Part shown: piece by piece, positions 1-64,000 of the stretch
Position numbering within the stretch: position 1 is the first letter of the stretch
How the letters are laid out: the number at the start of each line of letters is the position of its first letter
Source: Tetmemena sp. SeJ-2015
Lineage: Eukaryota; Ciliophora; Spirotrichea; Sporadotrichida; Oxytrichidae
Assembly (NCBI GenBank): GCA_027382625.1
Contig: JAJKFJ010021934.1
Span: 62,001-126,000, forward strand
Reading direction: 5' to 3'
DNA length: 64,000 nucleotides
The notes under the pieces: model-generated
What the model saw: the letters and a program-made list of their open reading frames with translations, nothing else
Told to the model about the DNA's origin: nothing
Database searches by the model: none
Program-made: the position numbers and the translations under genes

Positions 1-670
1 CAAGTATTCGAAAGACCTTTTTCTCAAAACTCTGCTCAGGATTTCAGCATATTTGGGAACACATTTTGGTACATAGTAGTTACGATGGGGACGATTGGCT
101 ATGGAGATATGTATCCTAAAACTTAGGGCGGTAGATTGATAGGGATTATAATGTGCATCTGGGGAATCTGCATTGCAGCATTCTTAAATTAGTACAATAG
201 TTAATATTTTATTCTTTACTGTGACTCTCTACAATTAACTGAGTCTGATACCCTCAGAATAGAAAGCCTTTCTCCTATTACAAAGGCTCTACTACAAAGA
301 AATGATATAGCGAGAGTCAGTGGCTGCAGTTAAATATTTCTTTAAATGATATTCAGGATAAAATAAATTTTTTCATTTTACTACTTTGTTTAAGCATAAT
401 TTGATTCAGAGAAAGCAAGACATCCTTGATCCTAATGCGAAAATTGATCCTGAGCTATTATCTTCGGCTCGTGAATTCAGAAAACACATCATCAAATTCA
501 AGGAAATAAATCGGAAGATGTAAAACTTTAGAGAGGGAAACACAGATACTCAGTACATAGCAAGAGAGGTCGAGAGATTAGCTCTTAGAATATGGGATAT
601 TGAAAATGAACTTGAAAGGAATCAAATAAATGATCATTCAATTCGATAAAAAATAAAAAAAAATTCTTGA
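1..670 (+). CDS. Small-conductance (SK-type) K+ channel, C-terminal part
   Basis: The 5' part lies outside the window. The pore and selectivity filter are visible (TIGYGDMYP), followed by a final membrane helix and a basic helical tail like the calmodulin-binding region of SK channels. The protein closely matches the next gene downstream, so the two are tandem paralogues. The frame is broken by a 31-bp IES after the pore and a second short insert near 345-375 that carries an in-frame TGA. The gene ends at TGA 668-670. Potassium channel identity rests on the filter; the calcium-activated SK subtype is inferred from the tail and from the paralogue's S4-S5 region. Confidence 0.8.
180..210. other. 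IES, 31 bp, pointer ATTCTT
   Basis: ATTCTT occurs at 180-185 and 211-216. Deleting one copy and the AT-rich spacer restores the channel frame across the last membrane helix, matching the paralogue, which lacks this insert. Confidence 0.85.
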
Positions 671-734
671 TTCTCAAATAGGAAGAGATTATTAATTATT
701 AGCTTCTGAAAACTCTAAAATTTTCATAAGATTG

Positions 735-2250
735 TGTTTAGAAAATTGAAAATTGAACTTAATAAATATTTGTTGTAAAAATTTAAGGAAGAGAAAGATG
801 CAAGATGAAATGAACTTGAAGTTAGACATGATCTTTTTATTTTAAAATTAAATCTTTGAGCTGATTTAGAAACGATAAAAGCAAATGACTCCGAAAGATT
901 CACTCTAAATACCAGGCTCAAGCTATCTATGATTTATTTTTCATAACCAGATTAATTTCATCAATTATAGCTTTACTAATCGTAATATGTACTCGTAGAA
1001 ATGTTTATTGTGACACTAAGTCCCTACGAATTCTTCTAAGATATTATATTTCTTGAATGTAAGTTAATCCCTGGTTTATAAGGACACATTAAAACTTATT
1101 AAAAATTTGAGCGATGAAAGGAGAAAACTGACTCTGATTATAGATTCGACGATGACTCATTCAGCAGTTGTGAGCAACTTAAATAGCATTCTAACTGTGC
1201 TGTCGCTGTTGAAGATCTTTTTCTTTTTGAGAACGCTCATGTACTTCTCAAGATTCAATGACCCACGTGCACAAAGAGTTTGCTAAATGAATGGATGTAA
1301 AGCAACATCTCTGTTTGCAATCAAGAGTATTATTCAGGAGAACCCTTATACACTACTCACGGGAATGTTTTTGCTTTCATCTCTATCGAGTGCATAAAAT
1401 GAAATAGCATTTCAATCTTTACAAGTTTGATAAAATTTGTTTACGCTATGCAAGTCTTTGAAAGGCCTTTCAACATTCTTTTAAAAAAATTTGAAATCCA
1501 GTTACCAAGTTGAAATTAATTATAGCAGATTGTTTCAGGATAGGACTTTGACTCTTACTGGAACTCATTTTGGCTAATAGTTGTGACTATGACGACTGTA
1601 GGGTATGGAGACATGTTCCCTAAGTCCTATGGAGGTCGAGTGATTGGCATGATAATCTGTATTTGGGGAATCTTTATCACCTCCTTCTTTACTGTGACCT
1701 TGACAAACTTCCTAAATTTCACCCCTTCCCAAAATAAGGCCTACCTTCTATTGCAAAGGCTCTACTGGAAGGATCTTATCTAGAAGGAATCAGTCAAAGC
1801 AGTTTAATCTCATAATTAAACTTACCATTATAGATATTTAGTAGCCACTCTCTATAAGCATAAACTCCTTTCTAAAAAGGCTGACATCTTCGATGTTAAT
1901 GCAAAGGTAGATCCAAAGCTCCTCTCTTCTGCAAGGACTTTCAGGCGGCATATGGTTAAGTTCAAGGAGACTACAAGGAAAATGTTTAACTACAATGAGG
2001 GAAATACAGAAACCTAATAAACTATTTGCACGAATAGTTTCCTTTCATTTATGCTTGTGAGATTTACATAGCCAAAGAAGTGGAGAGGCTTGGTTGCGTA
2101 GTAGATGAGATATAGGATGAATTAGATAAGCAGAGGAAATCGCAGACTGATATGAATGACAAAATTGATTTGATCCTCAGGTCTCTCTAAGGAACTGGTA
2201 GCGTTACAAATGCAGGAGGTGGATTCTTGACAGTACCTGGAGGCAAATGA
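735..2250 (+). CDS. SK-type K+ channel, second tandem copy
   Basis: The N-terminal start is not resolved. Visible in order are a charged helix, a hydrophobic segment near 925-990, an SK-like S4-S5 region (about 1140-1395), the pore (TVGYGDMFP, about 1590-1620), a final membrane helix and a helical tail ending at TGA 2248-2250. At least three IESs interrupt it: pointer TA at 1395/1442, pointer ATT at 1475/1529, and a TA-flanked insert in the tail near 2010-2070. Isolated in-frame TGA codons near 805 and 865 fit further very short IESs. Like its neighbour it should be a plasma or ciliary membrane K+ channel. Confidence 0.75.
1395..1441. other. IES, 47 bp, pointer TA
   Basis: TA at 1395-1396 and 1442-1443. 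Removal joins the S5 helix to the conserved YAMQVFERPF stretch shared with the upstream paralogue. Confidence 0.7.
1475..1528. other. IES, 54 bp, pointer ATT
   Basis: ATT at 1475-1477 and 1529-1531. Removal restores the loop before the pore and deletes an in-frame TGA. Confidence 0.7.
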
Positions 2251-2436
2251 CGATTCGACTCAGCAACTCGGCTTCTGAGGTTGCTGAGTTAAACATCTCC
2301 TTAAAAACTTTGCTTGTTTAAAATTACTAGATATCTTTCTTTGTAAATTTAATTCCCACTATTCAAACACCACTTTATTATCATGAGATAAAATTATAAG
2401 CATCATAGAGTTGTAATAAAAGCTAATTAATTCAAA

Positions 2437-3851
2437 ATGTACTCTCATTAATAACAGCTAGTGGAGGATAACCAAAGTGACTGTTCTTAGGAACATTACA
2501 GATAGAACTTGCCCTCTCCCTCTACTTATGATCTTGAGCACTAGCAATTCACTTTAGAGGACCCTAATTAAATCAACCAAAATTACGCAATTTACGAAGA
2601 TAAGATGATGAATGACTCAGCAGATCAACAGAGAAACTACTTTTCTCTTCCTAATGCCAACATTAAGTTCAACTAACAAGACGAAAATTCTTGCTTGGAT
2701 TAAAATGACCAGAGCTAGCAAGAGTACTATCCTCCGGGGCCGATGTCCCTACCTCCTAATGCACTTCATCCTAACTTGTAAATCCCAGTCTAGATCAACT
2801 AATTTCAATCAGTCACTCCATCTCTCCTTCCACAAAACAAACAGCTACCAGTTCAAGCATTAATTGGAAATAATTAAACGTAGATCCTCACTAAATCTGA
2901 ACTTTTGAAATGGGTATCTGCTGAACTTATTAAATTTATGATTATTTTAAACTCAACATGTAAGTGAATAACATCCAAAGAGTTGCTTCAGGAACTTTAG
3001 TAGTGCTCCTCCTCGTTAAAATCTTCTAAAACGAGCTTCAAGCTCTCTAACTCATTCAAAAGTAAGCAAACCTAAAAGCCAAAGCAGAAGTAGAGAGTCT
3101 TGGAAACTTTAGACTTTGCTTTAAAATACTGTAAGAGCAAAGCAATATCACAGGAGTCAATTGGATCGGATAAATGCAAGGCAAGCAAAGCCAGTTAGTT
3201 GATTTCATGAACAAGCTCATTAAAGGAAAGGCGAATGAGTTAGTTGAGATGCTTCAAATCATCAAGAGATTTTACGATAATTTCAAGGCAGTTGGCTCTA
3301 ATCCTTAGAATTAGCCACAATGTTAAAAGTTAGTAAGTTAGATCCTTTGAAGAAGCTCAGATTATGGGAATCGCAGACCCAAGCAAGCGAGGTTTACTAA
3401 CTGACTCTACCAATAATTATGGAACTAAATAACTGCCAACTTCTATTAAAAGTGAGATTAATGCTGCCAATCAACAAAACTAAAGCGCTTAAAATAACAG
3501 CGTCTTGCAGTTTGAAAAGCTAATGACTAAGTCTTATTAAGTAACATCGGATTTGGAGTCTGTTGTGAATGAGAACAGTCAACTAAGGAAGCTTAATTTA
3601 GTGCAGTAGATTAAAACAAAGGCAGCAGAGAAAGAGAGAGACTTCTACTTTGGAAAGCTTAGAGACATAGAGCTCCTTTTATTGGAAATTCCTCCTCTAG
3701 ATAAGATGTGAGCATAGATGGGGAATAATCAGAGTAGATAAGATTCTAGCTGAAGGAGATCCCTCTGATAAATAAGAGCTATAGTGAAGATTCTGTATGC
3801 TAAGGAAGATGAAAACATCGAAGTGATGAGGATGGAAATATTATAGTTTGA
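2437..3851 (+). CDS. EB1-family microtubule plus-end binding protein
   Basis: A Gln/Asn-rich N-terminal extension of about 145 residues precedes a calponin-homology domain (TKSELLKWVSAELIKF, then NNIQRVASGT and NWIGQMQGKQ). A linker and coiled coil follow, then the EB1 C-terminal motif (FYFGKLRDIE, ILYAKEDENIE), the dimer interface that also recruits partners. EB proteins track growing microtubule ends. An IES lies near 2935-2970 in the CH domain and another at 3699-3735. The last 25 codons need two one-base corrections (near 3780 and 3825) to run ILYAKED..DEDGNIIV to TGA 3849-3851. The N-terminal extension is unusual, because EB1 proteins normally begin close to the CH domain. Confidence 0.85.
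3699..3735. other. IES, 37 bp, pointer AGATAAGAT
   Basis: The 9-bp repeat is at 3699-3707 and 3736-3744. Deletion removes a TGA and joins the EB1 homology region to its acidic tail. Confidence 0.85.
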
Positions 3852-3930
3852 TATAACTATTGAATTTTAACTAATTTGCATTTTCAAGTATGAAATTTTT
3901 TTAAAGATAAATTGCTATTTTTTAATCTAA

Positions 3931-5460
3931 ATGGAGGAAATTATTGCCGAGGAAAAGGCGAAAATGTTAAAGAACTTATAAGAACTCTTAGCAATAGTTT
4001 AATAAAAGAAAGCTTAAAAAGTGGGAGAGATTAATGAAATAGCAGCAAGAAAGCAAGAAATAAATCAAGAGTTGGTTATAATTGAGAAAGGATTCAAGGT
4101 AACTAAACTACTTGAGTAAGACAGAGCTATGAAAAGGAGGGCTTTCATTTAGAATCAGTTCATTCAATTTTTTTTCTATTTTTAAGATGAAAAAAAATTT
4201 TGGTTTAAATTTTTAAAAAAGGGCTCATAAAGGTTATTAAATTAATAAATGCCCTTTTATTAAAAAAAAAAATTTTTAAAAAAATTTTATTTTAAATAGC
4301 TAATAAAATATGAATCAGTTGAGAACTTCATATCGATCTACAATCAGTTTAAGATCCCAGAGAGAAGATACAAAAACATTTCAGCCTACAACTAGCAAAT
4401 GATCAGATTCAGTGCAATCAGGAAGAAGGAAATCTCTGCTATTAAACACATCAAATATAAATCCTATATCTTATAATAAAAATCTATGAGTTTAGTGAAC
4501 AGAATAGGACGTTAAGCAGAAGTGAGAAGGCAAAGAATTATAAAATTTTCAGATGTTAAAAAAGTCGATTATTTTCTCTTCGCATTTCTTGAGGGAGCAA
4601 TATGATTTGCATTAAATCATTCCAAACGAACAATAGAAATAGGGTTAGAAATAAGTTCCATTTAAAAAATAACTTGATTAAGGTCTCAATTTGTGATTAA
4701 AAAATTTTCAGATCCACTTTTGTCTTTTGTAATTTATTTTCTTCCCTAAGGGAGTCTTAATTCTTAATTTTTATTTTTTAAGAAAATAAATTATATTCCT
4801 TAAATTCAAATATTATTTTTGCAATAACAAAACGAAATTTTTAAATGACGAAGCTAAGAAAAATGCATCATTGACAACTAAAGATGATAACTCGGTTTCA
4901 AACAGAAAAACTAGTGGCATTAGAAAAGACTCACAATTAAGTTCATTCGATATAAGTAGACCCTCACTTATTAGAATACCTATGTAATTTTTTTACCTTT
5001 CAAAATTGAAGATAGCTCTGCTGAATCTAAAACTAACGAATTTTTAAACAAGAGAACAACACCAAAAGGTTCCAAGTCGTCTCTAAATTAAAGTTTGGAC
5101 GAAATAGAAGAAGAGTAAGATGACTTACTGCTAAATGATGCCTCATTTGAGGATTCTGATTTTGAGCTAGAGTGCACAGATAAAATACCAAAAGAAAACA
5201 TCAGAAAAGACCCACTATGGGATTCAAATAGATATAAATTCACTCCCTCTTAAGACTAAATCATAATTGACAAAGTATAGTTAACATCTTAACTGAAATC
5301 AATGATTGGATAAAATCAAAAGTGTTAGGGGTAGTATGACGGCTTATTAAATGTTACTCATTTGCTTATCGAACTCTAATTAATACAATTTAAAATTTTT
5401 AAAATTTTTTAAAGACCAATGAAATATCATTCTAACATTTATTATCTTCTCGCAATATGA
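3931..5460 (+). CDS. Unrecognised coiled-coil and disordered protein
   Basis: An N-terminal helical segment (starting MEEIIAEEKAKM, about 75 residues) is joined through a 160-bp IES to a Ser/Thr-rich basic region. An acidic disordered region (about 5040-5300) follows, and the frame closes at TGA 5458-5460. A 17-bp IES at 4977-4993 is also resolved. The part from 4400 to 4850 has several frame breaks and is not resolved. I do not recognise a domain. It is one gene rather than two, because the ATG-like start at 4310 sits inside a pointer copy. Confidence 0.55.
4152..4311. other. IES, 160 bp, pointer GAATCAGTT
   Basis: GAATCAGTT at 4152-4160 and 4312-4320. The enclosed DNA is almost pure A/T. 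Joining keeps the frame (..FIQNQLRTSYRS..). Confidence 0.8.
4977..4993. other. IES, 17 bp, pointer TACCT
   Basis: TACCT at 4977-4981 and 4994-4998. Deletion links LIRIP to FKIEDSSAES in one frame. Confidence 0.8.
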
Positions 5461-5639
5461 ATCTTTTAAATATCTCTCACTTAGCTTTGGCAAAAAGATG
5501 CTACGATTATGAAAATCTATTATATTTTAAGACCTTTAAATTTAAATGTCAATTATATAAAATTGAACTCTTCAACTACCACATATTTGATTCATCGATT
5601 TTTAAAATTCAAAACTTTTCCGTGGTATATTAAGTACAG

Positions 5640-6546
5640 AAATAATTAATTTCTCAAGCAAGAATCTGCCTTTGTTTAAGGATTGGAAATTCGTTCTTGC
5701 AGAGAAGGAACTGGAGGGGAGACATTAGTTTGAAGTGGTAAGGAGAAGTATTGAATTAATCTCACAAAATCTAGAGAATAGGAACTTGATTAAAAGGCCT
5801 AAAAACAGATCTAAAAGACAGCGTTTGGTGAGCAACGACGCTAATAATCTCGCAGAAAGAGACATTAATTTGGGAGAGACAAAGCGATCGAAACTTATCT
5901 GGAGCGAGGAAGAGGATAAAACTTTGATAAATGCTGTGAAAGTTCATGGACTGAGTTGGTTGGTTATTTCTCACTACTTCGAAAAGAAGCATCCCTTGGA
6001 GTGTAGAATGAGATACACCTCAATTGACCCACAGGTCAAAAGAGTGACGTGGGAGTTCACAGAGGATGCTAAGCTTTTGATGGGAATGAAGATTTTTGGA
6101 TCTAAGAAATGGATTGAGATCTCTGAAGCATGCTTCCACAGGAAGAGAAGTGATATGTAGTGTAGGGAAAGATTCTGTAATGTTCTCGATCTTTTTTTAT
6201 TATCCTTAGCTCAAGGATGCAAAGTCATGGAACGATGAGCACACTAAGAAACTCATTGAAGCAGTAAAGAACATGGAAAATCATGGTCTACGATATCTTA
6301 TAAGGTATTTAATAGGGAATTCACAGACAATAAAATAAAAGAATGTGGAGTAGAATAGAGAAAGAAAAACAAGGCAACTTATCTTTTTTTATTGGGGAAG
6401 AGAAGAAGAAAATGATAACAAAAGATTTTAAACAAAATTCAGGAAGGAATGGCCTTAAGAATAAATTACAAGCCTTAATTAAATTTCTTACATCTCAAAA
6501 ATAATCATATCAATTATCCTTAGATAAATTTGAGTGCTAATATTGA
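5640..6546 (+). CDS. Myb/SANT-type DNA-binding protein
   Basis: Three tandem Myb-like repeats are visible with their spaced tryptophans: WSEEEDKTLINAV..GLSW near 5900, TWEFTEDAKLLMGM..KKW near 6050, and SWNDEHTKKLIEAV followed by GKSWSTIS near 6220-6290. A basic C-terminal tail ends at TGA 6544-6546. Such proteins bind DNA as transcription factors or SNAPc/telomere-type factors; which is not clear. A 13-bp IES lies at 6189-6201. Single bases appear to be missing near 6270 and 6342, since the conserved residues continue in the next frame. The start lies upstream of 5735, probably across another IES. The 3' end converges on the kinesin gene. Confidence 0.75.
6189..6201. other. IES, 13 bp, pointer ATC
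   Basis: ATC at 6189-6191 and 6202-6204. Deleting this T-rich block fuses Myb repeats 2 and 3 in frame. Confidence 0.65.
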
Positions 6547-7118
6547 CCTAGAAAAACTAAAGTATAGAATATATTACTTTGTAGGATGAGGTGTTCCTCT
6601 TTGATATTTCATTGAAAATATAGGAGATAGTTCTTGGGATGATACCTCTGTCGTTATATCTTTCGGCTCCTCCTGTGATTGTATAAGTTTTACCTGATCC
6701 AGTTTGTCCATATGCAAATATCGTTCCGTTATATCCTTCAAAGCAGGATTCTACCACCTAAAACGAAAATTTAAATTATCTTCTCCATCAAATTCGCTAT
6801 AGCTAGTTTTATCTACGTACATCTTTTGCAATTGTATTGAAAACTGTTTCTTGTTGCGATAGTTGATCGAGGACTCCATTGAAAACAAAGTTATAAACAT
6901 CGTCTTTAGCATTTTGATTTCCTGATTTTTATCCATCTTTAGGAAAGTTGAACTGCACTTCGTTGTTTTCTCTATCAAGAGCTAAAATCAAATTTAGTTC
7001 AACATTCAAAGAACAAAATGAGGATGAAAACAAAATCTATACCTAAACCCGGGTACTGTTTTTTGCCAGGTCTAACTCTGAGAAAAACCTCAATTCCTTT
7101 AGACTATTTTTTACTCAT
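6547..7118 (-). CDS. KIF6-like kinesin motor, N-terminal part only
   Basis: The protein starts MSKKQSKGIEVFLRVRPGKK at 7118. After two clean GT..AG introns (6982-7042 and 6758-6820) it reaches the P-loop GQTGSGKT and the run GGAERYNDRGIIPRT, typical of the kinesin-9/KIF6 family, which acts in cilia. After about 150 residues the motor stops. Switch I, switch II and the stalk are absent, because downstream DNA is the 3' end of the convergent Myb gene. A possible third intron (about 30 bp) leads into VNIS and then homology ends. The missing MDSs must lie elsewhere, or the copy is broken. Confidence 0.85.
6758..6820 (-). other. Spliceosomal intron, 63 bp
   Basis: GTACGT..TTTTAG between KDV and VESCFEGYNG of the kinesin motor. 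Removal is exactly in phase. Confidence 0.75.
6982..7042 (-). other. Spliceosomal intron, 61 bp
   Basis: GTATAG..ATTTTAG after the first kinesin beta strand. Splicing gives PGL-ALDRENNEV in frame. Confidence 0.75.
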
Positions 7119-7194
7119 TTTGATTTAATTAAAATTTGAATTTCTTTAATTTTATAGTTGAAGAGAGATTGCTTATGAATTCAAGCGATTAAAT

Positions 7195-7359
7195 TCATTG
7201 ATAAATTTGATTTCTCGCCTTGTAAAAAGCCTCTAGGTTTTCATTAACTCTCTTATCAGTAGCTGCTCCATTAAATACAGTGGTGCTCTAATTGTTACTG
7301 AATGAAGTGTCTTTCGTAGAAGAAAAACCACCACCACCTTACTTATCTCCTGCACCCAT
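7195..7359 (-). CDS. Small unrecognised protein or first MDS
   Basis: An ATG-to-TGA frame of 54 residues starts MGAGDKQGGGGFSSTKDT and ends ..AFYKARNQIYQ. It uses TAA/TAG as Gln like real genes here. It is Gly/Ser/Thr-rich at the start with a short helix at the end. It lies 77 bp upstream of the kinesin start on the same strand and could be a complete small gene or an isolated first MDS. Confidence 0.4.
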
Positions 7360-7419
7360 TAGATTTTTGCTAAATGAGTTATTACACAATCAGAAATGCT
7401 AAAATAAATAATTCTTAAA

Positions 7420-9017
7420 ATGAGTTAAAAAAGGCTGAAGAGTACGCAGTCGGGGCTAGACTTCAGAACACTTTCCACCCAGCCATTCACAGCAACTAAT
7501 CAAGGGAGGAGTATAGCTACATTTTAGGCCACTCAAGGCTAGAGAAACCTTCCTTAGCTCTCAGGAAGTGCATCACTCAAATTTTTCCCGAATTATCAGC
7601 CTGAGAGGCTGGCTCCTATGCAGAAAACTTTCACTTCTTCGAAGCCATTTCTATTGTAAGTAAAAAGGCTACATTAGTCACAATTAACAACATTCCAGAT
7701 TTCTAATGATTTCTTACCCACCAAATTTATAGTCCTCCCAAAAAGTATAAAGGATTCAAAGTAGCAAATACAGGAATAGATCCATATGGTGGCTTCCTAG
7801 AATTCATAAAGAAGGACATCATTAAAAATATCGATGTACAAAGAGACTCAGAAAGCACCAGACAACTTATGGAGACCAAGAGGACTTCCTATGAAACTCA
7901 TAGATCTAAATAAATATACTACAATGTCTCAAACATACTATTTTTAATGATCTAAATGGGCAATAGGTTGTACAAAGGACACTGTGAAAAAAGTTAATGA
8001 GGAGGGTTAATTATTGCCTACTTTCTAAACCTAAACATTGAAGCGATCCTCATCCTAATTCCAGCCCACCAGATTGAAAACCGATATAATCAGCTTTCGG
8101 CCCCCAGAAAGGATATAGGAGGACTAAAAAGCTTATGACATCATGATAACTACTCCAAAGTATAACTTCAATTCTCAAACTTCTCAGGGCTGGCTTGAAA
8201 GAACATATGAAAACAAGAGCGTTGTGAATAGATCAAGTGTTACTCATAACATTATCAACCATGTCGAGAATCCTCAGAGTGGAAAGATTCATGTTGGTAC
8301 CCTCAACAGCAAAATATTCCATTTCAAATCATCTGCATACTTTGAATTTTCATTAACTTTTGGAAAGCCTTTGATTGATGGTGATGGTCAGTTGGCTTGT
8401 CAAGAGGACTGACTTGCATGGAAGTCTTAATCACCTAAAGTGGCTACAAAATAAGTCCACTTATTAACCCACTTGCTGCTCCATCGATAAATCTACCCAT
8501 GATGTTTCCACTTTCTGAAGAGAGGCTTATATCCCCTGAGTCATAATTTAATTTTTTTAATTATCATAAGAGTCTATAATTAGAAGGTTGGACAAAATTA
8601 TTGGAATTACCTATTGAGGGTTTGGAGGGCGAATTTGATTTCTCAGCCATTGTATTTAATTTCGTTTGTGAAGGGTAAAAAGTTATTAATAACCAAAACT
8701 TTATTATACTTTCGAATTCATTTAAAACTGATTATTGGCTGCCTCCTTTCTTCATAAACATTTACAATTTTTATTCAATTTTCCACTTCTAAATATTGAA
8801 TATGGATTATAAATTGGGCAACAGCAAAATTCTTTTTAGAAAGAAAGCCATTTGTGACTTTTCAAACGAAGCAATTCCAAATGCGATTCACTAGAATACC
8901 GATTATAACTCAGCTATGTCAAAGAATAATTCAATTTTCAAGAAATATACAGGCATCTGCTCGAATGTATATGATGCAGCGCATAGATTCGGCATAGACA
9001 AGCCTTTTAAGGTCTGA
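7420..9017 (+). CDS. Conserved protein of unknown function, interrupted by a 515-bp IES
   Basis: About 330 residues after processing. It starts MSQKRLKSTQ at 7420. A GT..AG intron (about 7659-7748) leads to KYKGFKVANTGIDPYGG, a 46-bp IES follows, then the conserved run NRSSVTHNIINHVENP. A 515-bp IES precedes the end, KKYTGICSNVYDAAHRFGIDKPFKV, with TGA at 9015-9017. The C-terminal pattern (YDAA.RFG..KPFK) recalls small axonemal proteins I have seen in ciliated eukaryotes, but I cannot name the family. The joins are strongly supported by 9- and 12-bp pointers. Another gene's MDS lies antisense inside the large IES. Confidence 0.7.
7903..7948. other. IES, 46 bp, pointer GATCTAAAT
   Basis: Repeat at 7903-7911 and 7949-7957. 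Joining gives ETHRSK-WAIGCTKDTV in frame. Confidence 0.85.
8347..8650 (-). CDS. Mitochondrial carrier, MDS 1 (N-terminus)
   Basis: From ATG at 8650 the frame reads a polar N-terminus, then GRFIDGAASGLISG and PLQVIKTSMQV: transmembrane helix 1 and the first P-x-x-x-x-(K/R) signature of SLC25 carriers. A 33-bp IES (8543-8575, pointer ATAATT on the plus strand) must be removed first. The segment ends in the 11-bp pointer GTTAATGAAAA (8347-8357, minus). The same 11 bases open the carrier segment at 28202-28212, and joining there continues the frame exactly (KAFQKLMK-NTKHKHMD). The segment lies inside an IES of an unrelated gene on the opposite strand. Confidence 0.85.
8543..8575. other. IES, 33 bp, inside the carrier MDS
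   Basis: ATAATT at 8543-8548 and 8576-8581. Deleting it fuses QPSNY to DSGDISLSS on the minus strand and removes a frame interruption. Confidence 0.75.
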
Positions 9018-9211
9018 TATAAAATTGAAGTCTATATATTTATCTACTAGCATCGCATAAAATTAATGTTTTAATAACTGCTATATTCTCTTTAATTAAA
9101 CGTAAGATGAAAATTATTCTTATTAAACATCACAATAATAAATATTTAAGATACATAAATACATATCTCAGTGATGATCTTTAAAAGATATAAATAATCT
9201 TAATTGTCATA

Positions 9212-10943
9212 ATGAATTTCTTAAGTCTCCTTAGAGATAAAGAAAAGGAAAAAGCTAAGAAACAAAGGCTTTAGAAGCAGCTAGAGAGGCAATAGAAGTA
9301 TGGGTTTAAGAAAATGACTGACTAGGATCTGTTTGCTGAGCCAAGCTGCGATAAGTCAAACTTAGTTTAAAATCCAGACACCATGAATCTTAACTAAGAA
9401 GCTAATGAGGAAGGAAAGGAGGGTGAAGGAAAATAAGTAGCCAGAGAAGAAAGGTAGAAAAGCAAGAGTGAGTAAGGCTTTCAATCAAATGGATGAGATA
9501 AATGTCATAACGCAAAGCTTCGATAGTACCTTTGTTTGGTGCTAACAAAATGAGCTAATCTGATAGTTACCAGACTGCAACTTTTGCTAAATACCAATGA
9601 GGGTCTCTATCAACTCAAAAAATGTGCATGATGCTCGCGAGTATTCTTGCCATAACTAATGTGGTCAAACGGTAAATATAAGGATGAACAGCTTTCTAGA
9701 TGAATTCAAATGCACGCTTATGGAGCTCATCAAAATTATATTTTATTACTACTGTAGAGGATACACTGTTGAAACTGTCCACAAGGAGCTAGCCTATGGA
9801 ATATCTTGAACAGGTGGAATAGATATGTCTAAGCAAATGATCCTTGGCATATACTCTTTCATGAGAGAAGTCATATCAGACAGAGTAGTGTGAGATATCA
9901 AAAAGAAAAAGTTGGGTGGTGCAGGTGTCGAAGTGTGGATGGATTCTTACAAATTGAATCTTAAGACAAACTCTGGTGTAGAGGAGTTTTGGATAGTGGG
10001 ATTCATAGAGAAGCTGAACAATAGATCTCGAGCTTTCTTGACTAATGACATTAAGGTTGATACAATGGCTCTGTTCATAGCCAAAACGGTTTCAAAGCAT
10101 TCTACCTTATGCACTCCCTACTATCATTAAGTAGGTTGGGAGTTCTTAGACAAATTTTATGACCATTAAAGACTGAGAAAAGATAAGGGTGAGTCTAAGA
10201 AAGGATCCAGAGGAGGAAGGATACTCAGTGGCTTTGAATATATGTGGAACGAGATCAAAGAGCTTGAGATAGTTTTTATGAAACTTGGAGAGAAGTCCAG
10301 AAGGCTAAAGAGAGTAAAAGCACATTTGCAGTGCTATCTCGATGAGATGGTGTGGAGAACACAGTGCAGAACCTTAGATGATAAACGCAAGTATCTTCTA
10401 CAGACTTTGAACATTTCAGAGTGGCAGAAGTATGTCGCAAGACTTGAGAAAGTTCAGAAGAAAAAGCAAAAAGTTGAAGCTAAAAATGTTGCAGAGGAAA
10501 TGATGATAGAGATGCAATAAGAGCAAAAGAAAAGGAAGAAGCTGAAGAGGCGTTTGGCTGATACACTAGATGACGATGAGGAGGATGACCCAATAGATGA
10601 GAGGAGAAGATTATTTGGAGAGGAGTCTTAAGACAGTGATGAGGAGGGTAATTAAAGTTAAGATTCAGCTGGCAATGCTAGAGACGAAGAAGAGGATGAG
10701 TTTATGATTGTTTTGCAAGCAGTGAGAGAAAGAAAGAAAAATGAGGCTGAGAATAGTAAAACTTCTTTGAAAGATAAACTTAGTTAAACTGGATGGAAGC
10801 TCAGAGAGAACTTTATGAAAAAATAGAATATGAACATGGATGAAAAGGATAGAATAGATGTCTTTAATGGTGCTCCTATCGTAGAAGAAAAGAAAAAAGA
10901 AGAGAGCGATAATGAAGATGATGTTATAATTTTAGATTACTGA
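9212..10943 (+). CDS. ISXO2/IS1595-like transposase-derived protein with acidic tail
   Basis: Order of parts: a charged helical N-terminus starting MNFLSLLRDKEKEK; a zinc ribbon (CNFC..CHNQC, about 9575-9665); a helix-turn-helix-like region; a DDE-type core (LGGAGVEVWMDSYKLNL, VGFIEKLNNRSRAF, STLCTPYYHQVGWEF, SGFEYMWNEIKE, YLDEMVWR); then about 170 residues of Lys/Glu-rich tail to TGA 10941-10943. The first Asp is kept, but the second block reads TPYY where the family normally has TDG-like residues, so catalysis is doubtful. Three in-frame TGAs are each removable with short direct repeats (GGAATA, GAG, AG). A domesticated transposase is the best reading. Confidence 0.75.
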
Positions 10944-11340
10944 ATTTATTTCTAGCTTAGATTTTATTTTATCTCGAATTTCTTTGAAAGCAAAGGAACT
11001 AAAATATCATATTTTCATTTGGATATGTAGGAGAATTAAGGGCTCTATAGAAAGCACACATTTTTCTCCGCAAAAATTGATGACGACAAAGGGAGTTTCC
11101 CACCTCTTAAGTGAAGAGGCAGTACAGCAATTACCCAAAAAAGGCCCATTGCCCTCAAGGGATTTCAAGCCCTCATTTTTTCCTTACTCTTATGTTCAAG
11201 CAATATTCTTGAATTTAACTTTTAATTTATTTTAATTTTAAGCAAGAATAATAGTGGGTAGAGGTTTGGATCTTTATATGAGTGATTTGCTAAAAGTTTA
11301 TGGTGCTTGGCTTTAAATTAAATTAAAATATTAAAAGGAA
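10944..11340 (+). other. Possible exons of an unrecognised gene
   Basis: The plus strand has an open frame with non-random stretches (EEAVQQLPKKGPLPSRDFKPSFF near 11120-11190, later GRGLDLYMSDLLKVYG near 11260-11310). No ATG, domain or pointer pair could be fixed. It may be part of a gene whose other MDSs are elsewhere, or the upstream region of the ankyrin-like gene. Confidence 0.25.
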
Positions 11341-11347
11341 TAATTAA

Positions 11348-13526
11348 ATGGGTTGCACTCAGCCGACTTAAGTTGTAGCTGTGACTCCGATTGAGAAGGG
11401 ACCCAGTCTCAAACAAGTCAAAGACTAATTGAAGAATGCAGACAAGCAAACTTAAATGCAAGAAATGAAGCAGCAGCAACAAAAATACAACAAATACATG
11501 CTTCTAGATGCTGCTATAGAGGGAAATGTTGAGTTAACGAGAGAGATTTGCAAGTAATTAGCCATAAGATCAATCACTAGAATAAATGGAAAGAAACTTA
11601 CAACTGATCTTATTGGGTAAACTGTGCAAACTGAGAATTGGAATCCGTTACATTTCGCAATATAGAATAAGAATCATGATATAATCAAGTACTACTTCGA
11701 AGAATTAAAAGTAAATCCATGATTGACGTTAATGAGCGAGCCTAAAGAAGTCGTTGAAAATAACTTACAAATTCTTTCCAAGAAAACTCCTGCTGAGCTT
11801 TTGCTTCCGTTCCCTAGACCCATCGATTTTTGCTTTGGAGCAGTTATAGCAATAAATAATAGAGATTTTGCAAACTTCAACTAAACTCAATTTCTTTCAA
11901 AAATTTGAAGTAATTTTTATGAAATATTTTTATCTGATAAATGGATACTCGCAAGGAGGAAAATTCATCAGCTACCCTCTCTGGACTTCTGACCAAATAA
12001 GCTACCTATTGAAGCTTGTAATTTAGCTAGATTGGAGAGAGGGTATCGATATACTGATAAAAGGTAACTGTGCACACCACTTGTATCTAGCGATGGACTA
12101 TTTTTAGAGATTCGATTTCGTTGGAGCAAAAATAGCAGGCTGCTTTAAATTGATCAATGAATTAACTCTGAAAAGACACATCATGAACATTTTGAGTGAA
12201 TTTCCCTATGCTGGAATTAGTTTGAGCTTTCTTGCTGCTGATTCTGACTCAAACCAATTAATTTTAGAGAAGGCTCTTAAGAATGTAACTTTAGAAGATC
12301 TGGAGCACCTGTATATCTATGAAATTAAGGAAATTAAGAGCACGCTCAAGAAGCTAAGAGAGACTCAAGTCAACAATGAACTTGTAAAAGCAGGTATTCT
12401 CTACTGAGAACAAGAAGATAAGAGATAAAGAGGAAATTAAACTTTTCTATTTTGAGTTCCTCAACTATTTCACATTTGAATAAAGGAACAAATAGTTTAA
12501 ACATCTTTGCTTTGAAATTTGAATTTTCTCAAATAATCTAATAGCATTTAGATCAGATTCTTAACATTTTTTTAAGGTTTTTATTTCAAAATATTGCTAA
12601 CTAGGGGATATTGGCTAAGCTAAATTTTTCATAAAATCAAACGACACTTAAAGTGTAAACTATTTCTACGGGCTTTAGAAGTAAACCATAAAATTCATCC
12701 ACAAGGCGGAACCTCCTGCAACAAAATATTTCAATCCAGTTATATACGCTACCTTTTATGGCAAACAAGATTTCATAGATTTCTTAATCAATCAAGATTT
12801 AATAAATGGTTTCAGTGCTCTCAAAGAACCACCTATGACTTTCTAGGATAACGAAACTGAAGAAGTCGATGAGCTTGGAGTAGCAGATGACGAGTGGTTC
12901 TCCAATTCAAGCACAGAAATTTTCATATTGGAAATCTTACTTGGGCAACGAAACTTTGGATTGATGAAGTTCATTATAGAAAGGTTTCAACACCAATGGT
13001 GCTTTACACATTTCATTGGTATTCTGGAAACCTAACTTCAGAAAATGGATTCAGAGTCCCTAGACTTTCTTTTGTCTCTTGATCAAGTGAGATAGAGTTT
13101 TGAGGTTTTAACTTACTCCAATAGCTGAAAGTGTTGCATGCTCTCTCCTCTAAAAGCTTGGAGTATGTGGATTTAGATTAGAATGCTCCCTCAAGAAAAA
13201 GCAAGAGAGTAACCACTGCCAAGGTATTGCTAAAGAATTTGTGCTGTAACCCTTATTGTCCGCAGCTTCTTTTCTTGCTTATCTCACTCGAAGAAGAAAT
13301 AAAGAGACTGCTAGATGGAAGTCAAACTTTCCATGATTTATTTGTGCAGGCTTATAAAAACACTACTCAAGAAGACATCGATATACTCATTAGGATCAAG
13401 AAAGAGGAGATAGATGAGATAACAAGTGCAGATTTCAAGCAAGAAAACAAGGACAATATTCTGATAACTCAAATCATCACAAGAATAGAAAATAGAATAA
13501 AAGAGAACAGCACAAAGAAAATATGA
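11348..13526 (+). CDS. Ankyrin-repeat-like protein
   Basis: Starts MGCTQPTQVV; the Gly-Cys after Met suggests a lipidated N-terminus. A coiled Gln-rich segment follows, then ankyrin-like units (LLDAAIEGNVELTREIC, NWNPLHFAIQNKNHDIIKYY, GDIGQAKFFI, NPVIYATFYGKQDFIDFLI). The C-terminus is helical and charged, ending at TGA 13524-13526. An in-frame TGA near 11722 is removed by an 18-bp insert flanked by TAA. A longer break lies near 11885-11935. DNA from 12408 to about 12600, after a TGA, reads as a further IES, so I treat 12600-13526 as the same gene; two genes is the alternative. Confidence 0.55.
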
Positions 13527-13679
13527 ATTTAATTATCTCCTACTTTATTATAGGAAATTTTATCTTAAAAAGTGTTTGAGTGTGGTGAAGAATTTGGAAA
13601 TGAAGTGCATAAAAAGCTATGATTACAATTTCCCCTAGTTTTGTCTCGTATTAAAATTCTCATTAAATAATTGAATAAA

Positions 13680-15123
<1,444 letters not shown>

Positions 15124-15428
15124 ATCATTATATTTTCCTATCAAAGGTTTACAAAAAGAGCTGTAAGCGAAATCTTGAAATACTATTAAACTCATTTACC
15201 ATTAATAAGCATGTAGTTATTGTAATTAAAAATTCTGAGAAGTATTTCAGAGCTAACTAACACTATTATATTTAGCTAATTTTTTGTTATGATTGCCTCC
15301 GCTTCTAAAATGATCTTGGATTGCTAATCTGTCCCGGCGGGTGGGTTTAAATAGGAGAGATGAGGAGATTGAAATAATAATAAAAACAATTTAATATATT
15401 CCCTTAATAGCGAAACTCGCAAGAAATA

Positions 15429-15836
15429 ATGGCCTATAAAAGCATCCAACTCATAAGAATCTCTCTCGTCATTGCACTACTCAGCTTCTCCACAGCCAAG
15501 TCTTTCCAATTCGAACTTCCTCACATTGAAACAGAGAAGATTGAACAGCTGAAGAATGAGGGCACTAGAATTGCTAAGCAAGCCGTTGACAATTTCCTGA
15601 CAGCCTTTTTCCAAGAAGTTGAAACCAACATTGAAAAAGTTATTGAAAAGGCTCCCTTCAAGTCTTAACAAATAAAGGACGCCCGCTCATCAGTGTCTGA
15701 AGCTACTCACCTCCTTCACAGCCAAGTAAAGAAGACTCTAAATAGTGAATCATCCGTAGAATCTCTGATTAGTGACATCTTTGCATGGGGAGCAGGAGCC
15801 TTGGTAGCCATGAGCGCCTACACCTACATATTCTGA
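15429..15836 (+). CDS. Small secretory-pathway protein with C-terminal membrane helix
   Basis: A 135-residue protein in one uninterrupted frame. A signal peptide (MAYKSIQLIRISLVIALLSF) is followed by a helical charged body and a short hydrophobic end, GAGALVAMSAYTYIF, at the stop. This is one of the few genes here without an IES. The following gene encodes a diverged copy with the same ending. Function unknown; a small membrane-anchored luminal or surface protein is inferred. Confidence 0.7.
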
Positions 15837-16182
15837 AAATGAGTAGTGAAAAGACTCCATATCCATACCTACGAGCTTTTCTCTACGCCTAGAACATATA
15901 CTGTACCATACTAAATTATCATGCTAAAGTTCTAATCTATCCCGATTAAACTTTACAGCTTGTAAATACTAATATTACAATCAAACTATATTATTTAAAG
16001 CTATTTTATAAAGTAGTTAATTCGAAAAACTCTTTAACTACACCTATGCTCATTAAACAATCACTTGTTTAAAGTTTTACTAATAGCGAGGAAATAAGTG
16101 AGGAATCATTTACCTAATATCAAATTAAAATAAATTAGAAAGTAAATGTTGAGTTAGTAATTCCTTAAACGCACCACATTGA

Positions 16183-16643
16183 TTGTTTAAATTTCATAAT
16201 CAAATTCATATTCATTTTTTATTTGTAGCAGTGCTGTTTATCGCGCTTGTAAAGTCGAGTCCATCGATGGATGACTTTCCAGTGAACATCACAATAATAA
16301 ATCAGCTATACTATCGAGAGAGGAACAAGGTGATCAATGTGACTCAGTCGCTACTCAATTTTTTCTTCAGCGACATGGAGAACGGAATAGATTAGGTATT
16401 TGAGCAAACTAGATCTAGAGTGAAGTCAGAAGAGCTGATTGACTCCGCCATGACTTTTAAATCTGACGCCATTCAATACCTCAGGAAGGAAGTTAATCGA
16501 AAGATCAATGAGACTGCACTCGAAGGCGAATCCAAAATCATATCAAATTAATTTAATATATTTAAAGTTAAATCATAGAAGGAATATTTACGACTGTATC
16601 TGGAGCTTTGGTGGCTCTGTCAGCATATACATACATCTTTTGA
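16183..16643 (+). CDS. Paralogue of the preceding small secretory protein
   Basis: The readable part starts inside a signal-peptide-like hydrophobic stretch (FLFVAVLFIALVKS). No in-frame ATG is present, so the first codons probably lie on a separate upstream MDS. The body has N-glycosylation-type Asn sites (NIT, NVT, NET). After a 35-bp IES the end reads SGALVALSAYTYIF, nearly identical to the upstream copy. The tandem pair shares architecture but has diverged strongly in between. TGA at 16641-16643. Confidence 0.65.
16535..16569. other. IES, 35 bp, pointer AAATCATA
   Basis: AAATCATA at 16535-16542 and 16570-16577. Excision restores the C-terminal hydrophobic tail shared with the paralogue. 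Confidence 0.88.
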
Positions 16644-17320
16644 AAAATACAGGTCCTCTGACTTAACCTCACCTAACTCAACTCTTTAATCACTAAGTAA
16701 TATAGTAACAAATTAATAAAAAAGGTTTGGAAGATTTATCTTTAGGTATATAAAATATTAAAAATATATTAAACTGATTTCTACCTCTAAAGATTTTCTT
16801 AATTAAATTGTGATAACAATAATCAGCGAGTGTAATTTGAAATTAAGAATAACTAAGAGCCGTATTAAAGAGCTATGCATATAAATAAACTAGTGGAAAC
16901 ATTCATAGCAATAGCCTGCTTTTTCAAATTATCAATCAATTTGCAGCTAAAGATTGTGTTTACCATAATAAGCAAAATATTTAAATTTTGATAGAATTAA
17001 TTAAATATTTTTAAATAAATTAATCTCTATATAATCCATATATTTTTTAATTATTTGAGTAGATTAAAAAGCAAAGTAAATTCTAGTTCTTCCTCCAATA
17101 ATTATGTTTGAAATTTAAACATTTTCTCTAAGTTATGATAAACCAAACATATAAGTTAAAATAAATGGAATATTTGATCTTGAATAGTTTATGGTACTCA
17201 TTTTATTTAACTTAAGACTTTTCAATAACACCTCTACTCACTTTCCTAACTCTCTTTCTTTCCACTTTTTATATCTGGATCTTTTGTTTGTTTTCTTTTT
17301 ATCAGTTATATTAAATACTC
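16644..17320. other. AT-rich intergenic DNA
   Basis: Very AT-rich. No coding frame, repeat or RNA gene could be recognised on either strand. Confidence 0.6.
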
Positions 17321-19272
17321 ATGCCTGATCTTTAAGAATCGTATCTTTAAATAGGACCTTCTTAATAATTCGTGACTTTATCGTAAGCCTAGTTTAAAGG
17401 GTTATATTTAAACTTAAACGATCTGATTAGAGAATATATAATCGTAGTTAATCACAAGTTAATTAGTTATTATAAAGCAGATAGTAATGAATTCGCTTTA
17501 AAATCTTGATCTAAACTTTCCTCACATTAGATGACGACACCATTAAATAAGAGAAGTACAAATTACCTTTTGTATTTTAAGTTACGATGAAGAGCTTTTC
17601 TATTTGAGCATCGCGAATGAGAAGGCAATTAATTTTTTAAATAGGGGAAAGGGAAATGCTGAAATAATAATTTTATAAACATGATAGCCAGTGAAAATGA
17701 ACATTTCATCTTCAATACTCCAACTTCGTAAGTGCCACTCAAATAATTAAAAAATAAGTTAAACTGAATCAGGATTTTGAAATTTACCGATTAATTCAGA
17801 GGGGAAAGATTGATTCTATTATACAAGGAAGATTTAGAGGACAGCTTTGAACAAGACCAAGAGCAATTTGAACCACTCTAATCTTTTATCGATTTATTTA
17901 GTGCACATACACTATATTTTAGTTACAATATTTTCGAATAAGAAGATTCAATAACTGCGCAACCGTAGTTTGGAAACAACCTTATAAACTTCTAACAACA
18001 TAATGGCATTACAAGCATCGGAGACTATATTGAAGACACACAGGCAGACAGTTTTCTAATGCAGAGGCAGTGAAATCAAAAGCATAATCAGACCTACATT
18101 GACAAATATTTGAATAATGCAGAGATACACTATAAAGTTAAGGTATTTTCCTTTTTGAGACTAATCTTGGAAAGCCATCTTATGACTAGTTTGTTGCGGC
18201 TTCTGCCTAGGACATACTCAATCAAACAGCAATAAACCCTAGTACAAACTCACATATATAACCTATCAAACAAGCCGCCAGGCAAAGTAAGTCTCACTAC
18301 TAGATTAATCTGATATTCAATTAGTCAAGTCAAGACCACAATCCACACTGAGGTAATCTGATATAAGGTACAAGCACAAGAGCTAAGTCCATAAAAATAT
18401 CATCATAGCAAATTAGAGTGCAAATATATTCGATTACAAAGGGAGCAAGTAGGCTCTAAGAAGTGGAAGCACAGTTGGAAATCTCAACCTAAATGGCCTT
18501 AGTGGTTAGTTCGGTGGACCTCTGCACGGCTATAACTCAGGCCTTAGTTAATTAAATATGTCTGGAAGCAATAAACTTAACGTAACTAGCATTGACTATT
18601 TCAATTAAAGCTCTCCTCATATGCCAAATCATTATAAAGTGCAAGAGTACCGCCATATTTCTGCTTTATAATTTTTGAATGTGGTTAGTTAGGGATCTAA
18701 ATAGCTCCAAAACAAGAATATCTTTCAAAATCAGTAAAGTTCAGTACCATAAAGTGTGATGCCTTCCATTCACGGTAGTCTTGTTTTAGAGCACAAAAGA
18801 GCGCTGACTAAAAAGATTAGAAATTTCCTACCAGTATCGAGTTCACAGTAGCAAAATAGTAATCTAGTTCAAGCTTACGGAGTGCCTGCTATAGATAGCA
18901 ACGCCATCTAGACTAAGAGACTTATGACATAAGATAGAATTAAAAGCCCAAAAAGACCCTTTACAAATTTGAGGTAAGCAAGATCTTATGTTAATCATCA
19001 ACTTTTAATTTAGAGAGACTCAATAAAGAATTGCTCGGTACAATTTAAACTCCTAAGAAATTTCAGTATATTAAAACTTCGTATAATTGCTCTCTAACTT
19101 CGATGAAAGTAAGGAAGCGGAGATTTATGCTATAATCTATATAGGAACTATGGAGGATATAGCATAGGATGCAATTAAAGATGCCCTAGAGTAAAAGGAC
19201 CAAATGAACTTAATTAGCTTATAATCATAGGAAACCAGGCAAAATTATTAGTTTAATTAAAGTTAATTATGA
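17321..19272 (+). CDS. Unrecognised Gln/Asn/Ser-rich protein
   Basis: An N-terminal globular region (MPDLQESYLQ.., about 250 residues, with NLNDLIREYIIVVNHKLISYYK and YDEELFYLSIANEKAI) is followed by a long low-complexity stretch rich in Ser, Asn and Gln (18400-19000). A short helical end with EAEIYAIIYIGTMEDIAQDAI closes at TGA 19270-19272. Frame changes mark several IESs, one with possible pointer GAGA near 18120-18160, and one base seems missing near 17590. No domain recognised. Confidence 0.5.
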
Positions 19273-19357
19273 AAGACTGCTGCGGTTTACTGAGCAAGTG
19301 AATGATTATAAAGTTTAAATTTTCCCCTAATCATATTCACTCCTTTGCCGTGTCTCC

Positions 19358-20397
19358 TCATTTTTATTCGTTTAAGTAGGAAAGTACTTCCGACTTAGTG
19401 AGCTAGTTAAATACTGGAAGCTCTGGTGATTCTCCAATCTTGATTGAGACTTGCTGAATCTTTGAAAACTAGATGTCATCATGGTAAGCAACATATCCAA
19501 GTGCCTAACTTAGGACGGACTCGAAATTGTCTGCAAGGTCCTTAGCTGCTTGAGATGATCTTCCGATTTTGACTGAATAGTTAGGTCCGTTTCCTTGAAT
19601 GAAATAAGTAGATTGAGCTGCTTTATTGAGAGTCTTCTGTAAGTCTTTTGGCTCTTCAAATCCATGGATTTTGATTGGGCAAGGATACTTCTTCTTATCA
19701 TAGAACTCTCTGCCCAGGCAGGAAGGCAATAATTTATAGACTCTGATATCTGCAAGGAAGGTGTCATATTCTTGCACCAACTTTCTTCTATCCTTAAACT
19801 GCTTGAAGTTTCTTCTCAACTTATCATAACCGATAACCTTTGCGAAGCAAGGTACCTTGAGTTCAGCTAGTTGGTTCTTAATTTCTCTGGCGGGGTCTTT
19901 AACAAACATGCACACTCTTGTGTTGTACTCCTTTGAGTTGAAAGGGTGAGGAACTTCAATCTATGAAGGTCTGGGAGTTGGCTTCTCTGGCAAAAAAGCA
20001 ATTCGAATATTGACAAGAAATCTTTATCTAATAAGTTTACTTGAGTGAGAGTGAAATTGACAGTGACATAGCTATCTTCATCCTCAAGGAGTTTCTTAGT
20101 CAAACTTTGAGATTTAACTTTCTTTGCGAATGCTTATAGTGCCTCGACTGCCTTGATAACCTGCTTTTTCTCAATTGAACTCTTGATTTTAGCATCAAAC
20201 TTCTTGATTGCCTTTTTAAGTTTCAAAGAGTTTTCTTTCTTCTGCTGCACTGTGAGTGACTCCTCAGGATCTACTGGCAAGCTAGTGTCCTTAATTTCCT
20301 CTGTCTTCTTAACTTCAGTTGCTTTTTTGGAGACTGGTGCAACTTCTGCTTCTTATTCTACGTTCTTGTTAGCTTGTGCTTTTACCTTTTTTACCAT
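19358..20397 (-). CDS. Ribosomal L1-domain protein (RSL1D1/Utp30-like)
   Basis: Starts MVKKVKAQANKN at 20397 with a Lys-rich tail, then an L1-type fold: VIKAVEALQAF, LLEDEDSYVTVNFTLTQ, VCMFVKDPAREIKNQL, VIGYDKLRRNF, EYDTFLADIRVYKLLPSCLG and YSVKIG. The stop is TGA at 19358-19360. The VKDP and FLADxR..LLP blocks match the nucleolar L1-domain proteins of ribosome assembly rather than L1/L10a itself. One 56-bp intron (19985-20040). No IES was needed. A nucleolar role in pre-rRNA processing is inferred from the family. Confidence 0.85.
19985..20040 (-). other. Spliceosomal intron, 56 bp
   Basis: GTAAAC..CCAGAG. Splicing gives FTLTQ-KPTPRPSQ in frame. Confidence 0.65.
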
Positions 20398-20628
20398 AGT
20401 TAATACCTAATGTTAATTAATTATGTTCAATACAAATCAAAAATACTTTCATCTATCAGTTTATGATAAATATAAGCAAATCCACTTTTAATTTGTTATA
20501 AAGATTCCTGAGATCAATCATAGAACTTCAGATAATTGCCTCTTTAAATTCATTCAACTATTCATTTAGGCATAGTTAAGGGAAAATATTTGACAATGTA
20601 AATGAAAATTTGTAATAAAATGAAATGA

Positions 20629-23600
20629 TCAATAAGTGGTTTCAACAGATATCATAGTTTGCTCATGCAAATTTCTATTGTTGTTTTCATTATTTTCCAT
20701 GCTGCTCTTTATATCCTCCGCTATTCTCTCCTAATAAAAAGGGTTAAGAAAATGGGGTGCTTACCTGATTTTAATGATACTTGGGATTTCTGAAATATGC
20801 AATCTGCGCAGATAACAATTGAGCGAGCACAAATTTGATAAGGAGTTGGATTCCATAAAGTCGCAAATAATAAAGGGTGCTAGAGTCTACGCCATCTGAC
20901 AACTCAAGTATCAAGTAGATCAGCATATTTGTGTAGATGCACAAAGAGTTGAGATATGAGACTGCTCGATAGAAGAATGGCTTGCAAAGCATGAACTATA
21001 AGGGAATTAGCAAAAGAGTGTCGACTGAGTCATCTATAGCTTACAGAGAGAAGTTTTAAATTTTATATTAAGAAGTCCCAAAATAGGAGATATAAAAATA
21101 GCCAGAGGATAGAATAGGAGGAAAGGCCAAGCATCCCACTGTATTTCTTTTCCACCAGAGGGAACAAATACTACCACAACGAATTAAGCAGTCATGACCT
21201 AAAAGAACCTTGAAATCAAAATATCTTACAATATCAAGAACAACAAATAGCATATAAAATGTCACAGACACTGTGAACGCTTTGAATACATTAGAGTGCC
21301 TCAGAGTAGTAGACTTTACAAATGATACAGGGAATAAAAGGATGGTCTTCAGTATGAATTTAAAGCCTCTATCAAAGTTCTTCAACTTCTTGATATTAGT
21401 AGGGTCTCTAAAATACATTCTTTAATTGTGCTAATTGATTACATATGAATTTCTCTTATACTTCCAGTGAGCATTTTGATGAACTTCCCAGGATCTCCCC
21501 TCTCGCCTGCCATTCTTCTCTGCTGGCCTTTAGGAGTAACTTCTGGGGTATTTTTTCCAGAGCTCTCTAAATTAGATCCTCTCTGCTTTTTCTTAGCGTT
21601 CTTAGCTTCCATGCTGAAATGGATATCTCTTGAGCGACTATCGTTAATTTTTAAGTGATGATGATAAGATATTGCAAAATCTTACTTCTAAGAGAGTTAT
21701 TAGCTTTCTCTATCGTAACTTCTCTGGACTACAAGAGCAAGTTTGAAAATCTTTTTGGTGTAGAACATGGATTCATAGCGCCAATAGTCTATCAAATTCT
21801 TGAAGAGAGGTAGTTTCTTGTAAACTTGCTCATGATTAAGTATGTAATAATCCTCTCCCGAGTCAAGCTTATCTGATATACTTGTGAATTCAGAGATGTG
21901 ATTCAGCTATAAATTTAAATTAGTTAATATAGAATGAATACCTCAAACAGCCAAATGCTAACTTTAATACCGTAGAACTCAAATAGCTCTGAGCTGAGTT
22001 TATTATTGCTAACTTAAAGGAGATATAATTAGTACAAATTAAGATATTGCAATTTAATAACAAACTTGATGAGATCCATTAAGTGCCATCTCAAAATGAA
22101 AGAGAAGTTAGCCAATTAGATAGTCAAGAGCTTGCTGTTCAAGTTTTAAATGAACATATCCCAAATAAGACAAAAAAATATAAAAATCTTAGGATTTCCA
22201 ATCTAAGAACTTATTGACTTTACTAAAGGATCAGAAGCTTGAATCATAAAAGGGCTGCTGAAAGACCCATCACCAGAGATGAGGCAAGTTACTGGAATCT
22301 AAGGTCCTTCATACTCTTCCTTTGTCTTCTTAACGTCAAGGAAATCAAGATATGCCATGGTGTAGTCATCAGACGAACTGAAACGAATCTCTATGTTGAA
22401 CTTGTCCTCAAGATTAATCCAAAAGCCTAAGTTGTCTGCCACGTTTGAAAAAGCTTTCTTGAAATTATCGCAGTGCTTCTTTCTTTGCTTCTTCAAAAGG
22501 TAGGGTGAAAGTAAAAATTTAATGTATCTATTTAAAGAGGAGGATAGAGGACAGTGAGTAAATAGTACAAGCAAGACTCTAGCTTCGTAAACTTATCTGA
22601 AGTATTGATTTTCTATTAGGAAATTACTAAATTAGTTGCGCTTACCTCAATGAAGTCTTAATATTTCTCCTTTACAATTTTGTGAGTGAGTTCAACAGGT
22701 GGCTAAATCGGTAGTTTCCAAGGCTGCTAGTTATTGTTGCTTCCTGTAAGGTAGACTCGACAAATATGCTAGTGGACATCTCTGTCCACAAAGTCTAATT
22801 CTTCCATTGCCCTATAAAAAATCAAAATAAGCAAAGCTACCTTTTGATTCTAGACAGCTGATCCCTCCGTCTTGCTTGAAACGTTAGTTAAATTTCAAGA
22901 AGTAAATTACTGCTCCAATTCCAAAGACTGTAGCTATAATGATGATAATGAAGATCTAGATTCCTCCCATATTCTGAAGGAAAAGGTCAAAGTTCCTCAA
23001 GCAGTAAGGATTATCGGAGTACTGAGTTAGACCCTCATTACATTCATATTTGCAAAGTGGGTCTGTAGTACCTATCTCAGTGTAGTTAGCGTTGCCGATT
23101 GCCTCTAAAGGCATGTTCTGACAAGGCAGGCAATCAACATTTGACATCTCAGTTTTATAGGTGCCTTTATCGCAGGGCTTGCAAAACAGTCCGTGATATC
23201 CTGGGGCACAAGGAGTACTCCAAGCAGTTCCATTTTAACCCTTGTTATCATCAGTTGTGCCATAGCCAGGGTCATATGTAAAGTTAACCAAACTAGAAAG
23301 AGAGATTCCTGGGTAGCTAGATGAATTGAACCAGCTAAAATGGAAGATCTTGATTCTACCACCTGAACCTCCTCCACCTCCATTCAACCCGTTCCCTCCA
23401 TTGACTTGGATCTAACTCACTCCTTGAAGTTTATTCTTTGCAATATAGATAGATCCTCCAGACCCACCGCCTCCGTATTAGGTAACTGCATCATTTCCGT
23501 TAGCCAATAGACTTCCATTAAGTGTGAGGTTGTTTGACTGAATCCAAATGATTCCGCCTCCTTGTCCACCTTTCTTGATGTTCTTATACATACCTCCTCC

Positions 23601-26600
23601 TGAACCCTCGGCTATATTTGGATCATCGTACTTTCCATTAGGCTTAACTCTGTCCATGATGTTAGGTTCTGTGTAATTGATCTAGCACATTAGGTCATTA
23701 TAGAAGTCGTCGTCTAACAGAGATTAATAGAACTTAGACTTGTCCAAATCATCGACATTCTTTGATCTAGTATAGTAATTTATTGGCTTTCCAGAAACTC
23801 CACCATGGGCTCCTCCAGATGCAGTGCAGTTGTCATTATTTATCAAATTAAGATTAAAATAAAATCATGAATTAGCTTTTAGCCTATTTAAATTTAGGCA
23901 TAACTATTATAGTAGCTAAAATTAGAGAACTTAAATATAGGTTATATAAATCAGGAATAGCAGGGATACCAGCACCTTGGCCGTCTCCGGCCGCACATCC
24001 TAAGCCTGTTGCATTCAAAATTCCATATATTAGTAACTAGTCATGCACAATTATTCAATTTATAACATATATGCTTATAATTATTAAATTAAACCGATAG
24101 AGTATTACCCCTTCTAATTATGCACGGAGTTACGAACGAGGTGAGAAAAGTCGCGTGGAAGTGGATCCAGATGCTCAAACAGCGCCTTGGGCAAATCTAG
24201 GAGTCTACTTAAGGACTTACAGGCTATCTAATCTTTCTTATGCACAGGAGAAGAACCCCTGAGCTCAGGGGCGCCATGGAATTCTTCTTCCCTATGGTTG
24301 CCAAAAACTTGGGAAAGTACAGGGCCATGATCCAAAGATGGTCCAGGCAAGCACCTAAAAGCCGTAATCCCCTCTACACTGATGATGAGCAAGAAGGAGA
24401 AGACGAAGATTAACGTCGCAATCCTGTCAGGACGGTCTTTATTCCCTACAGACCGAAACCTTTCGTGGGTTTAAACGCTAACTACAAACCCGCTCAACCA
24501 GTTCATTAAGAGTCAGTCAACCTCATATTGGGTAGTGGGAATCAACCCCCTATTTAATACTAATCCTATTTGGGTATTTAATAGGAAAACCTCAATTAAG
24601 ACCTTAATGACGTATTTGATTAATAGGATGACGCACGAACATTTAATCAAATTAATAATAATAATTTTGATTAAAATAATAATCAATCAAATATGGTGGA
24701 CAGCAAGAAGTGGTTCAGACAACAGCAACTACAAGCTACTACTAAGTACTAAATGAAGGTTAGAACGATCATCCATAACAGTGTGATGTTTGATTAGTTT
24801 AGTTACTTATCTGAGTCAGTGTCCTAGACGAGTGCTATGAGTGGTCGAAGACACCTTGGTTCCTCAGAAGATCAAAGACATCTCAACCCCAAGCCTCCAA
24901 CTTGAGTGAGTTGATTAACACGGAGAACTTCGGTCCTCTTAAGTTTAACATATAACACGCAAGACGCTAGTTCGTCTAAAATGCGTTGTTATTATTATTA
25001 TATTATTATATATGCTTATAAATAGTCAGCATACATGCCTATTCTATTTCCAGTGATGGTTGTTGAGGCAGCTATCGTCAGCTGATTCATAGAAATGAAA
25101 GCCATAGTGAAGCTGTTTTTCATGTCTCTCAAAAATTAGTCAAACATATAAGTTGAATCTTGCAACTAGCGTGAACTCTTAATGATTTACCTATTTTATA
25201 ATCTTTTCTGAGAGGGAGATTGAAGCCCAAATTATGAAAGATAGTTCTACACCATCTGATCCTTTTAAAGGGGGATCTAATCTTAGTTCTAAATGAAACT
25301 GAATAGGCCTTTAGGTTGCCCAAAGCACTTTTAAAAGTCTGTAGCTCAAATACAATTAAAAATATCTATATTAAAGAACCTCTGACTATCTAGCCTTAAA
25401 TCTAAGTGCAGTTATCAGAATAAGAAATTATGTAGTCAGATTGTAAGGTCGCCTGATCTGACACTATTATACTTTGAGCTTGTTGGAGAGTCAAAGCTGT
25501 GAAAGTATTGTTGAATTACTTCATTGATACTTGCCCTTGAACAAGGAAGGTTGAACCGTTAATTTTTAAAGTATTCAATGAAGTTATGAAACTTTTAGCA
25601 TCGATGAAACTTTAATTACAGTTCAGTGTTGTATTAAGGGCATAGAGATTTCTTAGGTAAGATGTTGTGGTGACATTCAAAGTCTATATATAAGATACAG
25701 AGAAGTATTCTATATCTTACGTTGCATTAGAGATATAAATCATGATTTAAATTAAAGATAGAAGTCGTATTTCGAATTTGTCTTAGTTGTATCAACTTAG
25801 GGAACCTCCAGTCCAGAGTTAGAGTCGATGAAGATTTAGTTGATTATGTGTTAGGCAGAACCATTGTTTGTATAGACGATTGCTTCGACTGGGAAAGTAG
25901 CATATCCATAATTTATAATGTGTAGCTCATTCTGAAAAGGTCAAAAATTCAAAAATTACCAGGAGTCTATAATCAGGTAGGTTCCTCTCTGTTTTATCAA
26001 TAGCAGTCTTTGCTTAAATCTGAGTGCTCTATCCTCCATTGATGATCAACTTGTTCAGTTGAACATTATAAACTGTGCCTGACCCTCCAAAGGGGCAATA
26101 ATTTTCTAAAGCATAAGTTATTGCGAAAGCATACAAAGAGTTCTCTATGTAGTTCCTCCGAATGTAACTATTGAGGGGGTAGGATCGTAAATTGAAGGAG
26201 GTATATCAAAAATTACTCGCCCACCAGAACCTCCCTTTCCGCTCCCTCCCCAAGGCTTGCCACCTTAGGCACTAATTTAACCTAAGATCATCTTAGTGGT
26301 ATTAGGTGTGCAACTCCCTGTACACTCGATGTAAATATATCCACCAGAGCCAGCAGCTAAATTCTTAAAATGAAGGATAAACTTACTGAGGTTTTAATTG
26401 ATTGTCAGATTATCTACGTTAGGGTAGCCATCAGCTTGCAAATTTCCTGTTATTTGGAAATTAGGAGATCTGATAACCATTCTGCCTCCTCCTTAAGTTA
26501 GCTGAGGATTTCCCAATGCGCCACCACTGCCAAATACTGTGAGCTTAGCCAATTTGGATCATCATATCTCATAAAGTAAGTTCCATAAGTGTTCATAGTA

Positions 26601-27111
26601 CCAGGGCCATTATCGCAATAGCCACCTTGTCCTGCATAGCTCGCTCCTTGAGTTTGAGATGCGGGAGATTTACCTTAAGCGTTCACATAGCCATTTCCAC
26701 TAACTGATATGTTTGATATCTCATCTGCAGAGATTGAGACATTAGAATAGAACTCAATGTTAGCAAACCTGATTGAAGAATTCACGATCTCTAAAGTTAA
26801 ATTTAAGTAGATGTTAAAATAATGTTCCACCAATTGATATAGAAAAATTGCATTCATTCTGAGGTTATCCTGAGCTCTAGCAATTAAGAGTACTATTTTC
26901 TATTCTTATCGATATAGTGTCATTCTGGTAAAGTAGTTTAGTGCTCTTATCAAATTGAATGTTTTAAAGTTTAAGATCAGGCACTAAGTAGACTCATCCC
27001 CCTAGAATTCGCAGTCCAAAGATGTGGTAGATTTGCTCTAAGTACAAAGAAACCTACTAAAATGGAGAATAGCATGATTAATGCCTTTCTCATATTTTTA
27101 GAATGCATCAT
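20629..27111 (-). CDS. Large glycine-rich cell-surface membrane protein
   Basis: Signal peptide at 27111 (..KALIMLFSILVGFFVL). A long extracellular region follows with many short beta-strand units and Gly-rich turns (GGALGNP, GGSGKGGSGGR, GGAHGGVSG, GGGGSGG), as in right-handed parallel beta-helices of ciliate surface proteins. A Cys-rich module (CAPGYHGLFCKPCDKGTYK, CLPCQN, CKYECNEG) precedes a membrane helix (IFIIIIIATVFGIGAVIYF, about 22920). Several further membrane segments lie between 21420 and 20780, with a short cytosolic tail to TGA 20629-20631. Many introns and IESs cut it, including a 1-kb insert at 24067-25021. Ligand and function unknown. Confidence 0.7.
20731..20764 (-). other. 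Spliceosomal intron, 34 bp
   Basis: GTAAGC..TTATTAG near the C-terminus of the surface protein. Splicing gives FRNPKYHQNQ-ERIAEDIKSS. It shows how short introns can be here. Confidence 0.8.
24067..25021. mobile_element. Germline-limited insert of about 940 bp in the surface-protein gene
   Basis: The 14-bp direct repeat ATATATGCTTATAA lies at 24067-24080 and 25008-25021. Surface-protein coding sequence resumes on both sides (beta-helix units near 25060 and near 24010). The interior is richer in G+C than its surroundings and holds a 261-codon plus-strand ORF. A small hairpin (AGACG..CGTCT) lies near 24962-24978, just after the ORF. No transposase signature or inverted termini were seen, so it is either a non-autonomous or unrecognised transposon, or a large IES carrying a gene. 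Confidence 0.6.
24120..24905 (+). CDS. Unrecognised 261-residue ORF inside an eliminated insert
   Basis: ATG 24120 to TGA 24903-24905 is open for 262 codons and uses about 20 TAA/TAG codons as Gln, so it fits this organism's code. The N-terminal third is basic and Trp-containing (starts MHGVTNEVRKVAWKW); an acidic patch (DDEQEGEDED) follows; the middle is Asn/Gln-rich; the end is basic. The size and basic/disordered layout would suit a nucleic-acid-binding protein, but I recognise no family. It lies antisense within the surface-protein gene and has no IES of its own. Confidence 0.55.
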
Positions 27112-27129
27112 TGTTGTCTTTTGCATTTG

Positions 27130-27564
27130 TTATTATAGCTGAGAATTTAATAAAAAAGAGAATTAAATTACATATTAAAATAAAATTGAATAAATCAGTG
27201 ACAGTTAAATTGTGTCCAATTTGAATAATAATAATTACACTATTCGATTCAGCATAAAATTCTAAGAACATTTTATCCTTGCAACTTTTGTGTGGGAGCG
27301 CTCAGTATAGAGTTATAAGCGACATAAATTTAGATGAATATGATGATGATGAGTAGGAAGAAGTAGAAGAATGCGTGAGTCATATCTCACTGCTGAAAGG
27401 TGCTACGAAGATGACTAAAGAAGAAACTCAAATTAATTTTTAATAAGCTATCGAACAAGCTACAGATCTGGGGGTGAATCTACCATTTCAACCGTCACCA
27501 TTTTGCAACTCTCCATATATTATTTTAATCAATCACCGATTTCAATTAAAATTCCGACTATATA
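27130..27564 (+). repeat. MITE-like dispersed repeat, copy 1
   Basis: About 430 bp, alignable along its length with 51019-51429 in the same orientation. Shared blocks include AGAATTTAATA, CGCTCAGTA, AAGCTATCGAACAAGCT, GGGGGTGAATCT and TTGCAACTCTCCAT. The two ends are imperfect inverted copies of each other over about 22 bp (TTATTATAGC.GAGAATTTAAT against the complement of ..AATT..GACTATATA). Copy 1 lies between divergent genes. Coding potential differs between copies, so it is not a conserved protein gene. Confidence 0.7.
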
Positions 27565-27720
27565 ATTATATCCTAAACCTATCTTAGAGTATAAATTGCT
27601 CCCTTTTATTAGAAAAGTAATAATTATAATCAACTTTTGTATTAAAATCCGCTTTAAAGGGTTTATTTATTGCTGGAGAGCTATCTTTGTTAATCAAAAT
27701 TACTCAGTCTTATCAATTTA

Positions 27721-28150
27721 ATGGGGTTAGTGTATTGGGAAAATTTGGAAGAGTCCAAGGACAAAATCAACTGCAAGAAATGTGTAGTGCCTCTCTGCTA
27801 CGAAGCTGATATCATAGATAAAAATTACTACTGCTCCAATGGAGTTGCCTACTTCATAAGCAAGGTGTAAGCATTCTAGCAAAGAAATAATTGCATTTTC
27901 AGAATAAATGTGGACCTCGGTTAAGAATATCTGGTGGACTTTACGACCGGAAAGCACGAAATAAGAGACATATTTTGCATATGTTGCATGACCAAGATCG
28001 GCTGGAAATATGTAAGCCAAACTGCTTTAAGATAGAAGGAATAATTTTCCTCTATAGATGAAAGCGTACGACTAAATCAATCTACACAAAGAGCAGAAGT
28101 TTGTTCTGGATCTCAGCAAAATAAATTTTCAAAGAGAGCTTAGTATCTGA
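27721..28150 (+). CDS. Yippee-like zinc-binding protein
   Basis: A short N-terminus with CKKC (the first zinc pair) is followed by GVAYFISKV, a 36-bp GT..AG intron, NVDLGQEYLVDFTTGKHEIRD and IFCICCMTKIGWKY, which holds the second Cys pair. This is the Yippee/YPEL fold. After a short insert near 28010-28065 the end reads INLHKEQKFVLDLSKI to TGA 28148-28150. YPEL proteins are nuclear or centrosome-associated, and one is a subunit of the GID/CTLH ubiquitin ligase; the role here is not shown by sequence. Confidence 0.85.
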
Positions 28151-28201
28151 TTTTAAATGCACTCTTTCACTTTTCTCTCTTCTTATTATTCGCAATGCTT
28201 T

Positions 28202-29087
28202 GTTAATGAAAAACACCAAGCATAAACACATGGACTTACTCAGCTTCAGGGAGGCTACTCTCCTCATCTATGAAAGAGAAGGCATGTTAGGTTACTACAG
28301 AGGCTTTACTCCATCCATGATTAAAAACACGATGAATGCAGGAACTTACTTCAGCACTTTTTAAATTAGAAAGTGTCATTTATAAATTTAATGAAACACT
28401 CTCTATTATATCAAACTCATGATGCAGAAAACAAATGTATACCTTTGACTTATCATTTATAAGCGTGTAAATGTGATGAGCGAAAATATGATAAATTTAT
28501 GGTCCTCAGCTAGTGCTAGAGCAATCTAGGCTGTGCTAAGTAATCCAGTCATCGTAATTAAAACCAGAATGGAGGTGCTCGGCTTCTAAGAGTACTCCAG
28601 CTTTGCAGATGCTTGCATGAAGATATATAAGAACGAAGGTCCATAAGGTTTCTTTACTGGTTTGAAAATTTCCTTGATCCGAGATGTGCCCTTCTCAGGA
28701 ATTTTTTATCCGATTTACGAGCTTAGCAAAACTTTTTACTCTAATCTGCTTAACCACACTGAAAATGATCGGTATCGCGCACTGAATCTCGCTCTAATTT
28801 CATCTCTTTCATCTATCACAGCTAATCTGTGGAGCTGCATTCTAACCCACCCATTAGATATCATTAGGACTAGAGTGTTTTTCCAATTTTACAATAAAGA
28901 TAAAAATTAACACTATCAGACGATAACATAGGCTGTGCTTAAAATATATGAGTACGATGGCATGATAGGATATTTTAGAGGACTCACTCCTAGGCTAATG
29001 AGGAAAGGATTGGGAAATATATTAGCTTGGGGCATCTTCGAGTTTCTAGTGGACAAGAGGAAAAGGTCATCGATGAAGTTTGAGTGA
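28202..29087 (+). CDS. Mitochondrial carrier (SLC25), MDS 2 onward
   Basis: Opens with pointer GTTAATGAAAA (28202-28212), shared with 8347-8357 on the minus strand. Continues REATLLIYEREGMLGYYRGFTPS (repeat 1), then NPVIVIKTRMEV..GFFTGLKISLIRDVPFSG (repeat 2) and HPLDIIRTRVFFQ..GYFRGLTPRLMRKG (repeat 3), with TGA at 29085-29087. An IES lies at about 28364-28490. Without the distant MDS the protein lacks helix 1 and the first PxxxxK signature. With it, the three-repeat carrier is complete. The transported substrate is not evident. Confidence 0.88.
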
Positions 29088-29549
29088 GCCCGATAATTAG
29101 TATCAAAGAAGAATGAGGAGGTGAATCCTGTGTATTTTGTGTTTATAATTGCCTTTCTATACTTTGAAATCAGGAATATAATTGTAAGTTATATGAAGTA
29201 TCGAATTAAAATAAACTTAATTAAGCGAAGAGGCGCGAGAATAGGTAACATAATTTTTAAAGGGAGTTACTTCAATTATTTTCTTGTTTACTTGCTTTGA
29301 TACTTTATAAGTATTTATGTGACCCTCTTTTTCTTATTTTAATTTTTTACGAATTTATTTTCTGAAACTCTCACTTACAGTTCTAATTCTTTGTACTAAA
29401 TATGAACTTATTATGAACTATTCTGTTTTATTGTAGATTTGTATCTATATTATACGCATAAGCTTATTTGGCAGCATTAAATTAACTTTAAAGTATTAAA
29501 TATTAATACTGCTTCATTATCTTATTGGATAAATATTGAAGTTTGATAT
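29088..29549. other. AT-rich region downstream of the carrier
   Basis: Mostly A/T. The carrier frame stays open for about 60 codons after its TGA with a hydrophobic stretch, but no support for coding was found. No other feature seen. Confidence 0.4.
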
Positions 29550-29753
29550 TAATAGGACTGCATTCAAGATGTGACAATTTTATTTGTTGTTAGCGATTTC
29601 GCTGAGAGACACTTGGCTGAGGCTCAGAATAGATTGCATAGAAAATACGGACCCGGCATGGTCGACCTCCACAGATCCCTTAGAAAACAAACTAAGAGAG
29701 TCAAAGCCATTAGACTTGGACAGTCAACCTTAAAAATCAATTAACCTTAATGA
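29550..29753 (+). CDS. Orphan coding segment, unrecognised
   Basis: A frame ending at TGA 29751-29753 reads VVSDFAERHLAEAQNRLHRK then YGPGMVDLHRSLRKQTK. Its composition is that of a real protein, richer in G+C than flanking DNA, but it has no ATG and an in-frame TGA just upstream. It looks like the last MDS of a gene whose other parts are elsewhere. Confidence 0.45.
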
Positions 29754-29816
29754 AAGAAATGTATTGATTTATCCATATGAATGGTGCTTTTCTTAGCTTA
29801 TTTTGATATGAATTAA

Positions 29817-30029
29817 TATTTTGAGTGAAGTCCTCTGGCGACCCAACTGGCTCTGATGGCGATGAGACTGTAGATACTCCAGGCGGTGAACTTGTTATCA
29901 CTGACCCACTTACTTGCCTCGTTGGCCTCGCCGCAGGTATGCAAATGGACACTGCCACCTTCGGATCTTGCACCACATGTGTTCTCGACCAAGTCGACAT
30001 CATCAAGCAAACCACCAAGGATTTCTCAA
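29817..30029 (+). CDS. Scrambled secreted-protein gene, MDS 2
   Basis: Begins with pointer TATTTTGAGT (29817-29826), which also ends MDS 1 at 30653-30662. Coding from 29831 is Gly/Asp/Thr-rich and then carries LTCLVGLAAG and GSCTTCVLDQVD with three Cys. It ends in pointer TTTCTCAA (30022-30029). The first bases complete an intron whose donor lies in MDS 1. Confidence 0.88.
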
Positions 30030-30046
30030 CTTATCATTTTATAGTT
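30022..30046. other. IES, 25 bp, pointer TTTCTCAA
   Basis: TTTCTCAA at 30022-30029 and 30047-30054. A conventional IES between MDS 2 and MDS 3 of the scrambled gene. Confidence 0.88.
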
Positions 30047-30190
30047 TTTCTCAAACATCCTCAATAACTACAAGTTCTTCACCTCCCTTTTCTACAACCC
30101 TACTAAGCTTCTCAAGAGTGAAGTCGCTTGCTACGAGTAAGTTTACCTTTTCTGCAATCGTTACTTCTTTCGATTTCTCTTATTTATAGA
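30047..30190 (+). CDS. Scrambled secreted-protein gene, MDS 3
   Basis: Codes for ILNNYKFFTSLFYNPTK and EVACYE, then an intron donor GTAAGT at 30137. The segment ends in pointer TTATAGA (30184-30190), which lies at the intron's 3' end and recurs at the start of MDS 4. Confidence 0.88.
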
Positions 30191-30535
30191 CTATCTAACA
30201 CGAGTTAGATTTAGGTTTATTATTATTATAACATCCAAATTATATTTTATACTGCTTCTAATCAACTTTTGGGTTACGAGATTCTCAATTCCCATTTGTT
30301 AAATTCATCTCATTGATCGATCAAAGATCATAATATCTTTAATATAGAGTGTTCGTTTTGCTAATGTCTTCTGAAATGAAATATTAAATATAGACTGAAT
30401 TCAACGACTTAAACTAAAGCATGATGTATTTAATAATATATTTTATATGAGAATTATGAGTTTAGTTGGGAATTCTTGGTAATAAAGCTACTAAGATGCA
30501 TTTAATTATAATAAATATAAAAATAGATTTGAAAA

Positions 30536-30662
30536 ATGAAAGCTTTCCTTGCTCTGGCAGTCACTGCCTTCGTAGCTACATCCGTTTCCGTAAGTACCTC
30601 TCTCATCAAGTCTCTATTTCAGCGCTAAGTGCCTTAAACTTAATACCCATACTATTTTGAGT
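30536..30662 (+). CDS. Scrambled secreted-protein gene, MDS 1 (signal peptide)
   Basis: ATG 30536 opens an 18-codon signal peptide (MKAFLALAVTAFVATSVS), followed by donor GTAAGT at 30590. The segment ends at pointer TATTTTGAGT (30653-30662). Its continuation, MDS 2, lies upstream at 29817, so MDS 1 is physically third in the locus. Joining makes an intron of about 77 bp ending GTGAAG. Confidence 0.85.
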
Positions 30663-31111
30663 TTCAGGAGCAACCAAAATTCTTAACAATTACTCTAGGC
30701 TGTTAGCTAAATATACAAAAAAATTGCAATCTATTAATTATAATTTGCTTATATCTTATAAATTCATGTAAACTTTTATTATGAAATATGGTAAATATAT
30801 TTAAAACCATCTATAAATTCTTCTAAAAAGATCAGATATTGGGAAATAAAAAATTTGAATTATAAAAATAAATTCTCTAAATCTTTAGTACTCTAAAACA
30901 ATATGCTAGCTTCTTATTTTAAAATGAATAAATGAATGGTGGGTTTAACAATTAATTAATTTTGTGAAATCTCATTTAAATTTTTTATATGTTTTTAGAG
31001 TATTTTGATATTGTGTTGTAATTTTTGGAGGAATGCATGTGTGTATAAAATTAGGTATGTAAAATATAAAGGGAGGAAGCATTGTTCTTTCTAGAATGAA
31101 GGAACTATAGC
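30663..31111. other. AT-rich spacer within the scrambled locus
   Basis: Lies between MDS 1 and inverted MDS 5. Very AT-rich, no coding frame seen. Expected to be eliminated. Confidence 0.6.
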
Positions 31112-31287
31112 TCATTAGTTGACGTTCTAGTCAGTGGCGAACTGAATGACCTTGACCAGGGACTGGCATCCATCATAGTAGTTGGGGGGTTGGGCTGTCA
31201 AGTCAGTCTGGGCTGCCTTAAGAAGAGGCTTGGCGTCGGTCAAGAAAGCAGTCACACCTCTAACTCCGAGTTCAGCAACGAAGGAAG
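31112..31287 (-). CDS. Scrambled secreted-protein gene, MDS 5 (inverted, C-terminus)
   Basis: Read on the minus strand it begins with pointer CTTCCTTCGTT (31277-31287), continues AELGVRGVTAFLTDAKP, NYYDGCQSLVKVIQF and ends at TGA 31112-31114. Orientation is opposite to the other four segments, so assembly needs an inversion. Confidence 0.88.
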
Positions 31288-31373
31288 AAAAACATTATAA
31301 ATCAATCAATAATGATTATATTGTATAATGTAAAGTGATTAATTCATCTCATTGAACCACAAGCTAACTTTAC

Positions 31374-31446
31374 TTATAGATACTGCAAGGGTGACGGTCT
31401 CCTCGATCAACTCTCCAACCTCCTCAGTGTTAAGACTTCCTTCGTT
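31374..31446 (+). CDS. Scrambled secreted-protein gene, MDS 4
   Basis: Begins with pointer TTATAGA (31374-31380), codes YCKGDGLLDQLSNLLSVKT and ends with pointer CTTCCTTCGTT (31436-31446), which matches MDS 5 in inverted orientation. With the other MDSs the exons total 54+199+82+67+165 = 567 nt, exactly 189 codons with stop: a secreted protein of 188 residues with about seven Cys and no recognised family. Confidence 0.88.
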
Positions 31447-31518
31447 TAAATTAACTACTTATTGAGAAGAAGATTAATGGAAATAAAATTTAATAAATAT
31501 CTCCATCCCTGAGCAGAT

Positions 31519-34500
31519 ATGAATACCAGTCCCTCTCTGGAGCGCTCACCCACTACCAAGCAGAGAAATGTCATCAAGACCAATTGAACCAGACTCCAAA
31601 TCATTTTGAACGCCACTCAGTTCAATAACTTCACTCACCAAGAAGAGGAATTATCTTTACACAAAACCAAGAAAAACGTAAGTGCTAAGATTTTATATAT
31701 CTGAGTCATAATTTTCATTTAGAATGCGACTTTTGTAAACGCTGATAAACCAAGGTCACTTTAAAATAATATCATAAAGAATTTATTATATTAGTTTAGA
31801 AGGATGATGTCGACTCTTGATTAACTTTTATTTTCTTATTGATTAAACCTCAGTATCGAAATATAATGGACTCTCTAATCCTAGTCAGATGTATGGAGGG
31901 ACTCAGAAACTGAGTGGAACTCAAGCCATCAGCTAGTAACTTAATAAAAGTTTAGGTGCCACTACCTAACTTGGAATCCCTGACTCAGCAAGTTTATTAA
32001 CTTACGATTTCAACAACAGTTTTGGAATAAAGCGACCAAAGACTGGCAAGAAACCAAGGCCAATTGAGGAGATGCAGAGATTCATTAGTAAGTCAAAATA
32101 CACATCTTCTTACAATTAGCAAAATCTTCTTTAGAGAGCTCTTAATAAGTTATGATGACAAAGATCAAGAGAGAAATTGAAGAGAGGCAAGGTCACAGTC
32201 CGGAGAAGAAGCGTCAGCGAAGAGAAAATCTCACCAAGTATAAAACTTAGAGCCCTGTCAAAGGAATCGCTCAAAGATAGAACAAAAATAAAACTCCCAT
32301 CAATAGCCTCCTCTTAGATAGATCATCTAATATTAATTACTTATTGTAAATCTCTCAACTTCAGCACTAATAAAGCTACGAATTATGAGAACGCATCTCC
32401 AGAAATGGCTAGCATGAGGTGGGGCGCCATGAACGATAGCTGTCCTGAGTTTTACAACTAGGATAGATTTTTAATTATTTTAAAGCACAAGCAGATCTTA
32501 GCCCAAAATACTTTCTTAGAGAAAGCGAGCAGGGTCAATAACCAGCAAAGCAATAACTTATTTATTCAAGACAACAAGCACAGTACTTCACAGATCAGAA
32601 TTCAAAGTGCATTTATTTTTTAAGCAGTGGGAGGAAGACCATCTAACTTGACCGAGGAAAAGCAAAAGTAAGGCTATCAGACAAATGCCTCGTGTCTATA
32701 AATCCTTATTCTTCCCTTGAGAGCACTTAGTTCCCAGTAAGCACTCACCAAACTTCATTCAACAATACTAAATCAATGAGTCTATATTTTAAAGTCAAGA
32801 GACTAAGTTCAGAACCAAGTTGTCTGCAAATAGAATTAACTATGAAAATTCTAAGTCAAAATAAAATGATCATTAATATTTGCTATGTTAATGTCTAGTC
32901 TTCTCAAAATACCACCCAAGCGGATTTGTTCACTTAGCAAAGTTAAGCACTTTACTAGGAGTAAGCAAACTACCAGCTCAATACGAATCCGTCTGACTAC
33001 AGACTAAACACGAATCAGTCTAGGGTTTTAAAAAGCACTTATGATTCTCCTATAAAAGTTGGAAGCAGGACAGATCAAATTGCAAACTACTCTAACTTAA
33101 TTGCTTCTTATTAATTTTACTATACTCTAAGATCTATGAGCTTTTCAAAGATAGTTGTTATTCAACTAAAAAGAGTTCTGCCACTGTGAAAATAGAGTAA
33201 GCTAAATTTATATTGTTTTACACTCTATAGCATGAGAAACTCAGATAGGATTCCCACTCTTAGTGAGAGTGAAGTCTTGCGTATTTTCCAGGCTAGAAAC
33301 TAAGATCTCTGTCTCAATTTCTTTGACACCTAATTTCAAAGGTTCAAGGACTACTGCTAGAAGGCTTGCACCAATAGAAAAATCAAGTTTAGCGATGTAA
33401 GATTGGTCTCATTTTATTGGGTTAATTATATGTAGCTTGGAATGGGGATTCAAACTGCAATTGAGTTGAGTCAAATATTGGTGGTCAATGAAAATATAGC
33501 AAGCATAGATCTCAAGAAGAATAACCTTACTGACGAAGGAGCCAAGATATTGGTAAAAGCTATAGCTAAATCAAGATCTGTAGTCCATCTCGATCTCTCT
33601 TCAAACTCAATCACTCACAAAGGAGCAAAGAAGATCTTTGGATATCTTCTCACAAACTGCTCCTTAGTATCTTTGAAATTAGGTTCAATCGATGGAGTGA
33701 ATAAGAATAAAGTTGGCTAGAAGGGTGTTGTGCATCTAGTAGATTTACTATAATGCTCTAAGTTCATTCAATTCCTTGATCTAAGAAGTAACATACTTTC
33801 AGATAATGGAATCGTCACACTTTGCGATGCTCTTCACCAAAATAAGATCCTCATAAGCTTAAACCTAGCCAGCAATGAGATAACTTCTTTCGGCATGGAG
33901 AAACTCAAAGATGCCCTTTTTAATTACCACTGAAATTAAGGAAGTTGATCTCTCTTCAAACCCACTTGGAAATCAAGGAATCGAGTATTGTACATATATT
34001 ACACTATTTTAGTATTTAGCAAAGTTCATCGCCAACTCTGGAAGCAAGTTAGAGAGACTAAACATATCAGAGTGCAAATTTTAATCCCCAGGCTCAATCA
34101 TCTTATTTCAAGCTGTAAAGAGAAGTTAGAGTGTCAGATATCTCTTTCTCGATAAGAACGATATAAAATCTCGAAGCTCTTCTTATCTGGTCTCTGGAAT
34201 CTATCACGGCCTGGTTCAAATAAGTATGATAAGATGCAATCTAGGCGATGAAGAAGGAATAGCAATTGGAGAAGCTTTGGGTCGATGCAAAAATATGAAG
34301 ACAGTTTACCTCTAATACAACAGCATCAGTGACGAGGCAGCTAAATCTATTGCTGAGGCCCTCACTAAACCTCAAGTCAGTTTGGAGTATCTAGACTTGA
34401 GCCATAATAAGATCAACGATGCTGGAGGAGAGCTGATTGCCTCTTCTCTTACTATAAACTGCTCTTTATCGCGCCTAAATATGAAGAGAAACAATCTCAA

Positions 34501-35402
34501 GACCACGACAGGTGCTGCATTCGCTAAGTCAGTCGCCTAGAACACTTAAATTCAGTATCTGAACTTGGAGAAGAACTCAGTGCCAGTGAATTTCATAGAA
34601 GAGATTGAAGAGTATCTGTAGAAGAATATGATTAGAGCAGCTAAGAATAAGATCCCTCAATACAAGACAGAGGTAGTGCAACTTAAGGTAGAGCATGAGA
34701 ATGGATTCTAGAAAACTCTGGATGACATAGCCGCAGTAAAGAGGAATAAAGTTTCAATCTTAGAGGAGATAGAACACAAGAAGGGGATTTTTAGAGATTA
34801 GAAGGAGGGAGAGGAGGATAGAAATGGTGATTTAGAGTTGGAGAAAAAGAAAGTAGATGAGAAATACAGGATCTAAAATAGCATCTATCTAGATGAGGAA
34901 AATAGAATTAGAGTAAGATTTTCTATTCTACTGTTTTAAAGTTTTGTGGTTAGGACATCATGGCTCAAAAGGACGCATAGGTTCAAGATATTCTAAAATG
35001 GATAAAGAAGTTTCAGGATCAGCAGGAGGAAACTGCTGAGATGCGTAAAATTACGAATTTATATTAGTAATACCTTATAGTAAAAGAAAGTAAGCTTTTG
35101 AGTTTGAAATTGAAGCGGGAGTACAATCATAATTAATTGGAATCATTTCAACACATTTTATATGACTGTTAAATGAGGAAGTGTCGAAACTTGATAGAGA
35201 ATATGAGAGTGTTTCCCACTACAAGAAGCAAGTTAAATCGAAGTTTAAATAGCTAACACTTGAAATAAATAACATCAAAGGATAAAAATAGGTGGAAAGT
35301 AAAGAAAAATAAGTAGAAGAGGTTTAGGAAGTGCACTAAAATCCAGAAGAAGCAAAGCAAAAGAAGGATGCGAAAAAGAAATAGTCTAAGAATAAAAAGT
35401 GA
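31519..35402 (+). CDS. Leucine-rich-repeat protein with C-terminal coiled coil
   Basis: A long Ser/Gln-rich N-terminal half (from ATG 31519) crosses several introns and IESs, one with pointer TTATT near 33108/33160. A GTAAGC..CTATAG intron near 33197-33230 links it to MRNSDRIPTLSESEVL. Then come ribonuclease-inhibitor-type repeats (ASIDLKKNNLTDEGAKILV, VHLDLSSNSITHKGAKKI, LEYLDLSHNKINDAGGELI) to about 34600, and a charged coiled coil ending AKKKQSKNKK at TGA 35400-35402. The layout resembles axonemal LRR/coiled-coil proteins, but the family member is not determined. An in-frame TGA near 31592 implies another small IES. Confidence 0.75.
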
Positions 35403-35518
35403 ATTTATTTATTTAATATTGGTTTATAACTGCAGTAAATCAAAATTGGTTTTCATGTTTATAATTTTAGGAGATAACTAAAATTAAATTGCAAATGTTA
35501 ACATTATTAAATTGTTGT

Positions 35519-35935
35519 TCATTTTTATTTTTCCTTTCTTTCCTCTTATTAATTTTGAGAATTGAAGTTGGTCTCTGCCTTTGACTTATAGAGGGAACTT
35601 TTAGATCTATCCCTTTGAATATGCTTGAACTCATCCAACTCTCTTTGTATCTGAATCTAATTTTAAAGATAAACAGTGAATCAAAGAGACGGAAGGAATG
35701 ATTTTAATAAGGACTTTGGAACGAGTTACTAGCTTTTTAAGTACTACAATCAAAAGCTGGAGAGATATTAGCAAACACATAAATAGAAAGCTTATGAAAA
35801 CACTGAATATCATGTAGTACAGACTCATCAAGTAGCTTATATAGTCTAAATATTTAAAGATGATGATGGCAATAAAAATAATCTTTAACTGATTGCTTGA
35901 TAGTCTTTTCTAAGTAAGAGAAGGCAGGAAGCATG
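35519..35935 (-). CDS. Possible C-terminal segment of an unrecognised gene
   Basis: On the minus strand a coherent end is visible: QIQRELDEFKHIQRDRSKSS, a Gln/Lys-rich tail and TGA at 35519-35521. Upstream frames hold a hydrophobic stretch or the run DESVLHDIQCFHKLSIYVF. It is separated from the PAS gene by a plus-strand gene, so it either belongs to a separate small gene or is a displaced MDS. Confidence 0.35.
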
Positions 35936-36970
35936 AATTCTAAAACCATGTATATGAATTATCCCTCAAACAAAAAATTAATTACTCTCATAGAGAAAGA
36001 TTTAAGTTATTCTTAAATATTATGTCTCAACAGACTGCTCATGATCATCTAGAATGTCTGTTGAAATTTTATCTTTTCCAGTGGATTAAAATTACATTTA
36101 AATAAGTGGAGTAACCCTAATAGAATATATACTCTTGCACAAGGTAGTAGTAAATTTTCATTAAGCCGTTAGAGAGTCCCCCTTGCAGAGCCCCATCCAT
36201 GTAATTAAAGAGAGAAAATAATTATACTTTAATTGCTGCAATTAAGAATTTTTGTATCATCACCTTTAAAAACTGTCTCACAAAGGTTTATAGAGTCTAA
36301 AGTGAAAACGTCATCCCAAATGTCTCTTAGCACAGCTGGTCTTGTTTATTGATAGCCTTTTATAGTGGATTCAAATCCATAGCAGCTAGTCTTGAGATAG
36401 CTAGTGAAAGCAGACTGTTTATTCAGGTTTATCAAAATAGTTTTGTTCTAAGCGAAGGTCTCTTAAACAAAGTTAAGTGAGTTTGGTGCGCAAATTGACC
36501 TCCTTCTATTTCAAAATACTATGATGAATTTAATTTAAATAACTTCTAAAGGTGTTGACTATGTTGAAAGAAAGCTTTTGAGCAGAGGATATTTATTCTA
36601 TGATGAAGTACTATGCAAGATAAAACCCTACAATGACAGCACTGAGTACGCAAACTAGTCCTATCTTCTTAGCCTTTTAGATGAGGAAGAGTCTCTTTAT
36701 TTCTCTATCTCTCTCGTAGCCATCTCTTTCTATTTATTCAAGATCTAACTCCTCTTGAATCTAGGATTCTAGATTGTGAAGCTAAAAAGACCCTCCTCCC
36801 AAAGTTTATTTGTCCGCATGATTTATAGAGTCTTGGTTTTATTTACTATGTGGGTTTTGACTCTAGTACATGTAAGGGTAGCTACTATCTTTCTAGCTTT
36901 CCAATTCCATCTAATATAATATAGTTATATTTTTAATTTGATCTAGGAAACTTACTTTGAGCTATTCTGA
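35936..36970 (+). CDS. Unrecognised membrane protein
   Basis: Readable blocks run MNSKTMYMNYPSNKKLITL.., then a long middle region (36060-36475) and GVDYVERKLLSRGYLFYDEV, followed by hydrophobic helices ISLVAISFYLFKIQLLLNL and VLVLFTMWVLTLVHV near the end. TGA at 36968-36970. Frame changes near 36060 and 36475 indicate IESs. No family recognised. Confidence 0.45.
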
Positions 36971-37713
36971 TGTCTATCAACTTTAATATAATTAAATGTA
37001 TACATTTTTAAGAGAACAAATAGCCTTTTCTAAATTATAAAATATAGAATAAGACAATATTTGTATTTTTTATCAACTGGTAGCTTATCTAGAAATATGG
37101 AGCTGTTCGCTATTACAAATAATTCTTATAGAACTTATTTATTCTTAAGTTAAAATTAAATTATTTATAATTTTTTAAAGATGACAACAATTAAAGTGTA
37201 ACTTTAATTTAAAAATAAAATATTAGAAAGTTTATAAAATTAGCTCAACAAAGAATAAATTTTTTATTTATTCTTTAAGGATTCTGTAGCGCTAATAAAT
37301 TTGAGGAGTTTAATATGCTTTATCTCTTAAAGAAAGATTAAGGTTTGAAGTAATTTTAATTTTTATATAAAAAAAATAAATTACAGTGTTTAAGTTATTC
37401 TTATTTAAAACAATAAAATTCATTTCTTTTCTAAAAAACATCTGAAACTTTATGAGAGTCCCAAAATAGAATTATAAGAAATAATATATTTTACTTTAAA
37501 ATATGAATAGGATTAAATATTTTTAGTAATTTTCAGTAAATTAATTAAAATTAAAGTCATTTTTATTATAAATGCCTTTTGAATAGCGAGTATATAGTAG
37601 TAACGATTTGATTATTTTTGAAAGAAACCTTTCTTATAATTTGAATAAATTATCTATTAAAATATATATATATATATTCCATCTGTCAGAAACTCACACA
37701 AAAATAAAACAAA
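36971..37713. other. AT-rich intergenic DNA
   Basis: Extremely AT-rich, including a short TA dinucleotide run near 37663-37676. No coding frame seen. Confidence 0.6.
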
Positions 37714-40700
37714 TCACATACTAATTAATTGATTGAATAATTATTTAATTAACCGTAATAATTGATATTGTGAGTCATTAACTAGAGAATCATTTGCATA
37801 GATATTGAAAATTTGAGAATCCTATTATTCTCTCTCTGGATATTTATCACCAGAGACTTCTATAATATCTATATCGTTTTATTTAATGTGCCCACTCGAA
37901 GAGTTAAGATGAATGAAGTCAAAGCTATTGAAGATTCGAGGGTCTAAGCCCGATTATTTCTTCTGCTGCCTTTAAAAGTTTTATATTTAAGCTATTTTTA
38001 GAGAGGAGCTGTCAGCCACTAAATTAAATTATGATATAGAGCAACTGACTTTGCTCTGGTTTGTATTTTATTGATTGAGGTGTCCCATTTCATTTATTCT
38101 TTAAAAGACTCCTCTTGCTGCTGATAGTGGTGATGTTACCTCTTAAGTAATAATAAATATTTTAAGCTTTGTGAACTTCTGGATCTTTTCAGGCCGCTCC
38201 AGGTTTTCCATGAATTCAAGGAACTCTTAGATTCTTCGAATTATCAAGACCTTAAAAATATAAATTAGGGCCTTAGTCTTCTTGTCTATCATCATCCACC
38301 TTCCAACCACATTTTAAAAATACTTAATTATAATTTTAGGACTCATTATCAATGTTGAAGGTAATTGGAATTATAGCCCCTGAGGCAATTACTGTTATTG
38401 ATATGCTGACGAAGGTTATTATAAGGATGAGGGAGTTTTAACTGTCTGAGGAAACAAACTCAAATATCACAAGTTTATAAAATAAAATAGCTAACTAGGT
38501 TTAGTGGCTTGGTCAATAAACTACTACTGCATTTGCAAGGTGTAAGATCTCAAGTCTTGCATTCCGTTTATAATCACATAGTAAGCGTCTTAAAATATGT
38601 TTATTATCTTTCTGATTCTGAGTAGGTTGATAAATTTACAATATAAAACATCTTATTGTTGATTTGGCAGATTTCTGAAAGTAAAATTGGAGAACTCTTT
38701 TTCAAATGCTGAAGAATCCATTGAAATGAATTTTTGCAACTTAGTCATGTAAGTGCGGATGCCTATCGGGTAGGTGGTATTCTTTTGATTTGTTTTACCT
38801 AAATCTAGTAAAGTAATTTCTCTCACTAGTGGAGTGAGCATAGTCTTCTTGAGATCTTGAGTTATAAAGTATTTCTCCTATAGACAGATGTTGGAAGTAT
38901 CTTGCATCAATTTTAAAAAGAGAATACTTATAAATCTGCTTAAATTATATCAAGTCAAAGTAGGTACTCATCTAAGACTTCAGATAATCGTAGCTCATCA
39001 AAATCTTAGTCTTATCCTTCGTCCTTAAAAATTAAATCAACAAATAATTTGCGTTGGTCAGCATGGTTCTCATACACAATCTCAGAAAGTTAGAGTTGCC
39101 GCTCACTTGAGTCGCGTTCTCGATAATTTATTACACTCTAATTTTTAATTGTAGAACTGTCGAAGAAGTTTTGAATCTATATCTGGCTAACAATAAGCGT
39201 GATGCAAGAAGTTATGATCAGGATTAGGAAGAATATCATGAGCGAATTCTTTAGATTCTACAAACTTCTAGGTAAGACGTTCTCATCAGAGTCATGCTTA
39301 ACTTTAAGAGATTATACAATCGTGCTCGAAGTTGTATTAGTTGTCGAACCTGTGTCTGAGTCGACATTGTTCATGATCTACTGTTGTATCCTTAACTATT
39401 GAGAAGTGGGATTTAAATATGAGTGGAGCTTGCTCTTGCTAATAGATTTAAAGTTCTCATCTTCATTTTCAGTGTCCGTTTCTGATTTCCTTAATTTTGC
39501 AGCTAACTTCATCCCTAATAAAAAAGCTTTAACAAAAATGTGCCTATAGATATTCTTGGTAGAATTATATACTGCTTGATAATTCTATCTCCAGGCAAAC
39601 TGATCGCTCTCATCATTAAGATTACTGGTGTATATTACAGAGTTACCAAATTAGTCATTAATTCTGAACTGGAAATACTGGCTTTGATTTCTGCCTCAAC
39701 TCCCTCTTCTAATTCTAGATCAGTGAAGTCTTAAAACCCTATAACTATCTCATGCATATTTATGCGAGAGTCTTCATATGAGAAGTTGTCTTCATCTATA
39801 TACGATTTATAAATTTATTCTCTAATTGTAGGTTGATTTGTTGAAGAGATAGTTTGCATTTAAGATGAGATCGTTCTCGTCTGTAATTAAGAAAGGTAAA
39901 TCGTTGAGAGGAGCGTTGCAGACTTGACTCTCAATAGCTATTTTTGGCTATATCACATACTGAACAACTTAAATAAAAAAAGAAACTAGTTCGTGATGGC
40001 GACACACTTTTATCTAGATGTCAACTTATCCTGCCACAATAGATTTGTCGCTCTTCATAAAATACATCTGGTTTTGGTAAGAATCAATTAAAATATAGAA
40101 GAAGCTAACTCATCTATAAGATCTTTACTCTGGGATATTATCATAGAACTAAATGGATCACTAAATTTATATTTAATTTCAGTTGGGAAGGGAAGATCAA
40201 ACTAATCAATTCAATTTATATTCGAGTAACAACTTTTATTAAATAATTGAGAATGTTTTGGCCAATTAGCTCAGTTGTTTTATATCCAAGTAGTAAATAA
40301 AACACTTCTTATAGATAATTAGTAGTGCACTAAGCTCTTGATTGGCGTATAAGATCTAGCTCTCTCCATGAAAATAAATTAAGAACCCTGACTTTAGAAA
40401 TGATGACTGGGAACTTATCGATAACTGTGCTATAGAGCGTGTGCAGTTAGATAGCCTTCTTCTGCCTAAGATTTGTAAGCTGAGTGTACATCTGCTACGC
40501 TTCTATTTCAAAGTTAAGCACCAAGTCTAGGAATCTCTAATGGAGAACTATTGCCTCCTCAAAGTCCCTCATAGTGTTACGAATAGCATCAAACTCTTTC
40601 CTAGTTTACCTGTACTTGTCTACTAGTTCATTCCCTATTCTTCAATAAATAAAGTTTCATCATATGAGCTTGACTATTTGTAAGATTGAGTAAATTAATC

Positions 40701-42140
40701 AATTCTTGAGAGTTTGTTGAAGTTGTTCTTATCTTTAAAGAGAGTAGTCCAAAACCTTTCAACAGTGGCAGTTGACTCTACTATTGCGTATTTGTATTAC
40801 TAAAAGCGGCCTTGCACTTCAAGCAGGCCATCTATTTCAATGAAAGTGTTGAGGTTGTCCTTGTTTCTAGTTTGACAAAATATAAAAAAAGTACTCTACT
40901 GGGCTAGCTCACCAATATAAGATTTCATTAAGTTATAGGAAAGTTCATTCGTTGCAATCAGCTCATCTTTCTGCATATTTATAAAATTTGGAAATTTTAC
41001 TCAGAGAAAGTTAACTTGAACAATATAATTTTAGCAATAATGAGCTTAAGCATGGCCTGGAAAATTAATTCGAAGTCCTCAGCAAGTGAGAATATCTCGA
41101 GGATCTTGATAGAATCTGAGTTCTCGAATTTCTAATTCAATTGGTGAAACAAAAGCTGGAGTGCGAATCTGCTTCTTAATTCATGCTTGGTCTTAGATTG
41201 AGGGAGTTTGTTTCTAAATGCTGCAGTTTATCTTAAGTAGTGTTATTTGAAGAGAGGGGTTGGAGTTTTCAAGCTGGGGAGTATCATATCTGAATATGTT
41301 CTCAGTTCCTAAGAGGGGTCAATTCAATTTTAAAAGTAAAAGAAGAGCATATATTAGTTGAGTATTGTAAATAGAGTTTAATGAGGGTGTTTAATTATTG
41401 CTGGTATTGCAGAATTATGTGTTAGATTTAAGAAGTTGGTTGAGATCCACTCTATCACTGGCATATTCTTAACGAGCTTGGCTTTCAATAAGGTTTTCTT
41501 GCTATATCATGTACTTTTAGACTTTAGAAAGGAAACAGGGGCAGGTCAGACTCTCACAACTTAGCTTTATGGTATTCTATAAATTCATTTTATAGTCATT
41601 TAATTATTTAAAATAAAACAAACTCACAAAATAGTCAATCAAATATGCAAGTATTAGATCTTAGAGTTTGAGTTACATATAAACATCAATTTTAAATAAA
41701 ACAATACTTTTCTCAAAAATTAAAATACCTTTTAACAATTTCTCTCAATATGTATTCATGCAAGAAACATAATTTGATTTCAAATTCAAAATATTTGACA
41801 AAGTAATCTAAGTAATCATTAGTATTATAAACATATCTTTTGTAATTATGAATCGATTGAAGCAAGTTAAGAAGACTTTTGGAGTTTTGATTAGTTAAAA
41901 TGATATCTGGACTTGACTAGCATGTCAAATCCTTATTGAATATTTTCTAACCTGCCATCTCCACTTTCGCATGGAGTGTTCAGTTAAATTCTCTTGCGCC
42001 CTATTGACAAAATTATTCCAAAAAATGTCAAAATCAGAAGCACCACTGAATATATGATATCTGGATTAATCTGACTTGCATCTATTATTATTGACAGTGC
42101 ATAAGTTGAGCAGTTTATCCAGCAAGTGATTCAAAATTAA
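37714..42140 (-). CDS. Multi-pass membrane protein with PAS domain
   Basis: N-terminal membrane segments (YSVVLLILTFFGIILSIG near 42030), cytosolic helical regions (HELRSRFALQLLFHQLNQK; ELVDKYRQTRKEFDAIRNT), then a PAS-type core near 40260-40370 (ILYANQEL, GYKTTELIGQNILNY) split by an IES. More membrane segments follow (LILIITFVSISITVIASGA near 38400), with a long hydrophilic tail to TGA 37714-37716. This order of helices, PAS and helices resembles the large 'tiny macrocysts'-type PAS membrane proteins abundant in ciliates, probably sensory or signalling proteins. Many IESs; the start codon is not fixed. Confidence 0.6.
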
Positions 42141-42189
42141 ATAAGTAAGTAGAAGAAATCAATAAAATTAAAACTCTTTCAAAATAAAA

Positions 42190-43130
42190 TTTACTATTTT
42201 AAAATGATGAGGACAAAAGAATCAAAATGATGAGAGTGAAAGATGAAGTGTTAGAAAGACAAGTATAACTTGAAGACTTCCAGAATGAAATTTGGCAGAA
42301 TTATCAAGTAAAATGACAAAGTCTGCTCCAGTTTAGAGTGAAAAACTATCAACGCTGCTGCGAAGTAGACTGAAAGCCTGTCTGCGAAATTAAAGAGAGA
42401 CTTAGTTTAAGACCATGGCCAATTTATCTTCATAGGAGGTATTCCACAGTCGTCACAAAGTTTTAGTCTCAGATGAAAAATGCTAAGGTGTGCTACTAGA
42501 CCTAATATATCTATCAAGAAACCACCAACATCTATCTTTTATTTCATTAATAATTTAATTATCTTGTCTGAGCAAGAATCGTCCCCTGCAAGATAGCAGC
42601 TCAAAGGTATTAGCTAAAATCCGAAAAGCACTCCTGAGAACACCCGCCCTGTCAAAATTAAAATGAAATTTTAAAATGATAAGGATACCATTGAATTTCA
42701 GTACTGCATTTTTACTCTTCTTAATATCGAATAAGATGCTCTCTCTAAACTTGAGTTGTTATTCTTCATGCGTGAGATATTAATTTAAAATTAATAAATT
42801 ATTGAAAGAGATTACTCGAACTGTATTTTGAACTACTGTTAGTATCACCCTCTGATAAATTTTTCATTTATAGCACAGAATAAATTAAATAATGCTTAAA
42901 TGACATAATTTATTTTTAAGAAGAAGTTAGGAACTATGTGTATGTCGCTCATTCAATTTTTGTGAATGCAATGATGAGGATTTATAAAGCGAAAACGATG
43001 ATGAGGGAAGCATTAATTGCGTAGCTCAAGATACTCAAGTTTTTCGTTTCTTTTATAAACCGCTCCACTATATTTACTTCTTCATTCATAATAAACTTTT
43101 TTAATATATTTAATTCGCTGCATGATTTGA
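42190..43130 (+). CDS. Unrecognised helical protein
   Basis: Coherent blocks separated by frame changes: RIKMMRVKDEVLERQVQLED, AAAKQTESLSAKLKRDLVQD, a longer run PVKIKMKFQNDKDTIEFQYC with KLELLFFMREIL, and EEVRNYVYVAHSIFVNAMMR. Composition is that of a soluble helical protein. Several IESs are implied but pointers were not fixed, and neither end is certain. Confidence 0.4.
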
Positions 43131-44090
43131 GGAGGGGTCTTCTATTTAATCATTGGAGATTATAATTCTTTCTAAGGGTACTAGTAAGAGTATGCCCATG
43201 TCAAATATCATGCTAAGTGCATAGTAATAAAATGGAAGGCCCAAGTTCACTAAAACGTTAAATTTGTATTTCAAGATCTAACCAGAAACCTCTTTCATTA
43301 TTTTCTAATTCTCTTTCATATTTAAAATGAATAAAATAAGTGACTTTATATTTTTCAAGTCTATAATTCCAGAGTTTAAATCTTGAATTCTTAATTATTT
43401 ATAATATTGATATAAAATGCATGTACAGCTTGTCCAATACATCAATAAGATCTATATTTAGTTAATCATTTACAACTATTATTTTAAAATAAGTCATCTT
43501 GGGAATCATATCATAATTAATTGGCTTGACCTTTTATTATAGGATTGAATATTTTGCTTATTTAGAATCAAAATTCATAAAAGAAAAGTAGAGTCAAGTC
43601 AGAATTCTTATGTATGTTGTAAAGCTAATTTAAAAGTGCAAAGTATTCGAGTTGATTATTTATACATTATAAAAATCGGCAAAATATTTTTGGACTAGTT
43701 AATCATGCATATTGGAATTGAGTTGTGAGTAGAAACCTAAAAACTAGTGCTAGTTTGGAGATAGAGAAAAAATAAAATTAGTAAGCTTAATTATATATCT
43801 GTTTCATATCTGTTTCCTTCAATGTATATAATTTATCCTTCATTTTTTGAAATGAGGATTACATATGCTCTAAACTGTACTTTCATGTAAGAGAACTTGA
43901 ATGAATTGCACAATATTTCACAAATATTTAAGATCTTTGCTCGAGAGAAAGGAAAAATAAAGTCAGGCTCTTCCATAAGCTTAAAATTATTTTTTTAAAA
44001 TAATATGATTAAAAATATGGATTTTTTTCAATTAAATTCTTTCCTATAATGTGATTTAGGAAATTAAAATATAGAGCAATAAATTCATTC
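43131..44090. other. AT-rich intergenic DNA
   Basis: AT-rich. Scattered short open frames but none with convincing protein composition. Confidence 0.5.
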
Positions 44091-47009
44091 TCAAAGGTTG
44101 CTTAGAATATTCTCCGCCTACTCTATCTTCCTAAAAACATTCTGCTTCATGTATTCAAACTCCATCGCATTTTCTTCCCTAAGTTTGTTCCACTCCATTG
44201 AGTAAAGCTTCTCTATCAGTTTGTCAAACTTTTCCTCTTTTGACTTTGCTACTCTTCGTTCATAAGAGTCTTCTAGCTTGTCATTCAGATTTAGCTTGGC
44301 TTACCAATCCTTAAGATGTAGTTTAAGAGGGAGAAGTTTTTGAACCTCAGACTTCATCTTGTTTTCTTTGGTTGCAACTTTCTCCATTTAATCCTACACT
44401 TATACTGATTAAAATAAAGATAAACTTTAGAGAGGTACTTAGTCTCAATGGTCTTTTCATAGTTTAGCTTATTCAGTTAAGTCTATATCTTATCCTCCTT
44501 GGCTTGGGATTTAGTCCTCTTCTCTGACATAGCTGTGAGTTTCTTCCTCCTCTCTTCCTCCTTCATATTTTCTGCTTGTCTTAACTTCTTCTGGTACTTC
44601 TCCAATACTGACTATCGCTTTAGCTCCTCAGTTAAAAGAGGATAATAAATGAAGACTATAGCTTAAGTTCTTTAGATTGATTTCAGGATAAGTTGCTGCT
44701 TCTTCTTTTGCTCATCAGGGCCACTGAACATGTTTATTGAAGAGTGGTTTGGAGTAATCTTAGACTTTGAGAAGTCTCTATGGCTCTTATCCTTGAAGAA
44801 ATTCATAGCTGACTGAGATTTTCCAAGAGTGTGCAAGTTAAGGTTCTAGTTTCCCAGCTTCCATAAGCTCAAATAAAGTTAAAAATAATTGAAACTCTTC
44901 TTTCTTTGAAGATTGATGTTTCCTTCTTCCTCGGTGTTTGCATCTTTTGGGGTGGAGTCTTTGCTAATGAATTTGTGAGCAGCTCCATGTCTGCTCTCAT
45001 AGATTTCTGCATACTGCTCTTGCATCCAGTCAGGCATATTCTCCAAGCCATACTTAGATCTGAATTGCTCCATCTCCTCCCAAACTTATTCTTCCTTCTT
45101 GTTGCGATAGTAGTTCTCTTTTATAATCTTCCCTTTCTGCTTGGTATGCCTGTCTTCAGCAAATTCATCCTCATCGGTCTCAAAAATGCGGATATTGTTT
45201 CTCAGCTTATCACTCTTGATGAAGTAGTTCGGATCATCGTTTATCATTTAGAGCTCTTGGAAAGTGAATTTGCTCACCAAAATTTGATTAGGGTCTTCTG
45301 CTTCCATTCCAGCAAGAGGGAATGCAGGAATCATTTTTGAATAATAGTCTGCCTCAGGATTAGCTATAACAAAATGAAAATATCTGGACTAACTTACGGA
45401 ATCTCATTCTTAGAATTGTGCTCTTAGGCCTGCCATCAGATTCTTCTTGAAGAAGTTGGCGCTTCTTTGGCTCTTCTTGTTCATCATCCGAGCTGCTTTA
45501 CTTTGGAGGAACGTAATGTTTCATGTGGTCGTATCTATCATCTAACTCTTTATTTACTAATGCGCCTTTACTTAAATATAAGCCAGTCGTTCCTTCCTTC
45601 TTAGCTGCTTCTGGCACATAGAATCCGCTTAGACCTATAGTGTCTTGCTGATTTTCGATCTAAGGAGTCTTCGCTCTATCTTATCCTTGTAATTTTGCAA
45701 AAACTCCTGCCTCTGCTACCTCTACTTCCCAAGAATCTCTTCTCTATTACGCTAATCTCTCAGCATTTACTCCTCTAACTACTTCTTTATCTCTTCTTCG
45801 TGCTCTCTCTAATTTTGTAAGATCACTCTGTAGTCTTTACTATTCTGGGAAAAATTACTTGGAGATAGTTTTCTTGCTCTGCCGCCCTTATTGGCTTTTA
45901 AATTATTGAGCGGACTTTGCAAAGTATAAGCATCTCTGAAGAAATTCTCATCAGTTCTATTGTAGCCACCATTTCTTTGTCCTTAATTGTTCTTTTACTT
46001 GAGGGGAGAGGTCCTTTGCATTTAGTTGGATGGGCGATTTAAAAAAGCTGAACTAAAGTCCGTTTAATGATCCAAGTCTTAATGTCTTTGGGATTGCTGG
46101 CTCAAAAGTTTGAAAGGAAATTAATCAAAATTGATCATGAAGTTAGTTTTTTGGAGTCAATACCTGCCCATCGTTATTATTGTCCTCTTTTTTAATTACT
46201 TTCAGCGATTCAATTCTCTTCAGAGGAATGTTGCTGCCTCTCTAGTACAGTCTATCAAATATTGTCTCTTTTTTGGTGTGATCCTAACTGGAAAGTATTC
46301 TGTCGATGTGTTTGAAGTTATGAAACTATCGCAACTCCTCATGGTAAGGGTTATGAGTAGGCCTTGGGATAACAGGGTCTCCAAACTTAGATACTTGGAA
46401 CTTGTGGGGCTTGTTTGACTATTGGGAACTGTGAACTCCAGTTCCTGCAGCAGTTCTAGCTTATGGGGAAAAGAAGTCTAGGTTTAACTTGCCCTGGTGT
46501 CTTCCCTTCTAGTAAATTGATTTGAAACCTGACTGAGGCGCTCCCTGATTTGCTAAATAGTGTGTCGTTTGCAGGTCATTTATCTTCTACTAGGAGTTAT
46601 AAAAGTTTGAATTAGACTGAAACATCCTGAGTTGGGACTTTTCGAAGCTTATATTCTTTGAGGTATCGATTGACTGGTGAGGGTGAATGTTAAAGTTGCT
46701 TTGAGTTTTACTAGCCTAAATTGTGTGGCTCTTTAAATTGTCGAGATGATAAGAGTCTCCATTTTATTAATGTGCAAAAGTGTGGCTCTCTAATTGATTA
46801 TCACTTGCAAACTTATTCCCCTCAGCTAAATGCTAATGAGCTGAAGAAGATTCGAGCGCTTTAGCGTTTGGAGACTGCTCAGTCTCGATAGTAGACTTAT
46901 ACTTTTCTCCTTGTTTGAATTAAGAATGCTGCTTGTTGTGAGTGGATGATGCTTTGTCTGATCCAACTGCCTACTTGACATTAAATGCGAACAAAGTGAT
47001 TCTCTTCAT
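44091..47009 (-). CDS. Unrecognised coiled-coil protein
   Basis: Starts MKRITLFAFNVKQAVGSDKA at 47009. About 400 residues of Ser/Gln/His-rich low-complexity sequence follow, with conserved-looking islands (PVIPRPTHNPYHEELRQF; GLSGFYVPEAAKKEGTTG). Coiled coil occupies about 45880-45640 (QREHEEEIKKQLEE..) and again 44890-44100 (KFDKLIEKLYSMEWNKLREE). A folded-looking middle block reads EDPNQILVSKFTFQELQMI..WMQEQYAEIYESRHGAAH. TGA at 44091-44093. Some introns and IESs are evident. A structural or cytoskeletal role is possible but not shown. Confidence 0.55.
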
Positions 47010-47077
47010 TTTTATTTTAATTCCTTACTCTTTACTATATTTTGAAAAGAGAGTTATTTGATAAAATTCAATTAAAC

Positions 47078-48096
47078 TCATTTTCCATTTTAAGGCTTAG
47101 AAGTTGAGGGGTAAGTCCACTCATCTTTGCTTTTTGGGTTGTAATTCAAAAGCCTGTAGAGTTCTTATCTGCTTAGCATTTCAGATAGCTGATTCTCACT
47201 CACTTCTCCTGTTTATTGAAGCTCAGTCAAAAATCTCTAAACAGCGCCCATAGCTACTCTCAGAGTTGAAACTGGATATATTACGCAAGAGTAACCCAAG
47301 TCTTTGAAAGTGTTAAAAGGTATCTATGGTGTCTTCCCGAATTCAGTCATGTTTGCTAGTAGAAAGATATCAGGATTGTGCTTTCGAAGTGAAAATTAAT
47401 TCTATCTTAAGTAAAATTAAATAGTGCTGTAGAAACTTGCTCAAACTCTTGTTAGGTCTCAAGTCCTTCAGGGAAGATCATATCTACTCCTACATCTATA
47501 TATCTTTTGCTTCTTTCTATTGAACTGTGGATGCCTTCCACTCCACGAGCATCTGTTCTTGCGCATATGATAAAATCATCCTTCACTTTATCTCTTTCCT
47601 GGCACATTATTTTTAAGCTTTCTATCATTGAATTCACAGGTACAAGTTCTTTGCCATCAAGATGACCGCATCTTTTAGGGAACACTTGATCTTCTACATG
47701 AATACAGATACATTATATAAAAAATGAAGACCTGCTGCTCCAGCCTCTCTATACAAATTTACTGTTGAGGCCTTGGCTGTATCATCTCCGAATCCTGTAT
47801 CAGCATCTGCTATTATGGGCAACCCACTGAATTCCCAAACATCCTTAATCACATCTGCAAACTCTAAAAAATTATTTTCATTCCATAAAAACTAAGGAAT
47901 TTATCTTACTATTTCCTTAGAGAACTCCAATATCGGGCACTCCCTTGCTGGCAGTAATAGCAGCTCCAGATATATAAGCAGCTTTAAAACCTAAGTCGGT
48001 GAGCATTCTGCCAGTTAAACCGTTGAACGCTCCAGGCATCATTACACATTCTTACTTCATAAGTTTCCTCAATTCTCTTCCTGGAAAGCGCTTCAT
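47078..48096 (-). CDS. prpB: 2-methylisocitrate lyase (PEP mutase/isocitrate lyase superfamily)
   Basis: Starts MKRFPGRELRKLM at 48096. Family signatures in order: PGAFNGLTGRML, YISGAAITASKGVPDIG, IIADADTGFGDD (metal and substrate Asp residues), HVEDQVFPKRCGHLDGKE (catalytic KRCGH loop), FIICARTDARGVEG, ADMIFPEGL-like DMIFPEGLE, and a C-terminal helical domain ending at TGA 47078-47080. The enzyme splits 2-methylisocitrate to pyruvate and succinate in the methylcitrate cycle of propionate breakdown, normally mitochondrial. One intron (GTAAGA..TTTTAG near 47860-47910) and at least two IESs are visible. Confidence 0.92.
47698..47723. other. IES, 26 bp, pointer ATGAA
   Basis: ATGAA (TTCAT on the coding strand) at 47698-47702 and 47724-47728. 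Removal gives AGLH-VEDQVFPKRCGH, the catalytic loop of methylisocitrate lyase, and deletes a stop. Confidence 0.88.
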
Positions 48097-48195
48097 TTCT
48101 TTTATTCTTTACAATTTATATCACAGTTTTGGTTAATAAGAACATCTTAATTTTATGTTTAGCGATTTAAATTTGAAAATAATTGCACTCAAAAC

Positions 48196-48812
48196 ATGGA
48201 AGGAATGGTAACAGAGCCTGGAAACGCTCAATCAAACCCACAGAACGCACCCTAACAATAATCAAAGTCTAACATCATCACTAAGACCACACCAGTAAGT
48301 AATCCAAAAACAATTATGGCTTGTCTAAATCTTCGAAATAGATTAGCTTCCTATCGCTGCAGATATTTATTGAGTTTGAGAAAAGATTCATCTTCTTCTG
48401 GGCAGCTGTCACATTAGTTCTTCTTTACTACAAGGACTATCTACAAAATTACCCCACTGGCTACTATGAATTGGAATTTCTGGGTATAATTCTTTATTTA
48501 AAAAATAATGTTAAGCAATTTATTCTAGTGCTAGGATTTAATTATTTCCGCTTATTTTGCGGGAGCCAGGGAAACAAAACAGAAGCCTCTTTGATAACTT
48601 TCATGTTTATCCTGCTCTGCATCCCTTGCTTAATTGGTCACATCTACTTTGTGGTGCTTCAAACCTATGCGTAAGATCTTGATGTTTTATCATTCTTTAG
48701 ACTTGCTTTTGAAGTGATAATTGGAGTAATAAGTCTTCTGTGCATCTTTGTAGAGTTCTTTCTGGCTTTCTTTGCAGCTGTAGACTTCAGGAGTTTAGAA
48801 AAGGCTTAATGA
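48196..48812 (+). CDS. TMEM216: TMEM216-like transition-zone membrane protein
   Basis: Starts MEGMVTEPGN; after an intron (GTAAGT..GCTGCAG) come four hydrophobic segments with family hallmarks: YKDYLQNYPTGYYELEFLG, RLFCGSQGNKTEAS and IYFVVLQTYAQDLDVL, ending at TGA 48810-48812. TMEM216 is part of the MKS module at the ciliary transition zone, which gates protein entry. The run KNNVKQFILVL (about 48503-48535) interrupts the YL-GFNYFRLFCG block and behaves as an in-frame, stop-free 33-bp IES with pointer TA. About 160 residues when processed. Confidence 0.85.
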
Positions 48813-48898
48813 TCTTATAAATATATTTTGAGGTTTTGTAGAGTTAGCGTTAATTTAATGATAATTATTAAACTTCACTAAATTAATTCGCTTTTATA

Positions 48899-50195
48899 AT
48901 GGAGTCTTCCTCAGAAAATTCCAGTGCACATATGCATGACTAGTCTCATTCTCATCCACACGGGTTGGAAAAGCCAAACCCTATGGAAGATCCAGAGGAG
49001 CAAGCTCACTTCAAGCAAGTGGTCTCTGCTTTCTTCAACTATGCAGTAAAACAGTACCATCCACTAAGTCAATATAGGTTGATGCTATAAGAGATGTAGC
49101 TAGGATGGAGCGTGACTTCAGCAACGTAGATCCTAAATACCTCCAATACCTGCCTGATGACTTTAGAAAGAACAGACTCGAGAGTCTTAGAAAGGCAATA
49201 GTAGCTAATCAATAAGTCTTGAATCTGATAGTTGCAGAGCATCAGAACTTGTTTGAGTTTGACAAGCTGCCTAATGGAATGATAGTCATGAAGAAATTGC
49301 TTGTCAAGCCTACTGATATCATTAAGATGAGAAGCACCATCAAATCTTTCCTAAGAGATTGGACTAAAGAGGTAAGAATAAGTTTGCAAATCAAGTTTAA
49401 AAGGGATAAGATGAGAGAGATATGTGCTACAAGCCTATTAAAGATGAGATTAACTCATTCTTCCCTAATCCAATAAAGGAGAGTGGTGAAAGAGTGAGCA
49501 TTCTGCACCCAGGCTGCGGACTTGGCAGATTAGTGTTTGAGTTTGCCCTCTAAGGTTACAGGTCTTAGGGCAATGAGTTTGCCTATTTCATGCTGCTAGC
49601 ATCTAACTTCATTCTGAATCAAACAGAGAGGAGTGAGCAGTTTGAACTTTACCCTTTCATCCACAATTTCTCCAACCTCAAGAAAGAGGAGCAAGCTTTT
49701 TAGAGCTTTAAAATACCTGATATATGTCCCAGTAAGATTTGATAGATTAATTTTAATGCTTAGACGAGGCTATGACTAGAGATAAACAATACGATTTGAG
49801 CATGGTAGCAGGAGAGTTTATCGATGTTTACAGGAAAAATCCTGGTAATAATTAGCTTCCATTGATAAATACTTATTCTAGATTCTTGGGACTGCGTGGT
49901 GACTTGCTTCTTTTTGGACACAGCTCACAACGTGATAGAGTATATTGATTGCATCCACAAAATTCTGAAGAAGGGAGGACTGTGGGTAAATATAGGTCCA
50001 CTCCTGTACCACTATGCAGAGTAGCCCAACGAGCTTTAGCTAGAATTAAGTTGGGAGGAGATTGAGTAGATGATTCCCAAGTTTGGATTTGAATTCAGGA
50101 AGAAGGAATGGCGCAAGTGCGTCTACACCAACGACAAAGACTCCATGATGCAGATGAGCTACGACTGCATCTTCTTCTCTGCAGTCAAGCTTTGA
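48899..50195 (+). CDS. CARNMT1: Carnosine N-methyltransferase (N2227 family)
   Basis: Starts [15 protein letters not shown]. Family blocks: [38 protein letters not shown]; then the SAM-binding motif [80 protein letters not shown]; and a C-terminal [13 protein letters not shown] before TGA 50193-50195. It methylates carnosine-type histidine dipeptides in characterised relatives; substrates here are unknown. Short introns occur at about 49049-49078, 49370-49400 and 49731-49761, and one IES near 49850-49890. Confidence 0.9.
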
Positions 50196-50401
50196 AATTT
50201 AGCCCTTTCTTAATTAGACAGCAAGAATTACAAATTGTTATTAATGCTCTCTACGCTTCTTCATCATATATAAGAATTTAAAAGTTAAAGAGTTGAGAGA
50301 TTAGAAATGAAAGAGGGCACGAGTGGGCGGTGGGGGTATTAGAGTAAAATATTAAATAGTTGATTGTGAAATTAAGTATTATTATATATAGATACGCTAG
50401 A

Positions 50402-50884
50402 ATGGTGATAAAAACAGATCCCTGCTCTTTCTCCGAGTACAGAATCTACCCTGGAAGAGGTCGCAAGTTCGCTGCCAAGGACGGTAAGGTCTACTACTTC
50501 ATCAGCAACAAGGTCGCCTCTCTTTTCCACCAACGCAAGAAGGCCGTCAAGCTCACTTGGACCCAGGCCTGGCGCCGCTTCAACAAGAAGATCAAGGTGG
50601 ACGAGATCTCAAAGCGCAGAACCAAGAAGACCACCAGAGTGCAGAAGGCCATCGTCGGCCTCTCCCTCGAGGAGATCAAGAGACGCAGAGCCGAAAAGCC
50701 CGAGGAGAAGGACAAGAAGCTCGAGGCTGCCAAGAAGGAGGCCAAGGCAAGACAGCAGAAGAAGGTCGACGCCAAGAAGGTAGAGAAGTCCAAGAAACAA
50801 GCTCCATCAAAGAATGTTGCTCCCGCTCAGAAGAACGTCGCCGCTCCCAAGAAGGGCCAGGCCAGCGGAAAGGGCAAGAAATGA
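50402..50884 (+). CDS. RPL24: 60S ribosomal protein eL24
   Basis: Complete and uninterrupted. Starts MVIKTDPCSFSEYRIYPGRG, with KFAAKDGKVYYFISNKVASL and KLTWTQAWRRFNKK, then a Lys/Ala/Gln-rich tail ending at TGA 50882-50884. 160 residues, normal for the family. GC content and codon bias are much higher than in neighbours, as expected for a highly expressed ribosomal gene. No IES or intron within the coding region, which is rare in this window. Confidence 0.97.
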   Translation: MVIKTDPCSFSEYRIYPGRGRKFAAKDGKVYYFISNKVASLFHQRKKAVKLTWTQAWRRFNKKIKVDEISKRRTKKTTRVQKAIVGLSLEEIKRRRAEKPEEKDKKLEAAKKEAKARQQKKVDAKKVEKSKKQAPSKNVAPAQKNVAAPKKGQASGKGKK

Positions 50885-51018
50885 GCGTTGCTCGTGACTC
50901 ATCTCTCCTTTATCTGTGCTGATGATGTCCAAGATCGCTTACTTTTCTCAAAATTCACCCATAAAGCTTGCGTTTAGTCTATCTTTTCTTTCTTCGCCAC
51001 TCACTCTTATCTTCTAAT

Positions 51019-51429
51019 TTATTATAGCAGAGAATTTAATAGAAAAGAGAATAAATTAGTATTTAAATTAAAATGGCAAATTATTGGGCAGTGAATTGTA
51101 ATTTAAATAATTATTAGACCATTCGATTTCAAGTGCGTAATTTATTCTAAGAACTTTAAAATATTTGAACTTTTGTAGTGGGATCGCTCAGTACAGAGTA
51201 TAAGTGACAAATTTAAGTTCTCTAAAATTGAGGATAAGTAGATGCGCATCATATCTGCTATTGAGAGGTGCAGAGGAGATGAGAAAAAGAACTCATATTA
51301 AATTTAGATAAGCTATCGAACAAGCTTCAGATAAGGGGGTGAATCTCTAATTTCAACTGCCACGAAGTTGCAACTCTCCATTTATTATTTTAATCAATCA
51401 TCGATTTTAATTAAAATCCTGACTATATA
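51019..51429 (+). repeat. MITE-like dispersed repeat, copy 2
   Basis: Same orientation as copy 1 at 27130 and starting 135 bp downstream of the eL24 stop. The ends (TTATTATAGCAGAGAATTTAATA and ..AATTAAAATCCTGACTATATA) are imperfect inverted repeats. Internal blocks match copy 1 but with many substitutions and short indels, pointing to an old duplication. Confidence 0.7.
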
Positions 51430-51651
51430 CAATACTCTCAAATATTCCACTACTAGTGCATCTCAAATAAATATCATGCCGACTTCTCCAGCACAGTTAT
51501 TTATTATCCATCGCTCAAATCTTTTATTCAAATCGTTTGAATAAGGAAGCTATTTCGATTAGTGAAATACTTATAAATAGTTATCTGTTTCAAACACTTC
51601 TCCTATCTTAATCTTCTTATTTATATGCAACGATCCTTATTCTAAAACCAC

Positions 51652-53172
51652 TCACTGATTTTGGTATCTAGAGTCCTTAGGATTGCCTTAAGAAAGTGCG
51701 AAATATTGACTGACGCACTCTCAATATGAACTTGCATGTTGTTCTGCATCTCTCTCTTTGAGTGCCTTCTGTAGCAGTATACAATCACGAAGTTTATAAG
51801 TATCAGCACAAGTACGATCACAACTATTACGCTTCCCTTAATTCCTTCTCCTCTATCCAGGAAGTCTGGAGTGTTCGATCCAGAGTTGCTGCGCACATAG
51901 TAGGAGTATTCTCGAAGCCAGCGCAAATTGCGTTGAAGACGGCAAGGGACTCTAACTATCCGCGATAAGTTCTGTTGTTCACTACTAGAGAAGGATAGAT
52001 GCCTGTTCCAAAGGTTTTCCAATAATTTATCTCCTCTTCAATCATCGAATTGAAGGTATTATCGCTCTCCCAATCTGCTCCTTGGAAAGAGTCTTTCACG
52101 CATTTGTTAGTCTATTCAAAGCTTAGACCTAACTTCTCATGAGCGTTTCTAGAGCAGTCTTCATTGATTACGCTGTAGCAATTATAGTGGACGTATTTAA
52201 TGTAAGCCCACCATAGATATCTTGTCTTGATCTCCTTATAGACCTGATTGTAAAGACACTTCTATCTCAAGTCCTCATCTATGATTTATCTGCCTTTGAT
52301 ATCCTCATTCGATGGCTCAACAGCGCAGTACTTTCCTCCTCCATAGCAATCATTCTTAAGGTACTTCTCTTCGCAGAAGGGACATTTCCAGAATACATAG
52401 TGAGGAGTGAATAGTACCTAGTCATAGAACTTATTGTCATACTCAGAAAAATCAGTAAGAAAGTCTAGAGCTCTGTCATTTGATGAGGTAAACCAGAAGT
52501 CATACTCTACTCTGTTGTCTGGTTTCTCCATAACGAATTGGGCCATTATGGCTGTGGAATCAATCTCCTGTTCACTTGCTCTTCTAATAAAGTCTAGCAA
52601 CTTGAGTCCTTCTTTCTTTGAAATGATCATAGAGGGAATTCTGATGCCTCCACCTGTGCCATCGTCACTCATTACCACACTTTCGATATTCTCATCGGAG
52701 TCATCAATTATGATAGCGACTGACACTCCGATGTTCTCCATATTCCTTACTTTCTTCACGAAAGAACAGAACCTCTATCTGCGATGTAGAAGGGAGTGAT
52801 ATCTCCATCATAGTCCTTGGTGAACTCAACATGAGGAAGCTCATCACAGGCTTTGGTATCATCTGGGTTGTAATACAATCTTCCAATCTAAGAAGGTGAA
52901 GTTTAGATAGGTATTCCTCCTGATAGGTATAGTTTAAAATACTTACGATTGAATGACCATATGGTATGTAACCAAAGTTAGCATAGCTTGCTTTAATGAC
53001 GCCTCCTACCAAAGAATTTAGAATGAGGGGAATAATTCTTACCTTCAAACTTAGATTGGAGACTAGAGGGACTCAGTATTTGCAGTCGTTGGAGTGAAGA
53101 ACCTATCAATAGTGCTAGAGCGCACATGCCTATTGTTGATCCTTTCATTAATCTTTGACACTTCCCTGTCAT
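51652..53172 (-). CDS. Vacuolar sorting receptor (PA domain)
   Basis: Signal peptide from ATG 53172 (MTGKCQRLMKGSTIGMCALA..), an intron, then a PA domain (KASYANFGYIPYGHS, LSFVKKVRNMENIGVSVAII, IPSMIISKKEGLKLL). The receptor's Cys-rich thioredoxin-like region follows (HYVFWKCPFCEEKYLKNDC, VVNNRTYRGQLE, AICAGFENT), then a membrane helix (VIVVIVLVLILINFVIVY) and a short cytosolic tail ending SQYFALSQGNP.. at TGA 51652-51654. Plant-type VSRs carry hydrolases from Golgi to vacuole. The tail needs one extra base near 51713; without it a spurious frame runs on. Confidence 0.88.
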
Positions 53173-53395
53173 ATTTATAAAAATAACAAAGGCAAATTAT
53201 TATAAAAATGTTTTAATAAAAAAAAGTCGGTTGTAGTATTTCCAAAAACCATTTACAAAAGTAATTTAATTTGAATAAATAAATTATCTTTAATAATTTA
53301 GAAGCTGTTGTCATATTTTAAATATTAAGTTAATCCAATCACTTGGAGATATAAATGCATAGGATTAAATATCGCATGGAATTAAAAGAAAGTAT

Positions 53396-56050
53396 TCAAA
53401 TGCTAGAAACCTGGCTGAGCAGACCTTGCAGCATAAAAAGTGCGTTTTTCTTTGTGTCTATATTCTTAAGTACTAACTTTGTGTGCTCTTCATCTTAAGT
53501 TTTAGTAGCAGCTTGCTGCTCTTCCTCTTAAATAATGTAAACCATATTTGAATAAATAACTCTTGCAGTCCTGTTAAGCCGGCTTGAATAGTTTAGACTA
53601 GATTTTGTAGGTACTTCTTTCTCATTGTTTCCTCATAGTAAGTGGCGTCAGTGATTATTGGCTTCTCGAGTCTGCCACTCTTTAGCATGTTTCTTTCCCT
53701 TGTAACCAAGTAAACTACCCTTTAATTAATTAATGTTTATCTATAAAGCATTTTTATTAGGTTAGAAGAGCAAGTTGAGAGAAGCCTGAATTCGCTCTGT
53801 GAGTTCCAATATATAGACAGACTCATCCTTCAAGCAGTCTAGAGTGAGTTCAAATACTTCCTTACAAGTGTTTTCAGTATACTTAGCAAACGCTTCATCA
53901 CCTTAGTTGCCTAAGAAGTTCTTGTAGAATTAAGACATTAGCACTGAGGTGCCTCTGTCGTTCTTCTCATCATCCATTATATTCAAAAGCATGTATTAAT
54001 ATTGAAGAGGTAGTTGAATATTCTAATTTGAGCCTCTACTGCATATAGGTTTATGAACTGATGAGCCACCTTCATAAACAGTTTGCCTTGAAGATTCTGA
54101 GTAATCCTCCATTGCCCATGCAACTGAATAACTGCTGCACTATGAACTGAGGTGACTGCTCTTCTTTCGTGAACTCTCCAAATTAAAGAGTAAACATAAA
54201 ATTCCAAGGTGCTTATATAAAGGATTGCAACCAGGTTGCTAGTTCAAGTAAGTCCAGTAGCACAAACTCTCTAGCCCCATTGAGACCACAGTGTCTGATT
54301 TTTTGCTTTTAAGGCAGTATCTGATGAGTGGCATCAAGCAGTCAAATATAAACTAGTTGGAGAAAGGTGATTGGAAGCAATTCACTGATGTAAAAGAATC
54401 TTAGTAACTTCTGTCAGATAAATTTAATAAAATAGAAAGATTTGGTGAGCTCTAGAATAGCAGTCTTGAAAGAGAGGAAGAAGTAGATTGATAGTCCAAA
54501 CACGTTGTAGTTATCTTGTCTGTCATAAGAGTCCCTGCCTTCTTCTAGCACATCTGCCCAGTTCTTATCGTTCTCACTCTCCGCACACTTGATATGCCAA
54601 AACCACAGCAATAGTTCTTATTGAGGACAGATCAGCTTTATCTAGCTTACAACTTCATTTATCACCTCATTGAATCCATCGAAGTAGAAATTATAATCAA
54701 GAGAGAAGAGTTCACTCGCCTTAATTTCAGTTCTATGATCAAAAGCTCTTGCTCTGATAGATTAATTTCCCTCATCAATCTGCATCTTATCCTCCTCTTT
54801 AGATTTTGTTTCTTAAACTGAAGCTTGAGTCATATATTGGAAAGAAAACTACAACAAGTCGAAGAGGAAGTTGATCACATAGTGAGTTACTTCAGTCTGG
54901 TGAAGTCTTTAAGGATCCCTCTCCTCTTCCTCCTCATACTCGTCTATGAATTTCTCTTGAGAAAATTGGACATAGAAGTCAAACATTTGATTGTTGATTC
55001 CCTGATGAGCTGACTCAGAGATATTCCTAATGAATTCCTTCATTACTAAGATCAGGTCATTTTCGAAGTAGTGTAAGTCAAAATCGTTGAGTTCTCGCAC
55101 CCTCTACTTTTCTTATTTCTCGTACTCATTGCTTTCATCAAATAACTCGCAAGTTAATCTTAAATTAGAGTTTCTGAGGGACCTAGTGTGAAGGTAGCTC
55201 TTGGCCTCTAGCTTTAATAATCCTCCGATTGCAAATAAGCTACCCTGCAGGTACTTAGACTTCTCATGGTCGATAAGTGAGAACATTCAAAAATGAAAAA
55301 TAATTATCTCCTTATTGAGAACAACTTGCCGAAGTAAATGAGAAGCTTGGCAACTTTTTGGGTTGAGATGATCTTAGCTGAAGAATAAAGAACTTCCGCT
55401 GCTTGCAAAAGAAGCTTCTACTTATCACAGTGGAACACCATCTTAGTGAGCAAATTATTGACAACATAGTTAACCTTCTACTCTGTTGCTTGAATATTTT
55501 AATCGATATACTCTTTCAACTTCTCATGCTCTTAAATCTCCAAGTCTTTCATGTACTTCTGCTTTTAACCCTAATCTTCCACCTTTCCCTTCTAACTGAT
55601 GCTATCTTTCAAATTATAATCAAGATCGTTAAAGAAATAAATTGAGGATGTGGTTTGTAACTGCATACTCTTGATAGTAAAAAGTGAGCTTGAAAATAGA
55701 AGGGAACACATCTAGCCCAGCGCTCTTGAAGAAGTCTTCGTACGGTAACTCTTTGTCCAACATCATTAGAAAGTCAAAGAGCTTGCTTTAGCTTCTCAGG
55801 GGATTTTTAAGAAGACTTATTCAGTTTGATCAGTCTCTTGTTCATGTAGGATTCTAGCTTCCCTCTTAATTCAGACTTTGTCGAATAAAAAAATAGAACT
55901 TATAAGAATTAGAGATTTGCGGATTACCAACGCATTCATTATAATATCATTCAATTATGAAGCTTTATTAGAAATTTATAAAAATCGATTTTAAGAATAG
56001 GTGAGTACTTTGATGAAGTCTCCAATCTTTAAGACCTTTGCCACGTCCAT
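53396..56050 (-). CDS. Large helical protein, possibly importin/exportin-like
   Basis: Starts MDVAKVLKIGDFIKVL at 56050. A succession of amphipathic helices follows: FDFLMMLDKELPYEDFFKSA, KQKLLLQAAEVLYSSAKII, MRELNDFDLHYFENDLILVM, QMFDFYVQFSQEKFIDEYEE, CAESENDKNWADVLEEGR, KLFMKVAHQFINLYAVEAQI, CKEVFELTLDCLKDESVYI and a final LFMLQGLLSQVSSI before TGA 53396-53398. Helix-after-helix layout and acidic loops recall karyopherin-beta (exportin) proteins, but no diagnostic motif was seen. Several IESs and introns interrupt it. Confidence 0.45.
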
Positions 56051-56117
56051 TTTGATTCTAGAATGTTCAATTTATAAATCCTGAAATCTTTCCAAATTGG
56101 TATCTTGCTATGAAATG

Positions 56118-56508
56118 TAAGATGCATTTAGTTAAACTGAAAATGAATGTACCTTGGGTTTGATCTCAATATCCGCTGGTCCTGGGAAGTTAGGGATTTT
56201 CTTTTCAGTTCTTGCTCCATGTCCAAACCTATAAGTCATTAAGTTCACTTAGTATTTAGAAGTCATCATGAGAAGGTGGTGAATTGATTTGTATGCGTTA
56301 CTTACTTAAACTTGGGAGCATCATTTTGGGAGCCTCCCTTGGATATGTTATATTCATTAGGAGATGGCGTCCATGTTGGCATGTGTTGATTGGGGTTGGA
56401 CCTCTCTCCCTTTCCAATACTTGCAGCTGCTGATGTGTGCATAAAGTTCTGCTCTTTTTTGAACTCTCCAAATGCTGTGCCGGAGCCTGTGCCCAAGATA
56501 GCTGTCAT
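56118..56508 (-). CDS. SHIPPO-repeat (STPG/ODF3-like) protein, N-terminal part, inverted
   Basis: ATG at 56508 opens MTAILGTGSGTAFGEFKKEQ, then TWTPSPNEYNISKGG, an intron (GTAAGT..CTTATAG) and KFGHGARTEKKIPNFPGPAD, a partial SHIPPO unit. The segment ends at an intron donor (AAG/GTACAT, 56152). ATCTTA at 56118-56123 (minus) recurs at 56619-56624 (plus), just before an intron acceptor, so the next exon is on the opposite strand. Confidence 0.7.
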
Positions 56509-56618
56509 ATTTATTCTTCTGCTTTAATTATATTTCTAATTCTCTCAAACGATCTATAATAATAGTGTATTGAGCCAACTAAACGCATCTACACCAAGCT
56601 TATTTTATCTTCTTACTT

Positions 56619-57836
56619 ATCTTATGATTATTATAGCTTGGGAAAGAAGGGCCACAGTACTCCATGGGAATCAAGAAAAATAACGATCGCATTGAGCACG
56701 ATGGACTAGGTCCAGGCGCCTACTTAATTAAGCCCTCAAACACCGCTCCTTGCTTTTCAATGGGAAGTCGCTTCGACTCTGATGTCAGAAGCAAAGACCA
56801 CATCAGGCCTCGCAAAGTAGATGGCCCCGGCCCAGGATCTTATATCCCTCCTAGCTCCATTAAGGTACCTAAAGTTCCTGAAAATGCTTAAAAGAAAACC
56901 ACTTTTGGTATGGCAACAAGGGACTGGAGTGACTTGCCCAAAGGAGTCCCTGCTCCTAACTAGTACTACGTCAGCAAATTCACTGAAGCTTCGCATCTCT
57001 ACAGTTTCCCTAAGTCCATGAAGTCAGACGAGGCAAAGCTCTACAAGTCCAGCTTCACCCCAGGTCCAGGAGCTTACGAAATCAGAAAGGAGGATAAACA
57101 GGAGGGTACTGCTAAGTCCTTCTTAGGAGGCCCACTTGAGTAAAAGTACAACATTGACAATGGAGTTCCAGGCCCAGGCGCTTACAACCACAAAGAACCA
57201 TAGGAGAAGATTCCAGGCTTTAGAATAGTACCTCACCAAAGTAGAGAATCTGATGACATGAACAGTTAAGACAGGGGAGAAAATATTCCAGTGGGTCCTT
57301 AAAAGTACAATCCTAACCATCCTGCTCACACCACTATTGGAGCTAAGTTTGGAACAGGTACCAGAGATGATTTAAAGCAGAAGTTCTTCACACCTGCTCC
57401 CAACAATTACACTCTGAGAGGAGACTTCGAGAAAGCTATGGAAAAGCCTCAATTCCATATGGGTATTAAGGCAGGAGCAAGAACAAATAAGAATCTAGAC
57501 ATGCCAGGCCCAGGAGAGTACGAGACCGACGTGATTCCTCTTCACCACCAAAATGTGGCACATGTTATCGGCACTAGCGTGAGAAGTGACTTGGGAGTTG
57601 GCAAAGCTCATCTCTATCCGGGCCCTGGAGAATACGATACGAGAACAAAGCTTGATGGACCTTTGGTTGGTTTCGGAACTTAAATGAAGGTCACAAGAAT
57701 CAAGAAGACTTTTGAACCAGGTCCAGGCTCATACGACTAGCCTTCTACAGTCGGCCATATTCCAAAGTATCTATTGATGGCTGCTGGTTAAGAGCAAACC
57801 AATACTTGGAAAAAGTCAACTATGAAGGACGAGTGA
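56619..57836 (+). CDS. SHIPPO-repeat (STPG/ODF3-like) protein, main part
   Basis: Begins with intron acceptor TTATTATAG at 56636, then LGKEGPQYSMGIKKNN and a series of Pro-Gly-Pro units: GLGPGAYLIKP, GPGPGSYIPPS, TPGPGAYEIRK, VPGPGAYNHKE, MPGPGEYETDV, YPGPGEYDTRT, EPGPGSYDQPS, with TGA at 57834-57836. SHIPPO proteins line flagella and microtubules (ODF3, STPG1/2). No in-frame start is upstream except an internal Met, so the N-terminus is supplied by the inverted segment at 56508. Confidence 0.85.
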
Positions 57837-57983
57837 AAGCAATTCTTGAGGTTGGCAAGTTAACAAAAACATGATAAATGTTAATCAGTTATTTAAGCAG
57901 GTTTTAAAAAGAGAAATGCATATTTTCATCATCATTATCAAAGTCATCAGATAATAGAAATAAGCATATTTAAATTTAAATAA

Positions 57984-60694
57984 ATGTCGACATCACTCTT
58001 TCAGCAGTCGCAGTCTATGCTCAAATGGGTAAGACACTCCTCATCATCATTCTCTTTTAATTTTGACTTATAGATTCAAAACCAAGGAGTGTTTTAGAAA
58101 AGCTGCAACACTTTAGACGACCTATCAGATGGAGTGATATTTTCAGATATCCTCATTTAAGCGTAAGCAAATTTGTTGACTGTGTAATTGAATTTGGTAG
58201 AGAGCGAAAGTTCTTTCAAGGAAATCTGGGTAACTTGCAAATGTTCAAGCGAGAGCACCAGATGAATGAGAAACTCAACAATTTACAGCAAGTCTACGCT
58301 GCCATCACAGAATATTATCAGCAGGTGCTGAATGTGCATATAAAAAACGACTTGGACATGGAGAGCATAGTTATTTCCAAGGAACCTAGTGAGGCCCTCA
58401 TCAGACTGTTCGAACTTACAATAGGGATAGTAGTCAACTGTCCTTTCCTTATTTATCTTCAGATTTAATCCTGACAAGGACTTTTACATCAGGAAAATAT
58501 TGGACTTGGATGAGGAGACTCAGTATAACTTGGGAATAATGATTGAGAAGCCCATGCGCCTAATAAATAGGTAGTATGATGAGGACGAGGAAGACCTCCA
58601 CAATCAGTAAGATGAAGGCTATGGGAGCAAGATGGGCATGAACTCCACTTAATCAAGGGGCGACTCTATGAAGCCTTACTACCCTGAGTCTCCTGATAAG
58701 GACTTTGACACTCTTGAGATGCAAATTTAGCTGTAGAGGAAAGACGAAAAGATAGAAGAGCTCTATCAGCAGATAACTACTCTTGATAAGGACAGGTGTA
58801 GAGTTCGCATCAACATCGCCAAATATGAGGACGAGAACAAGTCCCTCATCAACCAACTTGAGGAAGCCAAGATCGAAGTGACTGAGCTCAAGAAGCAGAT
58901 AGAGATATACGAGAACAAACTGCACTCTAACGTGGATGTGCGTGAGGACAAGATCAACACCTAGTAGAGTGAGATCAAGGAGCTTGAGGGCGAAATCGAT
59001 ATCAAGAACAAGAAAATCAGGGAGATGATGAAAGAGAAGCAGGCTGTGGAGAAAAGGTATGAAGAGGGGTACCAGGCTTTGAGGGATGAGTTAGACCTGA
59101 GCAAGGAGAAAATCATTCAGCTGTCCTAAGAATGAAGCCATTATCGAAGGTCTACAAGAAGAAGATCGAGGGCATGGCTCAACTAAAGACGGACCTCAAG
59201 GAAGCTTAGGAGCGTACTCATCGCCTGCAGGACCAGCTGGAGGTAGTGGAGAAGGAGCGCTCAAACAACAAGAACCTGAAAGAGTACGTGCAGTACCTGG
59301 AAGAGCAACTAGCCAACGAGAAACAGAAATAGAGTTTTATTATATTTAAAAATATGACTCAGTAGAGACAAGCAGCAAGAAGTTTGAGTAGAGAGTTAAG
59401 GACCTTAGCAATGACAAGACTGAATTGGAGAAGAAGAACTAATTCTACCGAGTTACCATAGACTAACTTGAGAGTGAGCTCAAGAAAGCTAATGGAGAAC
59501 TTAAGCTAGCTAAGTTTGACGAGGCCGTGCTGGACGATGGTACCCTCATGCCTCAGCAAGCTATGGCTAGCATGAAGGAAAGAATCAAGTCACTTGAGAA
59601 GGAGAACGCCTTACTTAAGACCGAGTTAGAAAACAAGTTCGACAAGGACAAAGCCATCACTCAAGCAAAGCTACAGGACGCACTTAGAGAAAACACCAAG
59701 CTCACCCAAGCCAATGAACTGATGAGCCACTAACTCGCTAAACTTCAAGAGCAGGTCTACTTACTATTTTTCTTTTAAAGAGAAAGTGACTCAGATGAGT
59801 CTGCACTAGAACGAGGCTCAGCAAGAGCAGAGAGGGCAGCAGCTAGACGAGATAAATGCTGACATCCAATCCATAATGAGAGACAGGGACCAGTACTTCC
59901 TCAAGATGACTTAGAACGAGATCATCGCCAAGCAGAGTGAACAGGAGGTAGACAGACTCAAGCAAGAGATCTCAGACTTGAAGGAGCTGCTGCTCAGAGC
60001 CACAACTGAGAAGACAGACTACTACCAGAAGTACTTGCAAGAGAAAGAGAGAGCCATGGAGAAGGCAGAAGCAGCAGGTAGGCATGAGCAGGAGGTAAAG
60101 AAACTTGAATTTCAATTACTAAACAGTTCAGAGCAGAAGAATGACAACTCATAGCTGCTTGATGAAATAAATAAGCTCAGAGAGCAAGAAAGACAGCTCA
60201 GAGAAGAACTACTCATCACAAAGGCTGCCTCTGTCCAAGCAGCTTAAAATGCGAATGCCTCTTCCAATTAGATGCAAGCCGAGAAGAATCATTAAGATAT
60301 TTTGGCACAACTCGTAAAGCAAAACGAGGAGATTCAGTTGAGTATGGTTGTGAGTGAACTCAAATTGGAACTGAAGGACAAGGAGAATGAAATTAAAGAC
60401 TTGATAAGAGATAAAGACACTCTGCAGAAGGAGCATGCAATTGAACTAGACGCTCTCAAACGACAGTTAGAAATGAAGGAATCTAAGTTCTAAGAAATCA
60501 AGGCTTAAAAAGACAAGGATTTACTTCCTATATTACTGAGTATTTTTAAGGATGTAGGTTAGCAAAAGGAATTGGGATTGGGGTCAAGGAAATTATTAGA
60601 TAATATCAGAAGGGAACAATAAATTATGAGCAGCGTGTTTCACTCGATGGCGTACGATTTGTACGTTTCCAAGGCTTCTCAAGCCTAATCTTGA
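57984..60694 (+). CDS. HOOK-family dynein adaptor-like protein
   Basis: Starts MSTSLFQQSQSMLKW. An N-terminal HOOK/CH-like domain follows (LDDLSDGVIFSDIL; NLGNLQMFKREHQMNEKLNN; EALIRLFELTIGIVVNCP-DKDFYIRKILDLDEETQYNLGIMI). More than 550 residues of coiled coil (58720-60480) lead to a short tail with HSMAYDLYVSKAS and TGA 60692-60694. HOOK proteins link dynein-dynactin to cargo along microtubules. Introns near 58033-58074 and 58162-58200; IES at 58441-58468. A frame break near 59125-59145 and another near 59330-59360 mark an indel and an IES. Confidence 0.82.
58441..58468. other. IES, 28 bp, pointer TCCT
   Basis: TCCT at 58441-58444 and 58469-58472. Deletion removes a TGA and restores the HOOK domain (VVNCP-DKDFYIRK). 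Confidence 0.8.
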
Positions 60695-60815
60695 TAGTTT
60701 ATTTCATTATTAAAGTCTTATGCTCTAAGTTATTATACATACTAGGTTAAAATTTAAGCACATTCAGATAAATATTTGTTGTTGATAATTCCAAACTACT
60801 GCTTATTTTATTTAT

Positions 60816-61288
60816 TCATTAAGGGGGTGGCATGGGCTGGGAAGTGGGTGGTGCTGGCTAGAAGTAGATAGACACGAACGACACAAGGATTATACTACAA
60901 TTCATTAGATCCATCTTAAATATGCTTACCCAATACCTGTGAAAATTTATTAGAACCTGCCTTCGATCTTCATGTTAATAGCTGAGGTGAAGAAGAAAAA
61001 CAAAGCAGCCCAGGCAGCCCATTTCACCTACAAATACTCAAATTATATGAAGTTAATTACTTTCATGGTGAACGCAAATATTCCCACAAACATGGATACC
61101 ATTTGATAAAGCTCTGCTCCGCCACTGCTTCCTCCCTAGGGCTCGACATGGAACTTCTCTATATTCTCTTTGTCATAGTAGATGACTGAATTGTCTCTCC
61201 TGGGATCATTTGGGTTTCTCTTTACTTGAGTTTGCTCTCTCGCTATCTTTTGGTTCTGCTCTGTTGACTCACTAGCCTTGTCACTCAT
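60816..61288 (-). CDS. Asterix/WDR83OS family ER membrane protein
   Basis: Starts MSDKASESTEQNQK at 61288. NPNDPRRDNSVIYYD matches the family's N-terminal DPRR motif. Two or three hydrophobic segments follow (MVSMFVGIFAFTMKV-KWAAWAALFFFFTSAINMK; SIILVSFVSIYF), and the Pro-rich end PTSQPMPPPQ precedes TGA 60816-60818, as in WDR83OS (..QPMTPPW). A short intron (GTAATT..TTGTAG) splits MK-VKWAAW. In animals Asterix forms the PAT complex, an intramembrane chaperone for multipass proteins at the ER. Confidence 0.85.
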
Positions 61289-61399
61289 TTTACTTATTAA
61301 TAATAATACTTTAATCAATTGCCATTAAAATTATTCTTGACCTTTAGAGTGAATTGAGTGAGAGGTTGCAATTAATTTGGAAGATATTTTGACAAATAA

Positions 61400-62753
61400 A
61401 TGGACGGTGAATAACACGCAGCTTTAATATTGGGGTCAATTGCCACAATCTTCGGACTTTTCGGAGGTTACGCTTAATACAAGCTCATTCAGAAGTATAA
61501 ACAGAAAGAAACTATTGAGAAGCAAGGTAGTCCCCACGACCCCTACTCTCTCATGTAAAAGAAAAAGCTATACAAGCAACCACAATTCGTCTTGGTTGAT
61601 TTAATTATTCTAGTACAAATAATATTAGTGATGGCTTGTTAATGAGAGAGAAGAGCCTTAAGTTTTTAAAGGATTCTCCCTCTGGCAAGAAAGATAAGTT
61701 AATCAAGAAACTCAGAAAGAACAAGCCACTCTATTCTTCAGTAGAGAAACAAAGTCTCCAAGCTGACAGATTTAGAACCAAGCACTCCAGATTAAACCAC
61801 GTTCGCTCTTTTACATATCCGTATCTATTTTCATAATCTTTTGGACTGGTAGATGAAACGGGCCAGGGTCAACTAATGGTATTGCCAGGGAGTGAAGCTG
61901 ACTGCGTTAACCTTAAACAAACCAGAGATCTCAGAAAAACCCTCTACCTCGGCTCAGGAAGAATAGAGTATTTCGAGCACATCAGTCTAGTGGCACTCGA
62001 AGGTTCAACCTTGACTCTGATGGGTACTTTAACTTTCAACCCTGACACAGGCAAGTTAGAGCTTTCAAACTTAGCTTCTATTGTTGCTGGTGGAGCAAGG
62101 AAGCTATAAGATATCTTAAAAACGAAATTTCCGGTCTGGAGTAGATCAGAAAAGTTTGTGCAATCGTATCTCTTTCATGTTTGGGACTTATTGGGGCCTA
62201 TGTTTACTTGAAGAGAGCTTATTCTTTATTATATACTGAATTATTTTGTAAGCTATGAAGTAAGCTCGTGAATAGGCCTAGCAAGATAGATAAGAAGCCT
62301 AAAAGTTACTGAAGTCTGCTACTATAAAGAAATTCCCCTCAGCTTAGGCTAACGAACAGGGAGTTATTTGTAACATATGTCTAGACAATCATAAAATATT
62401 ATATGCCGTTAGATATTAATATCTCTATATTTCTGACATCCTGGAAATTCTTATTCCCTTTAAAGATTTGTTTATGAAACTTTTTATTTTCTAATTAATT
62501 TATCATAAATTTTTAATTCTTAATTCTTATATTATAGATTTGTTTAATTATAGTTTTGTAAAATAAAAATCCAGCATGTGTGGTATCCATTCCTTGCAAT
62601 CATCTGGCCACTTGTAATGATTGCTATCTTCACCTTAAATAAAACTTCCTCTCCAAACATTCAAGAGAATTCAACTGCCCTATTTGCAGAGCACCAATAA
62701 AAACACTTCATCAAATATATTTTTATGATCCAGGTAAAGAGATAATTAAATGA
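61400..62753 (+). CDS. MUL1/MAPL-like membrane RING E3 ubiquitin ligase
   Basis: Starts MDGEQHAALILGSIATIFGLFGG, an N-terminal membrane helix. Then a middle domain with SLVALEGSTLTLMGTLTF (as in the BAM/GIDE domain of MUL1), a second membrane helix near 62160-62220, a Gln-rich linker, and a C-terminal RING split by an IES: VICNICLDN | NPACVVSIPCNHLATCNDCY..FNCPICRAPI, ending at TGA 62751-62753. The RING Cys and His positions are complete only after removing about 62390-62565. MUL1 sits in the mitochondrial outer membrane; the location here is inferred. Confidence 0.82.
62390..62565. other. Probable IES, about 175 bp, inside the RING domain
   Basis: AT-rich DNA separates the first RING Cys pair from the rest. 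Removal restores a standard RING-HC spacing. Exact pointer not fixed. Confidence 0.65.
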
Positions 62754-62883
62754 ATGGACGAGAAGAGACAGATTATTTTAAGCTTTAGACAATGAATCAA
62801 TGCTGGTTGTTTTAATTTTTATGGTTCTAAATTCTATTCTATTTAAGCAAGTAGTGAGTAAGTTAATCAAAATCAATATCGAT

Positions 62884-64000
62884 TCATAAAGTAATGAATT
62901 TCCTCAGGTGCTGGGGTCTGTCAGTTATAATGCCATGCACTCCATCTCCATATTTTTTCTTAATGAGATTAACATCTTCTTCTTCGTTCGCCACCCAGAA
63001 CATAACATGCACTCCTCTCTTTCCTAAGTGATTAAAAAGAGGTCTAGAGGTAGAGAGCATCAACCACAAAATCCACTCGTTCAGTTTATAAGTGAGTGAC
63101 TCCTTTTTGTGCTCTTTATCAAGATCATGCATATAAGCTTCGTTCATCCATGGCATTTATAATGAGTCAAAACTCAAGTGGCTGAAGGGCAGCAATCCAC
63201 TCCAGTACAGCATATATAAACGGAGAACCTCTCTGCTATTACCGCATTTCATGATCCTAGGATAGACTTGCTCGCTTTATTTACCTTATTGATCTAATTC
63301 CTCTTTGGCCTTTCTAAGTTATAGTTTATCCATATATTCCTATTCCTTCTTGTGGCTTGTATTCCATACAGTCCTGTGGAGCTTATTATACTTCGCAAGC
63401 AAAGCGTAGGCTAGATCTATAAGTTCTGTGTCTGCTGGTTTGATTTCAACATCTAGCCAGACCTTATTTTCCAAATCTACTTTTTGAAGGTATTGAAGCA
63501 GTTAAAATAATCGGTTAAAATGAGTTGCTCGAGAGAAGCCACGTGAGTTGAGTCAGTGGGCAGACGAGAATAGACATGGTAGTCACTCTTATCTTGTTTG
63601 AGGGCGTACTAAACATTAATTTCTGGTCTTAGAGGAGGGTAGTCCTTGAAGTTGAAGTCTGTTGTGAACCTTCCATGTCCACAAGTTTTCAATACCATAA
63701 AATGATAAAACAATTTATAAGTTCTGACAAAAGCCTTATCGTGATGAATTACTGGGACCTTGTCCTTTGAGAGGTGCAGATCTATTTCCAGCATTTCCAC
63801 TTTTGCAATTTCAACTGCATTCTTAGCTGCACCAACAGTATTTTCAAATCCTTCATAGCAACCGCAACGATGCGCTGCAATTAAATAATCAGAAAAATTG
63901 GCTTATCTCTATTAACATCAATTTATTGAATGATGACTTTCTTTCCCTAGTTAATCTCTGACCAGTGTCTCTTGTTAACTGTCTCTTTGGAATGCAAGAA
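62884..64000 (-). CDS. Glycerophosphodiester phosphodiesterase, 5' end outside the window
   Basis: The GDPD signature is clear: AAHRCGCYEGFENTVGAAKN, then EIDLHLSKDKVPVIHHDKAF, with the metal-binding Glu/Asp and catalytic His residues. A C-terminal barrel part follows, LFNHLGKRGVHVMFWVANEE..GDGVHGIITDRPQHL, to TGA 62884-62886. The enzyme hydrolyses glycerophosphodiesters to glycerol-3-phosphate and an alcohol. Introns or IESs are evident near 63700 and 63880-63960. The first codons lie beyond 64000 or in an unresolved segment. Confidence 0.88.

Follow-up and report, generated by a model that had tools for sequence, protein, structure and literature searches.

Based on the germline sequence and on four distant relatives of the encoded protein, we propose that this locus holds a scrambled gene of at least six segments, which lie in the germline order 2-3-4-1-(6 inverted)-5 and encode a product of 234 residues, a model that we consider rather probable as a whole. 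The scrambling itself is very probably real. The six segments give one open frame, in a coding order that differs from the germline order, and the inversion of segment 6 is independent of the disputed joins at the front of the gene. A first-pass annotation of the same DNA had proposed five segments (germline order 2-3-1-(5 inverted)-4) coding for a shorter protein. In the numbering used here its segments 2 to 5 become segments 3 to 6, and a conserved block that it missed becomes segment 2.

The window (the whole 64-kb stretch of DNA that was analysed) corresponds to C2939:62001-126000 in its own assembly (146 Mb, 5213 contigs), in which the scrambled locus was located once, as a germline copy, among the best-scoring candidates of the search. 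No somatic copy of the gene was found in that assembly, so that the joins between its segments stand as proposals.

The gene model and its segments

In the preferred model the gene would be composed of the following parts, given in window coordinates:

30536..30707, plus strand: segment 1, with the start codon and the signal-peptide exon 30536-30589 (MKAFLALAVTAFVATSVS); the 5' end of the segment is provisional
Segment 1, 3' part: intron 1, whose GTAAG starts at 30590 and whose TCTAG ends at 30698, followed by GC and by the pointer TGTTAGC at 30701-30707
29588..29725, plus strand: segment 2 (missed in the first pass), with pointer TGTTAGC at 29588-29594, coding sequence SDFAERHLAEAQNRLHRKYGPGMVDLHRSLRKQTKRVKAIRLGQ at 29592-29723 and pointer AGTC at 29722-29725
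29726..29828, plus strand: eliminated stretch of 103 bases between segments 2 and 3 (conventional order), containing the TATTTTGAGT copy of the first pass at 29817-29826
29829..30029, plus strand: segment 3 (formerly 2), starting with AGTC and ending with TTTCTCAA; placed by the relatives
30030..30046, plus strand: eliminated stretch of 17 bases between segments 3 and 4; three of the four relatives cross this join
30047..30190, plus strand: segment 4 (formerly 3), with the exon end at 30136, intron 2 from 30137 and the pointer TTATAGA at its end
31374..31446, plus strand: segment 5 (formerly 4), with TTATAGA at its start and CTTCCTTCGTT at its end
31112..31287, minus strand: segment 6 (formerly 5), inverted, from CTTCCTTCGTT at 31277-31287 to the stop codon TGA at 31112-31114 (the coordinates run to the stop codon)

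During development of the somatic nucleus, these segments would be joined at TGTTAGC, AGTC, TTTCTCAA, TTATAGA and the inverted CTTCCTTCGTT, and on the joined chromosome the start and stop codons would delimit 867 bases, made up of two introns of 109 and 53 nt and a 705-nt frame for 234 residues. The comparison of sequences supports that the block lies directly before segment 3, that segment 3 runs into segment 4 and that intron 2 starts where two of the relatives stop. The signal-peptide piece would be segment 1 of the same chain, joined to segment 2 via TGTTAGC, and segments 5 and 6 would complete the gene.

The four repeat pairs that had been proposed as pointers in the five-segment model are all present in the window where they had been placed (segment numbers of that model):

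29817-29826 and 30653-30662: TATTTTGAGT, between segments 1 and 2
30022-30029 and 30047-30054: TTTCTCAA, between segments 2 and 3
30184-30190 and 31374-31380: TTATAGA, between segments 3 and 4
31436-31446 (plus strand) and 31277-31287 (minus strand): CTTCCTTCGTT, between segments 4 and 5, inverted

In the order of that model, the exons (54, 281 and 232 nt) do sum to 567 nt from ATG to TGA, that is, 188 residues and the stop codon, and its two introns (77 and 53 nt) both have GT..AG ends.

Short repeats are found at all five junctions of the six-segment model. In order to estimate how often such repeats arise by chance, the flanks were shuffled with dinucleotides kept, using flank widths chosen by the analyst. 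Among the repeats shuffled, only the inverted 11-mer CTTCCTTCGTT is by itself clearly beyond chance (0.15% of 2000 shuffles), which bears out the earlier proposal of a scrambled gene with an inverted last segment. The 8-base repeat TTTCTCAA was reached in 6% of 3000 shuffles, and the 10-base repeat TATTTTGAGT in 18% of 3000 (11% if an in-frame AG acceptor is required). The 7-base repeat TTATAGA was reached in 68% of 2000 shuffles, and is therefore no evidence by itself. Based on these results, the inversion is firm and the other joins need evidence from proteins.

The conserved block and the front of the gene

With the 188-residue product of the five-segment model as query, one relative was found (E<=0.001, among 188 candidates), whose N-terminus matches window DNA upstream of the first coordinate of that model, and not the signal peptide. 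A search with this upstream piece plus segment 3 gave four proteins (P0001 to P0004) at E<=10 among 12 candidates, the first relative being again one of them. In all four, a block (DLHRSL..RLGQ) is fused to an acidic linker and to the sequence of segment 3, and in P0002 and P0004, the two relatives that reach that far, it is preceded by EAQNRLH.KYGPG. The corresponding DNA (29592-29723) falls outside the range 29817-31446 of the five-segment model. Using tblastn with code 6, residues 1-45 of P0002 were placed at 29589-29723 and residues 1-47 of P0004 at 29589-29729, in both cases adjoining their segment 3 matches, and the pairs of pieces reached E values of 1e-29 and 4e-32, respectively (window searched, with the database size set to that of the assembly). 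The identity of the block to P0001-P0004 is 17/22, 30/44, 18/22 and 29/44, and that of the rest 57/91, 44/91, 53/94 and 39/61; since the block is at least as conserved as the rest, it does not have the look of a decaying remnant. A codon model for which the remainder of the window served as training set gives it a coding score of 14 bits, and a single copy of it was found in the 146-Mb assembly.

The join of the block to segment 3 at AGTC (29722/29829) is in frame and yields RLGQSSGDPTGSDG, identical to the junction in P0003, which none of the other 23 of the 24 listed in-frame joins of 3-4 bp between the two flanks does. A longer repeat of 6 bp exists between these flanks, out of frame, and counts against the model. 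The AGTC junction would be a conventional, unscrambled one, removing 103 bases and one pointer copy. The following join, at TTTCTCAA, was already part of the first-pass annotation and is backed by three of the four relatives (P0001, P0002 and P0003), which read across it; P0004 ends earlier.

Up to and including the point where conservation begins, the open frame that holds the block (29547-29753) lacks an ATG, although one is found further inside (GPG-M-VDL); the full block therefore needs a front segment. The signal exon at 30536-30589 is unlikely to be a chance occurrence: under strict criteria, set after seeing the exon, the 64 kb hold two such sequences, of which it is one, where 0.1 would be expected. 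The codon model is indifferent to it (2.7 bits) and scores the opposite strand higher (11.4 bits at 30545-30607, minus). A search of the assembly for the first 33 bases of the exon, allowing 3 mismatches, found no further copy. The downstream flank of the signal exon and the flank of the block have TGTTAGC in common (30701/29588). A join at this repeat gives a 109-nt intron (GTAAG..TCTAG), followed in frame by AVSDFAERHL.., the whole being one open frame of 705 nt. Ten repeats of 7-8 bases exist between these flanks (TGTTAGC and nine others), all of them allowing some in-frame YAG, and TGTTAGC is the only one that lies no more than 125 nt from the donor and 30 nt from the block. With these nearness limits, which were set after seeing the repeat, a 7-bp repeat with an in-frame YAG appears in 12% of shuffles, and without them in 68%. 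Taken together, we put the linkage of the signal exon to the block at about two in three. Two other joins between the signal exon and the block were rejected: a 33-nt intron (ending in TTTCAG), which would require another repeat and the inclusion of a long stretch whose codon score is negative, and a join at TTGTTAG|C, which on reading the sequence is out of phase with the signal exon.

The five-segment model takes the signal exon directly to 29817-30029 at TATTTTGAGT, leaving a protein of 188 residues that lacks the block. It has a 10-bp repeat and an open frame on its side, as well as its 77-nt intron: the intron length classes given for Oxytricha and Stylonychia in PMC5014332 have means of about 33-36, 48-51 and 78-81 nt, which 77 nt fits better than do the 109 nt of our intron 1, a length that exceeds the usual classes. 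Its acceptor TGAAG, however, matches the TATAG consensus (PMC5014332) at 3/5 positions, with A before AG, whereas TCTAG matches at 4/5, and the 11% of shuffles that reach such a repeat with an in-frame AG compare with a real join that has no in-frame YAG. The direct passage from the signal-peptide piece to segment 3 conflicts with 4/4 relatives, which have the block before that segment, and the model would leave without function a block that is conserved and found once. Given that the relatives place 29588-29725, and not the signal-peptide piece, before segment 3, the count of five segments, their order and the 188-residue product are not supported, and we regard this model as highly improbable.

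A different doubt concerns the signal exon itself. The Met with which P0002 and P0004 begin falls on the very first position of the block, where the window has Val, and P0001 and P0003 start at the Met inside the block that is also present in the window (..GPG-M-VDLHRS). Translation may start at the block-start or at the inner Met; the inner-Met starts fit an upstream intron but may also be the choice of the gene caller. The signal-peptide piece is in none of the four relatives. The conserved gene might thus consist of the block and segments 3 to 6, starting at an ATG of another front segment or at the inner Met, with the signal exon belonging to another gene or being unused, and with only segments 5 and 6 out of order. 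Such an arrangement, which also gains from the TGTTAGC pointer not being beyond chance, seems to us unlikely, given that no convincing ATG segment lies nearby (ATGAGCGA occurs four times in the window, the nearest copy at 28476, inside a mitochondrial carrier frame, and two starts with donor-like sequence at 27-35 kb are unconvincing by eye), that an inner-Met start leaves the conserved EAQNRLH.KYGPG untranslated, and that chance hardly accounts for the signal exon.

It is also conceivable that both products are made, a single signal segment leading into the block in one of them (234 residues) and straight into segment 3 in the other (188 residues), in a kind of exon skipping on DNA. Both joins have repeats and both are in frame, and the phenomenon is known (PMC4684698), but neither repeat is beyond chance and we hold this to be the least probable of the readings considered. 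If true, it would mean that the secreted protein has a second version, in which the basic block is missing and which carries cysteines not present in the relatives.

Intron 2 and the 3' segments

In the six-segment model, intron 2 is placed by the ends of two relatives. P0002 ends with ..GYE and P0003 with ..AYE. At this residue the window reads GAG TAA G, and an intron starting there with GTAAG would stop the frame under the standard code; P0002 and P0003 would accordingly derive from DNA contigs with the same intron 2. For the first-pass join at TTATAGA, this backs the intron, with its donor in GAGTAAG, but no relative reads into the segment that follows (segment 5). The TATAG that ends intron 2 falls inside the pointer TTATAGA, and intron ends on or near pointers are described for this ciliate group in PMC9797194. 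The two copies of TTATAGA lie in longer near-repeats at 30180-30190 and 31370-31380 (TTATTTATAGA and TTACTTATAGA), both resembling 3' splice sites, so that the pointer falls together with the splice site.

The evidence for segments 5 and 6 consists of the 11-base inverted repeat, the open frame and a coding score that is positive in the right frame (best-frame values and maximal segments were used here); where segment 5 lies, the codon model gives a higher score to the opposite strand (13.4 bits). A search for relatives of these C-terminal segments gave one candidate and no match at E<=10, which says little, because, with no Met in the exon, a gene caller would at best have predicted a short fragment. 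Near the end of the product, TAG and TAA are each read once as Gln, in frame before the TGA stop.

The product and the comparison with known systems

The 234-residue product would consist of a signal peptide, a basic conserved block, an acidic linker and a domain with six cysteines, and, as judged from its sequence, is most likely small, secreted and disulfide-bearing, with a pro-region. The putative signal peptide is a hydrophobic start of 18 residues, recognised by hydropathy only; it would be linked to the rest as proposed above, and none of the relatives shows it. The block has 11 Lys/Arg and 4 Asp/Glu in 44 residues. In the alignment, the first two cysteines are common to the relatives; Cys114 is another residue in all four, and Cys156 in both of the relatives that reach it.

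The protein had been described as belonging to no recognised family, which holds for Pfam and has to be amended in that the relatives P0001-P0004 exist. No Pfam match was found for the 188-residue product (E<=1), for the 213-residue join aligned with P0001-P0004 (alignment A1, E<=10) or for the 234-residue product (E<=0.01), and the family is absent from Pfam. The 234-residue product had no match among PDB sequences at E<=1, and the best hit of the A1 profile against the PDB (E 2.1, one of three rows at E<=10) was taken as chance. Pattern matches were obtained in viral contigs (37 stretches) and in prokaryote contigs (74), and none was confirmed as a relative. AlphaFold2 on P0002 with its three relatives gave a poor model with a mean pLDDT of 38, and these comparisons led to no named family or fold.

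The relatives come from short contigs (986-1385 bases; sources lgn and ena) and share with the gene the basic block, the acidic linker and the first two cysteines, as well as, in P0002 and P0003, the position of intron 2, inferred from where they end. They differ in Cys114 and Cys156, and no signal peptide is seen in them.

Compared with the scrambled genes of hypotrichs (Oxytricha trifallax, Tetmemena), the gene has the same out-of-order and inverted segments, a short repeat at each proposed junction, eliminated stretches, the TGA stop and an intron end coinciding with a pointer. It differs in nothing of kind, being small (six segments) and coding for a protein without a Pfam match. It is thus an ordinary scrambled gene of the hypotrich type and adds one more example to a known kind; in Tetmemena, 13.6% of the gene loci are scrambled (PMC9797194). 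That either of two front joins could lead into the same segments downstream resembles the alternative processing with shared segments in Oxytricha, analysed at 69 loci (PMC4684698), the difference being that here both joins are proposed from germline sequence. As this case shows, germline sequence and distant relatives can largely rebuild a scrambled gene. Such a rebuilding can also err: a join that passes over a conserved segment had an open frame, GT..AG ends and a 10-base repeat all the same.

TAA and TAG are read as Gln and TGA is the stop, as in the hypotrich nuclear code. A search of the assembly for a C4A4 telomere repeat pattern gave 67 matches, of which 9 stand at the very start (base 1) of a contig; as the pattern reads the same backwards, the control of this search is void. 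The TGA-only stop and the C4A4 matches fit a hypotrich-type ciliate germline. C4A4 repeats stand at contig starts (base 1 of, for example, C298, C586 and C672), and a longer array lies at C2828:3805-4156; these are possibly telomere-bearing elements or stray somatic contigs.

An Rfam scan of the 64-kb window at gathering thresholds gave no match. Directly upstream of the scrambled gene lies a mitochondrial carrier gene on the plus strand (28062-28394 and 28452-29087, with Pfam Mito_carr in both parts), whose two pieces are separated by 57 bases, probably an intron or a small eliminated stretch. Additionally, a leucine-rich-repeat gene is found at 33190-33933 on the plus strand (Pfam LRR_6), which by eye runs on in another frame from about 33930 to about 35100; this change of frame at about 33930 is as expected from an eliminated stretch or an intron.
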